From Candidatus Gastranaerophilales bacterium (lineage in GTDB: Bacteria > Cyanobacteriota > Vampirovibrionia > Gastranaerophilales > Gastranaerophilaceae): a stretch of 64,000 nt of DNA. The stretch is from assembly GCA_944324915.1 (NCBI GenBank), contig CALUYD010000001.1:1-64000 (forward strand), written 5' to 3'. Positions within the stretch are counted from its first letter, which is position 1. Each line of letters opens with the position of its first letter. A program made the position numbers and the translations under genes. This document shows positions 1 through 64,000 of this stretch, piece by piece. The notes beneath the pieces are model-generated. The model was not told where the DNA came from. It was given only the letters and a program-made list of their open reading frames with translations, and searched no databases.

Positions 1-5
1 AAATA

Positions 6-76
6 GCCGATGATGGGACTCGAACCCGCAACCTACGGTTTACAAAACCGTTGCTCTACCATTGAGCTACATCGGC
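6..76 (-). tRNA. tRNA-Thr (anticodon UGU)
   Basis: On the minus strand a 71-nt cloverleaf can be folded. It has a 7-bp acceptor stem (GCCGATG/CATCGGC), a D arm GCTC/GAGC, an anticodon stem ACGGT/ACCGT around loop TTTGTAA (anticodon TGT, reading ACA), and a T loop TTCGAGT. The T stem has one C-A mismatch and one wobble pair. CCA is not encoded. It lies at the window edge, so its upstream context beyond position 77 is shared with the divergent 778-aa ORF. Confidence 0.95.
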
Positions 77-225
77 AATTCCTACAATTAACATCTTATT
101 GTGGACATAAAAAACTGTCAAGCATTTATTTTTTATAAAATAAAAATTTGCATAACTACACAATAACATTGCAAAAAATAAATTTTTTGTTGTAATATAA
201 AAGCATTATAATATTAATTTATTTG

Positions 226-254
226 TTGGATTATGAATAATTTATTGATATAAT
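226..254 (+). promoter_or_regulatory. Sigma-70-type promoter for the 778-aa gene and flhB
   Basis: TTGGAT (226-231), a 17-nt spacer and TATAAT (249-254). The predicted start near 261 gives a 21-nt leader before the ATG at 282, with a weak GAAAG ribosome-binding sequence at 271-275. The remaining 77-225 stretch is AT-rich and shows nothing else recognisable. Confidence 0.5.
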
Positions 255-281
255 GAATTAGGAATTGATAGAAAGTTTATA

Positions 282-2618
282 ATGCAAATAGCTAACACTT
301 TTAACAATAGCATAAGAATACTTTTTAACCCCAGAGTAGAAGATTTTAAACTGTTTGATTTTTTAATAGTGAAATCAGACGACAATCGATACGTTGCGCA
401 AATTATTGAAATCTATGACGATAAATTTGACGCATCGCAAAATGTTGCAAAATTAAAACTTTTCTATCGCATTACAGAAAATAACGAAGTAATGCCTTAC
501 GATAATTTCACTCCAAACAAAGAATGTGAAATTTCAAAAGTAAAACAAGAAGAAATTGAAACTTTTATCAATCAAGATAAAGAAACATTTATAATCGGGA
601 CAAATGTTAAAAATTCATGCTCTCTTAATATACAATATGATTTCTTTAACAATAATGCAGTAATTTTAGCGGATAAAATTGAAAACGCTAACAATATTAC
701 TTTTAATCTTGCAAAAAAACTTTCGCAAAAGAAAAATGTTGTTATTATTGATACAACAGGCATTTTAGAATATGAAGGCGCAAAAAAAATTGTTGCAAAT
801 AAAAACTTTAAAATGCCTCTAAATTACACAACAATCGACCATGTTTTTGATAGATGTTTATATGATGCCAGCCTCGAATTTCAAGCTATTGGCGGAGAAA
901 TAATAAACGAAATTAAAAAATTTGCAAAAAAACAAGAACAAAACTTCATTCCTTTTAATTTATTAACAAGAGTTCTTATCCAACAACATAAAGCTACTCC
1001 GTATCCTGAGTTAAAACTTCTTTTGGTAAGACTTAAAAAATATCAAATGGATGAAATTTTTGCTCGTACAAAAAATGAAAAAGAAGCACTATCTAAAGCA
1101 ATAGAAAAAAATCCAATCACAATCATTGACTTATCAAATCTTGATTCTTATTGGCAAAAAACTTATTTAGATTATATTGTTTCAGATATTGAAAAAGAAA
1201 TTTATTTAATTACAAGAATTAACGATGAAAGTTTTGACGCTGAATTAGTTAATAAAATTTATAATAAAAAGAAAAACATAAAATTCGTTCCGAATGTTTC
1301 TTATAATTATAAAAAACTGCCCAGCGTTATGCAATATTGCAAAAACTATATCTTAATGCCAAGTTTGGTACAAAGAGCAGATTTTCTTGACGCAAACTTT
1401 GCGCTTTCTAATTTAATTTCTGAAGGTTGCATAATTTTTGGCGAAAATACTGATAATTTCTTGTATTTAGCTCGCGATTACGAACTTGAAATTCAAGAAA
1501 AAAGAAAAAATTACAGAAAAATTGCTCTAACATTGGTTGAGCAAGACGCTGAACAAAATCTTGGACAAAAAGGCGACTATTTCAAAAACAAAGAAAAAGA
1601 AGAAATAAGCGATTCTGAAAGGTTAATTCAAGAGCTATCCGATTTTGAAGCACAAAGACAAGAAACTCTTAAAAATCAAGAAGAAGCTCAAGAAGAAAAC
1701 AAGGAAACTTTTGAAGAAATCGAAAATCCAAATCTCCACAATGAAAAAACTGAAGAAATTAAAGAAATTGAAGAAACTGAGGAAGATTTAATTTTCAACA
1801 ACCAAACAGAGCCTGTTCAAGAAGTTGAAATTAAAAACGAAGCTCAGGATAATTTCCAAGATATAATCTCTGAAAATAAAGATACAAAAGAAGAAACACA
1901 AAAAGATAATGCTTTTGAAGATGTCTTAGAAGAAACATCAGAACCTGTGTCAGAATTAGTGCAAGATGAAGAATTAACAATCGCACAAAACACACAAGAA
2001 GAACAAGACCAAGTAGAGCTCGAAGATTTTTCAGATAATGAAGAAATTGAACAAACTCAAAAAGAAAGCCTTGAAGAAAATATAATCGAAAAAACTGAAG
2101 ACACTTCAAGCGAGCTTCCAATGTTAGATGATGAAGCTGATTTTGATAAAGAACATGACATGGATTTATCAGATGATGAGCTTGATTTCTTCCAAATGGC
2201 GCAAGATAGCGAAAATGAAGATGAAGAAGAAAACTCGCAAGATAATAATGACGATGATATAGATTTAAACGCTATTGCGGATGATTCATTAAATGAAAGT
2301 TTTGAAGAAATCATAAACACAAAAAACCAACAAAACAATCAAACAATAGCGCTTGATGAAAAAACAACAATTAACGCAGAAATTTTAAATACAGATACAA
2401 AGAAAGAAAATCTGCCAATATTTAAAGATGAAGATAATGAACCTAAAAGCAATATAGCTTATAATATAGGTAATGTTATCATTCATAAAAAATATGGCAG
2501 AGGAACAATTGTAAAAACAATAAAATACGAAGAAAGACAACTTCTTCAAGTTGAATTTGAAGAAGCAGGCAAAAAGCTATTAGACCCCAAAGTAGCAGAT
2601 ATTAAAATAGAACAGTAA
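282..2618 (+). CDS. HerA-like protein lacking a P-loop, with acidic linker and Tudor-like C-terminus
   Basis: The function is not recognised. Residues about 1-95 look like a beta-barrel of the HAS (HerA-ATP synthase) type, with short strands around 'FDFLIVKSDD' and 'YVAQIIEIYDD'. Residues about 120-430 follow the order of a HerA-type ATPase: a hydrophobic strand and helix where the P-loop should be (reads ADKIENANN, with no GxxxxGKT), then 'VVIIDTTG', 'ITIIDLSNLD', and a terminal 'SEGCIIFGENTDN' strand. Residues about 430-720 are a very Glu/Asp/Asn-rich, probably disordered region. The last 50 residues ('GNVIIHKKYGRGTIVK...') resemble the C-terminal Tudor-like domain of PcrA/UvrD. It is 4 bp from flhB, so the two are probably co-transcribed. 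The HerA assignment is my inference from motif order and needs a structure-based search. Confidence 0.6.
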   Translation: MQIANTFNNSIRILFNPRVEDFKLFDFLIVKSDDNRYVAQIIEIYDDKFDASQNVAKLKLFYRITENNEVMPYDNFTPNKECEISKVKQEEIETFINQDKETFIIGTNVKNSCSLNIQYDFFNNNAVILADKIENANNITFNLAKKLSQKKNVVIIDTTGILEYEGAKKIVANKNFKMPLNYTTIDHVFDRCLYDASLEFQAIGGEIINEIKKFAKKQEQNFIPFNLLTRVLIQQHKATPYPELKLLLVRLKKYQMDEIFARTKNEKEALSKAIEKNPITIIDLSNLDSYWQKTYLDYIVSDIEKEIYLITRINDESFDAELVNKIYNKKKNIKFVPNVSYNYKKLPSVMQYCKNYILMPSLVQRADFLDANFALSNLISEGCIIFGENTDNFLYLARDYELEIQEKRKNYRKIALTLVEQDAEQNLGQKGDYFKNKEKEEISDSERLIQELSDFEAQRQETLKNQEEAQEENKETFEEIENPNLHNEKTEEIKEIEETEEDLIFNNQTEPVQEVEIKNEAQDNFQDIISENKDTKEETQKDNAFEDVLEETSEPVSELVQDEELTIAQNTQEEQDQVELEDFSDNEEIEQTQKESLEENIIEKTEDTSSELPMLDDEADFDKEHDMDLSDDELDFFQMAQDSENEDEEENSQDNNDDDIDLNAIADDSLNESFEEIINTKNQQNNQTIALDEKTTINAEILNTDTKKENLPIFKDEDNEPKSNIAYNIGNVIIHKKYGRGTIVKTIKYEERQLLQVEFEEAGKKLLDPKVADIKIEQ

Positions 2619-2622
2619 CACC

Positions 2623-3798
2623 ATGGGTGATGAGAATAAACAGTTTGAAGCAAGTCAGCAAAAACTGAGAAAAGCCAGAGAACAAGGGCAAGTCGTTAAA
2701 TCAAAAGATTTATCGACTGCAATAGCTATTATTGTAATGTTCAGTGTAATTTATATGCTTGGACCAATGATTTGGGGACAATTAAGCTCTTTATTTGTTC
2801 AAATTTATGAGCAAATTCCAAACAAACATTTAGAAGATATTGGTTATACATATATATTTGTAAAAACAATAATCCCTGCGGCTTTAATTACACTGCCTAT
2901 CCTTGTTTTAGCTTCATTTGTGGGGGTTTTAGGGGATATGATTCAAATAGGTCCATTATTTACTACAAAACCTATGGAATTTAACGCTGAAAAATTTAAT
3001 CCTACTAAATATTTTAAAAATTTAGTAAGTCCAAAAACATTATTTGATTTATTTAAAAATATAGCAAAAGTTATCGTTTTGGGAATTATCGGTTATATGG
3101 TATATAAAGCCCATTTTGAAGATATTCTTATGCTTGCTGCGATTGATAATGATTTTGCAATATTAATTCAATTTGGTGCTTTAATTTTAGATTTCATTAT
3201 TAAAGCAGGAATTGCCTTCTTAGTCATAGCAGCGGCAGACTATGGCGTTACAAAATGGAAATTTTTACAAGATCAAAAGATGTCTTTTAAAGAAGTGAAA
3301 GATGAATACAAAAACTCTGAAGGCGACCCTAATGTCAAAGCGGCACTTCGTCAAAGACGTCAACAATTATTACAACAAAAAATGATGGATGCTGTTACAA
3401 CATGTGATTTTGTAGTTACCAATCCAACTCATATAGCATGCGCTATTAAATATGACGCACAAACGATGGAATCGCCCATGCTTGTAGCAAAAGGAAGCGA
3501 ATTATTTGCTCAAAAAATTAAAGAAATAGCTCGTGAGCACAATATCCCTGTTATAGAAAATCCGCCTGTTGCTCGTGCATTATTTAGATTTGTCGAAATA
3601 AACAGACAAATTCCTCCGGATTTATATAAAGCCATAGCTGAAATCTTGATATTTGTGTACAGACTCAAAAAAACAACAACACAAGAGCAAACTCGTATTC
3701 AACAAGCAGCGCAAGAAAAAGGCGATACACAAGCACAAGCAGAAATCAAAAAGAAGAAAGAAAAATCGCTTGAAAAATTCAAAAATCTTGAAGATTAA
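2623..3798 (+). CDS. flhB: Flagellar export apparatus protein FlhB
   Basis: A 391-aa membrane component of the flagellar type III export gate that switches substrate specificity from rod/hook to filament proteins. It has the typical N-terminus (DENKQFEAS..KLRKAREQGQV), four membrane segments (about 32-55, 83-108, 143-163, 181-203), and the self-cleavage motif NPTH at residues 267-270 in the cytoplasmic domain. The C-terminus carries an extra Gln/Lys-rich tail of about 45 residues. The gene follows the 778-aa ORF by 4 bp. It is not next to fliR/flhA, as it is in many genomes. Confidence 0.97.
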   Translation: MGDENKQFEASQQKLRKAREQGQVVKSKDLSTAIAIIVMFSVIYMLGPMIWGQLSSLFVQIYEQIPNKHLEDIGYTYIFVKTIIPAALITLPILVLASFVGVLGDMIQIGPLFTTKPMEFNAEKFNPTKYFKNLVSPKTLFDLFKNIAKVIVLGIIGYMVYKAHFEDILMLAAIDNDFAILIQFGALILDFIIKAGIAFLVIAAADYGVTKWKFLQDQKMSFKEVKDEYKNSEGDPNVKAALRQRRQQLLQQKMMDAVTTCDFVVTNPTHIACAIKYDAQTMESPMLVAKGSELFAQKIKEIAREHNIPVIENPPVARALFRFVEINRQIPPDLYKAIAEILIFVYRLKKTTTQEQTRIQQAAQEKGDTQAQAEIKKKKEKSLEKFKNLED

Positions 3799-4403
3799 TC
3801 TTCTTCTAATAATTCTCCGACTTTTTGCTGAAGCTCGTTATATACATCTATTGTGTTTGAACAAATATAATATTTCTTTTGAATAAGTTTTTTAATAGTT
3901 TCACAAAAACATTTTAATAGCGCTAAATCAAGCCCTATAATGCCCTTGTTTTTTTCAATCATTTTCCATAATCTTTTTGTATATTTTATATCACGAGTAT
4001 TAAGCTCAATTTTATCTGCTAAAAAGATTATTTTTTCAAAAATCGTCATATTTGTTTTACCGATTGTATGATTTCTAACAGCAGAAATTATATCTTCATC
4101 GGAAATCTCAAATTCTTTTTGAATTAAATAAGCTCCTGCAATAGCATGGTATGTTTTAGGATTTTTTAATTCAGTTAAATCAAAACCCTCTTTTATGACA
4201 TTTTTTATTAAATCAAGCAAATACGCATCATCAAAATTCTTCGCACAATCATGCACAAGCCCTGCAATATATGCTTTATCTTCATCTTGATTGAATAATT
4301 TTGCGAGCTTTTGAGCAGCCTCAGCGCAACCAAGCGAATGTTGAAATCTTTTAGACGGAAGTTTTTCTTCCAGCCAAGTCTTGATATAATCTATTGTTTT
4401 CAA
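3795..4403 (-). CDS. yqeK: HD-domain hydrolase, YqeK family
   Basis: A 202-aa HD-superfamily protein of the YqeK group (symmetrical Ap4A hydrolases in characterised Gram-positive members). Metal-ligand motifs are visible: H22 (FQHSLG), H51-D52 in 'LVHDCAK', and downstream histidines in 'TYHAIAG' and 'AVRNHTIG'. It overlaps the 3' end of nadD by 53 bp and is translated in a different frame, so the two are translationally coupled. nadD-yqeK is a conserved pair in Firmicutes and related phyla. Its 3' end overlaps the convergent flhB by 4 bp. Confidence 0.9.
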   Translation of the reverse strand: MKTIDYIKTWLEEKLPSKRFQHSLGCAEAAQKLAKLFNQDEDKAYIAGLVHDCAKNFDDAYLLDLIKNVIKEGFDLTELKNPKTYHAIAGAYLIQKEFEISDEDIISAVRNHTIGKTNMTIFEKIIFLADKIELNTRDIKYTKRLWKMIEKNKGIIGLDLALLKCFCETIKKLIQKKYYICSNTIDVYNELQQKVGELLEED

Positions 4404-4962
4404 TGTATTGTCTAACCTCTTTTGTTGTTAATCCTGCAATATCATAACCTTTTTTAACCATTGAGCGAATCATGCTTGATGAAACATCAAGAAAATCAAT
4501 ATTTAAAACTTCAAAGCTGTAACCTTTTTTCTTAAAATAATCAAATGCAGCATTACCCATTACTTGACCATTTTGAAATTTTCTTGGAATAACCACAAAA
4601 TGAATTTTTTCTTTTAAAATTTCAGGTTCTTTCCAGCTTTCGAGTTTAAAAAATTGATCATAACCGATTATGAAATTAATTTTTTGATTGTTATTTTCTT
4701 CATACAATTTTTCAATTGTTCTATATGTATAGCTTGGAACTCTTAAATGAAATTCAATGTCTGATACATTTTCAGACCCCAGCGCAATACGAGCCATCTC
4801 AAGTCTATCTTTATAACTTGCTAAATCCTCCACTTTATGAGGAGGCATATAACAAGGAACAAAAATAACACGCTCAAAACCCGCAAGCTCTTTAACTTTC
4901 CTTGCTATTTCGATATGTCCGAGATGAATCGGATTAAAAGTTCCAAAAAAATAACATTCCAT
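4351..4962 (-). CDS. nadD: Nicotinate-nucleotide adenylyltransferase
   Basis: About 203 aa. It adenylates nicotinate mononucleotide in NAD synthesis. The nucleotidyltransferase signature GTFNPIHLGH is at residues 7-16, with the second motif 'SSSMIRS' near residue 150. I start it at the ATG at 4962 rather than the in-frame ATG at 4971, because 4971 lies one base from a TATAAT box (minus strand, 4973-4978) and would probably not be in the mRNA. The C-terminal residues after 'NNRLY' are encoded in the overlap with yqeK. Confidence 0.93.
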   Translation of the reverse strand: MECYFFGTFNPIHLGHIEIARKVKELAGFERVIFVPCYMPPHKVEDLASYKDRLEMARIALGSENVSDIEFHLRVPSYTYRTIEKLYEENNNQKINFIIGYDQFFKLESWKEPEILKEKIHFVVIPRKFQNGQVMGNAAFDYFKKKGYSFEVLNIDFLDVSSSMIRSMVKKGYDIAGLTTKEVRQYIENNRLYQDLAGRKTSV

Positions 4963-4972
4963 ATTACACATA

Positions 4973-4985
4973 ATTATATTACAAT
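4973..4985. promoter_or_regulatory. Back-to-back -10 boxes between nadD and rqcH
   Basis: The two divergent start codons (4962 and 4996) are only 33 bp apart. On the minus strand TATAAT occupies 4978-4973, 10 nt before the nadD ATG. On the plus strand TACAAT occupies 4980-4985, 10 nt before the rqcH ATG. Neither gene has a Shine-Dalgarno sequence. Very short or absent leaders are therefore predicted on both sides. Confidence 0.4.
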
Positions 4986-4995
4986 AATTTTTATC

Positions 4996-6558
4996 ATGTA
5001 TAGCTTTGATTCTTTAACTTTACAATATTTTTACCAAGAAAATTATGATTTTATTATTGGCTCAGTTGTTCAAAAAATTCAACTGCCATCAAGGCATGAA
5101 ATTATTTTAAATTTAAGAAACATAACAAAATCGCAAAACAAAAAACTCTATATCAATATCAATCCGAAATATCCTCATATTTGCTTTATTGATGATAAAA
5201 CATCAGCTAAAAGAAATATTGAAATTCCTTCTAAACCGCCTATGTTTTGCATGCAATTAAGAAAATATATAAACGGTTCTAAAATTAAAGATTTTAAAAT
5301 TATAAAATATGAAAGAATTTTAGAATTATATTTTGATTATTTTGATGAAATCGGCTCTCTAAGCAAAATTTGCCTTGCTTTAGAATTTATGAGTAAACAC
5401 TCAAATATTATTCTATATAATGCAACAAATAAGATGATTATTGGCGCTATGCACAATATTTCAGCTGATAAAAGCTCAATTAGAGAAATTTATGGCGGAA
5501 TAAATTATATCTACCCGCCCTTGAAACAAAAATTAGATATTTTAAATACCGGCTATTCAACTTTTTTTGAAATTGCAAAAGAAAAAGATACTAAAAAAAT
5601 ATCTGAAAATTTTTATTATTTAAATCAGGCTTTTTTAGAAAAAATTTTCAAAAATGAAAATGATTTAGCTATAATTTTTAATTTTCTTCAAAAATTGCAA
5701 AATAACAATATTGATTTTATATGTGATTTTTGGGGCGGAAAAACAGTTAATGAAGCTATTGATAACTATTTTTCAAATATAATGTTTGATGAAATTTTAA
5801 CAAATAAAAAAACTAAACTTAAAAAATATTTGATTAATGATATTAAAAAATTAAATAAAATAATTAAAATCAAACCCGATACCCAAAAAATAGAAAAATA
5901 CAAAAACAACGCCGATTTAATTATGGCATATATGTATAATAACGACATTGATTATATTAAAAATGAGCTAAAAATTGAGCTTGATGATAACCTTGATTTA
6001 AATCAAAATGCACAAAAATATTATTCTTTATATAAAAAAGCTCGCTCAACTTTTGAACATTCAAAAAAAAGATACGATGAAGCAAAAGAAAAACTTGAAT
6101 ATTTAGATAGCATTGTTTTTAACATTGAAAACTCAAAATCTTTTGAAGATTTAAAAGAAATAAAAAATGAAATTATTGATTTAGGCTACATTCAAGATAA
6201 AAAAGAAAAAACAACTTCAAACATAGAAAAAATTGAATATAAAGGATATGAAATTTATATTGGCAAAAATAACAAACAAAATGATTTTTTAATCTCAAAA
6301 ATAGCTTCAGGCGAGGATTTATGGTTTCATGGGCTAAATTTTCCATCAAGCCATGTGATATTAAAAGTGCCTAACAATAAAAAAGAACCAACTGCTGATG
6401 TAATGGAATTTTGCGCAAAATTAACCAAAGAAAATTCAAAAGCAAAAAATTCAGGCAAAACCTCAATTATCATGACAAAAAGAAAAAATCTTAAAAAACC
6501 ACCAAATACTTATTTGGGCTATGTTACATATAAAAATGAAATTGAGATAACAATTTAA
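4996..6558 (+). CDS. rqcH: RqcH/NFACT-family ribosome-rescue protein
   Basis: About 520 aa. Bacterial RqcH (formerly annotated as fibronectin-binding protein) binds stalled 50S-peptidyl-tRNA and recruits tRNA-Ala to add C-terminal alanine tails. The NFACT-N domain starts at 'MYSFDSLTLQYF', with the conserved 'PPMFCMQLRKYI' segment near residue 90. A central coiled coil spans roughly 330-410, and the C-terminal NFACT-R domain (about 420-520) contains 'GEDLWFHGLNFPSSHVIL'. The ATG at 4996 is preferred to an in-frame ATG at 4837 that lies inside nadD and gives unrelated sequence. Slightly shorter than typical members (560-590 aa). Confidence 0.92.
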   Translation: MYSFDSLTLQYFYQENYDFIIGSVVQKIQLPSRHEIILNLRNITKSQNKKLYININPKYPHICFIDDKTSAKRNIEIPSKPPMFCMQLRKYINGSKIKDFKIIKYERILELYFDYFDEIGSLSKICLALEFMSKHSNIILYNATNKMIIGAMHNISADKSSIREIYGGINYIYPPLKQKLDILNTGYSTFFEIAKEKDTKKISENFYYLNQAFLEKIFKNENDLAIIFNFLQKLQNNNIDFICDFWGGKTVNEAIDNYFSNIMFDEILTNKKTKLKKYLINDIKKLNKIIKIKPDTQKIEKYKNNADLIMAYMYNNDIDYIKNELKIELDDNLDLNQNAQKYYSLYKKARSTFEHSKKRYDEAKEKLEYLDSIVFNIENSKSFEDLKEIKNEIIDLGYIQDKKEKTTSNIEKIEYKGYEIYIGKNNKQNDFLISKIASGEDLWFHGLNFPSSHVILKVPNNKKEPTADVMEFCAKLTKENSKAKNSGKTSIIMTKRKNLKKPPNTYLGYVTYKNEIEITI

Positions 6559-6564
6559 CTAAAA

Positions 6565-6891
6565 CTATTCATTTATTAAAAATTTAACCATTTTATAAAT
6601 ACGTTTTAATTTTGAATTATCATTTTCAATTGTCTTAACATCTTTGATAATATCTGCCAACAATTCTTTATTATCTTTAATTTCAACATTTGAAAAAAGT
6701 TCTTCCATTGTAATATTTAAAGCAACTAAAATTTTTTCCAGAGTCTCCGCTTTTACAAAATTAGCTCCAACCTCAATCCCCGAAAGGTTTCTCGGAGAAA
6801 TGTCAATCAATTCCGCTAATTGTTCTTGGGTCAAATTGCGTTTTTTGCGCATTCTTTTTATTTTTTCACCAAATTCTTTTTTTATATTCAA
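6565..6891 (-). CDS. XRE-family helix-turn-helix regulator (TTG start)
   Basis: A 108-aa DNA-binding protein. The HTH_3 domain spans residues about 7-62 ('FGEKIKRMRKKRNLTQEQLAELIDISPRNLSGIEVG'), followed by a short helical tail. A longer reading from an ATG at 6942 is possible. The TTG at 6891 is preferred because AGAGGT sits 5 nt upstream on the minus strand and the protein then begins directly at the HTH, as is usual. It faces a divergent Lys/Ala-rich protein gene, with repeated heptamers between them that may be its operators. The target is unknown. Confidence 0.85.
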   Translation of the reverse strand: MNIKKEFGEKIKRMRKKRNLTQEQLAELIDISPRNLSGIEVGANFVKAETLEKILVALNITMEELFSNVEIKDNKELLADIIKDVKTIENDNSKLKRIYKMVKFLINE

Positions 6892-7094
6892 ATCGTTACC
6901 TCTTGAAAGAGAATATCTATTTTTTATACAAACTTGAAACATTACATCTAATATATATTAAGTTTTATTAAGCTGAAATGTCTTGCTATATCTACTTTTT
7001 TATAAAAATAGATATTTTACATCTAGTTTTTTAGCAAATTTTATTATTTAATTGTTTTTAGATATGTGTAATATTTTTTTAAGAAAGGTGTTTT
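6892..7094. promoter_or_regulatory. Motif-rich divergent control region (putative XRE operators)
   Basis: ATATCTA or its reverse complement TAGATAT occurs four times (6913-6919, 6988-6994, 7009-7015, 7059-7065), and TTACATCTA occurs twice (6942-6950, 7017-7025). The first and third heptamers lie within a longer near-perfect inverted repeat of about 16 bp. The ribosome-binding sequence AAAGGTG for the rightward gene is at 7084-7090. Binding by the adjacent XRE protein is inference from position and repetition. Confidence 0.4.
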
Positions 7095-8144
7095 ATGGAA
7101 ATTTCCAATATTGCTTCACATCAGGTTAATTTTAAATCACAACCGCAAACTCAAACATCCCCAATAAAGGCAATCAAAAATAGATTCGAAAATTTGGAAG
7201 ATAAAGAAAAAATCACAATTGGCTTGACTGCTCTTGGCGTTTTGGCGCTAGCCGCTTTAGCTATTGCAAAAAGACCGCATAAGGCTGCTGAAGTTGCGCA
7301 AGAAGTAGTTCAAAATTCACAAAAAGGTGCAGATGAAGTTGCAGAAGTTGCGCAAGAAGTAGTTCAATCAGCACAAAGCGCAGTAGGACACATAAGCAAA
7401 GAAGAAAAAACAGCTAATGCAGTAGCAGAAGGTATTGAAAAGGGGAAACAAGCAGTTTATGAATACTTGGAAAATAACGGAAACTATGGACAAATAAAAC
7501 AACAAGCAACAAGAAACCAAACTAAAACCGGTAAAAAAGTTGCAAAAGCAATGCTTCAAGAAGCCCACAGTGCCAAAGTTGCACAAGATATAGCAAATAG
7601 CCACAATCTTTCAAATGCAACAGTGCAAGCAACTCAAAGTGCAAATATAGCAAAAAGTACACGCCAAGGATTGCAAAATGTTACTGATGGCAAAAAATTG
7701 AAAGAAAGTATTGATACAGCAATAAATGCAGCTGAAAATGCCAAAGAAAAAGCAGTTGAAGCAAGAAAATTGGCAGATGAAATCGGTACAAAAAAAGCTA
7801 AAAAAGCAGCATATAGAGCAGAAAAAGCTGCCGAAAGAACAAAAGTTGAAGCAGACAAGACAGAAATCAAAGCAATCAAACAAGCTATTAATATTGATGA
7901 ACAAAATGCTCAAAAAAATTCCAATAGAGCAGATCAAATGTCAAGTCCAAATTTTGAAGACGGACTAATTAAACAAATGCTAAATGAAGATAAAGGTGCT
8001 AAAACAAGACTTAAAAACTTAATTAAAAAGAAAACTCAACATGGCAAAATGAGCGAAAAACAAGCACTTGAAGCAATTGTAAATGACTCAAAAGAAACTG
8101 AATTAACAAGAAAATTAGCCAAAGAAAGATTAGCAAACTTATAA
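7095..8144 (+). CDS. Lys/Ala-rich helical protein with one membrane segment, function unknown
   Basis: 349 aa, not recognised. The N-terminal 40 residues include 'VNFKS', a short motif also echoed in two other orphan proteins of this window. Residues about 41-59 (ITIGLTALGVLALAALAIA) form one membrane helix. The rest is low-complexity Ala/Lys/Glu/Gln helix with short internal repeats ('AEVAQEVVQ' twice near 63-95; 'AENAKEKAVEARKLADE'), suggesting a long coiled coil or apolipoprotein-like helix. A strong ribosome-binding site (AAAGGTG) and an intrinsic terminator frame it as a single-gene transcript, facing the XRE regulator. Confidence 0.75.
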   Translation: MEISNIASHQVNFKSQPQTQTSPIKAIKNRFENLEDKEKITIGLTALGVLALAALAIAKRPHKAAEVAQEVVQNSQKGADEVAEVAQEVVQSAQSAVGHISKEEKTANAVAEGIEKGKQAVYEYLENNGNYGQIKQQATRNQTKTGKKVAKAMLQEAHSAKVAQDIANSHNLSNATVQATQSANIAKSTRQGLQNVTDGKKLKESIDTAINAAENAKEKAVEARKLADEIGTKKAKKAAYRAEKAAERTKVEADKTEIKAIKQAINIDEQNAQKNSNRADQMSSPNFEDGLIKQMLNEDKGAKTRLKNLIKKKTQHGKMSEKQALEAIVNDSKETELTRKLAKERLANL

Positions 8145-8160
8145 CAATAAACTTATCTCT

Positions 8161-8196
8161 AAAATGCGAAGTATATACAAACTTCGCATTTTTTTT
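8161..8196 (+). terminator. Intrinsic terminator after the Lys/Ala-rich gene
   Basis: A perfect 12-bp stem AAAATGCGAAGT/ACTTCGCATTTT (8161-8172 with 8181-8192), an 8-nt loop and a T-run. It lies 17 bp after the stop codon and 44 bp before pheT. Confidence 0.9.
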
Positions 8197-8239
8197 GTAT
8201 TATAATAATCATATCAACACACAAAATAAAGGAATTAAT

Positions 8240-10699
8240 ATGCAAGTTTCACACGAATGGTTAAATGAATTTATTGATTTAGAAGGAATTACACCTCAAG
8301 AAATAGCTCACAATCTTACAATGTCAGGCTTAGAAGTTGAAGAAATCGAATACAAAAAACCATCGTTTACAAACATAAGAACTGCAAAAATTATAAAAAT
8401 TGATAATCACCCAAACGCAGACAAATTACATCTTGTTACACTAAATCTTGGAAATGAAGAAAAAGTGGTAGTTTGCGGTGCTCAAAATATTGAAGTAGGT
8501 CAAATTATTCCTTATGCTTCAATAGGTTCAAAAGTTTTAAACAGAAAAACAGGAGAACAATTTGAACTAACTCCTGCTGTTATTCGTGGAGTTGAATCTC
8601 AAGGCATGCTTTGCTCTCAAGATGAATTAGGTTTATCAAACATGCAAGAAGAAGACGGCATTTTAATTTTAAACCGTTTATTTGAAAATGTTGAACTAAA
8701 TCAACCACTAGAAAAAGTTTTAAATTTATCAGATGAAATCATATATCATGTAGCGCCTACTGCTAATCGTGGCGATCAAATGAGCGTTATCGGTATTGCA
8801 AGAGAATTAAGTGCATTATTTAACCGCAAAATGAAATTTGAAAAAATGGAACTTCCTCAAGCAAAAGCTGATTTTGAAGTTGAGATTAAAAATGATGACG
8901 CTTGCAAATATTATAGCGTTGCAGTATTGAAAAATCTTGTAACAAAACCATCTCCCGATTTTATCCAAAGAAGAATTATAGCAGGCGGAATGCGCCCTAT
9001 TAATAACATTGTTGATATTACAAACTATGTAATGCTTGAATACGGTACACCTCAACATGCTTTTGATTTAGATAAATTAAAAGGATATTTATGCGTAAGA
9101 TACGCTGAAAATGGCGAAAAACTTGTTACTATTGATGAAGTTGAAAGAAAATTATCACAACAAAGCGTAGTTATCGCAACAAAAGAAGAACCTGTTTGCG
9201 CAGGCGGTGTTTTTGGCGGTTTAAATTCTGAAATCGATTCAAATACAAAAAATATTGCTCTTGAAGGAGCATATTTTACACCTCATACAAACAGAAAATC
9301 AGCTCGCTCAATAGGCTATCGCTCTGATGCTTCAGGAAGATACGAAAGAGGAATAGATATAGAAATGATAGCGCCTGCAATGGCTCGCTCCATTGAATTA
9401 TTAAAAAAATACGCAGATGCTGAATTTATCGGAATTTCAAAAACAGGTAACGATAAACTTGATAAAGTTGAAATAACTCTAAGAAATTCTGAAATAAAAA
9501 GAATTTTAGGTATTGAAATTCCGCAAGAGCGCTCAATTGAAATTCTTGAAAATCTTGGCTTTAAATTATTAGGCAAAAATGAAATGGCAGCAAAATTTGA
9601 AGTTCCAAGTTACAGAATGGGCGATGTTGAGCGCGAAATTGATTTAATTGAAGAAATTTCAAGAATAGACGGTTTTGATAAAATTACTCCCGAAATTCCT
9701 CCAATTTCACAAGGTGCAGACATAAGTTTTGACACAAGAACAATAAAAACAATAAACGAAACAATGCTTGCTTATGGCTTTGATGAAATTATTACAAGTT
9801 CTCTAATTGGTCATAATTTATGCAATACTTATCTACAACCGCTCAATATGGATTATGCAATTAAAGTTTTAAATCAACATTCTGATGATTTTTCAATCCT
9901 AAGACAAGCAATTAACCCTAATATGCTTGATGTTGCAAAAAATAACTTTGATAACGGCAATAAAAACTTCAGACTTTATGAAATAGGAAAAACTTACTTA
10001 AAGAAAAATGAAATAACATCTGATGATACAGGTGTTATTGAAACAAGAAAACTTGCAGGATGTATCTTTGGTCAAGTAAATAACAGTTTATTAAACAAAA
10101 AACAAGATGATTTCTTCACTCTAAAAGGAGTTTTAGAAGGTCTTTTTGAAAAATTGGGTCTATCTAAAAGAGTTATTTTTGCTCAATTCAATGAAGAAGA
10201 TAGAAAAAATTATGAATTTATTCACCCTGCACAAGGTGCAACTATTTCTATTTTAGGCAAAAACAGAGAACCTATCGGTTTTATTGGAAGATTACACCCT
10301 GTTTTGGCTGATAAATTAAAATTTAATCAACCTTTATATCTTTTTGAAATAAACCTTGAAGATGTAATTTCATCAATTACTCCAAGTGTTGCAAAATATA
10401 AAAAATTGCCTGTATTTGGCGCTGTTCAAAGAGATATTGCATTCATTGCACCAAAAGAAACAACAATTGAAACAATAAATAAAACAATCAAAAAACTTGC
10501 AGATAAAAATATCTTTAAATCTTCAAAAGTTTTTGATATTTATGAAGGCGAAAATATAGAACAAAATAAAAAATCATTCGCTTTTAGAATTACTTTGCAA
10601 GATGAAAACAAAACTCTAACTGATGATATTATTCAAGGAGAGATTAACAAAATAAAATCAGGTCTTGAAAAAAATATCATAGGTTTGGTTTTAAGATAG
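8240..10699 (+). CDS. pheT: Phenylalanine--tRNA ligase beta subunit
   Basis: 819 aa. The beta subunit of the (alphabeta)2 enzyme charging tRNA-Phe. Domains in order: a tRNA-binding EMAP-like domain (about 40-150; 'HPNADKLHLVTLNLG'), the B3/B4 editing domain (about 205-395; 'GMRPINNIVDITNYVMLEYGTP'), B5 (about 405-475), the catalytic-like core (about 480-690), and an FDX-ACB anticodon-binding domain (about 725-819; 'FGAVQRDIAFIAP'). The ATG at 8240 follows AAAGGA and is preferred over an in-frame upstream start at 8195. pheS is not adjacent, and no T-box leader is visible in the 44 bp upstream. Confidence 0.97.
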   Translation: MQVSHEWLNEFIDLEGITPQEIAHNLTMSGLEVEEIEYKKPSFTNIRTAKIIKIDNHPNADKLHLVTLNLGNEEKVVVCGAQNIEVGQIIPYASIGSKVLNRKTGEQFELTPAVIRGVESQGMLCSQDELGLSNMQEEDGILILNRLFENVELNQPLEKVLNLSDEIIYHVAPTANRGDQMSVIGIARELSALFNRKMKFEKMELPQAKADFEVEIKNDDACKYYSVAVLKNLVTKPSPDFIQRRIIAGGMRPINNIVDITNYVMLEYGTPQHAFDLDKLKGYLCVRYAENGEKLVTIDEVERKLSQQSVVIATKEEPVCAGGVFGGLNSEIDSNTKNIALEGAYFTPHTNRKSARSIGYRSDASGRYERGIDIEMIAPAMARSIELLKKYADAEFIGISKTGNDKLDKVEITLRNSEIKRILGIEIPQERSIEILENLGFKLLGKNEMAAKFEVPSYRMGDVEREIDLIEEISRIDGFDKITPEIPPISQGADISFDTRTIKTINETMLAYGFDEIITSSLIGHNLCNTYLQPLNMDYAIKVLNQHSDDFSILRQAINPNMLDVAKNNFDNGNKNFRLYEIGKTYLKKNEITSDDTGVIETRKLAGCIFGQVNNSLLNKKQDDFFTLKGVLEGLFEKLGLSKRVIFAQFNEEDRKNYEFIHPAQGATISILGKNREPIGFIGRLHPVLADKLKFNQPLYLFEINLEDVISSITPSVAKYKKLPVFGAVQRDIAFIAPKETTIETINKTIKKLADKNIFKSSKVFDIYEGENIEQNKKSFAFRITLQDENKTLTDDIIQGEINKIKSGLEKNIIGLVLR

Positions 10700-11695
10700 A
10701 TGATTTTAATAACAGGCGGTGCCGGATATATCGGGAGCAATTGCGCACTAGAGCTTATCAAAAATAATGAAAACATCATAATTTTTGATAATTTGTCAAC
10801 CGGACACATCGAAACCATTGAAACACTCAAAAAAATTAATCCTAATTTAATTTTTATAAAAGGTGATTTAAAAAACCTAAAAGAAATAGAAGATGTCTTT
10901 AAAATACACAAAATTGAATGTGTATTACATTTTGCATCTTTATCCGTTGTACAAGAAAGCGCTAAAATTCCCGAAGATTACTATCAAAATAACGTTATAG
11001 GTTCAACAAATCTATTAAATGCGATGGTAAAATATAACGTTTTAAAAATCATTTTTTCATCAAGTGCTGCAATTTTTGGGCAACCGAAATATTTGCCAAT
11101 AGATGAAAATCATCCTAAAAATCCAATTAATCCTTATGGCAAAAATAAATTAGAAATCGAAAATATTCTTGATGATTTTGATAAAAAATATAATCTAAAA
11201 TCAATCAAATTAAGATATTTTAATGTTATAGGAGCAAATAGGGAAAATCTTTTAGGCGAATGGCACGATAAGGAAACTCATCTTGTGCCAAATATAATAA
11301 AATCAGCTATTAATCAAAAACCTTTTGAAATATACGGCAATGATTACAATACCAAAGATGGCACCTGTATTAGAGATTATATAGATATAAATGACTTAAT
11401 AGAAGCCCATAAACTCGCATATTTATATCTAAATAAAGAAAATAAAAGTGACGAATTTAATCTTGGAATAAAACAAGGTATTAGTGTAAAAGAAATTTTT
11501 AAAACTGTTGAAAAAATTTTAAATCAAAAAATAGACTATAAAATCTCTCAAAAAAGACAAAATGAACCTTCCATTTTAATTTCAGACAGTTCAAAAACAA
11601 ATAAATTATTAAATTGGAAAGCAAAAACGCCACTATCTGATAGCATAAAATCAGCTTATCAATGGGAATTAAAGCTACAAAAAAAGAGCATTTAA
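10700..11695 (+). CDS. galE: UDP-glucose 4-epimerase (GalE-type SDR)
   Basis: 331 aa. An NAD-dependent extended short-chain dehydrogenase interconverting UDP-glucose and UDP-galactose. The Rossmann motif GGAGYIGS is at residues 6-13, the catalytic Ser/Thr region 'FSSSAAIFG' is present, and the YxxxK pair is Y146/K150. The 'GTCIRDYIDINDL' element is typical of GalE. The ATG begins at the base after the pheT stop, so the two are probably one transcript. Substrate preference (Glc versus GlcNAc) cannot be told from the sequence. Confidence 0.93.
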   Translation: MILITGGAGYIGSNCALELIKNNENIIIFDNLSTGHIETIETLKKINPNLIFIKGDLKNLKEIEDVFKIHKIECVLHFASLSVVQESAKIPEDYYQNNVIGSTNLLNAMVKYNVLKIIFSSSAAIFGQPKYLPIDENHPKNPINPYGKNKLEIENILDDFDKKYNLKSIKLRYFNVIGANRENLLGEWHDKETHLVPNIIKSAINQKPFEIYGNDYNTKDGTCIRDYIDINDLIEAHKLAYLYLNKENKSDEFNLGIKQGISVKEIFKTVEKILNQKIDYKISQKRQNEPSILISDSSKTNKLLNWKAKTPLSDSIKSAYQWELKLQKKSI

Positions 11696-11707
11696 GCTCT
11701 TTTTTAA
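11679..11707. terminator. Bidirectional terminator, galE / secreted protein
   Basis: AAAAAGAGC/GCTCTTTTT stem (11681-11689 with 11696-11704) with a 6-nt loop, flanked by A and T runs. It overlaps the stop codons of both convergent genes. Confidence 0.8.
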
Positions 11708-11970
11708 TTTTGTATTCTATCTTGATAGAAATTTGTTCTAGGCTTTGGAGTTTCTAATGATTTCAATGCTTGTTCATAATCCAATTTAGCTGCAGCTGCT
11801 GCTTCCAATTTTCTTTGGCGTTCAGCTTGTGCTTCAGCAGCACGTTTTCTGCCACGAATTGTATCATCTGAAACAATGTTTCTGCCTGTTGAATCATATT
11901 GAACACGAGCTTCAACATAAGTGCCAAAACCGAACATTAATAATAGTGAAACAATAAGCAGTTTTTTCAT
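11704..11970 (-). CDS. Small secreted protein, function unknown
   Basis: 88 aa. A Sec signal peptide is clear: MKKLLIVSLLLMFGFGTYVEA, with likely cleavage before R or V near residue 21. The mature part is short and charged, with an Arg/Lys/Ala-rich helix ('RKRAAEAQAERQRKLEAAAAAK'-like segment around 40-62). The start at 11970 follows GGAGG with 5-nt spacing, so I prefer it to the ATG four codons upstream. No family recognised. Confidence 0.75.
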   Translation of the reverse strand: MKKLLIVSLLLMFGFGTYVEARVQYDSTGRNIVSDDTIRGRKRAAEAQAERQRKLEAAAAAKLDYEQALKSLETPKPRTNFYQDRIQN

Positions 11971-12060
11971 AATTCCCTCCATTTATTCTATATTATATAT
12001 GTACTAAAACGAAATATCAAAAAAAATTGTTCATTTTCTAAACTTTTGTAACAAGCCAAA

Positions 12061-12726
12061 CTAAGCGTTTTTCAAGGCTTTTCTTAGTTTTTTATATTCA
12101 GGGCAATATTTTTCTACTTCAAGCCAAAAATGCTTACTATGATTTTTTATTCTGGTATGACAAAGCTCATGAATTAATACATAATCAATAACATCAAAAT
12201 CATAATTCATTAAATTAATATTTAAATTGATATTATTATTAAAAGAACAGCTCCCAAAACGGGTTTTCTGGTTTCTTAGGGTAACTTTTCCATAGCTAAA
12301 ATTATATTTTTTTGCTAAAAAATCCAATCTTTGAATTAAATAATTTTTAGCTTCAATTTTTATAGCCTTTAAGTGTGCCTCTTTTAGCGCATTTTGTATC
12401 TTGGAAGAATAAAAATCCTCATCATTAGGATAATAAAAACTCACAATATTATTTTTAACAACTGTTTTCAATGCATCAGAAACAATAATATTTAAAGTAT
12501 CAAATTTTGTTGATAAATTAGGACTTAGCTTCTTTTTTTCTATTTTAAAATTTTTAATCTTTTCAAAATTAGAAATCAAAAAATTTTTTGCAGTTTTATA
12601 TGGGCATAAATATGGCATTGTAACCAAAATTTTGCCTTCTTTTTTCAATGTAACTTTTATATTTTTTGAAAACGGATGTTTTTTATATTTAATTTCGTAA
12701 TCTTCGATTATTTCTGTTTTATTCAT
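12061..12726 (-). CDS. YgjP-like (DUF45/WLM-type) metallopeptidase domain protein
   Basis: 221 aa. The zinc-protease-like signature HELCH followed by 'NHSKHFW' near residues 185-200 is the YgjP/M48-like pattern (HExxH plus a downstream His). The C-terminus 'CPEYKKLRKALK' is also typical. No signal peptide, so cytoplasmic. The start codon overlaps the end of the Ycf45-like gene by 8 bp, indicating one operon. The substrate is unknown for the family. Confidence 0.88.
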   Translation of the reverse strand: MNKTEIIEDYEIKYKKHPFSKNIKVTLKKEGKILVTMPYLCPYKTAKNFLISNFEKIKNFKIEKKKLSPNLSTKFDTLNIIVSDALKTVVKNNIVSFYYPNDEDFYSSKIQNALKEAHLKAIKIEAKNYLIQRLDFLAKKYNFSYGKVTLRNQKTRFGSCSFNNNINLNINLMNYDFDVIDYVLIHELCHTRIKNHSKHFWLEVEKYCPEYKKLRKALKNA

Positions 12727-14314
12727 CTTTAAATATTTTTAAATGACGATTTTGCCCTTCTCCAACACTAACTGATTTATAGCCATGAGCTTCAACAAGT
12801 TCATGTTGAAGTTTTCTTACTTGTTGCTCTTGTGGTTGAAGCTCAATCACTTCAGCCCCTTCAGACAATTTTGCAATCGCAGCGTTTGTTTCATCAAGCG
12901 CTAATTCTGTTGCATCTTTGTAGTTTGTATAGTTTTTTGTTTCTTGATTTTCTTGTGTTAAATTAAGAGCCTCTTTTAAAACCCTTTGAATTTGGCTCAT
13001 AGAGTTAGTTCTAACAAAAAAGACAGGTAAACGATACTCATTTGCAACCGATAAAATCTTTGTTCCACCTTTTGCAAAATTCTTATGAGCTATGACAAAA
13101 TCAGCTTCTTCAACATTTCTTACAATTGATGCATCAATATCTAATCTCTCAATTAATTTATCAACAATTGAGCGAGATACGGCATAAATATATATTTTTT
13201 TGTGCTTTCTGTTTTCCTTAATATATTCTTGACGATTAAAACTAAAACTCAATGGCGATTTAGAAGCCTCTTGAACTTTGTTTTCAAGTTTTTCGACTTC
13301 TTTTAAAATATTTGTTTCAGGCTTTTTTTCTTTATAATTGCCATCCACCTTTCTAATTTCAGGAGTTATCGGCCAGCCTCTTAAAATATAATCAACCGCT
13401 TGAGCAGAATCTTTATAAACTGCAAGAGTGTTTCTGTCTATAATTTCTATAACAATATCAAATGTGGGTTGTTTTTGGCGCTCCAGAACAGTTTTTTGAC
13501 AACCTCTGTGCTTTGCTTCATCATCACCTAAAGTAACAGTGTCAATTCCACCAATTAAATCAGATAAAGTCGGGTTTTTAATTAAATTATCCAAAGTATT
13601 ACCATGAGCTGTTGCAATAAGCATAACACCACGCTCTGCAATTGTTCTTGCAGCTTGCGCTTCTAATTCAGTTCCTATTTCATCTACCACAATAACTTCA
13701 GGTGTATGATTTTCAACCGCTTCAATCATAATATCTTTTTGAAATTCCGGTTGCGAAACTTGCATTCTTCTTGCTTTACCAATTGCAGGATGCGCAACAT
13801 CACCATCACCTGCTATTTCATTTGATGTATCAACTACAACAACACGTTTGCCTAATTCATCTGCCATAAGGCGAGTTATTTCTCTAAGTTTTGTAGTTTT
13901 ACCTACACCGGGACGACCCAAAAATAAAATTGATTTATTCTGTACAACAAAATCTCTGATACATTCTATTGTACCTGTAATAACCCTACCAATTCTACAA
14001 GTTAAACCCACAATTTTACCTTGGCGATTTCTTATAGCACTAATTCTATGCAAAGTCCCTGCAATACCGGAGCGGTTATCATGGGTAAATTCAGGCAGTT
14101 GTTTTGTAATATAATCTAAATCTTCTCTTGTTATATTATCATTTCCGATAGTTATAATTTTTCCGTTTCCAAGGCGAATTTCAGGTATTCTTCCAATATC
14201 TAAAACAATTTCAATAGCATCATCCAGCAACCCTTCTTGAATATTTCTTTTAATTCTTAAAGGTAAAATTTCCGTTAGTTTTTCGATATCTGTATGAAAT
14301 TGTACTTCGCTCAT
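12719..14314 (-). CDS. ycf45: Ycf45/SpoIIIAA-like AAA ATPase with R3H domain
   Basis: 531 aa. Residues about 100-300 form a SpoIIIAA-type P-loop ATPase: Walker A GRPGVGKT at 133-140, Walker B 'EVIVVDEIG' at 206-214, and 'ATAHGNTLDNLIKNPTL' after it. Residues about 365-455 are a second globular part ('IYIYAVSRSIVDKLIERL'). The last 70 residues are an R3H single-stranded nucleic-acid-binding domain, ending 'GHGYKS'-like 'AHGYKSVSVGEGQNRHLKI'. This AAA plus R3H arrangement is characteristic of cyanobacterial and plastid Ycf45. Its role is not established. TTAAGGAC precedes the ATG. Confidence 0.85.
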   Translation of the reverse strand: MSEVQFHTDIEKLTEILPLRIKRNIQEGLLDDAIEIVLDIGRIPEIRLGNGKIITIGNDNITREDLDYITKQLPEFTHDNRSGIAGTLHRISAIRNRQGKIVGLTCRIGRVITGTIECIRDFVVQNKSILFLGRPGVGKTTKLREITRLMADELGKRVVVVDTSNEIAGDGDVAHPAIGKARRMQVSQPEFQKDIMIEAVENHTPEVIVVDEIGTELEAQAARTIAERGVMLIATAHGNTLDNLIKNPTLSDLIGGIDTVTLGDDEAKHRGCQKTVLERQKQPTFDIVIEIIDRNTLAVYKDSAQAVDYILRGWPITPEIRKVDGNYKEKKPETNILKEVEKLENKVQEASKSPLSFSFNRQEYIKENRKHKKIYIYAVSRSIVDKLIERLDIDASIVRNVEEADFVIAHKNFAKGGTKILSVANEYRLPVFFVRTNSMSQIQRVLKEALNLTQENQETKNYTNYKDATELALDETNAAIAKLSEGAEVIELQPQEQQVRKLQHELVEAHGYKSVSVGEGQNRHLKIFKDE

Positions 14315-14451
14315 GTCCTTAATGCCTTTATAATCCTTTATCTAATATTATAATGCCCCATTTAATTTTTCAATCATCATTTTTAAAAATACTTTTGCAA
14401 TAGTTTGAAATAATGTATTTTAAACACTAAAGTCAATAGCAATTTTTTATA

Positions 14452-14479
14452 TTGAGATGTTTTATATACGTGGTATAAT
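14452..14479 (+). promoter_or_regulatory. Promoter with extended -10 for the 60-aa orphan gene
   Basis: TTGAGA (14452-14457), a 16-nt spacer, and TGG-TATAAT with the -10 at 14474-14479. The predicted start near 14486 leaves a leader of about 26 nt holding AGGAGGGG. It is the best sigma-70 promoter match in the window. Confidence 0.7.
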
Positions 14480-14511
14480 ATAGATGTAAGTGTGTGCGAT
14501 AGGAGGGGATT

Positions 14512-14694
14512 ATGATACCACCAATCAAAGCAATCGCTTCCAAAACCATGATGTCTAATCCAATTGCGATTAATGCGCAAAAAACTTACCAAAATTCACT
14601 AAATTTTGCATCATGTGGAGAAAAATTAAATATTAATTGCAACGACACTCGTTCAATTACAAGACATGGTCAAAAGTTAGACATTATGGCATAA
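14512..14694 (+). CDS. 60-aa orphan protein
   Basis: Not recognised. It starts at an ATG 5 nt after AGGAGGGG and sits between a strong promoter and a perfect terminator, so it is clearly an expressed single-gene unit despite its size. The sequence contains 'SLNFASCGEKL', resembling the short F-K/A-S/G motif in the N-termini of other orphans here, and ends 'RHGQKLDIMA'. No signal peptide or membrane helix. Confidence 0.75.
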   Translation: MIPPIKAIASKTMMSNPIAINAQKTYQNSLNFASCGEKLNINCNDTRSITRHGQKLDIMA

Positions 14695-14707
14695 TTGGTT
14701 TTATACT

Positions 14708-14740
14708 AAGTCGGGAGTTTTCCCGACTTTTAATTTTTTG
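14708..14740 (+). terminator. Intrinsic terminator after the 60-aa gene
   Basis: AAGTCGGGA/TCCCGACTT (14708-14716 with 14721-14729), a 4-nt loop, then a T-rich tail. The next gene's -10 box begins two bases later. Confidence 0.9.
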
Positions 14741-14741
14741 A

Positions 14742-14747
14742 TATAAT
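14742..14747 (+). promoter_or_regulatory. -10 box placed for a leaderless U32-gene transcript
   Basis: TATAAT ends 7 nt before the ATG at 14755, and there is no Shine-Dalgarno sequence. The -35 would fall in the preceding terminator stem and is not recognisable. Confidence 0.4.
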
Positions 14748-14754
14748 TTGAAAT

Positions 14755-16536
14755 ATGGAAAAACTTGAACTTCTGGCACCTGCACAAGATTATAAAACCG
14801 CAATTTCAGCAATAAATTGCGGAGCTGACGCTGTATATATTGGCGCTAGCAACTTTGGTGCCAGAATAAATGCATCTAATTCTCTTGAAGATATTAAAAA
14901 AGTAATCGATTATGCTCATCTTTTTAATGTCAAAGTATATATTACAATTAATACAATTTTAGACGATGAAGAATTAAAAGAATGCGAAAAATTAATTCAT
15001 AAACTATATGAAATTCAAGCTGACGCTATAATTTTTCAAGACTTTGGAATTTTAGAATTATCTCTTGAAAATAAATTGCCTCCAATTGTTCTGCATGCAA
15101 GCACTCAATGCGACATAAGAACATTAGAAAAAGTAAAATTCTTTGAAGAAATAGGAATAAAAAGAGTAATTTTAGCTCGAGAATTATCACTAAATCAAAT
15201 TGAAAAAATTAGAAAAAATACAAATATTCAACTTGAGCATTTTGTGCATGGTGCATTATGTGTATCATACTCAGGACAATGTTATCTATCACATTTTATA
15301 GGCAAAAGAAGCGCAAACAAAGGTCAATGCGCTCAAGCATGCAGAAAAAAATATTCTCTTATTGATGAAAAAGGAAAAACAATACTAAAAAATCAATATC
15401 TTTTATCCCTAAAAGACAATAATTTATCAAATCATCTCGATAAATTAATTAAAGCGGGCGTTATGAGCTTTAAAATCGAAGGTAGATTAAAAGATGAAAA
15501 TTATGTTAAAAACACTGTTTTATATTATCACGAGAAATTAAAAAACTACCCAAGACAAAGCTATGGGCAAATTATTAAAGATTTTACTCCAAACCCTGAT
15601 AAAACTTTTAACAGAGGCTTTTGCGACGATTATTTATTCAATAAAAAGGATAATATTTATAATTTTAATTCACCAAAATCAATGGGCGAATTTATAGGAA
15701 CAATAATAAGCTCAAATGAAAAAAACTTTGTAATTAAAACAAAATCAGAAATTAATCCTCAAGATGGCTTATGTTTCATTTCAAACAATGAATTAATAGG
15801 ATGTTTAGTAAATAAATGCGAAAAAACAAAAGACGGAGTTAAAATTTACCCTAATAAAAAAATAAATGTTATAAAAGGCACAAAAATTTATAGAAATTCA
15901 GATACAGAATTTAATAAAACTCTTGAAAACTCAAAAACAACAAGAAAATTAAATGTTAGTTTTGTAGTTTACGATAATAAAATCGAAGTATTTGACGATT
16001 TCAACAATAAAATTTCTCTAAATTATGAATACGAGCAAAAAGCAAACAATGAAAATTTAATGAGAGAAAATTTCAAAAAAGCTCTAACAAAAACAACAGA
16101 CACGCCCTTTTTAGTTCAAAAAATTGAATTCAAAGTGCAAGAAATGCCGTTTTTGCCTGTTTCAAAAATAAACGAATTGAGAAGAGAAATTTTAGAAAAA
16201 TTAATTCAAAAAATATTATCAAAATATAAAACAAAAAAACAAAAACCGATTGATATAGCTAAATTTCCTTATGATGAGGGCGATTATAAATTAAATGTTC
16301 ATAATTCAAAAGCACGTGAATTTTATGAAATTTGCGGATGTAAAGTAATTGAAAATTCTTTTGAAAGCATTGAAAATCATAAAAATAAAGAATTAATGAG
16401 AACACGCCATTGTCTTAAAAAAGCAACCTTAGGTTGCAATAGCCAAGAAAAATTATTCTTAGTTGATGAAAAAAATCTAAAATATCCGCTTAAATTTGAT
16501 TGCAAAAATTGCGAAATGGTAATTTTAGCTCCTTAG
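14755..16536 (+). CDS. U32-family peptidase-like protein (RlhA/YdcP-like)
   Basis: 593 aa. The N-terminal U32 domain (about 1-270) begins 'KLELLAPAQDYKTAISAINCGADAVYIGA' and contains the family signature 'EHFVHGALCVSYSGQCYLS' (about 160-180), with conserved cysteines including 'GQCAQACR'. The C-terminal half (about 300-593), ending 'TRHCLKK...FDCKNCEM', matches the long U32 type. In E. coli, RlhA/YdcP of this type is needed for hydroxylation of 23S rRNA C2501, and other U32 members act on tRNA or ubiquinone, so RNA modification is more likely than proteolysis. Its 3' end overlaps the MFS gene by 4 bp, tail to tail. Confidence 0.88.
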   Translation: MEKLELLAPAQDYKTAISAINCGADAVYIGASNFGARINASNSLEDIKKVIDYAHLFNVKVYITINTILDDEELKECEKLIHKLYEIQADAIIFQDFGILELSLENKLPPIVLHASTQCDIRTLEKVKFFEEIGIKRVILARELSLNQIEKIRKNTNIQLEHFVHGALCVSYSGQCYLSHFIGKRSANKGQCAQACRKKYSLIDEKGKTILKNQYLLSLKDNNLSNHLDKLIKAGVMSFKIEGRLKDENYVKNTVLYYHEKLKNYPRQSYGQIIKDFTPNPDKTFNRGFCDDYLFNKKDNIYNFNSPKSMGEFIGTIISSNEKNFVIKTKSEINPQDGLCFISNNELIGCLVNKCEKTKDGVKIYPNKKINVIKGTKIYRNSDTEFNKTLENSKTTRKLNVSFVVYDNKIEVFDDFNNKISLNYEYEQKANNENLMRENFKKALTKTTDTPFLVQKIEFKVQEMPFLPVSKINELRREILEKLIQKILSKYKTKKQKPIDIAKFPYDEGDYKLNVHNSKAREFYEICGCKVIENSFESIENHKNKELMRTRHCLKKATLGCNSQEKLFLVDEKNLKYPLKFDCKNCEMVILAP

Positions 16537-17783
16537 GATTTATTTTTATCAACAATTTTAAATCCAAAATAAACTTGAATTATGCTAAATATTAAAAATA
16601 AGCCATATACAAGCATATATGATTCATTTTGATAAACTAAATTTGCGCCTCGTCTAACCGGTTCAAATACATTCATCAACATGCCGGAAACCATACCCAG
16701 CGTTCCTACCATAATAAAATAGCTGAAATTTTGAATAGAAACAGCAGTAGCACCAATTTCATATCTATTTAACATGTGAAGTGCCAAAATTAAAATTGGT
16801 GAAATACTTCCAATGTAAGACGGTATAAAGAAAATTAGTGCAATAATTTTTGAATGAATATCAAATGTAATAAGCAATAATACGCTTAAAACCGATAAAA
16901 ATGATAAAATACCAAAAATTCTAAATATTATCGCTCTTCTATTATTTAAACATTTTGCTGAAACAAAAGCGGTTAATGTGCCTGCTAGCGCAGATATTAT
17001 TGCCATAACAGAAAGAATAATCGCTGCTTGATCCACTCCAAAATAACAAAAATCTTCTAAGAATTTTTTACCTATAACAGTTTGTAAAACATAATACAAA
17101 CCATAATTTGTTGAACCAAATACATACAAATAAAGATTTTCTTTTTTAGATAAAACCTCTCTAAAAGCGGACAATGAAAAATGTGTTTCTTTTTCAATAT
17201 GTACAGGCTTAAACACGATAAATACAATAATAAATAAAATAGCTAAAAATAAAGTTGTAAAACCTAACAAATATAAAGCATTTCTCCAACCCACCTGATG
17301 AGTTAAAGAAACAAAAGGCGCATTAGCTAAAATTCCACCGCAATATCCTGCAAAAAGAATATATGATACCGCCAGAGAAAAATTCTTATCTTTAGCATAT
17401 TTTTTTACTTCTCTTATAGTACTTAAATAAAATGTTGCAGCACCAAAACCAAGCAGAGCTCTTGATAAATATAACCCAAGCAAATGTTCACTATGAGGAA
17501 AAATTATAGAACCCAAGGCAAAAATAATTCCCCCCATTGCCATTACTCTAAAACCACCGAATTTATCAACCAATGGTCCAACTATGAGTTGAGTAAATGC
17601 ATAAACATAACAAAAAATAGCGCCAAGCAAAGTAACTTTTGAAGCATCAACAGAAAAATCATTCTGAAGTAAATCAAAAATCGCCCCGGGAATTGCCACA
17701 CGCTGAATATTACCAATAAAAAAAAGCGATGTCGCAATTATTATTAACGTTAATCTTAAGCCATGTTTTTGATGTAAGGACAT
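16533..17783 (-). CDS. Major facilitator superfamily transporter
   Basis: 416 aa with about 12 hydrophobic segments and the MFS loop 2-3 motif variant 'GPLVDKFGGFRVMAMGG' near residues 65-85. The substrate cannot be assigned. Short cytoplasmic ends. The start follows AAAGGT. It lies 3 bp downstream of the DUF486 gene in the same direction, so the two are probably co-transcribed. Confidence 0.9.
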   Translation of the reverse strand: MSLHQKHGLRLTLIIIATSLFFIGNIQRVAIPGAIFDLLQNDFSVDASKVTLLGAIFCYVYAFTQLIVGPLVDKFGGFRVMAMGGIIFALGSIIFPHSEHLLGLYLSRALLGFGAATFYLSTIREVKKYAKDKNFSLAVSYILFAGYCGGILANAPFVSLTHQVGWRNALYLLGFTTLFLAILFIIVFIVFKPVHIEKETHFSLSAFREVLSKKENLYLYVFGSTNYGLYYVLQTVIGKKFLEDFCYFGVDQAAIILSVMAIISALAGTLTAFVSAKCLNNRRAIIFRIFGILSFLSVLSVLLLITFDIHSKIIALIFFIPSYIGSISPILILALHMLNRYEIGATAVSIQNFSYFIMVGTLGMVSGMLMNVFEPVRRGANLVYQNESYMLVYGLFLIFSIIQVYFGFKIVDKNKS

Positions 17784-17786
17784 ATT

Positions 17787-18125
17787 TTACCTTTTAAATA
17801 TAAAAAATACTGCTAAAACTATAAATATAAAACCTATCAGATAATTCCATCTGAATTGTTCTTTAAGATATAAAACACTGAAAACACTGAAAATAATAAG
17901 AGTTATAACCTCTTGAATGGTTTTTAATTGAACTACATTATAAACTTCATGCCCTATTCTATTTGCAGGCACTTGAAAACAATATTCAAAGAAAGCTATA
18001 AGCCAAGAAACCAATATAACAATCCATAGCGCAGAGCTTTTATGTCTTAGATGACCATACCAAGCAAAAGTCATAAAAACATTTGATATAATTAATAATA
18101 CTATCGGACTAATATATTTAAGCAT
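17787..18125 (-). CDS. DMT-family small membrane protein (DUF486)
   Basis: 112 aa with four membrane helices; matches the DUF486 pattern ('SNVFMTFAWYGHL', 'SWLIAFFEYCFQVPANRIG', 'QLKTIQEVITL', 'NYLIGF'). Such half-size DMT proteins are presumed dimeric transporters with unknown substrates. TAAAAT on the minus strand (18137-18132) ends 6 nt before the ATG and no ribosome-binding site is visible, so the mRNA may be leaderless. Confidence 0.9.
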   Translation of the reverse strand: MLKYISPIVLLIISNVFMTFAWYGHLRHKSSALWIVILVSWLIAFFEYCFQVPANRIGHEVYNVVQLKTIQEVITLIIFSVFSVLYLKEQFRWNYLIGFIFIVLAVFFIFKR

Positions 18126-18238
18126 AACTACATTTTATTACAAAAATTTTCACATTTACTTTTTTGAAATAAATTAATTTGTCCTTAAGAAAAAAACATG
18201 CATATAATATTGTTAATTAGATTAGTGTTGAGGATTTT

Positions 18239-18862
18239 ATGAAAAAGATAGCGTTTTTATTATTATCAATATTATTCTTGTCATCAAATGTTTTTGCAAT
18301 TCAAGAAACAGACGAAGATTTATATAAAAAATATGAAAAAGTAACACAAGATATTAACTTAATTAAAGCAATTGAATTATTGGATAAAACAACAGGAAAA
18401 TACTCTAAAGAAGCAATTTTAGGAAAAAATTTAACAAATCGCCCGATTGCAATTGAATTCCTTAATCTTGCAACAATAAATCCTATGTATATGAATTTTG
18501 ATGCACTAGGATGGAAGAAAAAGAAAAATTTATATATCTATATAAATGAAAAACACAAAGACGCTCCAATTGAAGCGCTAAGCGCCATTTTAGCGCACGA
18601 AGCCATACACCAAGACGAACATAATTCTTTGAATGAAGAAACTTACGCTTGGACTCTTGAAGCTGCCGTATGGACACAATTATCAGATGAAAATCCGGAG
18701 CTTGAAAATATTTCACATCCTTTGGTTGAGCGTGAAAATGTTATCAAAAAATTATTTGTCAGAGGAGATTACACAAGCAAATATATCCATAAATTCGTTG
18801 TAACAAATAAAGGATACCGGAATTTGCCTGAGCGCTCCTATGGTTTTGAAGAATTATTATAA
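18239..18862 (+). CDS. Secreted putative zinc metallopeptidase (HExxH)
   Basis: 207 aa. Signal peptide MKKIAFLLLSILFLSSNVFA, then a soluble domain. HEAIH at residues 120-124, preceded by 'EALSAILA' and followed by 'NEETYAWTLEAAVW', has the form of a zincin active-site helix with a downstream acidic helix. The protein is therefore probably exported and hydrolytic. Family not identified. GAGG precedes the ATG. The gene ends exactly where the opposite small gene ends. Confidence 0.75.
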   Translation: MKKIAFLLLSILFLSSNVFAIQETDEDLYKKYEKVTQDINLIKAIELLDKTTGKYSKEAILGKNLTNRPIAIEFLNLATINPMYMNFDALGWKKKKNLYIYINEKHKDAPIEALSAILAHEAIHQDEHNSLNEETYAWTLEAAVWTQLSDENPELENISHPLVERENVIKKLFVRGDYTSKYIHKFVVTNKGYRNLPERSYGFEELL

Positions 18863-19021
18863 TTATTTACCATATGAGTTAATAAATCTTGAAGCAAGAT
18901 GTGAAAAATATGCACATTTGAACTCATCAGATGTTACATTTTCAACAACTGCAGGAAGAATTACCAAAAATGTATAAACTATTAACCCAAAAAATACAAG
19001 ACTAAGTAATTCTAACATCAT
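18863..19021 (-). CDS. 52-aa single-pass membrane protein
   Basis: A small ORF read on the minus strand: begins MMLELLSLVFFGLIVY, continues 'TFLVILPAVVENV' and ends 'RFINSYGK'. Residues about 3-26 are one membrane helix, followed by a short hydrophilic tail. AGAGGT lies 4 nt before the first ATG (7 nt before the second, 19018). Its stop codon abuts that of the secreted metallopeptidase gene. No family recognised. Confidence 0.65.
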   Translation of the reverse strand: MMLELLSLVFFGLIVYTFLVILPAVVENVTSDEFKCAYFSHLASRFINSYGK

Positions 19022-19107
19022 ATAACCTCTTTAAAATATTTTCCTAATTACTTAGACGGTTTATTTTAATTAATTCTTTAGAAAAATCGGTAATTTTTTA
19101 ATAAAAG

Positions 19108-19138
19108 TTTACATACTTTTTTGTGGTTGTTTTATAAT
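19108..19138 (+). promoter_or_regulatory. Promoter predicting a leaderless transcript
   Basis: TTTACA (19108-19113), a 19-nt spacer and TATAAT (19133-19138), ending 6 nt before the ATG at 19145. No Shine-Dalgarno sequence. Confidence 0.5.
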
Positions 19139-19144
19139 ATCAAT

Positions 19145-19795
19145 ATGAAAAAAGTTTTATTTTTATTATTTGTTATGTGTTCTTTTTGTGCATTAGCACA
19201 AGATTATTCTCAATTTTGCTCAACTAATACCGCAAGAAAAACATTAAGCGGAAATTTAGCAAGTTTATCAGGCTTCAATAGCCTTACAAGAAATATAATA
19301 GAAAGCTCTATACAAAATTCAATCAAAAAAGAAACAGGTTCAAAATTTGATGTAAAAATCAATAATTTTTACGGAACAAATATAGTTAACGGTGAATTTA
19401 AATCACTAAAAGCAACTTCAAAAAAATATGATTATAATGGCATTCATCTCTCAAATATTGAGCTTGAAACTATATGTCCTTATAATCATATAAATTATGA
19501 AAATGAAAGATTATATTTCTTAGAAAATATGATTTTAAAAATAAAAGCCGATTTAACAAAAGAAGACCTAACTAAAACCTTAAAAGCAGAAAAAATCGAT
19601 TCAAAATTAGCATATATATTAGATAAAAGCTACCACTTAGGGGCTTATCTTCCGCTTATTACAAGCAAAAAGCCCATAAGTCTGAATATAAAAATTGATA
19701 AATACAACAAAGCAAAATTAAAAATAGATAAAATAAGTTTTATTGATAAAAAAATAAATTTAAGCGGATATATTATAATTCCAAAAAGCAAATAA
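19145..19795 (+). CDS. Exported protein, possibly LmeA/DUF2993-like
   Basis: 216 aa. Signal peptide MKKVLFLLFVMCSFCALAQ. The mature part has the DUF2993 flavour: an amphipathic start with helix ('IIESSIQNSIKKETG'), 'FDVKINNFYGTNIVNGEFKSLKATSKKYDYNGIHLSNIELET', then alternating beta strands ending 'INLSGYIIIP'. DUF2993 proteins (for example mycobacterial LmeA) bind phospholipids in the periplasm. The assignment rests on pattern only. The ATG at 19145 is preferred over one at 19121, because the latter lies upstream of the -10 box. Confidence 0.65.
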   Translation: MKKVLFLLFVMCSFCALAQDYSQFCSTNTARKTLSGNLASLSGFNSLTRNIIESSIQNSIKKETGSKFDVKINNFYGTNIVNGEFKSLKATSKKYDYNGIHLSNIELETICPYNHINYENERLYFLENMILKIKADLTKEDLTKTLKAEKIDSKLAYILDKSYHLGAYLPLITSKKPISLNIKIDKYNKAKLKIDKISFIDKKINLSGYIIIPKSK

Positions 19796-20422
19796 CTACT
19801 TGGAATTACAACCGCATGGGAATTTATAAACTACGCAATATTTAGCCAATTTTTTGATTTTTCTTTTTTCTTCTCTTTGAAATTTTTTAAATTCATTTCT
19901 TTGGCTTTTGCATAAAAGTTCTTCTATCTCATCACGAAAATCATACCAATGTTCTTTTGCTTCTTTTTTCATTTCTTTTAAATTGGATATATTTTGTCTG
20001 TAACAATCCTCACATTCAATTGCACAAAGTAATTTATCTTTTTCCACGCAATATTTTGAATACAATAATTCCATATCATTTTTAAAATCTTTATACATTT
20101 TATCAATACAATTTTCTTGTCTTCTTGTAAGACATAATGTTTTTTTCATTTCTCTATATTGCCTATCAAAAAAACATTGGTTATAAACGGCATACTCATC
20201 ATCATCTATTTCATCGATACTACAAGCACTTTTGCTTTCTTTAGTATCTTTTTTCTCACAATTCGAATCGACTTTTTTGTCTTTTTCGCATTGTTTTTGA
20301 CATTCTTCTTTGCATTTGCAACCAATAGGGAAAATATTTTTTTCATTATTAAAGTTATCACTTGCTGAACTGACAGAGCACACAAATAAAAACATGCCTA
20401 ACGACAATAATATTTTTTTCAT
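19796..20422 (-). CDS. Cys-rich exported protein with helical Spy-like core
   Basis: 208 aa. Signal peptide MKKILLSLGMFLFVCSVSSA. The mature protein contains 17 cysteines, including 'GCKCKEECQKQC' at its N-terminus and 'CGC' at its C-terminus. The core (about 90-190) is highly charged helix with 'LTRRQENCIDKMYKDF' and 'REEKRKIKKLAK', reminiscent of the LTxxQ periplasmic chaperone group (Spy/CpxP), though this is only a resemblance. It abuts the end of the convergent gene with no gap. Disulfide-linked or metal-binding periplasmic roles are both possible. Confidence 0.65.
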   Translation of the reverse strand: MKKILLSLGMFLFVCSVSSASDNFNNEKNIFPIGCKCKEECQKQCEKDKKVDSNCEKKDTKESKSACSIDEIDDDEYAVYNQCFFDRQYREMKKTLCLTRRQENCIDKMYKDFKNDMELLYSKYCVEKDKLLCAIECEDCYRQNISNLKEMKKEAKEHWYDFRDEIEELLCKSQRNEFKKFQREEKRKIKKLAKYCVVYKFPCGCNSK

Positions 20423-20532
20423 TTTTTACCTCTCAAATGCTACAATTAAAAAATATCAAATTATAAAAAAAGCTATAATAGCCAACAAGACATTAACTTG
20501 TAGAATAATGTTAAATTATTGTAAAAAAGTGT

Positions 20533-20561
20533 TTGACGAAAAAAAATGTTCTTGTTATATT
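20533..20561 (+). promoter_or_regulatory. Strong sigma-70 promoter for the tRNA-Lys locus
   Basis: TTGACG (20533-20538), a 17-nt spacer and TATATT (20556-20561). The predicted start near 20568 would produce one precursor covering both 105-bp units and the tRNA-Lys. The stretch 20423-20532 is otherwise featureless AT-rich sequence. Confidence 0.6.
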
Positions 20562-20605
20562 AAATAAGCAGTCAGAAATGGCTGGTGAAAGTTAAATATA
20601 AATTT

Positions 20606-20815
20606 GCGTCTGTAGCTCAGCACTCGGTGAAGCTCGCTGAAACGGTAAGAAATAGCACATGCTCTACCTGCTGAGATAAGACAATGAAAATTGAATAGAG
20701 TATAAAGTTTGCGTCTGTAGCTCAGCACTCGGTGAAGCTCGCTGAAACGGTAAGAAATAGCACATGCTCTACCTGCTGAGATAAGACAATGAAAATTGAA
20801 TAAAGTATAAAGTTT
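20606..20815 (+). repeat. Two tandem 105-bp units derived from the tRNA-Lys 5' half
   Basis: Units at 20606-20710 and 20711-20815 differ at one position. Each begins with the first 17 nt of the tRNA (GCGTCTGTAGCTCAGCA), then a unique 36-nt stretch, then TGCTCTACCTGCTGAG. That last element is the exact reverse complement of the tRNA D-arm segment CTCAGCAGGTAGAGCA. Each unit can fold through CTCAGCA/TGCTGAG and GTCT/AGAC. The last 30 or so bases of each unit lead directly into the next tRNA-like start, and the third period is the intact tRNA. Confidence 0.9.
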
Positions 20816-20888
20816 GCGTCTGTAGCTCAGCAGGTAGAGCACTCCCCTTTTAAGGGATAGGTCGCGCGTTCGAATCGCGCCAGACGCA
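20816..20888 (+). tRNA. tRNA-Lys (anticodon UUU)
   Basis: A 73-nt cloverleaf. The acceptor GCGTCTG pairs with CAGACGC, the D arm is GCTC/GAGC, the anticodon loop is CTTTTAA (anticodon TTT), and the T arm is GCGCG/CGCGC with loop TTCGAAT. The discriminator base is A and CCA is not encoded. The outermost anticodon-stem pair is C-T. It follows two partial copies of its own 5' end. Confidence 0.95.
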
Positions 20889-20900
20889 AATTTTTTATGC

Positions 20901-20950
20901 TTTTTAAGGGATTGTCACGTGTTAGAGCTCGCGCAGTAGCGCAAATTTTT
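20901..20950 (+). other. Degenerate copy of the tRNA-Lys 3' half
   Basis: TTTTAAGGGAT at 20902 onward repeats the anticodon-loop/stem segment of the tRNA. It is followed by a diverged version of the variable and T arms (gtcacgtgtt for gtcgcgcgtt) and by GCGCAAATTTTT at the position of the tRNA end. Offset about 54 bp from the intact gene. It cannot form a cloverleaf. GCGC-AGTA-GCGC plus T-run may serve as a weak terminator. Confidence 0.6.
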
Positions 20951-20987
20951 ATACACAATTTACTAACAACAAATAACGTCCTAAACC

Positions 20988-21659
20988 CTATTCAATAGCG
21001 CCTGAATCTAACAATTCTTGAACTTTAGCTTTTATAACTTCATGGATTTCACTAGGCTCTTTTGTTCCATCAAGCTCAATAAATTTATACTCTTTAGATA
21101 ATTTTTTATATTCATCTAAACATCTTTTTTGATATATTTCAAAACTATTATAAATATCAGTCGAAAGCCCAATATCTCTACCGGATTCAAAATAATCGAG
21201 AACACCGTTTTTTGCGATTAATCTTTTAATTAAATTACCCACAGGAACATTTAAATAAAAAACTAAATCAGGCTTTGGCGCAAAACTATATAAATTTTTA
21301 ACCCAATTAATATCATGACCTCTAACTGAATCACGAACATAAGCAGTATAAATATATCTATCCATCAAAACAACAAAACCTGCTTTAAGGGCTGGAATTA
21401 TCTCGTTTTCCAATCTATCTGTATAATCTGCTGCATACAAAAGAGAAAATGTCGTAGTATTAAGCATATTTCTTTCTTTTGCTTCATTTATAACACCTGA
21501 AATCAAACGAGAGGTTTTCCACTGTGAAACAGCGCAACCAAAGCATTTATCCTTAATATATTGAGATAACATATTAACTTGGGTAGATTTTCCGGAACCA
21601 TCAGTTCCTTCAACTACAATTAAAAGTCCATCGTATCCATGATTTGTATTTTTGTGCAT
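20988..21659 (-). CDS. Thymidylate kinase-like P-loop kinase (copy 1)
   Basis: 223 aa. The dTMP-kinase fold begins 'LLIVVEGTDGSGKST' (P-loop at 18-26). The DRY motif appears as 'LMDRYIYTAYVRD' and the PDL strand as 'KPDLVFYLNVP'. It lacks the canonical 'DR(Y/F)xxSxxAYQ' wording and is closer to its neighbour, so substrate specificity for dTMP is not certain. It starts 7 bp after the paralogue, with AAGG before the ATG, so both come from one transcript. The pair diverges from the membrane-protein/miaA unit. Confidence 0.85.
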   Translation of the reverse strand: MHKNTNHGYDGLLIVVEGTDGSGKSTQVNMLSQYIKDKCFGCAVSQWKTSRLISGVINEAKERNMLNTTTFSLLYAADYTDRLENEIIPALKAGFVVLMDRYIYTAYVRDSVRGHDINWVKNLYSFAPKPDLVFYLNVPVGNLIKRLIAKNGVLDYFESGRDIGLSTDIYNSFEIYQKRCLDEYKKLSKEYKFIELDGTKEPSEIHEVIKAKVQELLDSGAIE

Positions 21660-21666
21660 TTTTACC

Positions 21667-22347
21667 TTAAACTTCTATTTTTATTTTATGTTGAGCCAAA
21701 AGTTCAACTACTTTTTGTCTTATAAATTTTTGTTTTGAATGAATGCTCTCAAGCGCATCAACTTTAATTAAATCATACTCTTCAACCATTTCATTGTATT
21801 GTTCTACTATGCGATTTTGGAACAATACATAGCTCTTATAAGGGTTATTTGATAATTTCATATCCATACCCGCTTCATAAAATTTAGGCTGACGATTTGA
21901 ACAAATTCGCTCTAAACTTTTTTTAGGAGAAACATCAAAATAAAAAGTCATATCAGGCTTAATTGCAAAGCCATACATATTTCTAACCCATTGAGGATCA
22001 ACATCTCTTGCAACATCCCTTGCAAAAGCAGTATAAACATATCTATCAGCTAAAACTATAAATCCTGCTTTAAGTGCGGGTTTAATTGTTCGCTCTAATC
22101 TATCGGCAAAATCAACCGCATGCAACAGAGAAAAAGTTCTTCCTGATAAAAGATTTTTCTTTTTTGCTTTTTTGGTTGTATTTGAAATTAATTCTGATGA
22201 ATTCCATTGAGTTAAAATTACATCCAAACCCTTTGATTTTAACCAACTATATAATAATTCAAGCTGAGTTGTCTTGCCTGAACCGTCAATACCTTCTACA
22301 CAAATTAATAAGCCTTGATAGTTATGTTTTTTTGAAAATCTTAACAT
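21667..22347 (-). CDS. Thymidylate kinase-like P-loop kinase (copy 2)
   Basis: 226 aa. A clear paralogue of the downstream gene, with 'GLLICVEGIDGSGKTTQLELL' (P-loop near 18-26), 'RTFSLLHAVDFADRLE', 'LADRYVYTAFARDVARD' and 'KPDMTFYFDVSPK'. Both copies share the segment 'W.(S/T)S.LI' after the P-loop helix. Both retain P-loop Lys and DR residues, so both may be active, or they may form a heterodimer. AAGG is the ribosome-binding site. Confidence 0.85.
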   Translation of the reverse strand: MLRFSKKHNYQGLLICVEGIDGSGKTTQLELLYSWLKSKGLDVILTQWNSSELISNTTKKAKKKNLLSGRTFSLLHAVDFADRLERTIKPALKAGFIVLADRYVYTAFARDVARDVDPQWVRNMYGFAIKPDMTFYFDVSPKKSLERICSNRQPKFYEAGMDMKLSNNPYKSYVLFQNRIVEQYNEMVEEYDLIKVDALESIHSKQKFIRQKVVELLAQHKIKIEV

Positions 22348-22433
22348 TTCTTACCTTGTATTTTTGATAACACGTGTAATATATTAATAATAGTTTATAA
22401 ATTTTAAATTGTAAATCTGAAGGGGTTATTTTT

Positions 22434-23306
22434 ATGAATTTATTTGAAATATTTAAAAAGTCTTTTTCAACAGTAATAACAAATCCTGCTGTTACATTAT
22501 TTTTAGTATTGTTTATGATAGCTTCTAACTTCCTTGCAAGCTATGCATTCCATATAAATTCATATTTTGTAACCCTAACATTAACAGGTTGCATTTTTCT
22601 TTTATCCCTTTGTTTTATTTCAGGCTGGTTTGAAATTACCAAAGATTTAACCCTAAATAAACCCGAAGAAAATAAAAATTATTGGGGAATTTTCTTGGAA
22701 GGAATAGGCAAAAACATTATTCCAATAGGATTAGGATGTTTTATTTATGTTCTTATTTTAATGTGTATACTTATTTTAACAGGAAAAATATGCCACGAAG
22801 TATTTGGAAGCCTTGATTTTATTGCAAAAGACGCTTCAATTTTAACTCAAGATAACGCTTCACTTATAAAATACTTTGAAACATTAACAGACAATCAAAA
22901 ATACATTCTAAGCGCTTGGCAATTAAGTTTCATATTTTCAACCATGGTTTTTGGTTTTATTATGTTATTTTATTATCCTGCAATTATATTTGAAAAAACA
23001 AACAACAACTTCTTAAAACCCTTAATTGCCCTTAAAGATGCACTGATTTTTACTTTCAAAAACTTTTTTGGTGCACTATTTATTCATATTTTTATTTATA
23101 TAATCTATATGCTTTTTGGAATAATAAGAGTAAATCTTGGCAATAATATAATAATTTCAATATTACTTATATTCTTCCAAATTTATTTTATCTCATTTGT
23201 AGTTATGCTAATATTTAATTACTATGAACAAAGAAATAATAATTCTAAGCGGACCGACTGCATCGGGGAAAACGCAAATATCGATAAATCTTGCGAAAAA
23301 AATTAA
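22434..23306 (+). CDS. Multi-pass membrane protein, function unknown
   Basis: 290 aa with about six hydrophobic segments (near 17-35, 40-62, 95-118, 160-185, 205-235, 240-265); no cleaved signal peptide is obvious. It resembles the loosely defined DUF/'glycerophosphodiester phosphodiesterase membrane' type of integral protein, but I cannot name a family. AAGGGG precedes the ATG. Its last 27 codons overlap the start of miaA in another frame (83 bp). The tail 'QRNNNSKRTDCIGENANIDKSCEKN' looks like read-through of miaA sequence rather than conserved protein. Confidence 0.75.
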   Translation: MNLFEIFKKSFSTVITNPAVTLFLVLFMIASNFLASYAFHINSYFVTLTLTGCIFLLSLCFISGWFEITKDLTLNKPEENKNYWGIFLEGIGKNIIPIGLGCFIYVLILMCILILTGKICHEVFGSLDFIAKDASILTQDNASLIKYFETLTDNQKYILSAWQLSFIFSTMVFGFIMLFYYPAIIFEKTNNNFLKPLIALKDALIFTFKNFFGALFIHIFIYIIYMLFGIIRVNLGNNIIISILLIFFQIYFISFVVMLIFNYYEQRNNNSKRTDCIGENANIDKSCEKN

Positions 23307-24105
23307 CGCAGAAATCATTTGTGCCGATTCAAGAATTATTTATGAAGATTTAGATATAGTAAGCGCAAAACCATCAGATGATGAAAAACAAGGTATAGTT
23401 CATCATCTGATTGACATAATGAAACCTACTAAAGAATTTTCAGCAGGCGATTTTGTTATTTGCGCAAAAGAAAAAATCAAAGAGATAAATTCTAAAAATA
23501 AAAATATAATCATCTGCGGTGGTACTTGGTTTTATATAAAAAGTTTATTAGATGAAAAAGAGCTTCCTAATTGCCCTATAAATCAAGCTCTTAGAGATGA
23601 ACTATCAAAATTAGATAACAATACTTTATGGCAAAAATTAGAAAAATTAGACCCAAAAAGAGCTTTTCTAATTCATCCTAATAATAAAGATAAAATTATT
23701 CGCTCAATTGAAATGTGTATAGCACTAAATGCGCCAATTAGCGAACACAAAAGAAAAGATAATGAAAAAATAAACGCAAAATGGTTTATGCCTTCTTGGG
23801 ATAGAGAAATTTTGTATGATAGAATTAACAAACGTGTTGATATAATGATTAAACAAGGACTTTTTGAAGAATGGCAAAAAAACAAAGAAAAATATCCAAA
23901 CTCTAAAATCATGCAAAACACAATCGGATACAGTGAATTTTTCGATTATGAAAAAGGAATATATAATTCAATCGAAGAAGCAATCGAAAAAATAAAACAA
24001 CACACAAGAAATTTTGCAAAACGCCAATTAACATATTTTAGAAGCAATAATGAAATCATCCCTATCAAAAATGAAGATGATGTTCTTGAAAAAATTAACT
24101 TTTAA
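23224..24105 (+). CDS. miaA: tRNA dimethylallyltransferase MiaA
   Basis: 293 aa. Transfers a dimethylallyl group to A37 of tRNAs reading UNN codons. P-loop GPTASGKT is at residues 9-16, 'ADSRIIYEDLDIVSAKP' follows (DSxQvY-type substrate motif), and 'GGTWFYIKSLL' and 'HTRNFAKRQLTYFR' are present. No good Shine-Dalgarno sequence is seen. The start lies 83 bp inside the upstream gene, consistent with translational coupling. Confidence 0.95.
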   Translation: MNKEIIILSGPTASGKTQISINLAKKINAEIICADSRIIYEDLDIVSAKPSDDEKQGIVHHLIDIMKPTKEFSAGDFVICAKEKIKEINSKNKNIIICGGTWFYIKSLLDEKELPNCPINQALRDELSKLDNNTLWQKLEKLDPKRAFLIHPNNKDKIIRSIEMCIALNAPISEHKRKDNEKINAKWFMPSWDREILYDRINKRVDIMIKQGLFEEWQKNKEKYPNSKIMQNTIGYSEFFDYEKGIYNSIEEAIEKIKQHTRNFAKRQLTYFRSNNEIIPIKNEDDVLEKINF

Positions 24106-24179
24106 GCAAGATTTTAATACATTAAAAAGTAGTCCTTGCGGATGATTAAAAAAATTAAAAACAATTATATAATTCAGCT

Positions 24180-24293
24180 ATGAAATCTACATTAATTGAA
24201 ATTTGGAATAATTTACACCCTATGACACACTTTTGGATTATCATCAGCTCCGTTGGTGTTTTGTCATTATATGGGTTAATGTACTGCTTATAA
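24180..24293 (+). CDS. 37-aa single-pass membrane protein (leaderless candidate)
   Basis: A small ORF: MKSTLIEIWNNLHPMTHFW then a membrane helix 'IIISSVGVLSLYGLMYCL'. TATAAT (24168-24173) ends 6 nt before the ATG and there is no Shine-Dalgarno sequence, the same arrangement as several certain genes here. Its stop abuts the stop of the convergent agmatinase gene. No family recognised; it is short enough that chance cannot be excluded. Confidence 0.5.
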   Translation: MKSTLIEIWNNLHPMTHFWIIISSVGVLSLYGLMYCL

Positions 24294-25130
24294 TTAAAGC
24301 AAATGCAAAACTTCCCTTATCAATTTGCAAGTTGTCGCAGTTGAGGTTTTAGTAATGTCTATATCAGGTGCAAGCTCCATTATATCAGCACCTACGATAT
24401 TAAAATCTTTTAAATACATTAACCAATCCATAAGCTCAAGATAAGTTAAACCGCCTGCTTCAGGAGTTCCAACTCCGCTCATTAGGCTTGGATCTAATAC
24501 ATCAAGGTCAATAGTTAAAAAGATATTTTTATTTCTAAATTTATCAAGTTGTTCTTTTTTAGTTTTTAAAGTATCGTATTTTCTAACTATATCAAATTCT
24601 TCTTTTTCACCGCTTCTCAAGCCAATTTGAGCAATATTTTCATAGCCGATTAATTTTGCTATTTGATACATTACGCCACTGTGCGTAAGTTCTTCTCCTA
24701 AATATTGTTCTCTTAAATCAGTGTGAGCATCAAATTGAATAACTGCAACATTATCATATTTTTTTAAAACTGATTTAACGCTAGCAAGAGTAATTAAATG
24801 TTCACCGCCAACACCTAAGAGCTTTTTATTGTCATTATAAATACAATCAACATTTTGCTCAGTTATATCAAGTGCCTTTTGAGCATTTCCAAAAGGATAT
24901 TCTAAATCGCCCGCATCATAAAAAGAGCAATCTTCCATATCTGAATCAAAATAAACAGAATATGTTTCAATACCGATACTTTCTAATCTTGCTGCTTGAG
25001 GTGCAAAACGAGTTCCGGCTCGATTAGAGCAAGTACAATCATAAGGAAGCCCGAGCATTACAATTTTTGATGAATTATAATCCGGATTTGCTCCGATAAA
25101 ATCTTTTGATAAAAAAGGTCCCTTAAGCAT
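24294..25130 (-). CDS. speB: Agmatinase / ureohydrolase family protein
   Basis: 278 aa. A binuclear-manganese ureohydrolase. Metal motifs in order: 'GGEHLIT' (His ligand), 'DAHTDLR' (Asp-x-His-x-Asp) and 'TIDLDVLDPS' (DxDxxDP). The GTRFAP and 'GTPEAGGLTYLE' segments fit agmatinase (agmatine to putrescine plus urea) better than arginase, but specificity is inferred. The start overlaps the pgi stop by 8 bp and is preceded by TAGGAG, so it is translated from the pgi transcript. Confidence 0.88.
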   Translation of the reverse strand: MLKGPFLSKDFIGANPDYNSSKIVMLGLPYDCTCSNRAGTRFAPQAARLESIGIETYSVYFDSDMEDCSFYDAGDLEYPFGNAQKALDITEQNVDCIYNDNKKLLGVGGEHLITLASVKSVLKKYDNVAVIQFDAHTDLREQYLGEELTHSGVMYQIAKLIGYENIAQIGLRSGEKEEFDIVRKYDTLKTKKEQLDKFRNKNIFLTIDLDVLDPSLMSGVGTPEAGGLTYLELMDWLMYLKDFNIVGADIMELAPDIDITKTSTATTCKLIREVLHLL

Positions 25131-26517
25131 TGATACTCCTATTTATTTTTTCATTCAACTCAGCTGCTGATTCCTCATAGCCCAATCTTCCCATAAGCGC
25201 ATAAGTATAATTTTTTGCTTGTTCAACCCCAGGTTGATTAAATGCGTCTATATCATATAATTCGCCAATTATAGCCGTTTGCATTTCAAGCATATAGAAT
25301 AATTGAGCTAAATAATATTCATTTATTTTAGGAAGATGAATAGTCAAATTAGGACGTTTAAAATCTGCTAAAGCAACAGCAGTAGCGTCAGCTTCAGCAT
25401 TTATAAGACGATTAATTGTCTTACCGCCTAAATAATTCAATCCTGTATATTCAAATATATTTGGTATTTCAAGTGTATTATCAAACTCATCAACCCTAAT
25501 AAAAGTTATAACTTTATCATTTTTACCTTCGTTATAAAGTTGAATTTGACTGTGTTGATCAGTCGCACCCAAGGCTTTTATTGGTGTTGGACCGTTATTT
25601 ACTTTGTTGCCGTTTCTATCGTATTCTTTTCCTAATGATTCAGCCCAAAGTTGCACATACCAATCAGAAACATATTTCAAACGAGATGAATAAGGCATCA
25701 TAACAGAAATATATTTTCCTTTTTGCTTATCCATTAAATAATGAATTAGAGCATTTTGAGCCGCAATATTTTTGTTTATATCAGTATTTTTGAGGGCTAA
25801 ATCCATTATTTTTATCCCTCTGATAATTTCATCAATATCAAGCCCAACAAGCGCTAAAGGTACTAAGCCAACTGCTGAAAATACGCTAAATCTTCCGCCT
25901 ACATCATCAGGAACAACGAAAGTTTTATAACCTTCTTCGTTTGCTAATTGTCTTAAAATTCCAGCTTGTTTATCTGTTGTTGCTACTACATTTTTCCTGT
26001 AATCATCACCCAATAATTTTTGCAATCTATCTTTTATAATCATAAATTGGCTCATTGTTTCAGCTGTTGAGCCGGATTTTGTAATAACATTTACTAAAGT
26101 TTTTTTCAAATCCAGCATATCTAAAAGAGCTGTAATTTGATCAGGGTCGATGTTATCTAAGAAAAATATTCTAGGTAAATTTTCTCTTTGTTCTTTAGTT
26201 AGTAAATTCCAATAAGGTTTTAAAAGTGCTTCAGATAGCGCTTGAGCGCCCAATGCAGACCCTCCGATACCCAAAACTAAAACGTTATCAAATCTGCCAT
26301 CAACCATAGCGGCAAATTCTTTAACGTACCAAACGGTTTCTTCGTTATAGCCTAAATTCATCCACTGAAGCCAAGAGCCGGGTTTATCTTTATTCATGTT
26401 TAAATTTGTAATTATTTCTTGAATTTTTGGCGCATATTCATTAAAACAATTCGCCAAATCAAGACCTTCTTCACCAATAACCTGACTTGAAATATTTGAA
26501 TAATCTAATTTAATCAT
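25123..26517 (-). CDS. pgi: Glucose-6-phosphate isomerase
   Basis: 464 aa. Interconverts glucose 6-phosphate and fructose 6-phosphate. Seen: 'LGIGGSALGAQAL' (phosphate-binding region, near 80-92), 'NVITKSGSTAETM' (near 139-151), 'GGRFSVFSAVGL' (near 203-214) and 'GATDQHSQIQLY' (near 320). The length is that of the compact bacterial type. AAGG lies 9 nt before the ATG. Together with the PPi-dependent phosphofructokinase at 42.7 kb it supports an Embden-Meyerhof route. Confidence 0.96.
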   Translation of the reverse strand: MIKLDYSNISSQVIGEEGLDLANCFNEYAPKIQEIITNLNMNKDKPGSWLQWMNLGYNEETVWYVKEFAAMVDGRFDNVLVLGIGGSALGAQALSEALLKPYWNLLTKEQRENLPRIFFLDNIDPDQITALLDMLDLKKTLVNVITKSGSTAETMSQFMIIKDRLQKLLGDDYRKNVVATTDKQAGILRQLANEEGYKTFVVPDDVGGRFSVFSAVGLVPLALVGLDIDEIIRGIKIMDLALKNTDINKNIAAQNALIHYLMDKQKGKYISVMMPYSSRLKYVSDWYVQLWAESLGKEYDRNGNKVNNGPTPIKALGATDQHSQIQLYNEGKNDKVITFIRVDEFDNTLEIPNIFEYTGLNYLGGKTINRLINAEADATAVALADFKRPNLTIHLPKINEYYLAQLFYMLEMQTAIIGELYDIDAFNQPGVEQAKNYTYALMGRLGYEESAAELNEKINRSINA

Positions 26518-26648
26518 TTGAATACCTTAATAACTCCGACTATTATTATTGTACGGGCTAATTTGGCATAGTAAAGACCTATAAAGCTAATCTTAACTTA
26601 ACATAACATTAAATTTTATTTTTGTGTTAAACTAACTAGTGAGGAATT

Positions 26649-26879
26649 ATGGCTATTATATCAAAAATTACAAATTCAATATTAGACTTTAGAAAAAAGC
26701 TGGTTCCAAACCAAAAACAATTAGAAACTGTTTTAAAGGTCACAGGGAAAAAGCAACCTTTTTATGCTCAATACCAAAGTTTTTTAGCAACAGATGGAGC
26801 TGAAATAGGTTCTAATATTGCTAACGATATGGTAAATAACGAAGAAAACAAAGATTTTAAAATAAATCTCACTGCTTAA
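26649..26879 (+). CDS. 76-aa orphan protein
   Basis: Not recognised. The ATG follows GAGG with 5-nt spacing, and a perfect terminator lies 17 bp after the stop. Sequence 'MAIISKITNSILDFRKKLVPNQKQLETVLKVTGKKQPFYAQYQSFLATDG' in outline: a basic amphipathic N-terminal half, then a small acidic/polar tail. No membrane helix and no signal peptide. Confidence 0.65.
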   Translation: MAIISKITNSILDFRKKLVPNQKQLETVLKVTGKKQPFYAQYQSFLATDGAEIGSNIANDMVNNEENKDFKINLTA

Positions 26880-26895
26880 TATAAAATTCAACATA

Positions 26896-26933
26896 AAAAA
26901 ACACAGTCCCCAAAATTAAGGACTGTGTTTTTG
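26896..26933. terminator. Bidirectional terminator, 76-aa gene / rplA
   Basis: AAAAACACAGTCC/GGACTGTGTTTTT, 13-bp perfect stem with a 10-nt loop and A/T runs on each side. It ends the rplK-rplA transcript directly after rplA, so rplJ-rplL are not part of this block. Confidence 0.92.
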
Positions 26934-26947
26934 TTAAATTACTTAAA

Positions 26948-27673
26948 TTAGCCAACGTATTCTTTAACTTCAGCAGGCGTATTTTTAGCATCAAGTTTGA
27001 TACCAGGGCCCATTGTAGTTGAAAGATAAATTGATTTTAAATATGTACCTTTTGCTGCAGATGGTTTTGCTTTAATAACAGCATCAGCCAATGTAGCAAA
27101 GTTTTTCATTAAATCTTCTGTTGTAAATTTCATTTTACCTAGAGGAACGTGAATCATGCCTTGTTTATCGGCACGGAATTCAACTTTACCTGCTTTAGCA
27201 TCTTTTACGGCACGAGCAACATCAACTGTAACAGTACCTGTTTTAGGGTTTGGCATTAAACCTTTTGGACCAAGCACTCTACCTAATTTACCTAATTTAG
27301 GCATCATATCAGGTGTTGCAATCAATGTATCAAATTCAAACCAACCGTCAGCGATTTTATCAATGATTTCTTCGCTTCCTGCTTCTTCAGCACCTGCTTC
27401 TTTCGCTGCAGCAACTAAGTCAGCTTTTGCAATAACGCAAACTCTAACTTCTTTACCAAGACCGGCAGGTAGAACTGTTGTTGATCTGATTTGTTGATCA
27501 GCATGTTTTACATCAATACCAAGACGCATGTGGCATTCAAGTGTTTCATCAAATTTAGATGTAGCACCTGCAATTTCTTGAAGTTTTTTAATTGCTTCTA
27601 GTGCGCTTGTCGGTTGAGTAAAATCAGCCAGCATTTCATTTATTTTCTTTTGTTTTTTGGTTAATTTAGCCAT
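26948..27673 (-). CDS. rplA: 50S ribosomal protein L1
   Basis: 241 aa, usual length. Domain I/II signature '[17 protein letters not shown]' and '[16 protein letters not shown]' are seen. L1 forms the stalk near the E site and is often an autogenous repressor. AAGGAG precedes the ATG. In the 51-bp gap after rplK the minus strand can fold GGCAG-TTATAG-CTGCC (27700-27715), which could be part of a regulatory leader. Confidence 0.98.
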
Positions 27674-27724
27674 TTTTTTCTCCTTATGTGGTGTTTAGCG
27701 GCAGCTATAACTGCCTCCCATCTA

Positions 27725-28162
27725 CTATTGTTTAACTGTAACGCCCATTGCTCTTGCAGTACCTTTAATCATTTCTACTGCTGCTTCAAGAGTTGTAGCG
27801 TTTAAGTCTTCCATTTTAATTTTTGCAATTTTTTCAAGTTGTTCTTGAGTAATTTCACCAACTTTTGTTTTATTTGGAACAGATGAACCTTTTGGAAGGT
27901 TTAGTTCTTTTTTAATTAAAACTGCAGCCGGTGGAGATTTAATAACAAAATCAAAAGATCTGTCTTCGTATACATCAATTACAACAGGAATAATGTAGCC
28001 TGCTTGAGAAGCAGTTCTTTCATTAAACTGTTTGCAAAAATCCATGATGTTAACACCTTTTTGACCCAAAGCCGGACCAACCGGTGGAGATGGATTAGCT
28101 TTTCCGGCTTCGATTTGAAGTTTAATTTTACCGGTAATTTTTTTGTTTGATTTTGGTGCCAT
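27725..28162 (-). CDS. rplK: 50S ribosomal protein L11
   Basis: 145 aa, the usual length. Begins '[41 protein letters not shown]', the Pro-rich N-terminal domain that contacts elongation factors, and ends with the rRNA-binding domain ('[10 protein letters not shown]'). AAAGGAG is the ribosome-binding site. The 57-bp gap after nusG contains the palindrome GGATTTTAAATCC. Confidence 0.98.
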
Positions 28163-28219
28163 TTTATTCTCCTTTCGTGGTAATTACGGATTTAAAATCC
28201 TTCCACATGCACACTTTAA

Positions 28220-28846
28220 CTACACTTTTTGGATTTGTTTATATTCCAATTCAACAGGTGTCTCACGACCAAATATAGACACCATTGCTCTAAGTTTTGA
28301 TTTATCAGGATAAACTTCTGTAATATCTCCGATAAAGTCTGCAAATGGACCTGAGATAATACGAACTTTATCACCAACTTTAACATCAAGTTCAATTTTA
28401 GTTGTTGTTTGTTGACCTCTGTGGATAATTTTCTTAATTTCAGAATCTTTAGCAGGAATTGGCTTTTTAGCGGTACCAACAAATTTTGTAACCCCTGCTG
28501 TATGTCTTACAACATACCAAGAATCATCATCCATAATCATTTCAACCAACACATATCCGGGGAAAATCTTTTCTTCTTTTTTAGTTTTCTTACCGGAGCG
28601 AACTTGTGTGATTGTTTTTTGGGGAACTTCAATTCTGAAGATTTTTTCGCCCATGTTCATATATTCAATACGTTTTTCAAGATTAACTTTAACCTTGTTT
28701 TCATAACCTGAATATGTATGAACAACATACCATCTTTTTTTAGGAGCTTTTTCAATATTATGAGTAGGCTCTTTGCTGATATAGATATTTTCTTTCTCAG
28801 CTTGTTCTTCCATATTTTGATTTATTTCATTTTCTTTTTCTGACAT
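28220..28846 (-). CDS. nusG: Transcription termination/antitermination factor NusG
   Basis: 208 aa. A 38-residue acidic N-terminal extension precedes the NGN domain ('RWYVVHTYSGYENKVK', 'GYVLVEMIMDDDSWYVVRHTAGVTKFVG', about 39-145). The KOW domain follows at about 153-208 ('VGDKVRIISGPFADFIGDI'). It couples RNA polymerase to Rho or the ribosome. Lies 10 bp after secE in the standard order. Confidence 0.97.
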   Translation of the reverse strand: MSEKENEINQNMEEQAEKENIYISKEPTHNIEKAPKKRWYVVHTYSGYENKVKVNLEKRIEYMNMGEKIFRIEVPQKTITQVRSGKKTKKEEKIFPGYVLVEMIMDDDSWYVVRHTAGVTKFVGTAKKPIPAKDSEIKKIIHRGQQTTTKIELDVKVGDKVRIISGPFADFIGDITEVYPDKSKLRAMVSIFGRETPVELEYKQIQKV

Positions 28847-28856
28847 TGTTCAACCC

Positions 28857-29066
28857 TTACTTAATTAGACCCAATAGAGCTTTAAAAATTATATCCATAA
28901 AATAAACAACTAAAGTAAAAAATGATACAACGATTAAAACTATAACTGTTTCAACCACAACTTGCTTTCTTGTAGGCCAAGATACTTTTGACCATTCGGT
29001 TTTAACACCTTTGAAGTAAGTTATCATTTTTTCTTTAAAATCTTTGTTTGTTTTTTCGTTTGACAT
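28857..29066 (-). CDS. secE: Preprotein translocase subunit SecE
   Basis: 69 aa. The single-helix short SecE type: 'YFKGVKTEWSKVSWPTRKQVVVET' amphipathic segment, then one membrane helix (about 42-64). The start at 29066 is used because a longer in-frame reading would run through the tRNA-Trp gene. The Shine-Dalgarno sequence is weak (AAGAAAG). Confidence 0.95.
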   Translation of the reverse strand: MSNEKTNKDFKEKMITYFKGVKTEWSKVSWPTRKQVVVETVIVLIVVSFFTLVVYFMDIIFKALLGLIK

Positions 29067-29090
29067 TTTATACTTTCTTTTTTTTAAATT

Positions 29091-29163
29091 CGCGCCCTGA
29101 AGGACTCGAACCCTCGACATCCGGTTTTGGAGACCGACGTTCTACCAACTGAACTAAGGACGC
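29091..29163 (-). tRNA. tRNA-Trp (anticodon CCA)
   Basis: 73 nt on the minus strand. Acceptor GCGTCCT/AGGGCGC (one G-U), D arm GTTC/GAAC, anticodon loop CTCCAAA (CCA), T loop TTCGAGT, discriminator G. It lies between rpmG and secE, a position conserved in many bacteria. Confidence 0.96.
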
Positions 29164-29189
29164 TAATTTAATCCTTTTTTAGTGCAAAA

Positions 29190-29357
29190 CTATTTTGTTT
29201 CTTTGTGAACAGTGTGTTTTTTGCAAGTTGAGCAATATTTTTTTAGTTCCATTCTTTCTTTATTGGTTTTTTTATTTTTTGTTGTTGTATAGTTTCTTTC
29301 TTTGCAATCTTCACAAGCAAGAACTACCATCTTATCATTTTTACCTTTGATTCCCAT
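29190..29357 (-). CDS. rpmG: 50S ribosomal protein L33
   Basis: 55 aa. Begins '[25 protein letters not shown]' and continues '[29 protein letters not shown]'. It has two CxxC pairs (CEDC, CSTC), so this is the zinc-binding form. AAAGGTAAG lies before the ATG. It heads the rpmG-trnW-secE-nusG-rplK-rplA block. Confidence 0.95.
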
Positions 29358-29433
29358 TTTTCTTACCTTTCTTGGGGTCTAAACTTTTCTAACAGTGGTT
29401 GCTTAAAGCTCACCTTTTTTGGCTCTTACTAAA

Positions 29434-29467
29434 AGAATGCCGATAAACGGACATTCTTCTAATTATA
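29434..29467 (-). promoter_or_regulatory. Putative rpmG promoter and 5' hairpin
   Basis: On the minus strand TATAAT (29467-29462) is preceded by an AT-rich stretch without a clear -35. About 5 nt downstream starts a hairpin, AGAATG-CCG/CGG-CATTCT (29434-29457), followed by TTTT. The hairpin is either the very 5' end of the rpmG leader or the terminator of the upstream pilT transcript. Confidence 0.4.
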
Positions 29468-29493
29468 TAATCATTGTAACAAGAATAAAAAAT

Positions 29494-29543
29494 TTTACAA
29501 ATATTTATTTTTTTTATTTATATTTTCTTTACAAATATTTATT
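29494..29543. repeat. 16-bp direct repeat downstream of pilT
   Basis: TTTACAAATATTTATT occurs at 29494-29509 and again at 29528-29543, 34 bp apart. The second copy runs into the pilT stop codon. Could be a slippage product or a binding site; nothing decides this. Confidence 0.6.
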
Positions 29544-30624
29544 AATAAGATGTTTCCATCATGCCGATTGCGCGTCTAAATTCATCAGGTCTTTGAGATT
29601 TTGCAACTGCATCCATAGGATCAACCAATTTTTTCTTAACAAGCTCTTGTAAAGACATATCCAATGTTTGCATACCCATTCCGATACCTGTTTGAATAGC
29701 AGAATATATTTGAGCTGTTTTTTGTTCACGAATTAAGTTAGCTATCGCAGGATTAACAATCATAATCTCTTGAGCCATTACACGACCTTTTTTAGTGCCG
29801 TTAGGTTGTAATTTTGGAAGTAAGCATTGAGTAAATACCGCAACAAGAGAAATAGATAATTGCAATCTGATTTGTTGTTGTTGAGCTTCAGGGAAAATAT
29901 CCACAATTCTGTCTATCGTTTGAGAAGCAGATGAAGTATGCAATGTACCTAATACCAAGTGACCTGTTTCAGCTGCGGTAAGAGCTAATCTTGTAGTTTC
30001 CAAATCACGCATTTCACCAACCAGAATAACATCAGGGTCCTCACGAAGTGCTGATTTTAGAGCATTTGCAACAGATTTCGTATCTTGACCGATTTCACGT
30101 TGATGAATTACACATTTTTTACTTTGATGAATAAATTCTATCGGATCTTCAATGGTTAAAATATGCTCAACCCTTGTAGAATTAATATAATCAATCATTG
30201 CAGCCAATGTTGTAGATTTACCGGAACCTGTTGGACCTGTAACTAATATCAAACCACGAGGTCTATCTGCAATTGTTTTTACTACATTTGGAAGCCCTAA
30301 ATCTTCAAATTTTGGAGGAGTTGAATTAATTGTACGAAAAGCCGCAGCATAAGAGCCTTTATCTCGATAAACGTTAACCCTAAAACGCCCTACACCATGC
30401 AATCCGTAACCAAAGTCCAATTCCCAATTTTGTTCAAGTTCTCTTCTTTGGTCATTTGATAAAATCGGAAAAATTATTGTTTCAACATCATCAGGTGATA
30501 AAACAGGCAAATTTGTTCTAAAAAGTTTACCGTCTATTCTTAAAACAGGAGGCAAATTTGCTGAAATATGAATATCGCTTGCTTTTTTTGATACCGCTAA
30601 TTCTAAAACTTCTTCTATAATCAT
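29542..30624 (-). CDS. pilT: Type IV pilus retraction ATPase PilT
   Basis: 360 aa. A hexameric ATPase that depolymerises type IV pili. N-terminal PAS-like domain ('KASDIHISANLPPVLRIDG'), Walker A GPTGSGKST at 130-138, Asp box 'ILTIEDPIEFIH', Walker B region 'DPDVILVGEMRD', His box 'GHLVLGTLHT', and the 'LR..LS..L..V..Q.L' C-terminal region. Other pilus genes are not in the window. PilT is a retraction motor, so surface motility besides flagella is likely. Confidence 0.96.
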   Translation of the reverse strand: MIIEEVLELAVSKKASDIHISANLPPVLRIDGKLFRTNLPVLSPDDVETIIFPILSNDQRRELEQNWELDFGYGLHGVGRFRVNVYRDKGSYAAAFRTINSTPPKFEDLGLPNVVKTIADRPRGLILVTGPTGSGKSTTLAAMIDYINSTRVEHILTIEDPIEFIHQSKKCVIHQREIGQDTKSVANALKSALREDPDVILVGEMRDLETTRLALTAAETGHLVLGTLHTSSASQTIDRIVDIFPEAQQQQIRLQLSISLVAVFTQCLLPKLQPNGTKKGRVMAQEIMIVNPAIANLIREQKTAQIYSAIQTGIGMGMQTLDMSLQELVKKKLVDPMDAVAKSQRPDEFRRAIGMMETSY

Positions 30625-30734
30625 TTAAAACTCCATCAAGAGAATATTATTATAACCAATATACAATATACAACGATAAATGCATTTTATAATCAATAAT
30701 TTAAACTATTTTAATTAATTTAAAAAATAAAGTA

Positions 30735-30764
30735 TTGTATATATTTTTATGATTAGGGTATAAT
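30735..30764 (+). promoter_or_regulatory. Promoter predicting a leaderless GGDEF-protein mRNA
   Basis: TTGTAT (30735-30740), an 18-nt spacer and TATAAT (30759-30764), ending 6 nt before the ATG at 30771. Confidence 0.55.
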
Positions 30765-30770
30765 TACTAT

Positions 30771-32687
30771 ATGGGAATACTAGATTGGATATCACAATCA
30801 GCTAAAAAACTAAAAGACGTTGAAAGCCAAATAGACAACACCAGCAGAGATGTTTATGAAGTTTATCAAAGAAACGTTGCTCTTGAGCGCGAAATAGCTC
30901 AAAGAACAGAAGAATTACGTCTTGCAAACCAAACATTGCTTACTTTAGAACAAGTTTGGGATATGATGAACTCATCTCGTCCACTATCAAGCGTATTAGA
31001 AACAATCGTATCAAGTCTATATGGTGAATTTGGCTATATATACAGTTTTATTGCTCAAAAACAATACTCTGAACAAGGAACATTTTACGGTCTTCAAACC
31101 TATCTTGAAAACGATTTTTCACTTGCACTTGCAAATTTAGTAAACACAACAATATACGATTTTAAATTATTCCCTAAAAAAGACGGTGTTATAGAAACCG
31201 CAATAGCTGAAAAAAGAGTCGGATATTATGTTGATATTAAAGATTTATTAGAAGATAATTTCTCAAATATCGATGAAGAAAAAATTCAAGAATTTAGCGA
31301 AAATTATAATATTAAAACAATTATAATTCTTCCAATAACTGTACAAGACCAATTCAGCGGATTTTTATCCGTATTTTCACCAAGAAAAGAATTAAAAGAA
31401 GATGAATTAAGTTTCTTAAGTCTTTTTACAAGACAAATAGAACTAGCAATCACAATTGCAAATCTGTTTGAAACAGTTAAAAAACAAGCTGTTACAGACC
31501 ATTTAACAAATTTATTTAATCGAAGATTTTTTGAAGACGCACTTCATAGAGAAGCAACACGTTCTCTTCGTACAAAACAGCCTTTCTGTTTAATTGGTCT
31601 TGATTTAGACCATTTGAAAAAAATTAACGATACCTATGGACACTCCATGGGCGATAAAGCAATTGCAACCATTGCAAGCGTTATTACAAACACATCAAGA
31701 AGTGTTGATATACCTTCAAGATACGGCGGAGAAGAATTTTTCATAATTCTTCCGGGAATTAACGCAAAAGGTGGATTAATTGCAGCCGAGCGTCTTAGAG
31801 CAACAATCGAATCAACTCCTGTTGAGGGCTTAGAAGGTGGAATTACTGCTTCATTAGGCATTGCATGTTTTATAGAGCAAACAACAAATATAGATGAATT
31901 ATTTGAAATGTGTGACAAGGCAATGTATGCTTCAAAACAAAAAGGAAGAAACCAAGTAAGCCTTGCAGATACAGACAATACAACCTCTTGGCAAGATGTT
32001 GCAATTGATGCTTTTGTTGATATATTAACTCAACATCGAATTCCGTTTAATAAAAGTCTTGCAACCGATTTAATTGAAAAATTACAACTAAAACAACAAG
32101 ATTCATCAGGAGCATCCACTCAAGAAATGCTATTTAGCATAGTAGATTCAATATCTAAATCATATTTCCCTCTACATCCTGATGGAAGCACTAAAAACAA
32201 AGTCGCTCTTGCAACACTTATTGCAAAAAGAATGAATTTATCTAAAACAGAAGTTGATAAATTAAAAATTGCAATGCTTTTATATGATATAGGCAACACA
32301 ATGATGCCTAAAGAAATCATGAAAAAAGCAGCACCATTAAATAAAGATGAAAAAGAAGAAATCAAAAAACATCCTGTTGTTGGTGCGCAAGAAATCCTAA
32401 AACCAATCAATTCTGTTTCAAATATTATTCCGATTATTGAAAACCACCATGAAAATTGGGATGGAACAGGCTATCCAAGCAACAAAAAAGGTGATGAAAT
32501 ACCAATAACATCACAAATTATTTTGATTGTAGATAGCTATTTTGCAATGATTTCATATAGACCATACAGAAAAGCATACACAATTGATGAAGCTATTGAA
32601 GAAATCAAAACAAACGCAAATAAAAAATATTCAGCAGAACTTGTTGAAGCGTTTATTTACGCCATTGATGAATTCAAAAAAATGTAG
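30771..32687 (+). CDS. GAF-GGDEF diguanylate cyclase with degenerate HD-GYP domain
   Basis: 638 aa, no membrane segment. In order: N-terminal coiled coil (about 10-65), GAF sensory domain (about 70-230), a GGDEF domain with intact active site GGEEF at 319-323 and inhibitory RxxD (RSVD) at 310-313, then an HD-GYP-like domain (about 430-638). In the latter the metal-binding HD of 'HDIGK' reads Y505-D506 ('YDIGN'), while 'HPVVGA', H559-H560 ('HHENWDGTGYP') and 'RPYR' are kept. It probably makes cyclic di-GMP but cannot hydrolyse it in the usual way; the HD-GYP part may act as a c-di-GMP sensor. Located between pilT and the flagellar cluster. Confidence 0.9.
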   Translation: MGILDWISQSAKKLKDVESQIDNTSRDVYEVYQRNVALEREIAQRTEELRLANQTLLTLEQVWDMMNSSRPLSSVLETIVSSLYGEFGYIYSFIAQKQYSEQGTFYGLQTYLENDFSLALANLVNTTIYDFKLFPKKDGVIETAIAEKRVGYYVDIKDLLEDNFSNIDEEKIQEFSENYNIKTIIILPITVQDQFSGFLSVFSPRKELKEDELSFLSLFTRQIELAITIANLFETVKKQAVTDHLTNLFNRRFFEDALHREATRSLRTKQPFCLIGLDLDHLKKINDTYGHSMGDKAIATIASVITNTSRSVDIPSRYGGEEFFIILPGINAKGGLIAAERLRATIESTPVEGLEGGITASLGIACFIEQTTNIDELFEMCDKAMYASKQKGRNQVSLADTDNTTSWQDVAIDAFVDILTQHRIPFNKSLATDLIEKLQLKQQDSSGASTQEMLFSIVDSISKSYFPLHPDGSTKNKVALATLIAKRMNLSKTEVDKLKIAMLLYDIGNTMMPKEIMKKAAPLNKDEKEEIKKHPVVGAQEILKPINSVSNIIPIIENHHENWDGTGYPSNKKGDEIPITSQIILIVDSYFAMISYRPYRKAYTIDEAIEEIKTNANKKYSAELVEAFIYAIDEFKKM

Positions 32688-34034
32688 CTAGATATTTACA
32701 TCTCTCATCATATCTTTTAGAGTTTTCAAGGTTGTTTCCATAGAAACAATATCAGTTGTTTTCTGTTGTAGGAATGCATTAATCTGAGGCATAAGCTCAA
32801 TTGCCTTATCTAATTTAGGATTTGAGCCCATTTGATACATACCGACATCAATCAAATCTTTATTTTCACGATATAACGCCAATAAATTCCTCATTTTTCC
32901 TGCTGCTTGCTTATGCTCATCATCTGCAATAGCGCTCATCAACCTTGAAATTGAACCCAAAGCATCAATAGCTGGATAATGATTTTGCTCAGCAACCTTA
33001 CGAGATAAGAAAATATGCCCATCCACAATACCACGAACAATATCAACGATAGGATCTGTTATATCGTCCCCCTCCATTAAAACGGTATAAAGAGCCGTAA
33101 TTGAACCTTTTTCAGAATTTCCTGTACGCTCTAAAGCTCTTTGAAGCCAAGAAAATATTGAAGGCGGATAACCTTTCATAGTAGGCGGTTCTCCTAAAGA
33201 TAAGCCAACTTCACGCCCTGCCATAGCACAACGGGTTATAGTATCTGTCATTAAGAAAACTTTTTTTCCTTGGTCACGAAAATACTCGCAAACTGTTGTT
33301 GCTGCAAGTAAACACTTCATTCTGATTAAAGGAGGTTGATCGCCTGTCGCACAAACTATGACAGACTTTTTCATACCTTCTTCTTTAAGAGCATCAACAA
33401 TAAATTCTTTAACTTCTCTGCCACGTTCTCCAATGAGAGCTACAACGTTAACATCAGCGTCAGAATTTCTTGCTATCATGCCCAAAAGGGTTGATTTACC
33501 AACACCAGAGCCTGCAAAAAGCCCCATACGTTGACCTGTCCCCATAGTTAAAAGCCCATCAATAACTCTGACTCCTGTTGACATTTGCTCTGTAATAATG
33601 GGTCTATGAAAAGCATCAGGAATTGTACCGTTGATATTCATATATTTAGCGTTCGTTATATCCATAGGTCTTGAATCCATAGGTTCTCCCAAAGGATTTA
33701 CCAAACGACCCAACAAAAAATCACCCACAGGAAATAATATAGGTGCACCTGTTGTTTCAACTAAAGAACCTTGACCTATACCTTCGCCATCATATAAAAG
33801 CAATAATTGAGCAACATCACCCTTAAATGCTTGAACTTCGGCTGCTTTTTTTTCGCCTGTATAAGTCTGTATATAGCATAAATCGCCAATTTTAAGACCG
33901 GGGAGTTTAACTTCAACAGTCAAACCCAAAAGTTTTGAAACAACCCCTTTATATTTATATAAATCAGCGTTTTCAATTGTTGAATATGCCTTTTGCTTTA
34001 AACTTTGAATTTTATACTCTAAATCTTCTCTCAT
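32688..34034 (-). CDS. fliI: Flagellar export ATPase FliI
   Basis: About 448 aa. The type III export ATPase, related to F1-beta. Walker A 'GLFAGSGVGKST' (near residue 157 onward), 'VVALIGERGREVKEF', 'ATGDQPPLIRMK' and 'GSITALYTVLMEGDD' are seen. In-frame upstream starts exist (ATG at 34061, TTG at 34070). I prefer the ATG at 34034 because TATAAT (minus strand, 34047-34042) ends 7 nt before it and the upstream starts have no ribosome-binding site. Divergent from the rod/ring cluster. The reading ends one base after the GGDEF gene, tail to tail. Confidence 0.95.
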   Translation of the reverse strand: MREDLEYKIQSLKQKAYSTIENADLYKYKGVVSKLLGLTVEVKLPGLKIGDLCYIQTYTGEKKAAEVQAFKGDVAQLLLLYDGEGIGQGSLVETTGAPILFPVGDFLLGRLVNPLGEPMDSRPMDITNAKYMNINGTIPDAFHRPIITEQMSTGVRVIDGLLTMGTGQRMGLFAGSGVGKSTLLGMIARNSDADVNVVALIGERGREVKEFIVDALKEEGMKKSVIVCATGDQPPLIRMKCLLAATTVCEYFRDQGKKVFLMTDTITRCAMAGREVGLSLGEPPTMKGYPPSIFSWLQRALERTGNSEKGSITALYTVLMEGDDITDPIVDIVRGIVDGHIFLSRKVAEQNHYPAIDALGSISRLMSAIADDEHKQAAGKMRNLLALYRENKDLIDVGMYQMGSNPKLDKAIELMPQINAFLQQKTTDIVSMETTLKTLKDMMRDVNI

Positions 34035-34215
34035 CAAGTTAATTATATCATTTTTTTTCATTCTGAACAAAAATTAATCTTAAGATTTATTTTTGGATAT
34101 AAATTACACCTTTTGATTGATGAGTTTTAATACTAAATTAGTCTATATTATTGATGTGAAGGAATAGAATTAGTTCACAAATACTAGACAATGGTAAGAG
34201 GTAGAATTAAGTAGG

Positions 34216-34881
34216 ATGACTCAAGGCATATCATCAAGCCTTAACTTGGCGCTTGCGCGCATAAGTTATATAGAAAACAGTTTTTCCGCACTTGAAAAAG
34301 TTGCAGGGCAAGATAGTGCAATAAACCCGACACAAAAAGATTTCAGCGAAATTTTAAACTCTAAAAAAGAAGAAAAAATTGAAAAAAAAGAAGATACAAA
34401 ACCTCTCACAGAAATTAGCGAAGAAATAAAACCCGAGCTAAAAGAAGCAATTGAGCTAAAATCTAAAATAGATTTAAAATCACAAAGCACAAATATAGAT
34501 GAATTAATTGAAACATTTAGCGAAAAATATGGAATAGATGGCGATTTTATAAAAGCCATAATAAAACAAGAATCAGGCTTTAATCCAAATGCTACAAGCA
34601 AAAAAGGTGCAATGGGTTTAATGCAATTAATGCCAAAAACAGCCCAATCCCTTGGCGTTATTGATGCTTATGACCCAAGTCAAAATATAGAAGGCGGAGT
34701 TAAATATCTAAAAGGATTATTGGATAGATTTGATAATAATCAAGAACTAGCACTTGCTGCATATAATGCAGGTCCAAATGCAGTTAAAAAATACGGAGGA
34801 ATTCCTCCCTACAAAGAAACACAAAATTACGTAAAAGCAATTATGGCTACATACAACAAAGTTAAAGAGGCAAGCATATAA
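34216..34881 (+). CDS. Lytic transglycosylase (SLT domain), probably flagellar
   Basis: 221 aa. A Gln/Lys/Glu-rich linker (about 30-90) leads to an SLT goose-lysozyme-type domain (about 95-215): catalytic Glu in 'IKQESGFNPNATSKKGAMGLMQLMPKTA', and 'LALAAYNAGPNAVKKYGGIPPY'. No signal peptide is visible, so export by the flagellar apparatus is possible. It is the first gene of the flgF-flgL cluster and its stop overlaps the flgF ATG (TAATG). FlgJ downstream has no muramidase domain, so this protein probably opens the peptidoglycan for the rod. Confidence 0.88.
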   Translation: MTQGISSSLNLALARISYIENSFSALEKVAGQDSAINPTQKDFSEILNSKKEEKIEKKEDTKPLTEISEEIKPELKEAIELKSKIDLKSQSTNIDELIETFSEKYGIDGDFIKAIIKQESGFNPNATSKKGAMGLMQLMPKTAQSLGVIDAYDPSQNIEGGVKYLKGLLDRFDNNQELALAAYNAGPNAVKKYGGIPPYKETQNYVKAIMATYNKVKEASI

Positions 34882-35738
34882 TGATAACAAGAGGTATTGA
34901 AACAGTTTCAAAAGGTATGCAAGCGCTTATAGACTTCGAGGATGTAACCGCTCACAACCTTGCCAACGTAACAACAAACGGATTTAAAAGATCAAATATA
35001 ACTTTTCAAGATATTATGCAATCAAAAGTCCAAACTCAAAACTACCAAGGCAAAAAAGTTGAAGTAGGTTCACTTTCTGCAGGAGCAAGGACAGATAGAA
35101 CATATATCGATTTTTCTCAAGGCGGTTTAGCGGAATCAGGCAACAAACTTGATGTAGCATTCCATGGCGACGGCTTTTTTAAAGTAAGATACCAAGGAAT
35201 ACCTGAAAATAAACCCTATGATGAAAGAGATTACTATTACCAAAGAACAGGTAATTTTGCACTTGATGATGAAAATTATTTAGTCAATAAAGACGGTGAT
35301 TTCATTATGGATATGGAAAACAGGAAAATCAGAATTACAAGAGATCCTGATTCTGAAGAAGTAAACGAAATGAACAGATTAGACATAACGAAAGACCTTA
35401 TTATAGGTGAAAACGGACAAATTACTCTATGCAATCCGAATTTTAATATGCCTTTGCAAAAGATACAAGTTTGCGATTTTGAGGACAAAACCAAAATTTC
35501 CGGCATAGGTAATGCAAAATATTTAGCAATTTACGGACAAAATCCGGGGCTATATACGAAAGCTGACGGCACTTTCAGCCTACAACAAGGAATGGTTGAA
35601 ATGTCTAATGCAAACACAATCACTGAAATGCTTAATTCTATTAACGTTTCAAGAGGATATGAATCAATGAGTAAAATTTTAAAAACTCAAAGCGACACGG
35701 TACAACAAGCCATCAACTTAGGTAGTATTTCAAGATAG
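34881..35738 (+). CDS. flgF: Flagellar basal-body rod protein FlgF
   Basis: 285 aa of the FlgE/F/G family. N-terminal rod motif 'ALIDFEDVTAHNLANVTTNGFKRSNITFQD', central 'LDVAFHGDGFFKV' and the C-terminal helix 'NANTITEMLNSINVSRGYESMSKILKTQSDTVQQAI'. FlgF rather than FlgG because a better FlgG follows 8 bp downstream. Proximal/distal rod component of the basal body. Confidence 0.9.
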   Translation: MITRGIETVSKGMQALIDFEDVTAHNLANVTTNGFKRSNITFQDIMQSKVQTQNYQGKKVEVGSLSAGARTDRTYIDFSQGGLAESGNKLDVAFHGDGFFKVRYQGIPENKPYDERDYYYQRTGNFALDDENYLVNKDGDFIMDMENRKIRITRDPDSEEVNEMNRLDITKDLIIGENGQITLCNPNFNMPLQKIQVCDFEDKTKISGIGNAKYLAIYGQNPGLYTKADGTFSLQQGMVEMSNANTITEMLNSINVSRGYESMSKILKTQSDTVQQAINLGSISR

Positions 35739-35746
35739 GAGCAATA

Positions 35747-36532
35747 ATGTTAAGAGCACTGACCACAGCAGCAACAGGGATGATTGCACAACAAAATAAC
35801 TTAGATGTTATATCAAATAACGTAGCAAACTTATCTACATTTGGTTACAAAAAAGTTAGAGCAGAATTTCAAGACCTTTTAAGCCAAATCCATAGAACAC
35901 CGGGGGCGCAAATGGGTCAAGGAACATATCAACCTGTTGGTATTGAGGTTGGTCTTGGTGTTAAAACTGCCGCAACAACAAGAATTTTTTCACCAGGTAA
36001 CTTGCAATCAACAGACAGACAACTTGATGTTGCCATTGCAGGGGACGGATTTTTCCAAATAACTCTTGATGATGGCTCTTTGGCTTATACAAGAGATGGC
36101 TCTTGGAAAATGGATTCAAACGGTCAAATCGTAACAACAGACGGCTATCAATTACAACCGCCTATTACAATTCCCGTTAATGCAAAAGAAATAGTTATTT
36201 CTCAAGCAGGGATTGTTTCTTGCACAACAGGAACAAATTCTGAACAAACCCAATTAGGTCAAATTCAATTGGTAAAATTCCAAAACCCATCAGGCTTAAT
36301 GGCAATAGGACACAACTTATATCGTGAAACACAAGCCTCAGGAACTCCTCTACAAGGTATAGCGGGTGAAGAAGGCTATGGCACAATTGAACAATGCTTT
36401 ATTGAAGGTTCAAACGTTCAAATCGTAGAAGAATTAATCGGTCTTATTAAAACAGAACGTGCTTACGAATCAAATTCAAAAGTAATTACAGCAGGCTCGA
36501 ACATACTTCAACAAACAAATCAAATAGTATAG
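35747..36532 (+). CDS. flgG: Flagellar distal rod protein FlgG
   Basis: 261 aa, the usual length. 'LRALTTAATGMIAQQNNLDVISNNVANLSTFGYKKVRAEFQDL' at the N-terminus, 'RQLDVAIAGDGFFQI' and 'SNVQIVEELIGLIKTERAYESNSKVI' at the C-terminus. AGGAG lies before the ATG. Confidence 0.97.
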   Translation: MLRALTTAATGMIAQQNNLDVISNNVANLSTFGYKKVRAEFQDLLSQIHRTPGAQMGQGTYQPVGIEVGLGVKTAATTRIFSPGNLQSTDRQLDVAIAGDGFFQITLDDGSLAYTRDGSWKMDSNGQIVTTDGYQLQPPITIPVNAKEIVISQAGIVSCTTGTNSEQTQLGQIQLVKFQNPSGLMAIGHNLYRETQASGTPLQGIAGEEGYGTIEQCFIEGSNVQIVEELIGLIKTERAYESNSKVITAGSNILQQTNQIV

Positions 36533-36539
36533 AGGAAAA

Positions 36540-37259
36540 ATGAAAAAATCAGCTAAAAATTTAATATTATTTTTAATGATTATCGCAAATGTTAATTGCG
36601 CATTTTGCTATACATTAACAAAAGAAGAATTAAAAGCCGATATTTTAGCTAAAGTTACTCCTCAAATTAAATCCCAGCTTGCAGATTACACTCAAGATAT
36701 TAAAATTTCAATTCAAGGTTTATCAAATCAACCGATAGTAACAAACGAAAACACAAAACCAAAAATTGAAATAATATCCCAAAATAATTCATTCAATCAA
36801 AATTCTTATAAAAGAATAATTATTAAAAATTCAATGGGAAATGTTATAAAAGCGTTTCCAATAAATGTTCAAACACAAGTATTTGCAACTGTTTTAACTG
36901 CAAGCGATAATATTGCATTTAATCAAAGTATTAACCAAAACAATACAAAATTAGAAAGAAAAGAAATAACAAGATACTTAGGAAAAACTTATTCCACACA
37001 AGTTAACGGAATAATTGCAAAAAGAAATTATCAAAAAGGAAATATAATTATAGCTGATTTTACAAAAGCAAAATCTTCAGTTTTAAGAAATTCAAGCATT
37101 GATATTGTTTTTCAATCAAAAGGTTTAAATATAAGACTTAGAGGAAAAGCGCTCAAGGATGGCGCAATTGGAGATACAATTCTTGTTCGCTCCGATAAAT
37201 ACAACAGAACATACACAGGAGTTGTCCAATCAGAAAATGAAGTTATGGTAAGGATATAG
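36540..37259 (+). CDS. flgA: P-ring assembly chaperone FlgA
   Basis: 239 aa. Signal peptide (about 1-23, ending 'CAFCY'), then a less conserved N-terminal part and an SAF-type C-terminal domain ('YQKGNIIIADFTKAKSSV', 'GAIGDTILVRSDKYNRTYTGVVQSENEVMVRI'), the hallmark of FlgA. It helps FlgI fold and assemble in the periplasm. GAGGA lies before the ATG. Confidence 0.9.
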   Translation: MKKSAKNLILFLMIIANVNCAFCYTLTKEELKADILAKVTPQIKSQLADYTQDIKISIQGLSNQPIVTNENTKPKIEIISQNNSFNQNSYKRIIIKNSMGNVIKAFPINVQTQVFATVLTASDNIAFNQSINQNNTKLERKEITRYLGKTYSTQVNGIIAKRNYQKGNIIIADFTKAKSSVLRNSSIDIVFQSKGLNIRLRGKALKDGAIGDTILVRSDKYNRTYTGVVQSENEVMVRI

Positions 37260-37261
37260 AT

Positions 37262-37870
37262 ATGAAAAAGTTAGTTATTTTATCTTTAATATTAAGCTCA
37301 ATTTTAAGCGTAAATGCTGAAAGTTTATTTTCGCTTAATGCTTCACAAAGCTCAGTAATTGAACCTAAAGCGCTATTTTCATCAGTAAGAGCAAGAGGAA
37401 TAGGCGATTTAGTTTCAATTGTTATTGATGAAGCTCCGGCTATGACAGATATTGGAACATATTCAACTCAAAAACAAAGCTCTTTAGCTGAAAATTTAAC
37501 AAGAGCATTCAATACAATATTTAGCGCAAATCTAAAAGGCGCGCTTGATGGTACAGAAGGAAATTTAAATGTTACAGGTCAAACTCAACTTGCAAGAACA
37601 TTATCTTTAACTGATATTGTCGTTGCTCAAGTTGTACAAGTTTTACCTAACGGAAATTTGCTTGTTCAAGGCAAAAAAAGTTTAGTTAATCAAAACGAAA
37701 GACTTGATTTAATTATTTCAGGGATAGTTGATCCAAAATGGATTAATCAATCAGGAGAAATATACTCAAGCCAAGTAGCTAACTTACAATTTGCTATGAA
37801 TGGTGCAGGCACTGTATCACGTGGTCAAAACGAAGGTATCTTGGATAGAGCAATCAGAACTATATTCTAA
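37262..37870 (+). CDS. flgH: Flagellar L-ring protein FlgH without a lipobox
   Basis: 202 aa. The outer-membrane ring component. 'ALFSSVRARGIGDLVSIVIDEAP', 'QVVQVLPNGNLLVQGKKSLVNQNERLDLIISGIVDPKWI' and 'VANLQFAMNGAGTVSRGQNEGILDRAI' are conserved FlgH segments. The signal peptide MKKLVILSLILSSILSVNA is followed by Glu, and there is no cysteine, so the usual N-terminal lipid anchor of FlgH is absent. Two bases after flgA. Confidence 0.95.
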   Translation: MKKLVILSLILSSILSVNAESLFSLNASQSSVIEPKALFSSVRARGIGDLVSIVIDEAPAMTDIGTYSTQKQSSLAENLTRAFNTIFSANLKGALDGTEGNLNVTGQTQLARTLSLTDIVVAQVVQVLPNGNLLVQGKKSLVNQNERLDLIISGIVDPKWINQSGEIYSSQVANLQFAMNGAGTVSRGQNEGILDRAIRTIF

Positions 37871-37882
37871 AAATAATACGGG

Positions 37883-39007
37883 ATGACAAATATGAAAATA
37901 CAAAAATTTATAGCTTTATTTATTCTATGTTTTATGGCATTATCTTGCGCAACTCAAGTATATGCTATATCAGAACAAACACTAAGAATTAAAGATATAA
38001 CCCATGTAAAAGGAATAAGAGAAAACCAAGCAGTAGGCTACGGTCTTGTAGTGGGTCTGCAAAATACAGGTGATAACTCTCGTCATACACAAATGACAAG
38101 CCAACAAATGTTATTATCTTTAGGTACTGTAATTGATCAATCAAACTATATCCAAAAAGGTACTTCAGCAGCGGTTATCGTTACTGCTACAATTCCTCCT
38201 TTTGCAAAAGAAGGCGATAAACTTGATGTAACAGTTTCAGCAATGGCAGACGCTAAAAGCCTTGTAGGCGGTGTTTTAGTTCAAACACAATTAAGAGCTC
38301 CAAATGGTGAAATAGTTGCCGTAGCTCAAGGCCCTGTTTCAACAGGCGGTATTAAAGCATCTCAAGGCGGTGCAAGCGCTTCTAAAGGCGTTACCACAAC
38401 AGGAAGAGTTCCAAACGGTGCAATTGTTGAAAGAGATATTTTATCAACAATTGGCGATGAAACAACTCTAACTTTATTATTAGATAAAGCAGATTACACA
38501 ATGGCAAGCCGTATTTCTAAAACTATTTCAACAAGAATAGCACCGGCTAAAGCTCTTGATGGCGGTGCAGTTGAAATTCAAATACCACAAAGATATAGAG
38601 ATGATAGAGTAACTTTTCTATCTTTAATAGAAAATCAAATAGTTGGTGCAGTAAGCGAAAAGGCTAAAGTTGTTGTAAATGAAAGAACAGGAACGATAGT
38701 AATAGGCGGAAATACAAAGTTAATGCCCGCTGCAATTGCCCATGGCGGAATTACGGTTACTATTCAAGTTGAAAATGAAGTAGTTCAGCCAAATCCTATG
38801 GCACAAGGTAACACTGCCCTAATACAAAATGCCGCTATTCAAGTAACCGAAAAACAAGGTTCATTAATTGAAATGCAGGCTAATTCAAGTTTATCAGATT
38901 TAGTAAGTGCGCTAAATAATATAGGAGTAACTCCACTTGATTTAATAGCAATATTACAAGCGCTAGCAAGCGCAGGAAGTCTGCAAGCAGAATTGGAGAT
39001 AATATAA
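37883..39007 (+). CDS. flgI: Flagellar P-ring protein FlgI
   Basis: 374 aa. Signal peptide to about residue 28 ('CATQVYA'), then 'LRIKDITHVKGIRENQAVGYGLVVGLQNTGD', typical of the mature FlgI start. 'VVNERTGTIVIGGNTKLMPAAIAHGGITVTI' and 'SDLVSALNNIGVTPLDLIAILQALASAGSLQAELEII' complete the match. The ATG three codons further on (37892) is an equally possible start. Overlaps flgJ by 1 bp (TAATG). Confidence 0.97.
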   Translation: MTNMKIQKFIALFILCFMALSCATQVYAISEQTLRIKDITHVKGIRENQAVGYGLVVGLQNTGDNSRHTQMTSQQMLLSLGTVIDQSNYIQKGTSAAVIVTATIPPFAKEGDKLDVTVSAMADAKSLVGGVLVQTQLRAPNGEIVAVAQGPVSTGGIKASQGGASASKGVTTTGRVPNGAIVERDILSTIGDETTLTLLLDKADYTMASRISKTISTRIAPAKALDGGAVEIQIPQRYRDDRVTFLSLIENQIVGAVSEKAKVVVNERTGTIVIGGNTKLMPAAIAHGGITVTIQVENEVVQPNPMAQGNTALIQNAAIQVTEKQGSLIEMQANSSLSDLVSALNNIGVTPLDLIAILQALASAGSLQAELEII

Positions 39008-39342
39008 TGAATAATTACGTTGGAAGTATTGGAAATGCCTATATGCAAAATAGCTCCGATTTAGCTGCTATTGAAAATATTAAAGGCTCATCAAAATCAG
39101 AAAAAGAACAACTTCAAAAAACAGCAAACGAATTTGAGTCAATTTTTATTGCAAAAATGCTAAATGAAATGGATAAAACAGTAGATAAAGAAAATTCACT
39201 ATTTCAAGAAAGCAAATATTTAGATAATTTAAAATCATTTATGTATAACGGCATAGCTCGTGAAATTGCTTCAAATCCGCACACAAGCATAGGCGTTGCA
39301 AAACAATTATATACACAACTTGAAAAAACAGTTAAAGGCTAA
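39007..39342 (+). CDS. flgJ: Rod-binding protein FlgJ (N-terminal domain only)
   Basis: 111 aa. Only the rod-cap domain is present ('TANEFESIFIAKMLNEMDKTVDKENSLFQESKYLDNLKSFMYNGIAREIA'); the glucosaminidase domain of enteric FlgJ is absent. This single-domain form is common outside gamma/beta-proteobacteria. The lytic transglycosylase at the head of the cluster can supply the missing activity. Confidence 0.92.
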   Translation: MNNYVGSIGNAYMQNSSDLAAIENIKGSSKSEKEQLQKTANEFESIFIAKMLNEMDKTVDKENSLFQESKYLDNLKSFMYNGIAREIASNPHTSIGVAKQLYTQLEKTVKG

Positions 39343-39344
39343 AA

Positions 39345-39662
39345 ATGGACATAAACAACAACACAAATATTTCAGCACAAATTGCAAATTCGATTTCAAA
39401 ATTGAATTTAAACACTGCAAAAAGAGCATTTGAAGTACAAAAACCACAAGAAAATACTTCAAATACTGAATTGCAAAGTATCAAAAAAGATGATATTTCT
39501 TTAATAGATGAGAAAAAAGCTCAACAAAATGCTCGCTCAAACGGCATAAATGTTGAAGAAATACAAAAATACGCAAATTCCATGGGGGAGAATTTATCAA
39601 TTGACGACATTAACTACGGTTTAATGTATGGAAGAAGTGTAATAGCTGATTTTAGCGCATAA
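39345..39662 (+). CDS. 105-aa protein at the flgM position, function unknown
   Basis: It lies 2 bp after flgJ and 9 bp before flgN, where anti-sigma factor FlgM is often found. The sequence is polar and Gln/Asn/Lys-rich, with a C-terminal segment 'EIQKYANSMGENLSIDDINYGLMYGRSVIADFSA'. I see no convincing FlgM helix pattern ('R...V..lr..I..G.Y'). It may be a highly diverged FlgM or a different accessory flagellar protein; no export signal is visible. Confidence 0.6.
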   Translation: MDINNNTNISAQIANSISKLNLNTAKRAFEVQKPQENTSNTELQSIKKDDISLIDEKKAQQNARSNGINVEEIQKYANSMGENLSIDDINYGLMYGRSVIADFSA

Positions 39663-39671
39663 GGATAAAAA

Positions 39672-40061
39672 ATGAATTATAATGAAGTTTACAATACTTT
39701 TTTAGAATTAAAAGAAATTTTATTAAGAAAAAAAGAAGCAATAATTAAAAAAAATCTTGAAGATTTAAATAAAAATGATGAAGCAACAATAGTATTAGTG
39801 GAAAAAATTAATAAATTTGACTTAAAAAACAATAATTTCTCTCAAAATGAGAAAGAAAACCTTAAAAAGCTGGGTGAAGAAATTAAAATTATTCAAGAAA
39901 ATAACGAAATCTTAATAAAACATTCACTTGATGTTATAAATAACATATTATCTGGTATTTTAAATATAGCACAAAACGAAAAAACATCTTACAATGCAAA
40001 AGGCATAGGATGCCAAGATAGCGAATGCTTAGATATTTCATCAATCACGGAAGAAGCATAA
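39672..40061 (+). CDS. flgN: FlgN-like export chaperone
   Basis: 129 aa, almost entirely helical: 'YNTFLELKEILLRKKEAIIKKNLEDLNKNDEATIVLVEKI' then 'NLKKLGEEIKIIQENNEILIKHSLDVINNILSGIL'. This matches the FlgN family (cytosolic chaperone of FlgK and FlgL), and it directly precedes flgK. AAGGAT is the ribosome-binding site. Confidence 0.8.
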   Translation: MNYNEVYNTFLELKEILLRKKEAIIKKNLEDLNKNDEATIVLVEKINKFDLKNNNFSQNEKENLKKLGEEIKIIQENNEILIKHSLDVINNILSGILNIAQNEKTSYNAKGIGCQDSECLDISSITEEA

Positions 40062-40079
40062 TTAAAAGGATTTAATATT

Positions 40080-41633
40080 ATGTCACTTAATCAAACAATG
40101 AATATCTCAACAGGCTCTATGAAAAACAACCAATACGCTCTAACGGTTGTTTCGCAAAATATTGCCAATTTACATGTTGATGGATACCACAGACAAAAAC
40201 CCAATTTTGTTACTAACGAATACACAACAAATTGCGAAAATGTAATTTCAACCATAAAAGGTATGAATGGCGCATCAATATCTTCACTTGTTAATTTTAT
40301 AGATAATGGCGCATTTAACGGATTATTAGGTTCAAATTCTGAATATAATTACTATAATACCCTAGCTGATGCGCTGGGAGAATTAGAAGGTCTTGCTGAT
40401 GATTTAGGAGATAACGGCTTAAATGCGCTTTTAAATGATTTTTATAAAGCAGCCGCTAATTTAGAACAATTTCCATCTGATTTATCAATAAGACAACAAT
40501 ATGTCCAAGCAGCACAAAGCGTTTGCGAAAAATTTAATCAAATTTCACAAAAATGTGATTCTATTCAAGATGATAAATTTAATACAATAGGCATGAATAT
40601 TGATAATATAAATGCCTTATTAAATAAATTAGCCAGCGCAAATGAAACTCATTCAAAAAACAATCAAAGTGCTGCAACACAAGCTGAGATAAACAATATT
40701 TTAGAAGAATTATCCAATTATATGGATATTACAACAACTACAAACCAAAACGGTACAGTTAATGTTTATGTTGGAAACATCGCAGTTGTTCAAGGTTGCG
40801 AGCAAAAATACACAATTGAAGCTGATTTTGATTCGACAAACACTGATAGCGCAGTAAAATTTTCGCTAAGATCAACTGAAAATCCGGATTATGTAATTGA
40901 AGAAGGAGTTACAGAATCCTTTAAATCCGGCTCAATGAAAGCATATATTGATTTCTTAAATGGTTCAGGCGGCAATATCACAAACGTTAACGATTTTAAA
41001 ATCGCCATAAATAGCGCAGCAGAAGCATTTGCTAATGCGCTAAACGATATTCAAACTTATGGAAGCTATGATGAGGGCGAATTTGCAGCTTGCATAGGAG
41101 CTGATGCAGACGGAAATCCGATACTTATTGAAGCAACTGAACCAATGTTTACAACAAAAGACGGCTCAGGCAAATTTGATGCATCAAATATCCAAGTTAA
41201 TGACGCAATTTTAAAAGACCCATTCTTGGTAAGCGCTGCAAGAATTGATTTATCAAAATATACAGATGAAAATGGAAATGTTGATCCTAATTGGGTTCAA
41301 TCAATAGGAAACTCTGATAACGCAACTAAAATCACCGCACTTCAAAATGAAAAAATATGCACATATAACAATGGAAAAAATATGTGTACATTATCAGAAT
41401 TTTTAACCCATAACGCAGCAAAAACAGGTATGGATGTAGCAACAATCCAAGGAAAAGCAGATACCGCAAAAGATATTGCTGATATGGATGCAACAAATTA
41501 CGCTAATTTAGTCGGCGTTAATTTGGATGAAGAACTTGCGGATATGATTAGATACCAAAGAGCTTTTGAAGCATCGGCAAAGATTTTTTCAACTGCTAAT
41601 GATTTAATGGGCACAATTATTGGAATGGTATAA
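40080..41633 (+). CDS. flgK: Hook-filament junction protein FlgK
   Basis: 517 aa. N-terminal D0/D1 'LNQTMNISTGSMKNNQYALTVVSQNIANLHVDGYHRQKP' and C-terminal 'GVNLDEELADMIRYQRAFEASAKIFSTANDLMGTII' are the paired coiled-coil ends of HAP1. Central domain variable. AAAGGA lies before the ATG. Confidence 0.95.
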   Translation: MSLNQTMNISTGSMKNNQYALTVVSQNIANLHVDGYHRQKPNFVTNEYTTNCENVISTIKGMNGASISSLVNFIDNGAFNGLLGSNSEYNYYNTLADALGELEGLADDLGDNGLNALLNDFYKAAANLEQFPSDLSIRQQYVQAAQSVCEKFNQISQKCDSIQDDKFNTIGMNIDNINALLNKLASANETHSKNNQSAATQAEINNILEELSNYMDITTTTNQNGTVNVYVGNIAVVQGCEQKYTIEADFDSTNTDSAVKFSLRSTENPDYVIEEGVTESFKSGSMKAYIDFLNGSGGNITNVNDFKIAINSAAEAFANALNDIQTYGSYDEGEFAACIGADADGNPILIEATEPMFTTKDGSGKFDASNIQVNDAILKDPFLVSAARIDLSKYTDENGNVDPNWVQSIGNSDNATKITALQNEKICTYNNGKNMCTLSEFLTHNAAKTGMDVATIQGKADTAKDIADMDATNYANLVGVNLDEELADMIRYQRAFEASAKIFSTANDLMGTIIGMV

Positions 41634-41654
41634 AAATAAAAAAGGATTTTTATT

Positions 41655-42566
41655 ATGCGTATAGCAACATCGACAATTACAAATTCAGCAACAAACTCAA
41701 TGAATAATGCTTATAAAACTTATTTAGATATTATAAATAAGATAAGCTCTAATAAAAACTTTACCAAAGTATCTGAAAATGTTACTGACGCAACAAAAGT
41801 TTTGAAATTAAACGATGAGCTTGCGCAAATGGATATTTATCAAAGCAATATTCAAGCTGCAATAAATGAAATGAACTTAGCTTATGATACGCTAGGTGCT
41901 ATCAATGACGAAATAACAGAAATAAACAGCTTAATTGTTGAAGCGTCAAATGCTACAACAACACCTGATAGCGCTAAAGCTATTGCAACAGAAATCAAAC
42001 AAAGAATTTCAACTATCACAGATAAAATGAACACAAAATATCTTGATAACTATATTTTCTCAGGTAGCTACACTGATATTATGCCATATACAACAGACGC
42101 TGATGGAAATATTATCTATCAAGGAAGTTCTCAAGTTGCAGGCGATAGAAATTTAACAATTTCTGAAAATACGACTTTTACTTATAATTTCACAGGCGAA
42201 GAAATTTTTGGAAAACAAGACGGCGTAAACGATTTCTTTTCTCAGATGAAAGAACTTGATGAATTATTAAATGCAGATAGTCTTGATTATGACAAAATCA
42301 GAGAAAAATTAGGCGTTTTAGAAACTGCTTCAAATAATATCATACAATCTCAAGGTAATGTTTCTGCTAAAGTTACTAAATTAACGGCAACTCAAAGTGT
42401 TAATGAAAGTACAATAGTAAAACTAACAGAAGACAAAGCAAACCTAGAAGAAGTAGATATAACAAAAGCAGCAACAGATTTAGCAAACGCTCAAACTGCA
42501 CTTCAAGCAAGCTATGCAATAGGAACAACTATCCTTGGAAGTGTTTCATTATTGGATTATCTATAA
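41655..42566 (+). CDS. flgL: Hook-filament junction protein FlgL
   Basis: 303 aa, flagellin-like. 'KVSENVTDATKVLKLNDELAQMDIYQSNIQAAINEMNLAYDTLGAINDEI' at the N-terminal D1 and 'LEEVDITKAATDLANAQTALQASYAIGTTILGSVSLLDYL' at the C-terminal D0/D1. Last gene of the cluster and followed by a terminator. Confidence 0.95.
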   Translation: MRIATSTITNSATNSMNNAYKTYLDIINKISSNKNFTKVSENVTDATKVLKLNDELAQMDIYQSNIQAAINEMNLAYDTLGAINDEITEINSLIVEASNATTTPDSAKAIATEIKQRISTITDKMNTKYLDNYIFSGSYTDIMPYTTDADGNIIYQGSSQVAGDRNLTISENTTFTYNFTGEEIFGKQDGVNDFFSQMKELDELLNADSLDYDKIREKLGVLETASNNIIQSQGNVSAKVTKLTATQSVNESTIVKLTEDKANLEEVDITKAATDLANAQTALQASYAIGTTILGSVSLLDYL

Positions 42567-42601
42567 TTCAAAAGAAACTAAAAAAATTTACTTACCATTG
42601 T

Positions 42602-42628
42602 CCTCTTATTTTAAGAGGTCTTTTTTTA
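42602..42628 (+). terminator. Terminator of the flagellar cluster
   Basis: CCTCTTA/TAAGAGG (42602-42608 with 42612-42618), 3-nt loop, then TC and seven T. Confidence 0.9.
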
Positions 42629-42681
42629 TATTATAAACGCTAATAAGTGATTTTTCCACAAAATACATCAAATAATATAGA

Positions 42682-42709
42682 AAAACCACCCTTCTTAAAG
42701 GGTGGTTTT
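42682..42709. terminator. Terminator of the PPi-PFK gene (bidirectional)
   Basis: AAAACCACCCTT/AAGGGTGGTTTT, 12-bp perfect stem with a 4-nt loop. On the minus strand the U-run TTTTT follows, 16 bp after the PFK stop codon. Confidence 0.9.
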
Positions 42710-42724
42710 ATTTACATTTTGAAA

Positions 42725-44404
42725 TTAAACATTCACTAATTTCTTTTCTTGTTCTAATTGCAATGTAATTGTTGTTACATCACAAACACTTGAAGGACCA
42801 AAATATTGAATAGCCCCCGGGAATACATAGCAATCATTGATTGCCCATTTATCACGGTTTCTTTCCAATTCTTTAAATACAGGTCCATCAAGTTCAACAA
42901 GAGCTTTTTTAATAACAGGTTTCATTTCTCCATGACGTCTTTCCATATTCATCATCATAGTTAGAGGAACACCGCCTGCAACCCATTCGCTTGCAGGTTT
43001 TGTTGTATTTTTAATTGATGATAAATATCCTGTTAAGCCTGATTGAATTAGAGCAAAAGCATTGTAACCCAATGAATAACAGTAATCAGCATCAAAGTTA
43101 GATGGCATTGCACATCTTCCTTCATAGCCAAAGAAATGAGCTTGAGAAGCAAATTTACCGTTGTATGAACCTTGTGCTTTCATTTCTTTTAATTTTTTCT
43201 CAATCATTTCAATTAATAATTTTTCTGTTTCAATTTTTGAAACTTGAACATTACCATGTGGATCTCTATCCATTAATAATTGAGCTTTAATTGCTTCTGG
43301 AAGCGAATTGAATAATTTAGCACTTTGTGGTTTTAATTCAGAAGTGATAATTTCATATTTTTTATCTTGAGTTGCATCTTGATATGCGCCATCTGATTCT
43401 AAATTAGCCATTAAATCGTTTAATTCAGCAATCATCACTTTCATTTCAGGAATAAACTCAATTAAACCTTCAGGAATTAAAGCGATACCAAAGTTTTTGC
43501 CTTGATTTCCACGAGCAGCAATAATATTTGCCATATAATTAACAATTTCTTCTAAAGATTGTTTTTTAGCTTCAACTTCTTCACCGATTAAAGTGATGTT
43601 TGGTTGAGTTTGAAGTGCAACTTCAAGGCAAACATGAGAAGCGCTTCTTCCCATTAATTTAATAAAGTGCCAATATTTTTTAGCTGAATTTGCGTCACGT
43701 TGAATATTTCCGATTAATTCAGCATAAGTTTTTGTTGCAGTATCAAAACCGAATGAAATTTCGATTTGGTCATTTTTTAAGTCGCCATCTATTGTTTTAG
43801 GACAACCGATAACATTAATTCCTGTTTTGTGTTCAGCCATCCATTCAGCCAATAAACAAGCGTTTGTATTTGAATCATCACCACCGATTATAACAATAGC
43901 ACCGATGTTTAATTTTTTACAAACTTCAAGAGCTTTTTCAAATTGGCTTTCTGTTTCTAATTTTGTTCTTCCTGAACCGATAATATCGAAACCACCTGTG
44001 TTTCTGTATTTATCCATAATTTCATCGGTTAATTCCATATATTTTCCATCAACTATACCTGATGGACCGCCTAAAAAGCCGTATAATTTATTTTCTTTGT
44101 TTGCTGTTTTCAATGCATCAAATAAACCTGCAATAACATTGTGTCCACCAGGAGCTTGACCGCCAGATAGGATAACACCAACATTTTTTTGCTCAGTTGA
44201 TAAATCATCACCCGCTGAAGCAAATTTTGCAATAGGTTTACCATAAACATTAGGGAAAAGTTTTTGAATATCTTCTAAATCAGATACAGCAGTAGTTTTT
44301 TCGCCTAAAGATAATTTAACGGAGTTAATGCCGTTAGCTAATGCACCTGCCAATTTTGGCTGATAATTTAATCTTTCTTTTTGAAGAGGTGAAATTTCTC
44401 TCAT
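42725..44404 (-). CDS. pfp: Diphosphate-dependent fructose-6-phosphate 1-phosphotransferase
   Basis: 559 aa, the long PFP type. PPi specificity is read from GGDD at 174-177 (ATP enzymes have GGDG) and from Lys in 'PKTIDGDLKN'. 'KLMGRSASHVCLEVALQTQPN' is the MGR substrate motif, and 'GGQAPGGHNVI' is the N-terminal phosphate loop. The reaction is reversible and saves ATP. AAGGAGAT precedes the ATG. With pgi at 25 kb this supports PPi-linked glycolysis. No ATP-PFK is in the window. Confidence 0.96.
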   Translation of the reverse strand: MREISPLQKERLNYQPKLAGALANGINSVKLSLGEKTTAVSDLEDIQKLFPNVYGKPIAKFASAGDDLSTEQKNVGVILSGGQAPGGHNVIAGLFDALKTANKENKLYGFLGGPSGIVDGKYMELTDEIMDKYRNTGGFDIIGSGRTKLETESQFEKALEVCKKLNIGAIVIIGGDDSNTNACLLAEWMAEHKTGINVIGCPKTIDGDLKNDQIEISFGFDTATKTYAELIGNIQRDANSAKKYWHFIKLMGRSASHVCLEVALQTQPNITLIGEEVEAKKQSLEEIVNYMANIIAARGNQGKNFGIALIPEGLIEFIPEMKVMIAELNDLMANLESDGAYQDATQDKKYEIITSELKPQSAKLFNSLPEAIKAQLLMDRDPHGNVQVSKIETEKLLIEMIEKKLKEMKAQGSYNGKFASQAHFFGYEGRCAMPSNFDADYCYSLGYNAFALIQSGLTGYLSSIKNTTKPASEWVAGGVPLTMMMNMERRHGEMKPVIKKALVELDGPVFKELERNRDKWAINDCYVFPGAIQYFGPSSVCDVTTITLQLEQEKKLVNV

Positions 44405-44474
44405 CTTATATCTCCTTTTCTTTCAATGATTTTATTATCACACAAAAAATCTAAAAATGACAGAAAAGTTTGTG

Positions 44475-44483
44475 TGTGATAAT
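44475..44483 (+). promoter_or_regulatory. Extended -10 promoter for def
   Basis: TGT-GATAAT with the -10 at 44478-44483, ending 8 nt before the def ATG; no Shine-Dalgarno sequence. Confidence 0.45.
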
Positions 44484-44491
44484 ATTAAATT

Positions 44492-45124
44492 ATGTCTATC
44501 TTAAAAATTATTGAATACGGAAACCCTATTTTAAGGGAAAAATCTAAAGAAGTTACAAAAATTTCAAAAAAAATTAAAAATTTAATCATGGATATGCTCG
44601 ATACCATGTATCATGCTAATGGCGTGGGTTTAGCTGCTCCTCAAGTAGGCGAAAATTTAAGAATTTTTGTTATTGATGTTTCTGATCCAAGCGGTCCAAT
44701 TGACCCATTAGTTTTTGTTAATCCTAAAATTATTAAAAAATCCGGAGCAATAAGTAGCTATGAAGGTTGTTTAAGTTTTCCAAAAGCATATACAACTGTT
44801 AGAAGATACGCTAACGTTATGGTAAAAGCGCTTGATATCAACGGTCGTCCGTTTATAAAAGAAGCTCGTGACGGCGAACTTTTAGCTCGTGCAATACAAC
44901 ATGAATTTGACCATTTAGATGGAAAACTATTCATAGACCATTGCAGAAACAGATTTGTTGCTGATAATGTTCTTAAAAAATATAATTTAGCTCCGATTGA
45001 GGTTGATAAATTAATTGATGAACCCGAGCTTGAAGAAGAAATAGTCGCTTGGGAAAAGGCTCATCCTAAAGAATTTGAAGAACAACAAAAAGAAATAGAA
45101 GAACTAGAAAGCAAAAAAGAGTAA
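44492..45124 (+). CDS. def: Peptide deformylase
   Basis: 210 aa. Removes the formyl group of nascent proteins. Motif 1 GVGLAAPQVG (near 49-58), motif 2 EGCLSFP with metal-ligand C93, motif 3 QHEFDHLDG with H137 as first His. The final 40 residues form an acidic extension (Glu-rich 'EEQQKEIEELESKKE') not needed for activity. First gene of def-fmt-aroH-M16-M16, with spacings of 2 bp or overlaps. Confidence 0.97.
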   Translation: MSILKIIEYGNPILREKSKEVTKISKKIKNLIMDMLDTMYHANGVGLAAPQVGENLRIFVIDVSDPSGPIDPLVFVNPKIIKKSGAISSYEGCLSFPKAYTTVRRYANVMVKALDINGRPFIKEARDGELLARAIQHEFDHLDGKLFIDHCRNRFVADNVLKKYNLAPIEVDKLIDEPELEEEIVAWEKAHPKEFEEQQKEIEELESKKE

Positions 45125-45126
45125 TT

Positions 45127-46065
45127 ATGAGCATAAAAATCGTATTTTTTGCAACACCCGATATAGCACTTGAGAGTTTTAATTTCTTTATTAATTCATC
45201 GGATTATGAAGTTTTAGCGCTTGTTACTCAAAAAGCAAAAGCAGCTAACAGAGGCAAAAAAATCACTCAAAGAAACATCACTCTAACTGCTAAAGAGCAT
45301 AATATCGAGGTATTTGAACCTGATAGAATTTCAAAAGAACCTGATATTATTGAAAAACTAAAAGCTCTAAATAGCGATTTTTTTATAACATTTGCTTTTG
45401 GTCAAATTTTATCTCAAGAAGTTATAGACATTCCAAAATTTGGAATAATCAATCTCCATGCAAGTTTATTACCTGAATATAGAGGGGCGAACCCCATTGC
45501 TCAAAGCATAATTGACGGCAAAACAAAAACAGGTATAACCACAATGAAAACAGCTCTTGAGCTTGATAGCGGGGATATTTGTCTGCAAGATGAAATTGAA
45601 ATAACACCAAATATGAATGTTATTGAATTAATGGAAATTATTTCAAAAAGAAGTCCAAAATTATTGGATGAAACCCTAAAAGGCTTATATAACAACACTT
45701 TAAAGCCCTATGTTCAAGACCACTCCAGTGCTACTTTTTGCAAAAAAATGAAAAAAGAAGAAAAAGTTATTGATTGGAATATGGACTATAAAGCTCTGCA
45801 CAATAAAATCAGAGGAATGTATCAGCTAAATACAAATCATACAACTTTCAACAATAAAATCATTAAAATTTTAAAAACAGTTGCAGTTGATGATATCAAA
45901 GGTAATGTTGGCGAAATTCAATCAATAGAAAAAGATGGAATTATAGTTAGCGCTAAAAATGGAGCAATTAAAATCTTGACTCTAAAACCCGAGGGCAAAG
46001 GCGAAATGAGAGCAAGCGATTGGGCAAACGGAGCAAGAGCAAAAAAAGGAGATAAATTCGTCTAA
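45127..46065 (+). CDS. fmt: Methionyl-tRNA formyltransferase
   Basis: 312 aa. Formylates initiator Met-tRNA. 'FGIINLHASLLPEYRGANPIAQSIIDGKTKTGITTM' contains the SLLP folate/formyl-transfer motif with the catalytic Asn-His. C-terminal OB-like domain from about residue 205. Partner of def. Its stop overlaps the aroH start (TAATG). Confidence 0.96.
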   Translation: MSIKIVFFATPDIALESFNFFINSSDYEVLALVTQKAKAANRGKKITQRNITLTAKEHNIEVFEPDRISKEPDIIEKLKALNSDFFITFAFGQILSQEVIDIPKFGIINLHASLLPEYRGANPIAQSIIDGKTKTGITTMKTALELDSGDICLQDEIEITPNMNVIELMEIISKRSPKLLDETLKGLYNNTLKPYVQDHSSATFCKKMKKEEKVIDWNMDYKALHNKIRGMYQLNTNHTTFNNKIIKILKTVAVDDIKGNVGEIQSIEKDGIIVSAKNGAIKILTLKPEGKGEMRASDWANGARAKKGDKFV

Positions 46066-46430
46066 TGCAATCAAGAGGAATAAGAGGTGCTATAACACTA
46101 AGCGCCAATACTAAAGAAGAAGTTGAAAGCGCCACAGTTGAATTATTAAATTCAATATTAAAAGAAAATGAAATAGATACCAAAGATATTGCTTTTGCTA
46201 TTTTTACGCTAACAAATGATTTAAATGCTGATTTTCCTGCAAAATATGCAAGAACAAGATGTAATTTTCAAAATGTTCCTATGATGTGTTATAACGAATT
46301 AAATGTTGAAAATAGTTTAAAAATGTGCTTAAGGGTACTTTTAAACGTCAATACAGATAAAAAACAAGATGAAATCAAACATATTTATCTTAAAGGAGCA
46401 AGTGTTTTAAGAGAGGATTTAAAAAAATAA
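46065..46430 (+). CDS. aroH: Chorismate mutase, AroH type
   Basis: 121 aa. Matches the trimeric Bacillus-type enzyme (chorismate to prephenate). R4 and R7 in 'QSRGIRGAITL', 'LTNDLNADFPAKYARTR', 'VPMMCYNELNVENSL' and 'IKHIYLKGASVLREDL' are the active-site segments. Overlaps the following peptidase gene by 1 bp. The context with fmt and proteases gives no aromatic-pathway operon. Confidence 0.94.
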   Translation: MQSRGIRGAITLSANTKEEVESATVELLNSILKENEIDTKDIAFAIFTLTNDLNADFPAKYARTRCNFQNVPMMCYNELNVENSLKMCLRVLLNVNTDKKQDEIKHIYLKGASVLREDLKK

Positions 46431-47767
46431 TGTCTGAAGTAATCAAAAAAGAAAATGTTGAATACCCTTACCTGGAAAAACCTTTAAGCGTTTACACTTT
46501 AAAAAACGGTCATAGCGTAATTTTTGCATACAAAAAAAGTCCTATGATTAATATTTCATCTTGGACTAAAACAGGCTCAATCAATGAAAATAAAGAAAAT
46601 AACGGCGTATCGCATTTTGTTGAACACTTACTTTTTAAAGGCACAACAAAATATAGCGCAGGTGTTTTTGATAAAACAATGGAGCGTCTGGGCGGTATAA
46701 TTAACGCTGCAACTTGGAAAGATTACACATTTTATTATATAAATATTCCTAAAGAACACTATAAAATTGCTCTTGAAATGCATGCTGATATGATGGTTGA
46801 TGCACTTTTTCCAAGCGAAGAAATAGGCCCTGAATTCGACCCAAATGGAGCTTCGCCAAAAGAAAAAAGAGAAAGATACGTTGTAATTGAAGAAATAAGA
46901 ATGGGTGAAGACAATAATTGGAGAAAGGTTTATAAAAACCTTAACAATTCAATGTATGAAAATCATCCATATAAAAGAGAGGTTATAGGCACAAAAGAAA
47001 TAATCGCCAATATCTCTCAAAAAGAAATTGAAAGATATTATAAAACATTCTACACCCCTCAAAATATTACAACTATTGTAGTTGGAGAATTTGATGAAGA
47101 TGAAATGCTTGATTTAGTTCAAAAAAATTTCATATTTAAAGACAATTCAAATATCGAAAAATGCAAAACAGATGTTTTCGAAATGGAAAAATCAATTAAA
47201 AATCCTACTACTACAATAGATTATGCAGAAGTTAACACAGGATATTTAATGATGGGAGCACTTTGCGACAGTGCTAAAAACCTAAAAGAAACAATTGCAC
47301 TTGATTTGATTTCAACAATTTTAGGAGACGGTAAAAGCTCAAGATTATATTCAGAATTAATCGAAAACTCTAAAAATCCACATTATTACCAACTTGAAAG
47401 CTGTCATTATCAATTCAAAGACGGTGATAATTTCTTAATTGAAGCAAATTTTGACGCTGATAAAAAAGATGTTGTAATTGAAGAATTAAAAACTCAGCTT
47501 GATAATTTAAATAAAATCAATGAAACAGAACTTGAAAAAGCCAAAAAAAGAGCTAAAGTTAATTTTGCACAAGAATCAGAAATGGTATCAGATATTGCAG
47601 ATGCAATAGGTTATTGGATGAGCGTTTGCGAAGATATTACGCTTGCTAATAAATATCTTGATACATTAAATGAAATTGATTGCAAATATTTAGAAGAAAT
47701 TGCAAAAAAATATTTATCAAAAGAAAAACTCTCAATCAGTTTACTTTTGCCTAAAGGAGAAAACTAA
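46430..47767 (+). CDS. M16-family zinc peptidase, active subunit
   Basis: 445 aa. The inverted zinc motif HFVEH is at residues 62-66, with the distal Glu in 'VVIEEIRM' about 75 residues later, as in pitrilysin/processing-peptidase beta subunits. 'GVSHFVEHLLFKGTTKYSA' is typical. No signal peptide, so cytoplasmic. It overlaps its non-catalytic partner by 1 bp. Confidence 0.94.
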   Translation: MSEVIKKENVEYPYLEKPLSVYTLKNGHSVIFAYKKSPMINISSWTKTGSINENKENNGVSHFVEHLLFKGTTKYSAGVFDKTMERLGGIINAATWKDYTFYYINIPKEHYKIALEMHADMMVDALFPSEEIGPEFDPNGASPKEKRERYVVIEEIRMGEDNNWRKVYKNLNNSMYENHPYKREVIGTKEIIANISQKEIERYYKTFYTPQNITTIVVGEFDEDEMLDLVQKNFIFKDNSNIEKCKTDVFEMEKSIKNPTTTIDYAEVNTGYLMMGALCDSAKNLKETIALDLISTILGDGKSSRLYSELIENSKNPHYYQLESCHYQFKDGDNFLIEANFDADKKDVVIEELKTQLDNLNKINETELEKAKKRAKVNFAQESEMVSDIADAIGYWMSVCEDITLANKYLDTLNEIDCKYLEEIAKKYLSKEKLSISLLLPKGEN

Positions 47768-48996
47768 TGAAACACTATAATAATAATGGAATTAATATAT
47801 TACTTGAAAAAATGCCAAAAACCCCAAGGATGAGTGTTTCTTTCTTTTTTAAAGTAAACAAAAAAGAAAAATATTATGGTATAAATTCTCTTTTGGCAAG
47901 ATTACTTTTGCAAGGCACTAAAAAATACAGTGCAAATGAACTTGCGCTTGCTTTTGAAAACGAATGCATTGATATAACTACAAAAGCAAAACAAGACTAT
48001 ATCAAACTTTCACTTGTATTTTTAAATGAAGATTTTAATCAAGCAATGGAGCTTGTTAAGGATTTGATTTTAAATTCAACATTTGATGATTTTGAAAAAG
48101 AAATATTTAAAATCAAAGGCGAAATTATCTCTGATTTGGATAATCCAAAGATGAAATTAACAGATACTTTCGTAAAATCAATATTTAAAGAGCATCCTTA
48201 TTCTTCTACACATACAAAAATTCTTGAAGATTTAGACAAAATCAAAAAAGAAGATATAATCGAAGCTCACCAAGAACTTTTTAAAACTTTCAAATCAATT
48301 GTTGTGGTTGGTGATTATGAAAATGATGAAAAAATGATTGAATTTTTTACAACCAACTTTGATTTTATGAAATCTTTTGAAACAAATGATGAAATTAAAG
48401 ATATTCAAAACAACAAAACAGAAGATGAAATAATAAAAATAACAAAAAATGACGCTCAACAAGCCCAAATCATTCAAGGCTGGCTTGTGGATTCTTTTAA
48501 TTCTGAATTGAGCGCTAAATATGCTCTTTTAAATAATATTTTAGGCTCATCCGGCTTATCATCAAGATTATTTGTTAATCTAAGAGATAAACAAGGGCTG
48601 GCATACACCGTAAGAAGCCAATATGAAACGCTTTTGCATGGCGCAATTTTTAATATGTATATTGGAACTGCGCCGATAAATATTAAAAAATCATTGGAAG
48701 GTTTCAAACTTGAACTTGAAAAATTAGCTCAAACACCGCCAAGCGAAGAAGAAATGCAAGGTGCAAAAGAAAACATCCAAGGCAGATTAAAATATTTTAC
48801 CCAAAATAATTCTCAAATAGCAGCAGTTGACGGCTACAATTTTATGATGGGTTTAGGTTTGGATTACAATGAAAAATTTATGGAAGAAATCAGACAAACA
48901 AGCGCTCAAGATGTATCAGAAATGGCAAAAAAACTCCTTAATTTGCCAAAATTGATTGCAATAATTGCGCCTCAAGAATTTCTTGATAAAATTTAA
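47767..48996 (+). CDS. M16-family protein, non-catalytic partner
   Basis: 409 aa with the M16 fold, including the C-terminal 'LNNILGSSGLSSRLFVNLRDKQGLAYTVRSQYE' (R/Y motif). At the place of HxxEH it reads 'GINSLLARLLLQGTKKYSANEL', so zinc ligands are missing. This mirrors alpha/beta processing-peptidase and other two-gene M16 systems. The two subunits probably form a heterodimer. 3' end overlaps ribBA by 4 bp. Confidence 0.92.
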   Translation: MKHYNNNGINILLEKMPKTPRMSVSFFFKVNKKEKYYGINSLLARLLLQGTKKYSANELALAFENECIDITTKAKQDYIKLSLVFLNEDFNQAMELVKDLILNSTFDDFEKEIFKIKGEIISDLDNPKMKLTDTFVKSIFKEHPYSSTHTKILEDLDKIKKEDIIEAHQELFKTFKSIVVVGDYENDEKMIEFFTTNFDFMKSFETNDEIKDIQNNKTEDEIIKITKNDAQQAQIIQGWLVDSFNSELSAKYALLNNILGSSGLSSRLFVNLRDKQGLAYTVRSQYETLLHGAIFNMYIGTAPINIKKSLEGFKLELEKLAQTPPSEEEMQGAKENIQGRLKYFTQNNSQIAAVDGYNFMMGLGLDYNEKFMEEIRQTSAQDVSEMAKKLLNLPKLIAIIAPQEFLDKI

Positions 48997-50192
48997 CCAA
49001 TTAAATGGTGCATTTTTTCAATTTTAGTTTTGATATATTTTTCGTTATATTTATCAATTATAGGTTCAATCGGTATTCTTTCATTAATTTCAAGACCGTA
49101 ACCTTCAAGCCCTATGATTTTTGTAGGGTTATTTGTCAATAAATTAAATTTATTGTAATTTAGATGTCTTATAATTTGAGCACCAATTCCATAATCTCTT
49201 AAATCAGGTGCAAAACCAAGACTAACATTTGCCTGAACAGTATCTTGACCCTTATCTTGCAGTGCATAAGCCTTAATTTTATTAATTAAACCTATGCCTC
49301 TACCTTCATGACCTCTCATATAAACAAGCGCACCTTTACCATAATCATTTATCATCTTTAGAGCGCTATGAAGCTGATAATTACAATCACATCTTAAGCT
49401 ATGGAAAATATCACCTGTTAAACATTCTGAATGAACTCTAACCATAGGAATTTTATTAGAACCGTCATCTTTAACTAAAGCTACATATTCAGCGTTATTT
49501 AAAATATTTCTATAACCATAAATTGTAAATTCGCCAAATTGAGTAGGCAATTTTGCACTTGCTTCCATTCTAACAAGTGTTTCTCTTTTAATTCTATATT
49601 TAACTAAATCTGCAACCGTAATAACTTTTATATCGTTATTTTTTGCAAATTCCAAAATGTAATCACGTCTTGCCATGTGCCCATCAGGTGTCATCATTTC
49701 ACACATTACACCGGAAGGGTTTAAACCTGTTAATTTAGCTAAATCAACCGTTGCTTCAGTGTGTCCTATTCTTTCTAAAACACCGCCTTGACGAGCTACA
49801 CAAGGAAATAAATGCCCGGGGCGTCTTAAATCAGAGGGTTTTGAATTTTTATCAATTAAAACTTCAACTGTTTTTGCTCTATCATAAGCTGAAATTCCTG
49901 TTGTAACGCCAAATTTCTCATCGGCATCAATTGAAACAGTAAAAGCGGTTTTCATTGATTCTGTGTTTTGCTCTACCATTTGATTTAATTCCATTTTTTG
50001 AGCAATTGTTCTATCAATTGCAACACAAATCAAACCACGAGCATTTTGCGCCATAAAATTAATGTTCTCAGGCGTTGCAAAATCAGAAGCGCAAATCATA
50101 TCGCCTTCATTTTCTCTATCTTCATCATCCACAACAATTACAATTTTGCCTTTTGAATAATCTATAAGCGCATCTTCAATTGAACTAAACAT
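48993..50192 (-). CDS. ribBA: Bifunctional DHBP synthase / GTP cyclohydrolase II
   Basis: 399 aa. The N-terminal RibB domain (about 1-200: '[28 protein letters not shown]', '[25 protein letters not shown]') makes dihydroxybutanone phosphate from ribulose 5-phosphate. The C-terminal RibA domain (about 205-399) opens GTP: zinc motif '[17 protein letters not shown]' and '[14 protein letters not shown]'. AAGGGAAG is the ribosome-binding site. It follows ribE by 20 bp. No FMN riboswitch is visible upstream. ribD and ribH are elsewhere. Confidence 0.97.
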
Positions 50193-50212
50193 TTATCTTC
50201 CCTTGTCTAAAA

Positions 50213-50830
50213 TTAAAATCCGTTTTCTCTCAAAAATTCAAGAGTAATATTGTTCTGTTTTTTTGAACAAAATTTTTGAATATATTTTGCAAACAAATCA
50301 TATTCAATATTAACTATATCACCATTTTTTAAATTTTTTAAATTTGTATCATTTAATGTTTGAGGTATTAAAGATACTTCAAATTCATTATCATTAACAT
50401 CAGATACAGTCAAACTCACGCCATTAATTGCAATTGAACCTTTTTTAATAATTAAATCAGTATTGCAATCAAAAACAATTCTTTTAGAAAAGCCGTCTTG
50501 AGTGATTTTTTTAACTTTTGAAATACAATCAATATGCCCTGAAACAATGTGTCCATCTAATCTTGAAGATAATTTCATTGCACGCTCAAGATTAATTTCA
50601 TCCCCTTTTTTCAAATTTTTTAAAGATGAAATATTGAGCGTTTCATTCATAATATCCGCACAAAAAATATTATTATTTATTGATGTAACACTAAGGCATA
50701 CACCATTTATAGCTATTGAATCGCCAAGTTTTACATCATCAAAATCAGCTTCAAAAAATATCTTTGCGCCATTTGAATTAAATGAAATATCATTAACTTT
50801 TGAAATTTTTTCTACAAGACCTGTAAACAT
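50213..50830 (-). CDS. ribE: Riboflavin synthase alpha chain
   Basis: About 205 aa. Two tandem lumazine-binding domains (about 1-95 and 96-190), each with a 'GDSIAINGVCLSV' / 'KGSIAINGVSLTV' motif. The start 'MFTGLVEKI' at 50830 is canonical. TGT-TATTTT on the minus strand ends 6 nt upstream, so the ATG at 50848 would be inside or before the promoter. Confidence 0.95.
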   Translation of the reverse strand: MFTGLVEKISKVNDISFNSNGAKIFFEADFDDVKLGDSIAINGVCLSVTSINNNIFCADIMNETLNISSLKNLKKGDEINLERAMKLSSRLDGHIVSGHIDCISKVKKITQDGFSKRIVFDCNTDLIIKKGSIAINGVSLTVSDVNDNEFEVSLIPQTLNDTNLKNLKNGDIVNIEYDLFAKYIQKFCSKKQNNITLEFLRENGF

Positions 50831-50944
50831 AACATAAAAATAACACAAAAATAAGTTTTAATCGTTTTATATCCTCTTTAGATATGATAGACAAAACCAT
50901 CTTCAAATAGTATCATTTTACTAAAGAAAGCATGCTTATTTACG

Positions 50945-51913
50945 ATGGAAAATCAGAATTTTAAAAACGATAATATAGAAGAAGAAAGTCTTGATAGCGA
51001 AGAATCCGTTTCAAATAAATTTAAAAGGGGTTGCAAGCTATATAATTTCAGACGTCCTGATAAATTCTCTAAAGAACACTTAAAAGCTCTTCAAGATATT
51101 CATAGAGATTTTGTCAGACATCTTGCAACAATTTTAACAGGATATCTTCGTATGGAAGTTGAAATCGATGTAATTTCTGTCGATCAGTTGACTTATGAAG
51201 AGTATATCTGCTCTATGCCATCTCATGTTCAAAACATGATTTTCAAATTAAACCCTCTATCAGGCGAAATTTCTATGGGTATGAGCCCAGAGGTTTTAGC
51301 GGTTGTATTAGATAGAATGCTTGGTGGTTCAGGCACAATCAATGATCACAACAAAGAATTAACCCAAATTGAAGAACTTTTGACAATTAAATTTGTTGAA
51401 AAAATAATCAAAATACTAGAAGAAGCATGGAGTACTATTCTGCCTGTTAAATCAGAATTTGTTACCTTAGCTAACGGATACCACTCTGTTCCTATTACTA
51501 CATCAGGCGAAATCGTTACATTAATTTCATTTGAAGTAAGATTGGGTCAAAAAAACTTTGGCTTAATGAATATATGCTTCCCATACCCTGTATTAGAAAC
51601 AGTTTTACCCAAATTAACACCTCAATATATTTATCAGCACACAAATGTCGTAGCAAATGAAATCGGTAAAAATGAAACTTTAGAAAAAATTAAATCGGCA
51701 GAAGTTGAAATGCAAGTAATTTTAGGAACTACAAACATTGCAATCAACGATGTTTTAGATTTGAAAGTTGATGACATCATTAAACTTGACCAAAAATTAA
51801 ATGAAAAACTTATTGCATGCATTAATAAAAAAAGAAAATTTTACGTTGTTCCGGGTTTAATCCAAAATAAAATATGCGTAAAAATTGTAGATCAATATTT
51901 TGAAAAGGAGTAA
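50945..51913 (+). CDS. fliM: Flagellar motor switch protein FliM
   Basis: 322 aa. An acidic N-terminal tail (where CheY-P binds in model species) leads to 'YNFRRPDKFSKEHLKALQDIHRDFVRHLATILTGYLR', the diagnostic FliM motif. The middle CheC-like domain includes 'PLSGEISMGMSPEVLAVVLDRMLGG'. The C-terminal SpoA domain begins near 245 ('VEMQVILGTTNIAINDVLDL'). No clear Shine-Dalgarno sequence. Confidence 0.96.
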   Translation: MENQNFKNDNIEEESLDSEESVSNKFKRGCKLYNFRRPDKFSKEHLKALQDIHRDFVRHLATILTGYLRMEVEIDVISVDQLTYEEYICSMPSHVQNMIFKLNPLSGEISMGMSPEVLAVVLDRMLGGSGTINDHNKELTQIEELLTIKFVEKIIKILEEAWSTILPVKSEFVTLANGYHSVPITTSGEIVTLISFEVRLGQKNFGLMNICFPYPVLETVLPKLTPQYIYQHTNVVANEIGKNETLEKIKSAEVEMQVILGTTNIAINDVLDLKVDDIIKLDQKLNEKLIACINKKRKFYVVPGLIQNKICVKIVDQYFEKE

Positions 51914-51916
51914 GTT

Positions 51917-52240
51917 TTGGATAAAGAACCTAAAAACCTTGATATATCAAAGCTGGAAAGTCTGGAGCGTCCCAAAAAAATAGAAAAATCAAAAACATAC
52001 AACCTTTTATTGGATGTAGAGCTTGAATTATCAGCAATTCTTGGAGAAACTGATATTCCTTTAAAAAAAGTTCTTGATATAACAAAAGGCTCAATTATAG
52101 AACTTGACAATAAAACAATAGCTCCAATTAAACTCCTTGCAAACGGTTGCGAAGTAGCACGCGGCGAAGTTGTGATTATTGAAGATAATTTTGGATTAAG
52201 AATAACTGATGTAGTAAGAAAAAATCTAAGCGAGGAATAA
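51917..52240 (+). CDS. fliN: Flagellar motor switch protein FliN (TTG start)
   Basis: 107 aa. SpoA/C-ring domain: 'LLLDVELELSAILGETDIPLKKVLDITKGSIIELDNKTIAPIKLLANGCEVARGEVVIIEDNFGLRITDVV'. The initiation codon is TTG at 51917, supported by AAAAGGAG six bases before it. The N-terminal 30 residues are polar and variable. Its last base overlaps the following ATG. Confidence 0.96.
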   Translation: MDKEPKNLDISKLESLERPKKIEKSKTYNLLLDVELELSAILGETDIPLKKVLDITKGSIIELDNKTIAPIKLLANGCEVARGEVVIIEDNFGLRITDVVRKNLSEE

Positions 52241-52806
52241 TGGAAGAAAATTCAGATAAAAAAGTAGAAGTAAGTGCGGCAATTTTAAGCGAAATCTTTA
52301 AAATAGCAAAAATAGATCCTCCTGAAGAAATTACGGATGAAGCACTGCTAAATGCGGTTTTTAAACTAAGACAAGAAAAAGAACCGCAAGAAATTCCTCA
52401 AGAAGCAACATACAACCCATCGAGCAATAATATATTGGTTATCGATGATATTGGAGTTGTAACTTATCAATTAAAAATTTTATTAAGAAATTTAGGATAC
52501 AATGTTCAAGTAGCGAAAGACATTTTTAGCGGATTGAATACTTTTATTAAATCAAACTATGCTTTTGTTGTAATGGATTTATTTGTTTCAACTGAACAAG
52601 AAGGATTAACCCTATTAAATGAAACAAAAAAAATAATTACTAAAAATAATCTGGACACAAAAATTATCGTTATAACAGCTTCAAATAAAGCAGAAAACAG
52701 AGTTAAATGCTTAAATGGCGGAGCTGATATATTCCTTAAAAAAGATACAGGCTGGCAAGATAAATTAATTGAATTAATCGAAAACTTTCATCCCGAAACA
52801 TTATAG
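52240..52806 (+). CDS. CheY-like receiver protein with N-terminal helical extension
   Basis: 188 aa. Residues about 1-62 are an acidic helical extension with no recognised domain. Residues about 67-186 are a receiver domain with the acidic pair in 'LVIDDIGV', the phospho-acceptor Asp in 'VVMDLFVS', Thr in 'VITAS' and Lys in 'FLKKD'. No output domain. Genetically coupled to fliM-fliN, so a motor-switch effector is a reasonable guess. Confidence 0.85.
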   Translation: MEENSDKKVEVSAAILSEIFKIAKIDPPEEITDEALLNAVFKLRQEKEPQEIPQEATYNPSSNNILVIDDIGVVTYQLKILLRNLGYNVQVAKDIFSGLNTFIKSNYAFVVMDLFVSTEQEGLTLLNETKKIITKNNLDTKIIVITASNKAENRVKCLNGGADIFLKKDTGWQDKLIELIENFHPETL

Positions 52807-52880
52807 TTAATTTTTGTAAAGATATTGCTACAAAAATAAAAAATGCTCAAGAAAATTAGATATAAAATATTTTTTGATAC

Positions 52881-52886
52881 TATAAT
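52881..52886 (+). promoter_or_regulatory. -10 box placed for a leaderless coaD transcript
   Basis: TATAAT ending 7 nt before the ATG at 52894, no ribosome-binding site; only a weak -35 (TTAGAT, 52856). Confidence 0.45.
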
Positions 52887-52893
52887 ATGAATT

Positions 52894-53406
52894 ATGAAAG
52901 ATATTTGCATATCCGATAAAAAAATAGCATTATATCCGGGTAGCTTTGACCCTATTACAAACGGACATTTAGATGTTTTAGAAAGAGCAAGTCTAATGTT
53001 TGATGAGGTTGTAATTGCAGTGTTAAAGCATCCTGAAAAAAAATCATTTTTAACTGTTGAACAAAGAGTTGAATTGATAGAAGAAGCTATTAAAGATATG
53101 GAAAATATTAAAGTTGCAAGTTTTGACGGTTTAACAGTAGAATACGCCAGACAAATCGGCGCAAAGTTTTTAATTAGAGGTCTAAGAACAATTACAGACT
53201 TTGAATATGAAGTTCAATTATGTCAAACAAATCAAGTCATAGCGCCTGATATTGATACAGTATTTTTACCTACAAAACCACAACACAACTTTATTTCATC
53301 AAGTATTGTAAGAGAGCTTGCAAATCATAAAACAGATATTTCAAAATTTGTTCCAAAAAATGTGGTAAAATATTTACAAGATGATATAAGAAAGGTTTCA
53401 AAATAA
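52894..53406 (+). CDS. coaD: Phosphopantetheine adenylyltransferase
   Basis: 170 aa. Makes dephospho-CoA. Starts with 'KIALYPGSFDPITNGHLDVLERA' (T/HxGH motif is NGH), and has 'GAKFLIRGLRTITDFEYE' and 'PQHNFISSSIVRELA' (ISSS motif). A seven-residue N-terminal addition (KDICISD) precedes the usual start. Followed 2 bp later by a coiled-coil protein. Confidence 0.96.
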   Translation: MKDICISDKKIALYPGSFDPITNGHLDVLERASLMFDEVVIAVLKHPEKKSFLTVEQRVELIEEAIKDMENIKVASFDGLTVEYARQIGAKFLIRGLRTITDFEYEVQLCQTNQVIAPDIDTVFLPTKPQHNFISSSIVRELANHKTDISKFVPKNVVKYLQDDIRKVSK

Positions 53407-53407
53407 A

Positions 53408-53968
53408 ATGGCAGAAACAGAAGCTAAAATGTTTGATTTAATTGACGCTCTGGAAGCACTTTGCGAAGAAGGTATTCCTGTTTTTCCGGGTCGTTCGATC
53501 GTTGATGCTAAAAAATTATACAGCATTACAAAGGCTTTTCCGACATCAATTTCAAATGAAATACATGACGCTAGAATTATTCTTAAGAAAAAAGATGAAA
53601 TCTTGCAAGAGGCAAGACTTAGAGCTGAAAGAATTATTCAAGATGCGGAAAATGAAAGATATAAACTTTTAAACGAATCAAGTTTAAATAAAGCTATGGA
53701 AGAGCATGCCGAAAAATTCAGACAAACTGTTTTTGAAGAATGTCAACAAATCAAAATGGCTGCTTTCAATGAAGCACAAGAATTAAAACTAAATGCAAAA
53801 AATGAATCTATAAAAATGAAAGAAGATTCTCAAGAATATGCTCAACAACTTTTAAACAACTTAGAGCAAGACCTAAACAGACTTTATCAAGTTGTTATGA
53901 ACGGTCAGCAAAGACTTCAAGAAATGAGAGCTTCTGATTCAATGCAGCAAATGAACAATAATCAATAA
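53408..53968 (+). CDS. Coiled-coil protein (DivIVA- or ATPase-b-like), downstream of coaD
   Basis: 186 aa. An N-terminal globular piece 'MFDLIDALEALCEEGIPVFPGRSIVDAKKLYSI' is followed by about 120 residues of heptad-like charged helix ('EILQEARLRAERIIQDAENERYKLL', 'AQELKLNAKNESIKMKEDSQ'). Similar helices occur in DivIVA-type division proteins and in F-ATPase b subunits. The combination with coaD suggests a conserved neighbour, perhaps of the cyanobacterial DivIVA-like group, but I cannot confirm this. Two bases after coaD. Confidence 0.7.
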   Translation: MAETEAKMFDLIDALEALCEEGIPVFPGRSIVDAKKLYSITKAFPTSISNEIHDARIILKKKDEILQEARLRAERIIQDAENERYKLLNESSLNKAMEEHAEKFRQTVFEECQQIKMAAFNEAQELKLNAKNESIKMKEDSQEYAQQLLNNLEQDLNRLYQVVMNGQQRLQEMRASDSMQQMNNNQ

Positions 53969-54033
53969 TTTACAAAAATTAATTTAATAGCAATATTTAA
54001 TCTTCATAGTACTTTTCTAAACACAAGAAAACT

Positions 54034-56817
54034 ATGAAGATTTTATTTAACAATAGCTCATATATTAATTCTCAAAAAATATCCTATAAAGGACTTGAAA
54101 ATTTTAAATTCAACCCTTTTAGGACATCCAATTATGATGTTTTTATAAGAAGCGATAAAATAGATGAAGAATACCACGGAAATTTTGATGAAAATGCATT
54201 TAGAATGAATTTTGGACCTGCGGGAGATTTAGTTTCTGAAGAATATAAAAATTTCTGGAAAGTAAATTTTGCAATGGCATTTTATTTTAGAAATTTTCAA
54301 GATTTAATTTTAAAAGCACTAAAAGAAGGGCGCTCACTTAAAAGATGCAGTGATTTTTGTATCCATAATACATATAGCGAAAAAACCGCACAAACGCTGG
54401 AAAAGTTCTTAACAAGCGCCGGCATTATAAACGACAGAGAAAAACTTACTGAAATTTCTGGTATCTATATGTCTTTAGCAGGCAAAAACGAGCCATACTT
54501 TGAAACAAAAGGACTAAACCTTTTATATGCATATCTATCTTTAGATGAACCTAAAGAAATATTAAACTATCCATACATCATAATGGAAGCAACAGAGCTA
54601 AATTTACAACATAACAAAGACTTTGATCTAAATAAGATTGTAGAATTTATAAAAGAGCTTGGCGCAAAAAACGAAAATGCACTATTTAAGAAATTTTCAT
54701 ACCTTGCAAAAGATTTTAATAATTTTAGAGATTTTGACGATAAATTTGCAGGCTTTATGCATATCTTGAATTTATTTTCTGCAAAAGAAAAAGGATTAAA
54801 TAAGCTAATTAAAGAAAATGAAGATTTAAACACAATAAGCGCAACGGAATTATATTCACAATATTGCGAAATAATTGATTATTTGTATGAAAAAGACCCT
54901 AAAAATTGGCTTGAAGAATTTAGGGAAATCCTAAAACAAACTCAAGGACACGAAAAATTTTCTAAAACAACAATGAATGCCGTTAAAGATTATACTGATT
55001 TATCAACAGTGGAAGGCAAAATAGAATTTTTAGAATTAATCAAAAGCGAAGATTTAACAACAGAAGATGTAAATGAATTAGCTTCAGTGCGCAATTTATA
55101 TACAACATCAAACGAAATGGGTTTCATTTTAAACAAAAACAGAATTGTTGCAAACCTTACAACATTGGATGATTTTGACGAAGAAAGCGCAAATGAATTT
55201 TATAAAAATTTCAAACAAGCTCTAAATGCAATATATGATGAAAACAATTCAAAACAAGAACATGATCTACAAACATTTGCAAAAATATTAAAACAATTCA
55301 ATCTTAAAAATGATGATGAATTTTTCAATTTCTACCATTCATTAACTAAAAAACAAACAAAACAAAATAAAAAACCTCAAACTCATAAAAAAGCTACATT
55401 ACAAGAAGTTAGAGATTTCATTTATCTGTTTAATTTTATAGGTGATGACAATCTTCAAAAATACAAAAAAGACAAAAATTATCCTCTAATTTCAGAATTA
55501 CAAAAGAAAAAAGAACATTTTGAAAAAGTTAAAACAACTATTGAAGAAGAATTAAATAAAAAAGGTGCAATTGTTCAAAAAAATACTGCTCTTAAAACAT
55601 ATACCAAATATGGCGAAACTCTAAAAAAATATCCATACATACCAACTTTTATCGAAAAAATACTAGCTCAAAACGCGCGTGATTTCATTGAATTCGATGA
55701 AGAAAAAGAGCTCAAAGCAAAATTTTTAGCATATTTTAAAAATGAACAAATGCTAAATGCCTTTTTGGCAAAAAATGAAATAGAAATAACTTCATCAAAA
55801 GAAGACAGAAGTTTTTGCGAATTATACCTTAGAATTTTAGGGTTAATTTTAGATGATAAAAACGAAAAAGAACAAGAAAAATATCTTCAAAAAATATTAA
55901 ATTCTGATTTCTTCAAAAATTCAAAATCAGGAATAATTAACTTTACAAAAAGAAGAAAAGAAGAAGATTTAAAAATCATTTTTGAAATAATTGTAAATGA
56001 AGGTATCTCTTCGATTGCGCAAATTAACACAATTTTAAACAGATATGCAAATAAAGATAAAGAAATATCAAATTTCTTAAATTATTTCAAAAATCAAGAG
56101 CTTAATTTTAGTGATTTCATAAGAAAAATTGAACAATTACAAAAAGAGCTTGAAAATTCAGGCATAAATATAAAAATTAACAATGATAATATTAGTCGTA
56201 TAAACCTTGAAAACTATAATTTCGGAAAAATTAGCGATTCAAAACTTGCACAACTTGCAAAAGAACTTTTTGGAGTTGATGATAAGCTAAATTTTATTTG
56301 CGGACTTAACGCCACATTTATAGAATCAGACGAGCAAATAATTACAGCGCACATAATCGCAAAAGAAATTTTGCGCTCTATTGGAGGCAGATACGAAAAT
56401 GAATATAAAAATTTAATGAGATGTTTAGGCATTAGACAAGAATTAAACTCTGCAACAAATTTAAATTATATTGAATCTTTAATACCAAAAGATTTAATTG
56501 ATTTTCTAAATTCTAATGAAATATTTGATTTCAGAGAAAATCCGACAAATCACTTAAATATTTCCTACCATGCAAAATTAAGATTATTAGAAAGATTTAT
56601 CTTGGATGAATATAATTTAGAAGATTTAAATACAGACAAAGTAAAAGATGAAATAAAAGAAGTATTAAAAGCAGTATACACAAAAACGCCTGTTAAAATA
56701 TACAAAGGCTCAACAAAAGAAGAAAACAGATTTATAACCATTACAGAATACAAGAATGGAGCAATAAAGACTATATTCAATACAAACGGCAATATAGGCT
56801 CAATTATAAAAATTTAA
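54034..56817 (+). CDS. 927-aa orphan protein with 'ISYKG' N-terminal motif
   Basis: Not recognised. The N-terminus 'MKILFNNSSYINSQKISYKGLENFKFNPF' carries the F/Y-K-G/S motif seen in two other orphans here. The body is largely helical, Lys/Glu/Asn-rich with no membrane segment, with repeated 'LKKY', 'FLKNE'-type helices. Residues about 850-927 ('YHAKLRLLERFILDEYNLEDLN...VKIYKGSTKEENRFITITEYKNGAIKTIFN') form a compact beta-rich end that looks like a small toxin/nuclease-like or PHD-type fold ('HAKLRLLER' is the wording of the DUF4258/BrnT-like group), but this is weak. No Shine-Dalgarno sequence. An isolated gene; its end overlaps the opposite 51-aa ORF by 4 bp. Confidence 0.65.
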   Translation: MKILFNNSSYINSQKISYKGLENFKFNPFRTSNYDVFIRSDKIDEEYHGNFDENAFRMNFGPAGDLVSEEYKNFWKVNFAMAFYFRNFQDLILKALKEGRSLKRCSDFCIHNTYSEKTAQTLEKFLTSAGIINDREKLTEISGIYMSLAGKNEPYFETKGLNLLYAYLSLDEPKEILNYPYIIMEATELNLQHNKDFDLNKIVEFIKELGAKNENALFKKFSYLAKDFNNFRDFDDKFAGFMHILNLFSAKEKGLNKLIKENEDLNTISATELYSQYCEIIDYLYEKDPKNWLEEFREILKQTQGHEKFSKTTMNAVKDYTDLSTVEGKIEFLELIKSEDLTTEDVNELASVRNLYTTSNEMGFILNKNRIVANLTTLDDFDEESANEFYKNFKQALNAIYDENNSKQEHDLQTFAKILKQFNLKNDDEFFNFYHSLTKKQTKQNKKPQTHKKATLQEVRDFIYLFNFIGDDNLQKYKKDKNYPLISELQKKKEHFEKVKTTIEEELNKKGAIVQKNTALKTYTKYGETLKKYPYIPTFIEKILAQNARDFIEFDEEKELKAKFLAYFKNEQMLNAFLAKNEIEITSSKEDRSFCELYLRILGLILDDKNEKEQEKYLQKILNSDFFKNSKSGIINFTKRRKEEDLKIIFEIIVNEGISSIAQINTILNRYANKDKEISNFLNYFKNQELNFSDFIRKIEQLQKELENSGINIKINNDNISRINLENYNFGKISDSKLAQLAKELFGVDDKLNFICGLNATFIESDEQIITAHIIAKEILRSIGGRYENEYKNLMRCLGIRQELNSATNLNYIESLIPKDLIDFLNSNEIFDFRENPTNHLNISYHAKLRLLERFILDEYNLEDLNTDKVKDEIKEVLKAVYTKTPVKIYKGSTKEENRFITITEYKNGAIKTIFNTNGNIGSIIKI

Positions 56818-56969
56818 AATATTTCAGGGTGATTAGAATTCGATAAAACGATTTCTTGATATTCATTTTTATCAAAATTTATGCCCCAATTTTTTATATT
56901 TAAACTTTTAAATTTTGATTTTTTCTTCTTTTTAGGCTTTTTTGGTTGATTATTTTCGATATTTTCCAT
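56814..56969 (-). CDS. 51-aa basic small protein
   Basis: Small ORF read on the minus strand. N-terminus 'MENIENNQPKKPKKKKKSKF' followed by 'LNIKNWGINFDKNEYQEIVLSNSNHPEIF'. Its ATG overlaps the stop of the 541-aa gene in a TAATG arrangement, as for many coupled pairs in this window, which is the main support. Strongly basic first half, no membrane segment, no family. Confidence 0.55.
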   Translation of the reverse strand: MENIENNQPKKPKKKKKSKFKSLNIKNWGINFDKNEYQEIVLSNSNHPEIF

Positions 56970-58594
56970 TATAGCAACACTTCCAAAACCATTGATGATT
57001 TATCAACAGCTATAAGCATTTTTGTATTTGCAATTTTTACTATAAAACGAGCAATTTTATCGTCTTTTTCAGATAATCTGTATTTTATATCATAATTTTC
57101 AAGTTTGGGCACTTTAAAATTATAAAGAGCAAAAACATCATCAAAAATATAGCCCATTAAACTAATATTATCATTATAAGAAACAAGCATAAAGCCTCTT
57201 TTAGGCGCTATTTCAACGCTTGATATAACACTTGGCTCAGCTTGAGCTTGAATATTAGCTTCTTTTTTAATTTCAGCTTTCGGTGCTTGATGAACAACAG
57301 TTTCTTTTTTTGTATCCTCTTTTATTTCTTCTTTTTTATCCAATTCATCAACTTTAACTTGTTGCGCAAAAGTAGCATTTGGAATATCAATAAAAGTATC
57401 TTCTTTTAATATTTTTTGAATAATATCATATTCGCTCTCATTTTTCTTGAATTGAGCGTTTCTGTTATATTTATTTTTTAATTCAGGCTCATAGCTTGAT
57501 AATTCATAATTTCTTTTTACAGCTGATGTTGCAGGATCGCAAAAGCCTGTTTGTTTAATATTTTTATCAAAAACAAAATATTGACCGTCATTTTTGATTT
57601 CTTCATCATCCTTTTTAAAATTAGGAGTGCACGAAGATTGCATTAACTCAGCTTTTGATTTTAATCTTGTTTGTATATTATTTTTTCTTTTCAAAAAAGC
57701 CATCATAAAAAACAAACCTGAAACAAAAATCAAGAAAAGCAATAATATATCGCTAAGTCTTATTCCAAATAAAACAACCTTTGAAAAAAAGCCACTTTTA
57801 GTATGAGAATTTTCACCTGCAATTCTTTCTATCTGATTTAAATCTTCATCAGATAAAGCCCCTTGAGCTTCTAATTCTTCCAGCGCTTGTTTTTCATCAA
57901 TACTTGCTAATTCTTCATCAATTTCTTGAAGTTTTTCTTCTTTTGCTTTTTGCACTTCTTGCTGTATAACATCTTCAATTTTAACAGGCTGATAAGAAGG
58001 CTTTTGTTGAGGCTCTTTTTGAATAAATTTTGCTGGAAGTTTTTCTCTAACAACTTTTTTAACTAGTTGCGCTTTTTCAGAAATTGAAGATTCCAAATTT
58101 TTTTTTTGAATTTGAGGTTTTAATTTTGGCTCTTGTATTTCTTTTTTTTCTTCATTATCTAATACGGCTTGAGCTGTTTTAGGGGTAATTGATGTAGCAG
58201 CAGACGGGTTTTTAACATTAACCCTAAAGTTAATAGGTTTTGTTGTATTAATATTTATTTTAACATAACCATTATTAACATCTTGACCTGCATAAGGATA
58301 AACATTTGTTGAAACACTTCTTATTTCTGTACCATTAGCAGATGCACCAGATGATTCATTTTTTGTTTCAGGAAGTAAAATATAATAATTTAAATCGCTC
58401 TTTTTAATAACCTTAACAGGCTGAGTAAAGCTGTTTTTTGTGTATAAATCAACACTATAAGCACCATCTGATGTCTTTATAAGTTCAACTTTCATCAAAG
58501 CATTTTTGTATTCTGATTCAATTGCAAATACAAAACTATTTAAAAATATTAATGCTAAAACTCCATAAACAAGTCTGTGCGCAAATTTATACAC
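56969..58594 (-). CDS. AMIN-like exported protein with internal membrane helix
   Basis: 541 aa. Signal peptide (about 1-24, ending 'NSFVFA'). Residues 27-150 resemble an AMIN/secretin-N beta domain ('MKVELIKTSDGAYSVDLYTKNSFTQPVKVIKKSDLNYYILLPE'). A Gln/Glu/Lys-rich linker follows (150-265), then a membrane helix near 278-302 ('LSDILLLFLIFVSGLFFMMAFL'). The last 230 residues would be cytoplasmic, ending in a beta-rich domain ('RGFMLVSYNDNISLMGYIFDDVFALYNFKVPKL'). AMIN domains bind peptidoglycan or pilus assemblies. The architecture suggests an envelope-spanning scaffold of unknown role. Confidence 0.7.
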   Translation of the reverse strand: MYKFAHRLVYGVLALIFLNSFVFAIESEYKNALMKVELIKTSDGAYSVDLYTKNSFTQPVKVIKKSDLNYYILLPETKNESSGASANGTEIRSVSTNVYPYAGQDVNNGYVKININTTKPINFRVNVKNPSAATSITPKTAQAVLDNEEKKEIQEPKLKPQIQKKNLESSISEKAQLVKKVVREKLPAKFIQKEPQQKPSYQPVKIEDVIQQEVQKAKEEKLQEIDEELASIDEKQALEELEAQGALSDEDLNQIERIAGENSHTKSGFFSKVVLFGIRLSDILLLFLIFVSGLFFMMAFLKRKNNIQTRLKSKAELMQSSCTPNFKKDDEEIKNDGQYFVFDKNIKQTGFCDPATSAVKRNYELSSYEPELKNKYNRNAQFKKNESEYDIIQKILKEDTFIDIPNATFAQQVKVDELDKKEEIKEDTKKETVVHQAPKAEIKKEANIQAQAEPSVISSVEIAPKRGFMLVSYNDNISLMGYIFDDVFALYNFKVPKLENYDIKYRLSEKDDKIARFIVKIANTKMLIAVDKSSMVLEVLL

Positions 58595-58679
58595 TTTATA
58601 CTATCCTTTTATTTTAACAAGATTTATATATTCATATTATAATATAAACAAGCACTGATGTAAAAATGGTAAAGATTTT

Positions 58680-59588
58680 ATGAATAAAGTTAACAAAAAC
58701 GATTTTAAATCGGGCATAGTAACAATTGTAGCTCGACCTAACGTAGGTAAATCAACTCTTTTAAATAAAATTCTTGGTCAAAAGGTGGCTATTGCAACAC
58801 CCCTAAGACAAACTACAAGAAAAAATTTAAAAGGGATATACACCGATTCTAACTCTCAAATTGTTTTAATAGATACCCCCGGTGTACATAAACCAATAAA
58901 CGAGCTAGGGAAATTTTTATCAAATCAATCAAAAGATGCTTTAGTTGATACTGATTTAATTCTTTTTATGGTTGATGTGACAGAGCCATGCGGTCTTGGA
59001 GATAAATGGATTTGGGAAAATTATCTAAAAAATACAAAAACTCCAATCCTTATCATATATAACAAAGTCGACTTAATTAAAAATCTTGAACAAAGAGAAT
59101 TAAACACATATACATACAAAAAATTATTTGAAAAAAATCTTGATTCCATAAAAATAAGCGCCAAAACAGGCAGAAATATAGATGATTTAATTAAAAAAAT
59201 CAAAGAATATTTGCCTTATGGTGAAAAATTTTACGATGAAGATATGGTTTCAGATACAAATATGCGAGAAATTGCCTCCGAAATAATAAGAGAAAAAATT
59301 ATTCTAAACACAAAAGACGAAGTTCCTCATTCAACAGCAGTAATAATAGATAGCTATAAAGAAGAAGAAAATATTGACAAAATCAGTGCAAAAATAATAG
59401 TCAATAATGAAAGCCAAAAAGGCATTCTGATTGGAAAACAAGGCGCTATGCTTAAAAAAATAGGAACAAGCGCCAGAAAAGAATTAGAAACAATTTTAGA
59501 AAAAAAAGTATTTTTAGAATTATTTGTCAAGGTCCAAAAAAATTGGCTAAAAGATAAAAATGCTCTTAAAGAATTTGGCTTTGAATAA
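58680..59588 (+). CDS. era: GTPase Era with an altered G1 residue
   Basis: 302 aa. Binds 16S rRNA in 30S maturation. G2 'TTRKNLKG', G3 'DTPGVHKP', G4 'YNKVDL', G5 'ISAKTG', and a C-terminal KH domain ('KGILIGKQGAMLKKIGTSARKELE'). The G1 loop, usually 'GRPNVGKST', reads 'ARPNVGKST', so the first P-loop glycine is alanine while Lys and Ser are kept. Weak ribosome-binding site. The protein should still bind GTP, though perhaps less tightly. Confidence 0.95.
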   Translation: MNKVNKNDFKSGIVTIVARPNVGKSTLLNKILGQKVAIATPLRQTTRKNLKGIYTDSNSQIVLIDTPGVHKPINELGKFLSNQSKDALVDTDLILFMVDVTEPCGLGDKWIWENYLKNTKTPILIIYNKVDLIKNLEQRELNTYTYKKLFEKNLDSIKISAKTGRNIDDLIKKIKEYLPYGEKFYDEDMVSDTNMREIASEIIREKIILNTKDEVPHSTAVIIDSYKEEENIDKISAKIIVNNESQKGILIGKQGAMLKKIGTSARKELETILEKKVFLELFVKVQKNWLKDKNALKEFGFE

Positions 59589-59669
59589 AGCGAATTTCAG
59601 CCCTTCTCAATCTAAAGATTTAGATACAAAGTTGCACGCCATATAGGGTAAATTTAAACCTTGCTATTG

Positions 59670-59701
59670 ATGAATATACCGCCTAAAAGAAGTATATTCA
59701 T
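59670..59701. promoter_or_regulatory. 10-bp perfect inverted repeat upstream of the response regulator
   Basis: ATGAATATAC (59670-59679) and GTATATTCAT (59692-59701) flank a 12-nt centre. The repeat lies about 60 bp before the regulator start, a position suitable for an operator or leader hairpin. The rest of 59589-59749 shows no further feature except the AT-rich stretch before GGAGG. Confidence 0.45.
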
Positions 59702-59761
59702 AATGTAAGTTACGCAATTTAGATTAAATTTTACAAAAAAATATACTTTTTGGAGGGGTTA

Positions 59762-60475
59762 ATGAGAAGAACAGTGGATTTCAAAAGGAAGCAAAAAGTC
59801 ATTGTCGTTGATGACAAATATGAACATGCTTCAGGTGTTCGCGAGTTGGTAAATCTGGAAAATGATTATGAGGTTATCGCAAATGCAGGTAATGCAAATG
59901 TTGCAATTTCATTAATTAAAAAATATCAACCGGACATTGTTTTAATGGATGTTAATATGCCTGAAATGGACGGTATTAACGCTATTGCAGAAATTCAAAA
60001 ACTAAATTTAAAAACAAGAGTTATAGTACTCACTGCTTATGATGATGCTGATTTGATTTATAGAGCAATGAAAGTTGGAGCTTGCGGATATGTTCTAAAA
60101 ACTATGGTTTCAGCTCAACTTATTAAAGCGCTGGATGAAGTATCAATGGGCAAAATCTATTTACCAACTATTCTTTGTTCAAAATTCTTTGAATATTTCC
60201 AAGATTTTGAAAAGAATGGTCAAGCAAATCAAGAAGATGATAATGAAGAAAACTTGCTTCATTACTTAACAAATAGAGAAGAAGAAGTTTTATCTTTACT
60301 TTTAGAAGGCGCAACTTATAAAGACGTTGCAAGAGAATTGTTTATCTCTGAAACAACAGTAAAAACTCATGTAAACAACATTTTCCAAAAACTTCAAGTT
60401 AAAGAAAAAACTCAAGCTGTACTTTATGCAATCAATAAAGGCTTCAAGCCAAAAGCTAAAAAAATCGCTGTGTAG
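59762..60475 (+). CDS. NarL/LuxR-type response regulator
   Basis: 237 aa. Receiver domain (about 12-130) with 'VIVVDDKY', phospho-acceptor D63 in 'VLMDVNMPEMDG', 'VLTAYDD' and 'VLKTM'. LuxR-type HTH at about 165-228 ('LTNREEEVLSLLLEGATYKDVARELFISETTVKTHVNNIFQKL'). The ATG at 59762 follows GGAGG by 5 nt; a TTG four codons upstream is less likely. Next genes on the same strand are a histidine kinase and flgB-flgC-fliE, so it is a candidate flagellar regulator of the NarL class rather than the NtrC class. Confidence 0.93.
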   Translation: MRRTVDFKRKQKVIVVDDKYEHASGVRELVNLENDYEVIANAGNANVAISLIKKYQPDIVLMDVNMPEMDGINAIAEIQKLNLKTRVIVLTAYDDADLIYRAMKVGACGYVLKTMVSAQLIKALDEVSMGKIYLPTILCSKFFEYFQDFEKNGQANQEDDNEENLLHYLTNREEEVLSLLLEGATYKDVARELFISETTVKTHVNNIFQKLQVKEKTQAVLYAINKGFKPKAKKIAV

Positions 60476-60482
60476 CAACCCA

Positions 60483-60545
60483 AGCGAAGCGAAACGTAGT
60501 GCGACTGCACACGTTGAGCAAAGCGAGGGCAAAGGTGTGCGAAGC
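60483..60545 (+). repeat. 63-bp direct repeat, copy 1
   Basis: Identical to 60708-60770 (offset 225). Begins AGCGAAGCGAAACGTAG and ends GTGTGCGAAGC. Contains the inner inverted element GTGCGACTGCAC. Confidence 0.92.
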
Positions 60546-60594
60546 TCGTGACGGCAGAGCGTTGAGCTCTGGCGAACAGAGCGTAGTCCGTACC
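60525..60594 (+). repeat. 70-bp direct repeat, copy 1
   Basis: Identical to 60635-60704 (offset 110). Holds the CAGAGC-GTTGA-GCTCTG hairpin and ends GTAGTCCGTACC. Overlaps the 63-bp repeat by 21 bp. Confidence 0.92.
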
Positions 60595-60634
60595 CGAACC
60601 GAGCGAGTTTAGCGATAGCTTAACAAGCGAAGGT

Positions 60635-60704
60635 GAGGGCAAAGGTGTGCGAAGCTCGTGACGGCAGAGCGTTGAGCTCTGGCGAACAGAGCGTAGTCCG
60701 TACC
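60635..60704 (+). repeat. 70-bp direct repeat, copy 2
   Basis: Second exact copy of 60525-60594, preceded by a partly different 40-bp segment containing AGCGATAGCT. Confidence 0.92.
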
Positions 60705-60707
60705 ACG

Positions 60708-60770
60708 AGCGAAGCGAAACGTAGTGCGACTGCACACGTTGAGCAAAGCGAGGGCAAAGGTGTGCGAAGC
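60708..60770 (+). repeat. 63-bp direct repeat, copy 2
   Basis: Second exact copy of 60483-60545. After it the sequence switches to the ATGCGCTAGCCG element rather than the 70-bp element, showing modular assembly. Confidence 0.92.
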
Positions 60771-60977
60771 ATGCGCTAGCCGTGTGTGAAGCCGTGAAAA
60801 TGGCAAGGCGTTGAGCCTTGACATTTTAGGCGTAACCGTTCGACGGCGACGTGGAAATCTTCGATTTCCTCAGGAGCATGCGCTAGCCGGTGCGATAACG
60901 AGCTTTCGTAGAGAAAGCGAGTTAAGCACTACGACGCCAACACAGCCACAAATCAAACCTTAAATGGTAAGTAAAAA

Positions 60978-62201
60978 ATGAACAAAACAGAAAAAAACTT
61001 TAATATTTACTTTGAAAACAAAGACTTAACACAAGATGAAACATACTCATCCAATGTTGTTAAGTCTTTAATTCGAAGCATATTAGAGCCTGTTGTAAGC
61101 AATAATTCAAAAGCAATAATTTTTACGCATCTAAAAGATTATCCTGAAACTCAAGGAATAATCAAAAGACTTGAATATTGCGCTAATGCAAACCTAATAA
61201 AAATTAGCGACTTTGAATTTTCAAAATTTGATGTCGAAGAAATAGGCTTTGTTGTTTTAACATCTCAAAGATACAATGCAGCATTTTTGTTCAAAGAAAC
61301 AGAAGAAAATAAATTTCAAATTTATCTTAAATTAAATTCTAAACTTGTAAACGATGTTTATGAAACAATAAAATCAACATTTTTAATCAATTTTGATGAA
61401 GAATTTTATGCTCATAAGCCGGAAAGACGTGATAACACTTTAATGAACAGTGCAATTTCAAATATTCTTAAATATTTTGAAGAAGCAATACAAGAGAGTG
61501 AATACAATTCAAAAATTCAAGAAAATTACAAAACAATTAACGAAACAAATACAAATTTCAGAAATGAAATCTATCAAAATATTAAACAAATTGCGCATGA
61601 AATCAAAAATCAATTGAGCATTTTAGATATTTATACAAGAATTTATGAAAAGAAAACAGGCGATTTAGAAACATCAGAACCTATAAGAAAATCTGTTAGT
61701 CTTATAAAAGCTCAAATTGAACAATTTAAAAATATTGATGTAGTAAATCTGCAAGAAAAAAATATTAAAACTATCATCCAAGATTCAATAAAAGTTTATA
61801 GCGGACTTTTAAAAGAAAAAAACAATAAATTAATTCTAATTGATGAAATGGCGGCGCTTGAGGCTAATTGTTTTGTGGATGAAGAAAAATTCTCAATAGT
61901 AATTAATAATGTTATTAAAAATGCACATGATTCAACTCAAAATGATGAAATAATCATAAAGTTGCAACAAATCGAAGAAAAAGTTAGAATTTCAATTATA
62001 AACCACGGCGAAATGATTGAAAAAAGCCAACAAGAAAAAATATTCGAAAAAGGATATACAACTAAAAAAGATGGATGGGGAATAGGATTATCAGTTTGCA
62101 AAAAATTCATAGGTTCACAATTTGGAACATTTGAATTAGCTAAAAGCGATGAAAACGAAACAATTTTCACGCTGACATTGCCTTTAGCTCAAACAAAATA
62201 A
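60978..62201 (+). CDS. Soluble histidine kinase
   Basis: 407 aa, no membrane helix. A non-conserved sensory N-terminal half (about 1-185), then a dimerisation helix with phospho-accepting H207 in 'QIAHEIKNQLSILDIY', N box 'INNVIKNAHDS' and G boxes 'TKKDGWGIGLSVCKKFIG'. Probably the partner of the response regulator 500 bp upstream. Located directly before flgB (21 bp), comparable in position and type to the cytoplasmic kinases that control flagellar gene hierarchies. Confidence 0.92.
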   Translation: MNKTEKNFNIYFENKDLTQDETYSSNVVKSLIRSILEPVVSNNSKAIIFTHLKDYPETQGIIKRLEYCANANLIKISDFEFSKFDVEEIGFVVLTSQRYNAAFLFKETEENKFQIYLKLNSKLVNDVYETIKSTFLINFDEEFYAHKPERRDNTLMNSAISNILKYFEEAIQESEYNSKIQENYKTINETNTNFRNEIYQNIKQIAHEIKNQLSILDIYTRIYEKKTGDLETSEPIRKSVSLIKAQIEQFKNIDVVNLQEKNIKTIIQDSIKVYSGLLKEKNNKLILIDEMAALEANCFVDEEKFSIVINNVIKNAHDSTQNDEIIIKLQQIEEKVRISIINHGEMIEKSQQEKIFEKGYTTKKDGWGIGLSVCKKFIGSQFGTFELAKSDENETIFTLTLPLAQTK

Positions 62202-62222
62202 TCAAAAAATAAGGATAGAATT

Positions 62223-62690
62223 ATGGATTTTATAGACAACAGAACAAGAGCAATAGGAGCTATGGCGCTTGACGGTTTGCAAGAAAGAGCAAAAGCAATA
62301 AGTGCCAATACCGTTAATGTCTTAACTCCAAATTATCAAAGAAAAGAAGTATCATTTGAGCAAAGTCTGCAAAATATCATTGCTCGTGAAAACGAAAAAG
62401 AACAAATTAAACTAAATAATTCACAAATGTATCAAAAAAACCCTAATGCGGTTTTAGAAGGTCAAAGTCCCGCTCAAATTGCATTTTTAAACACTGCTTA
62501 TGAAGACGGATATTCAATAAATGTTGAAAATGATACATCTGAACCATTGGGTTTAAACGGAAATAATGTTAATTTAGAATCAGAAATGATGGATGAAGCT
62601 AAAAACGGTATGCAATATCAAGTTGTAGCATCGTTATTATCAAAATCTTACGCTATGATGAACACTATCATCAAAGGTCAAAATCAATAA
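62223..62690 (+). CDS. flgB: Flagellar basal-body rod protein FlgB
   Basis: 155 aa. 'IGAMALDGLQERAKAISANTVNVLTPNYQRKEVSFEQSLQNII' at the N-terminus and 'LESEMMDEAKNGMQYQVVASLLSKSYAMMNTIIKG' at the C-terminus match FlgB. AAGGAT lies before the ATG. Confidence 0.93.
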   Translation: MDFIDNRTRAIGAMALDGLQERAKAISANTVNVLTPNYQRKEVSFEQSLQNIIARENEKEQIKLNNSQMYQKNPNAVLEGQSPAQIAFLNTAYEDGYSINVENDTSEPLGLNGNNVNLESEMMDEAKNGMQYQVVASLLSKSYAMMNTIIKGQNQ

Positions 62691-62704
62691 CAGGGGAGAA
62701 TTAG

Positions 62705-63196
62705 ATGAGTTTTAATGTATTTGATATAGCAGCAACGGGAATGTATGCGCAACGTATTAAAATGGATACAGTTTCATCAAATATCGCTAATGTTAACACT
62801 ACAAGAAATGAATTTGGCGAAAAGGAAGTTTATCATAAAAAACAAGTAAACTTTAAAGAAATGGTAATGAAAAAAAATAACGGCTTTCCTCAAGGAAATG
62901 CTGATGTAATTTTTAATCCGCCGGATGAACCTTATTTAGTTGGCGGAGTAACCATGGGAAGCGAATCCGTTTCTAACGGTGTAATGGTAGAATCAATAAC
63001 AGATGCCGATAACCCTACAAGAATGGTGTATGACCCATCACACCCTGATGCTGATGAAAACGGATATGTTGAGCTTCCAAATGTAAATATAGTTGAAGAA
63101 ATGGTAAGCATGGTAAATGCTTCAAGAGCTTATGAAGCAAATGTTACCATAGCACAAACCACAAAAACCATGATACAAAGTGCAATTAATATTTAA
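62705..63196 (+). CDS. flgC: Flagellar basal-body rod protein FlgC
   Basis: 163 aa. 'FDIAATGMYAQRIKMDTVSSNIANVNTTR', 'YDPSHPDADENGYVELPNVNIVEEMVSMVNASRAYEANVTIAQTTKTMIQSAINI' are diagnostic. GGGGAG precedes the ATG. Confidence 0.97.
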   Translation: MSFNVFDIAATGMYAQRIKMDTVSSNIANVNTTRNEFGEKEVYHKKQVNFKEMVMKKNNGFPQGNADVIFNPPDEPYLVGGVTMGSESVSNGVMVESITDADNPTRMVYDPSHPDADENGYVELPNVNIVEEMVSMVNASRAYEANVTIAQTTKTMIQSAINI

Positions 63197-63207
63197 GGTA
63201 AAAGTTT

Positions 63208-63687
63208 ATGGCAGATAATTTCAGTATAAATCCGAATTTTAAAATGGGACAGTTTGAAAATACAATCAGTGATTATAATAAAGTTTTTTCAGACTCTCTA
63301 AATCAAGCAAATAATAACATTGGACAAAATCAATCTTTTGATGAAATTTTTAATTCGTTCAATTCAAACCAAATACAGCCAATTCAAGGCGGAGCGCAAA
63401 TGTATGTCGGTATGGATTCAATTAATGCTTCAAAAATTGAAAACCTATCCGATACCGCAAAAATGGCAAATGACATAGGAAAAGGCTTTTCAAGTGGATT
63501 AAGCCAAGTTAGCAATCTTGAAAAAGAAGCAGAAAATGCCTTTGAAACATTTGCTTCAGGAGGAGATATAAACGTACATGATGTTATGATAGCTACTCAA
63601 AAATCGCACCTTGCAATGCAAATGGCAATTCAATTAAGAAATCAAATGCTCAATGCATACAACGAATTTAAAAATATGACTATATAA
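63208..63687 (+). CDS. fliE: Flagellar hook-basal body complex protein FliE
   Basis: 159 aa, longer than the usual 100-110. The C-terminal half ('EKEAENAFETFASGGDINVHDVMIATQKSHLAMQMAIQLRNQMLNAYNEF') is typical FliE, the MS-ring/rod adaptor. The N-terminal 80 residues are Asn/Gln-rich and lineage-specific. Follows flgC as in the classic flgB-flgC-fliE order. Confidence 0.93.
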   Translation: MADNFSINPNFKMGQFENTISDYNKVFSDSLNQANNNIGQNQSFDEIFNSFNSNQIQPIQGGAQMYVGMDSINASKIENLSDTAKMANDIGKGFSSGLSQVSNLEKEAENAFETFASGGDINVHDVMIATQKSHLAMQMAIQLRNQMLNAYNEFKNMTI

Positions 63688-63704
63688 TTTAAAAGGAAAT
63701 AAAA

Positions 63705-64000
63705 ATGAAATACGAATGCGGTCTTAGTTTAAAAGAACTTGAAAAAAGAACTCATAAAGATTATCTTCTGACAAAGAAAATGCTTGATGTGGATTCAATA
63801 GAATTCAAAAATCTAAAAGAAGGAGATAAAATCGCACTTAGTTATCTAATTAAGGCAGCTCGTATCATTGAAAAAATAAATATGGAGCTTGATTCTCATC
63901 ATAATCTTGCTTTTAGAGATTTTCTGGAAGCTGAAATCAAGAAAGGAAACAAAAAAGCTAAACTGACAAAAATTCTTTTTGATGCTCAAAAGGGTATATT
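63705..64000 (+). CDS. Unassigned ORF, cut by the window end
   Basis: At least 98 codons, open at the right edge. Begins 'MKYECGLSLKELEKRTHKDYLLTKKML' and continues 'LKEGDKIALSYLIKAARIIEKINMELDSHHNLAFRDFLEAEI'. AAGGAAAT lies before the ATG. Not FliF, which often follows fliE. The 'ALSYLIKAARI' helix is faintly like the N-terminal part of dipeptidyl-peptidase III-type (M49) proteins, but this is too weak to call. It uses more CTT/CTG, AAG and GGT codons than the flagellar genes before it. Confidence 0.7.
   Translation, partial: MKYECGLSLKELEKRTHKDYLLTKKMLDVDSIEFKNLKEGDKIALSYLIKAARIIEKINMELDSHHNLAFRDFLEAEIKKGNKKAKLTKILFDAQKGI

What the first reader, a model, noticed from the sequence alone, without database searches (positions are those of the whole stretch)
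60476..60960. GC-rich modular hairpin array inside a two-component/flagellar operon
About 485 bp of sharply different composition sits between the response regulator and its kinase. It is a mosaic of exact 63-bp and 70-bp repeats, a 15-bp element and at least four hairpins, three with the loop GTTGA and one with GTAGA. There is no ORF. The modules are reused in different orders (63 then 70; 70 alone; 63 then a different element), which looks like cassette assembly. It may be a family of dispersed structured repeats (a REP/MITE-like element unknown to me) or an RNA regulating the kinase-to-regulator ratio.
Basis: seen in the sequence. Interest (0 to 1): 0.78.

Follow-up and report, generated by a model that had tools for sequence, protein, structure and literature searches.

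The report
Mobile mosaic hairpin repeat array
A GC-rich stretch between two signalling genes of a gut bacterium (order Gastranaerophilales) is one copy of an apparently undescribed family of small modular hairpin repeats scattered through the genome and its relatives; it behaves like mobile or expanding DNA rather than a switch for these two genes.

Summary
Window 60476-60936 is a GC-rich (about 54%, genome near 30%) mosaic of exact 70-, 63- and 15-nt repeats and hairpins, between a NarL/FixJ-type response regulator and its kinase, upstream of flgC and fliE.

It is one array of a dispersed repeat family. The window's genome has 24 matches at about 11 places; 27 of 28 genus members examined carry the family. 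In a 241-genome order sample it is patchy and nearly confined to one family. The basic unit is about 115 nt (two hairpin rods, CCCGAG...CGTACC), optionally with a third hairpin. Covariation is strong, and G-A/G-A tandem mismatches occur 17-fold more often than in shuffled arrays.

At the RR-kinase junction of 26 relatives, 8 hold different arrays (one reversed), 2 apparent remnants, the rest none. Empty sites elsewhere place the left edge at stop codons or after terminator T-runs. At tRNA genes arrays are always upstream in the tRNA's sense, flanked by 23-68-nt duplications of leader plus tRNA 5' end.

No Y1 transposase, reverse transcriptase, TnpB or IS110 enzyme is in the window's genome, so the mover is unknown. 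The 'kinase:regulator ratio' idea is not supported; dispersed mobile structured repeats are.

The parts
59762..60475 (+). Response regulator (receiver + LuxR/GerE HTH); its stop codon TAG 60473-60475 abuts the array
   Evidence: 93-100% identical in 26 genus genomes
60479..60529 (+). Hairpin rod H1, copy a (CCCAAGC...GCGAGGG)
60534..60594 (+). Hairpin H2, copy a (GGTGTG...GTTGA loop...CGTACC)
   Evidence: model R1 match 60525-60594, 90.9 bits
60593..60639 (+). H1, copy b, a different H1 sequence (CCCGAACCGAGCG...GTGAGGG)
60644..60704 (+). H2, copy b, identical to copy a
   Evidence: model R1 match 60635-60704
60705..60770 (+). H1, copy c (same sequence as copy a) plus truncated H2 start GGTGTGCGAAGC
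   Evidence: 63-nt exact repeat
60771..60781 (+). Linker mini-hairpin ATGCGCTAGCC (GC-GCTA-GC), copy 1
60782..60841 (+). H2-prime hairpin (GTGTGTGAAGCC...GTTGA...GGCGTAACCGTTC); the same core is at this locus in relative G008
   Evidence: match 60782-60841, 26.6 bits
60845..60877 (+). H3 hairpin (GGCGACG-[GGAAATC TTC GATTTCC]-CAGGAGC)
60878..60888 (+). Linker mini-hairpin ATGCGCTAGCC, copy 2
60889..60936 (+). H2-double-prime hairpin (GGTGCGATAACGAGC...GTAGA...GCGAGTTAAGCACTACGACG)
   Evidence: module in other arrays of this genome and in other Gastranaerophilales MAGs
60978..62201 (+). Histidine kinase downstream of the array
   Evidence: 61-93% identical in relatives

Best explanation
The stretch is one array of a dispersed, mobile, mosaic repeat family of Gastranaerophilales. 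The unit is a non-coding ~115-nt element of two hairpin rods (5'-CCCGAG...CGTACC-3'), often followed by a third short hairpin (GCGACG...CAGGAGC). Units land in transcribed DNA, mostly in the sense orientation: right after stop codons, after terminator T-runs, or at the 5' end of tRNA genes with duplication of tRNA leader plus 5' end. Arrays then grow by further insertions, by duplication of the neighbouring linker and by exchange of hairpin cassettes between arrays. Shown: family, distribution, empty sites, flanking duplications, cassette swapping, and conservation of the structure of the + strand. Inferred: that movement is transposition-like and the arrays are tolerated passengers without a locus-specific role; that the conserved shape may be that of single-stranded DNA (for example the non-template strand during transcription, or an ssDNA intermediate) as much as RNA. 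The enzyme is unknown.
For: 24 matches at about 11 places in the genome, about 14 with model R1; 27 of 28 genus genomes positive; 45 of 241 in an order sample, all but one in the same family. RR-kinase junction: 8 of 26 with arrays of different make-up, one reversed, others 38-149 nt and AT-rich. Empty versus filled: tpiA 3' end, an S8-like ribosomal gene, and a terminator T-run. All 12 arrays at tRNA genes lie upstream in the tRNA's sense with 23-68-nt leader + tRNA-5' direct repeats, the best an exact ~61-62 nt. Away from tRNAs, after merging orthologous sites, the upstream gene points into the array 29:14. Linker repeated on both sides of a unit. Covariation: 44 double-change cells against 11 in shuffles, 92% paired against 26-50% in slid controls. 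GA/GA 2x2 mismatches 27 against 1.6. GC-GNNA-GC 103 against 30 and GC-GNA-GC 92 against 29, reverse complements depleted.
Against: No mobilising enzyme found; no insertion seen in real time; most genomes are fragmented assemblies and many arrays sit at contig ends. Flanking direct repeats can be homogenised by recombination (tRNA-Lys leader), so they do not prove target-site duplication. The orientation bias outside tRNAs is modest (p about 0.03 by my arithmetic) and could be selection against insertions elsewhere.
Confidence: 0.72

Rival explanations
1. A cis-acting RNA (attenuator, processing or stabilising element) between regulator and kinase that sets their ratio.
For: Sense orientation, very stable predicted fold, position right behind the RR stop codon; several array-free relatives have a simple AT-rich hairpin at the same place.
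Against: Not conserved at this position: absent in many relatives, replaced by unrelated arrays, inverted in G005. No terminator-like site in 59600-62300. The same modules lie behind unrelated genes and in front of tRNAs.
Confidence: 0.1
2. A REP/REPIN or MITE system mobilised by a Y1 (RAYT) or DDE transposase, now lost or unrecognised.
For: Small palindromic dispersed intergenic units downstream of genes, as described for REPs (PMC3733652); cassette mosaics as in BOX (PMC3049150).
Against: Y1_Tnp in 1 of 26 genus genomes and not in the window's own; TnpB zinc-ribbon and IS110 families absent at cut-off; no terminal inverted repeats; flanking duplications of 23-68 nt.
Confidence: 0.12
3. A retro-element: a structured RNA copied into DNA (SINE-like or group IIC-like, which also lands behind terminators), giving variable long target duplications.
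For: Variable 23-68-nt duplications, sense orientation, edges behind terminators and tRNA 5' ends, strong covariation.
Against: No RVT_1 domain in the window's genome and in 15 of 26 genus genomes; no Rfam match; loops show no preference for GNRA over GNYA.
Confidence: 0.15
4. No transposition: arrays arise and change by replication slippage, template switching and recombination among existing hairpins.
For: Homogenised linkers and leaders, almost no G-T intermediates in the stems near the loops, tandem duplications inside arrays.
Against: Does not readily explain copies behind many unrelated genes with empty sites in relatives.
Confidence: 0.2

Closest known systems
BOX elements of Streptococcus pneumoniae (PMC3049150)
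   Same: Modular composite intergenic repeats, variable module number, 67-637 bp, strong predicted folds, near gene ends, no known own transposase
   Different: Here no terminal inverted repeats seen, flanking duplications up to 68 nt, sense insertion at tRNA 5' ends, GC-rich in a ~30% GC genome; sequence not compared directly
REP/REPIN with RAYT transposases (PMC3733652, PMC3116915)
   Same: Dispersed extragenic palindromes, often behind genes, clusters, single-strand hairpins
   Different: Units of 115-160 nt with several hairpins; no RAYT in the genome
Repetitive hairpin-forming / double-hairpin elements of mitochondria (PMC2800124)
   Same: Hairpin repeats invading intergenic regions with fast turnover and no known mobiliser
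   Different: Bacterial chromosome; covarying stems; long flanking duplications at tRNAs
Small dispersed repeats (SDR) of cyanobacteria (recalled; cited in PMC3116915)
   Same: Very small mobile hairpin repeats, nested insertions, in the sister lineage
   Different: SDRs are about 21-27 nt as I recall; not compared by sequence here
Extra-stable DNA mini-hairpins GC-GNA-GC and GC-GNNA-GC (PMC4686876)
   Same: The linker loops follow this rule exactly, N unrestricted
   Different: Known as synthetic or selected oligonucleotides, not as a repeat family

Membership tests
REP/REPIN (RAYT-mobilised) | Cognate Y1 tyrosine transposase (RAYT) in the genome | tested here: not met
   PF01797: 0 in own genome, 1 of 26 in genus
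REP/REPIN (RAYT-mobilised) | Single 20-40 bp palindrome tagged GTAG | tested here: not met
   Unit is 61-nt H2 within a ~115-nt H1-H2 element of several hairpins
MITE | Terminal inverted repeats | tested here: not met
   No inverted pair brackets the array; the only pair reported lies in the kinase gene
MITE | Short fixed-length target-site duplication | tested here: not met
   Flanking repeats at tRNAs vary from 23 to 68 nt; none found at many other sites
BOX-type modular repeat | Modules reused in varying number and order in intergenic regions | tested here: met
   H1, H2 variants, H3 variants and linkers recombined between arrays
BOX-type modular repeat | Sequence relationship to boxA/boxB/boxC | not tested
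   No BOX model was at hand
Group II intron derivative or other described structured RNA | Match to an Rfam covariance model | tested here: not met
   No match at gathering score, only chance-level at E = 3
Cis-regulatory RNA of the RR-kinase pair | Conservation at the orthologous position | tested here: not met
Intrinsic terminator/attenuator | GC-rich stem followed by a T-run | tested here: not met
   0 terminator-like sites in 59600-62300
Phage- or plasmid-borne repeat | Presence in phage or plasmid records | tested here: not met
   No match in phages, plasmids or IMG/VR patterns

The most novel reading that the evidence does not exclude
A new class of mobile element: a protein-free, roughly 115-nt nucleic acid whose sense strand folds by single-stranded-DNA rules (GNA/GNNA mini-hairpins, tandem sheared G-A pairs), inserted in the sense direction behind stop codons, terminators and at tRNA 5' ends with long duplications, moved by a host process not yet known.
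Probability: 0.25. Interest if true: 0.82.

Novelty: new variant of a known kind. Interest (0 to 1): 0.52.

Why it matters
It adds a structurally well-defined repeat family in the non-photosynthetic sister group of cyanobacteria. Its combination of covarying stems, DNA-type mini-hairpin loops, tRNA-5'-end duplications and absence of known mobilising enzymes makes it a usable case for how transposase-less small repeats spread in bacteria. It also warns that intergenic gaps in these operons can be array insertions rather than regulators, and that such arrays often break assemblies.

Tried and rejected
Rfam scans at gathering score and permissive E-value: nothing. Phage, plasmid and viral collections: nothing. 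Mobilisers Y1, RVT_1, TnpB zinc ribbon, IS110: none in the own genome. Coding role: only a repeat-made minus-strand frame. CRISPR- or TIGR-like guide array: rejected because the stretches between linkers are self-pairing hairpins shared between arrays, not unique spacers. Integron attC and group II intron 5' end (GTGYG): considered from memory and dropped, not tested with a model. Wobble test for RNA versus DNA: stems near the loop have almost no G-T or A-C, but the wider single-mismatch count does not exceed background, so it was not used as proof. An attempt to list repeats on minus-strand regions errored. Literature searches found no description of this family.

Full report
WHAT IS THERE. 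The window array runs from the base after the response-regulator stop codon (TAG 60473-60475) to about 60936. It contains an exact 70-nt repeat (60525-60594, 60635-60704), an exact 63-nt repeat (60483-60545, 60708-60770) and an exact 15-nt repeat (60768-60782, 60875-60889). Three hairpin loops read GTTGA and one GTAGA, as reported. The RR-kinase intergenic stretch is 54% GC in surroundings of about 25-35%. The neighbours are a Response_reg + GerE regulator, a HATPase_c kinase, a flagellar rod protein and FliE. There is no terminator-like site. Folded as RNA, the + strand is far more stable than shuffles, z = -6.3, and more stable than the minus strand.

A DISPERSED FAMILY. The own genome (1.8 Mb, 36 contigs) has 24 BLAST matches at about 11 places. 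Model R1 adds weaker sites, about 14 places in all. Among 28 genomes of the genus 27 are positive. With R1, 45 of 241 genomes of the order and 17 of 292 of a phylum sample are positive, all but one in one family. Exact modules occur in named MAGs of Candidatus Gastranaerophilales. Phage, plasmid and viral collections have none, and Rfam has no match.

ANATOMY. The unit has three hairpins. H1 is a rod, CCC-GA-GC...GC-GA-GGG. H2 is GGTGTG-YGAA-stem-stem-GNNGA loop-...-CGTACC. H3 is GCGAC-GT-[variable hairpin]-CA-GGAGC. RNAalifold on 14 diverse H2 units gave the same structure unprompted. Covariation is strong: 44 double-change cells against 11.0 +/- 2.6 in shuffles; 92% of cells paired against 26-50% in slid controls. 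Tandem GA/GA mismatches are 17-fold over shuffled arrays, 27 against 1.6. Where H1 is missing, its place is taken by a linker with a mini-hairpin GC-GNNA-GC or GC-GNA-GC. These motifs are enriched about threefold (103 against 30; 92 against 29), their reverse complements are depleted, and the third loop base shows no purine preference: GNYA 40 against 9, GNRA 63 against 21. This is the rule for extra-stable DNA mini-hairpins, GNA or GNNA with any N (PMC4686876). RNA tetraloops would favour GNRA (established knowledge). I take it as a hint, not proof, that single-stranded DNA folding matters; units share ancestry, so the counts are not independent.

MODULES ARE SWAPPED. H2 variants, H3 variants and linkers occur in different combinations in different arrays. 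Within one array the linker tends to be repeated on both sides of a unit while it differs between arrays.

THE SAME JUNCTION IN RELATIVES. In 26 genomes the response regulator is 93-100% identical, yet the gap to the kinase varies. It is 38-52 nt and AT-rich in G021, G019, G016, G018, G025, G002 and G010; others have a simple AT-rich hairpin. G000, G008, G011, G020, G004, G012 and G006 hold arrays of different make-up, G005 holds a unit in the opposite orientation, and G017 and G014 look like remnants. G000 and G008 share a 99.6% identical regulator but have 502- and 296-nt gaps that share the H2-prime core and the right flank. This is a hot spot with fast turnover, not a conserved regulatory RNA.

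WHERE UNITS SIT. Empty and filled sites show a left edge at or in the last codons before the stop of tpiA, directly after the stop of a ribosomal-protein gene (S8-like; both gene names are my reading of the C termini), and directly after a terminator T-run in L025/L036 (empty in G017). After merging orthologous sites, the upstream gene points into the array at 29 sites and away at 14 (two-sided p about 0.03, my arithmetic). All 12 arrays at tRNA genes lie upstream in the tRNA's own sense. There the order is leader + tRNA 5' end, array, leader + complete tRNA, with the duplicated stretch 23-68 nt long; the L169 copy matches over its full ~61-62 nt. Such duplications keep the tRNA intact.

WHO MOVES IT. 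The own genome (99.98% complete) has no Y1 transposase, RT, TnpB zinc-ribbon or IS110 family match. Across the genus these are absent (Y1 1 of 26; TnpB and IS110 0 of 26 at cut-off) or patchy (RT 11 of 26). REP/RAYT membership therefore fails. The duplications resemble variable target-site duplications, but the tRNA-Lys locus shows that neighbouring repeats are homogenised, so exact identity is not proof of recent insertion.

CONCLUSION. The evidence fits a mobile or expanding mosaic repeat family tolerated in transcribed intergenic DNA. It works like BOX or mitochondrial hairpin elements (PMC3049150; PMC2800124) without demonstrable membership in any. A direct role in the regulator-kinase ratio is unlikely; the mode of movement is open.

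Noticed in passing
window 20603-20830, upstream of tRNA-Lys(ttt) 20815-20889: Two tandem ~105-nt units, each leader + first 17 nt of tRNA-Lys + ~57-nt insert ending GCTCTACCTGCTGA, the exact reverse complement of the tRNA's TCAGCAGGTAGAGC. Copy number is 0, 1 or 2 across the genus, and the leader is genome-specific but nearly identical between copies. Same architecture as the arrays at tRNA genes; could be a tRNA-derived RNA or a second element family.
   Followed up: partly
L032 2626-2707, L033 3017-3130, L045, L189, L216 (tRNA-Pro region): A second small hairpin element (GTAGCAGGGWCCCC...GGGGGTGCGCA...CCGAGGGTA) inserted at nt ~11 of tRNA-Pro with duplicated leader.
   Followed up: partly
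L203 around 1450-1700 (SRP RNA 1157-1252, tRNA-Leu 1700): Array between the small SRP RNA and tRNA-Leu with a 68-nt near-exact duplication of the tRNA leader.
   Followed up: no
L026, L029/L101, L030, L036 flanks: Another dispersed repeat next to arrays: GTCATGCTGAA...TTTCAGCATCT and CCCTGAAAC...GTTCAGGGTGAC palindromes.
   Followed up: no
window 59762-60475 vs 60978-62201: The response regulator is 93-100% identical across the genus while its kinase falls to 61%, an unusual contrast for a cognate pair.
   Followed up: no
window 7290-7375: In-frame 54-nt-spaced repeat GAAGTTGCGCAAGAAGTAGTTCAA in a likely coding sequence.
   Followed up: no
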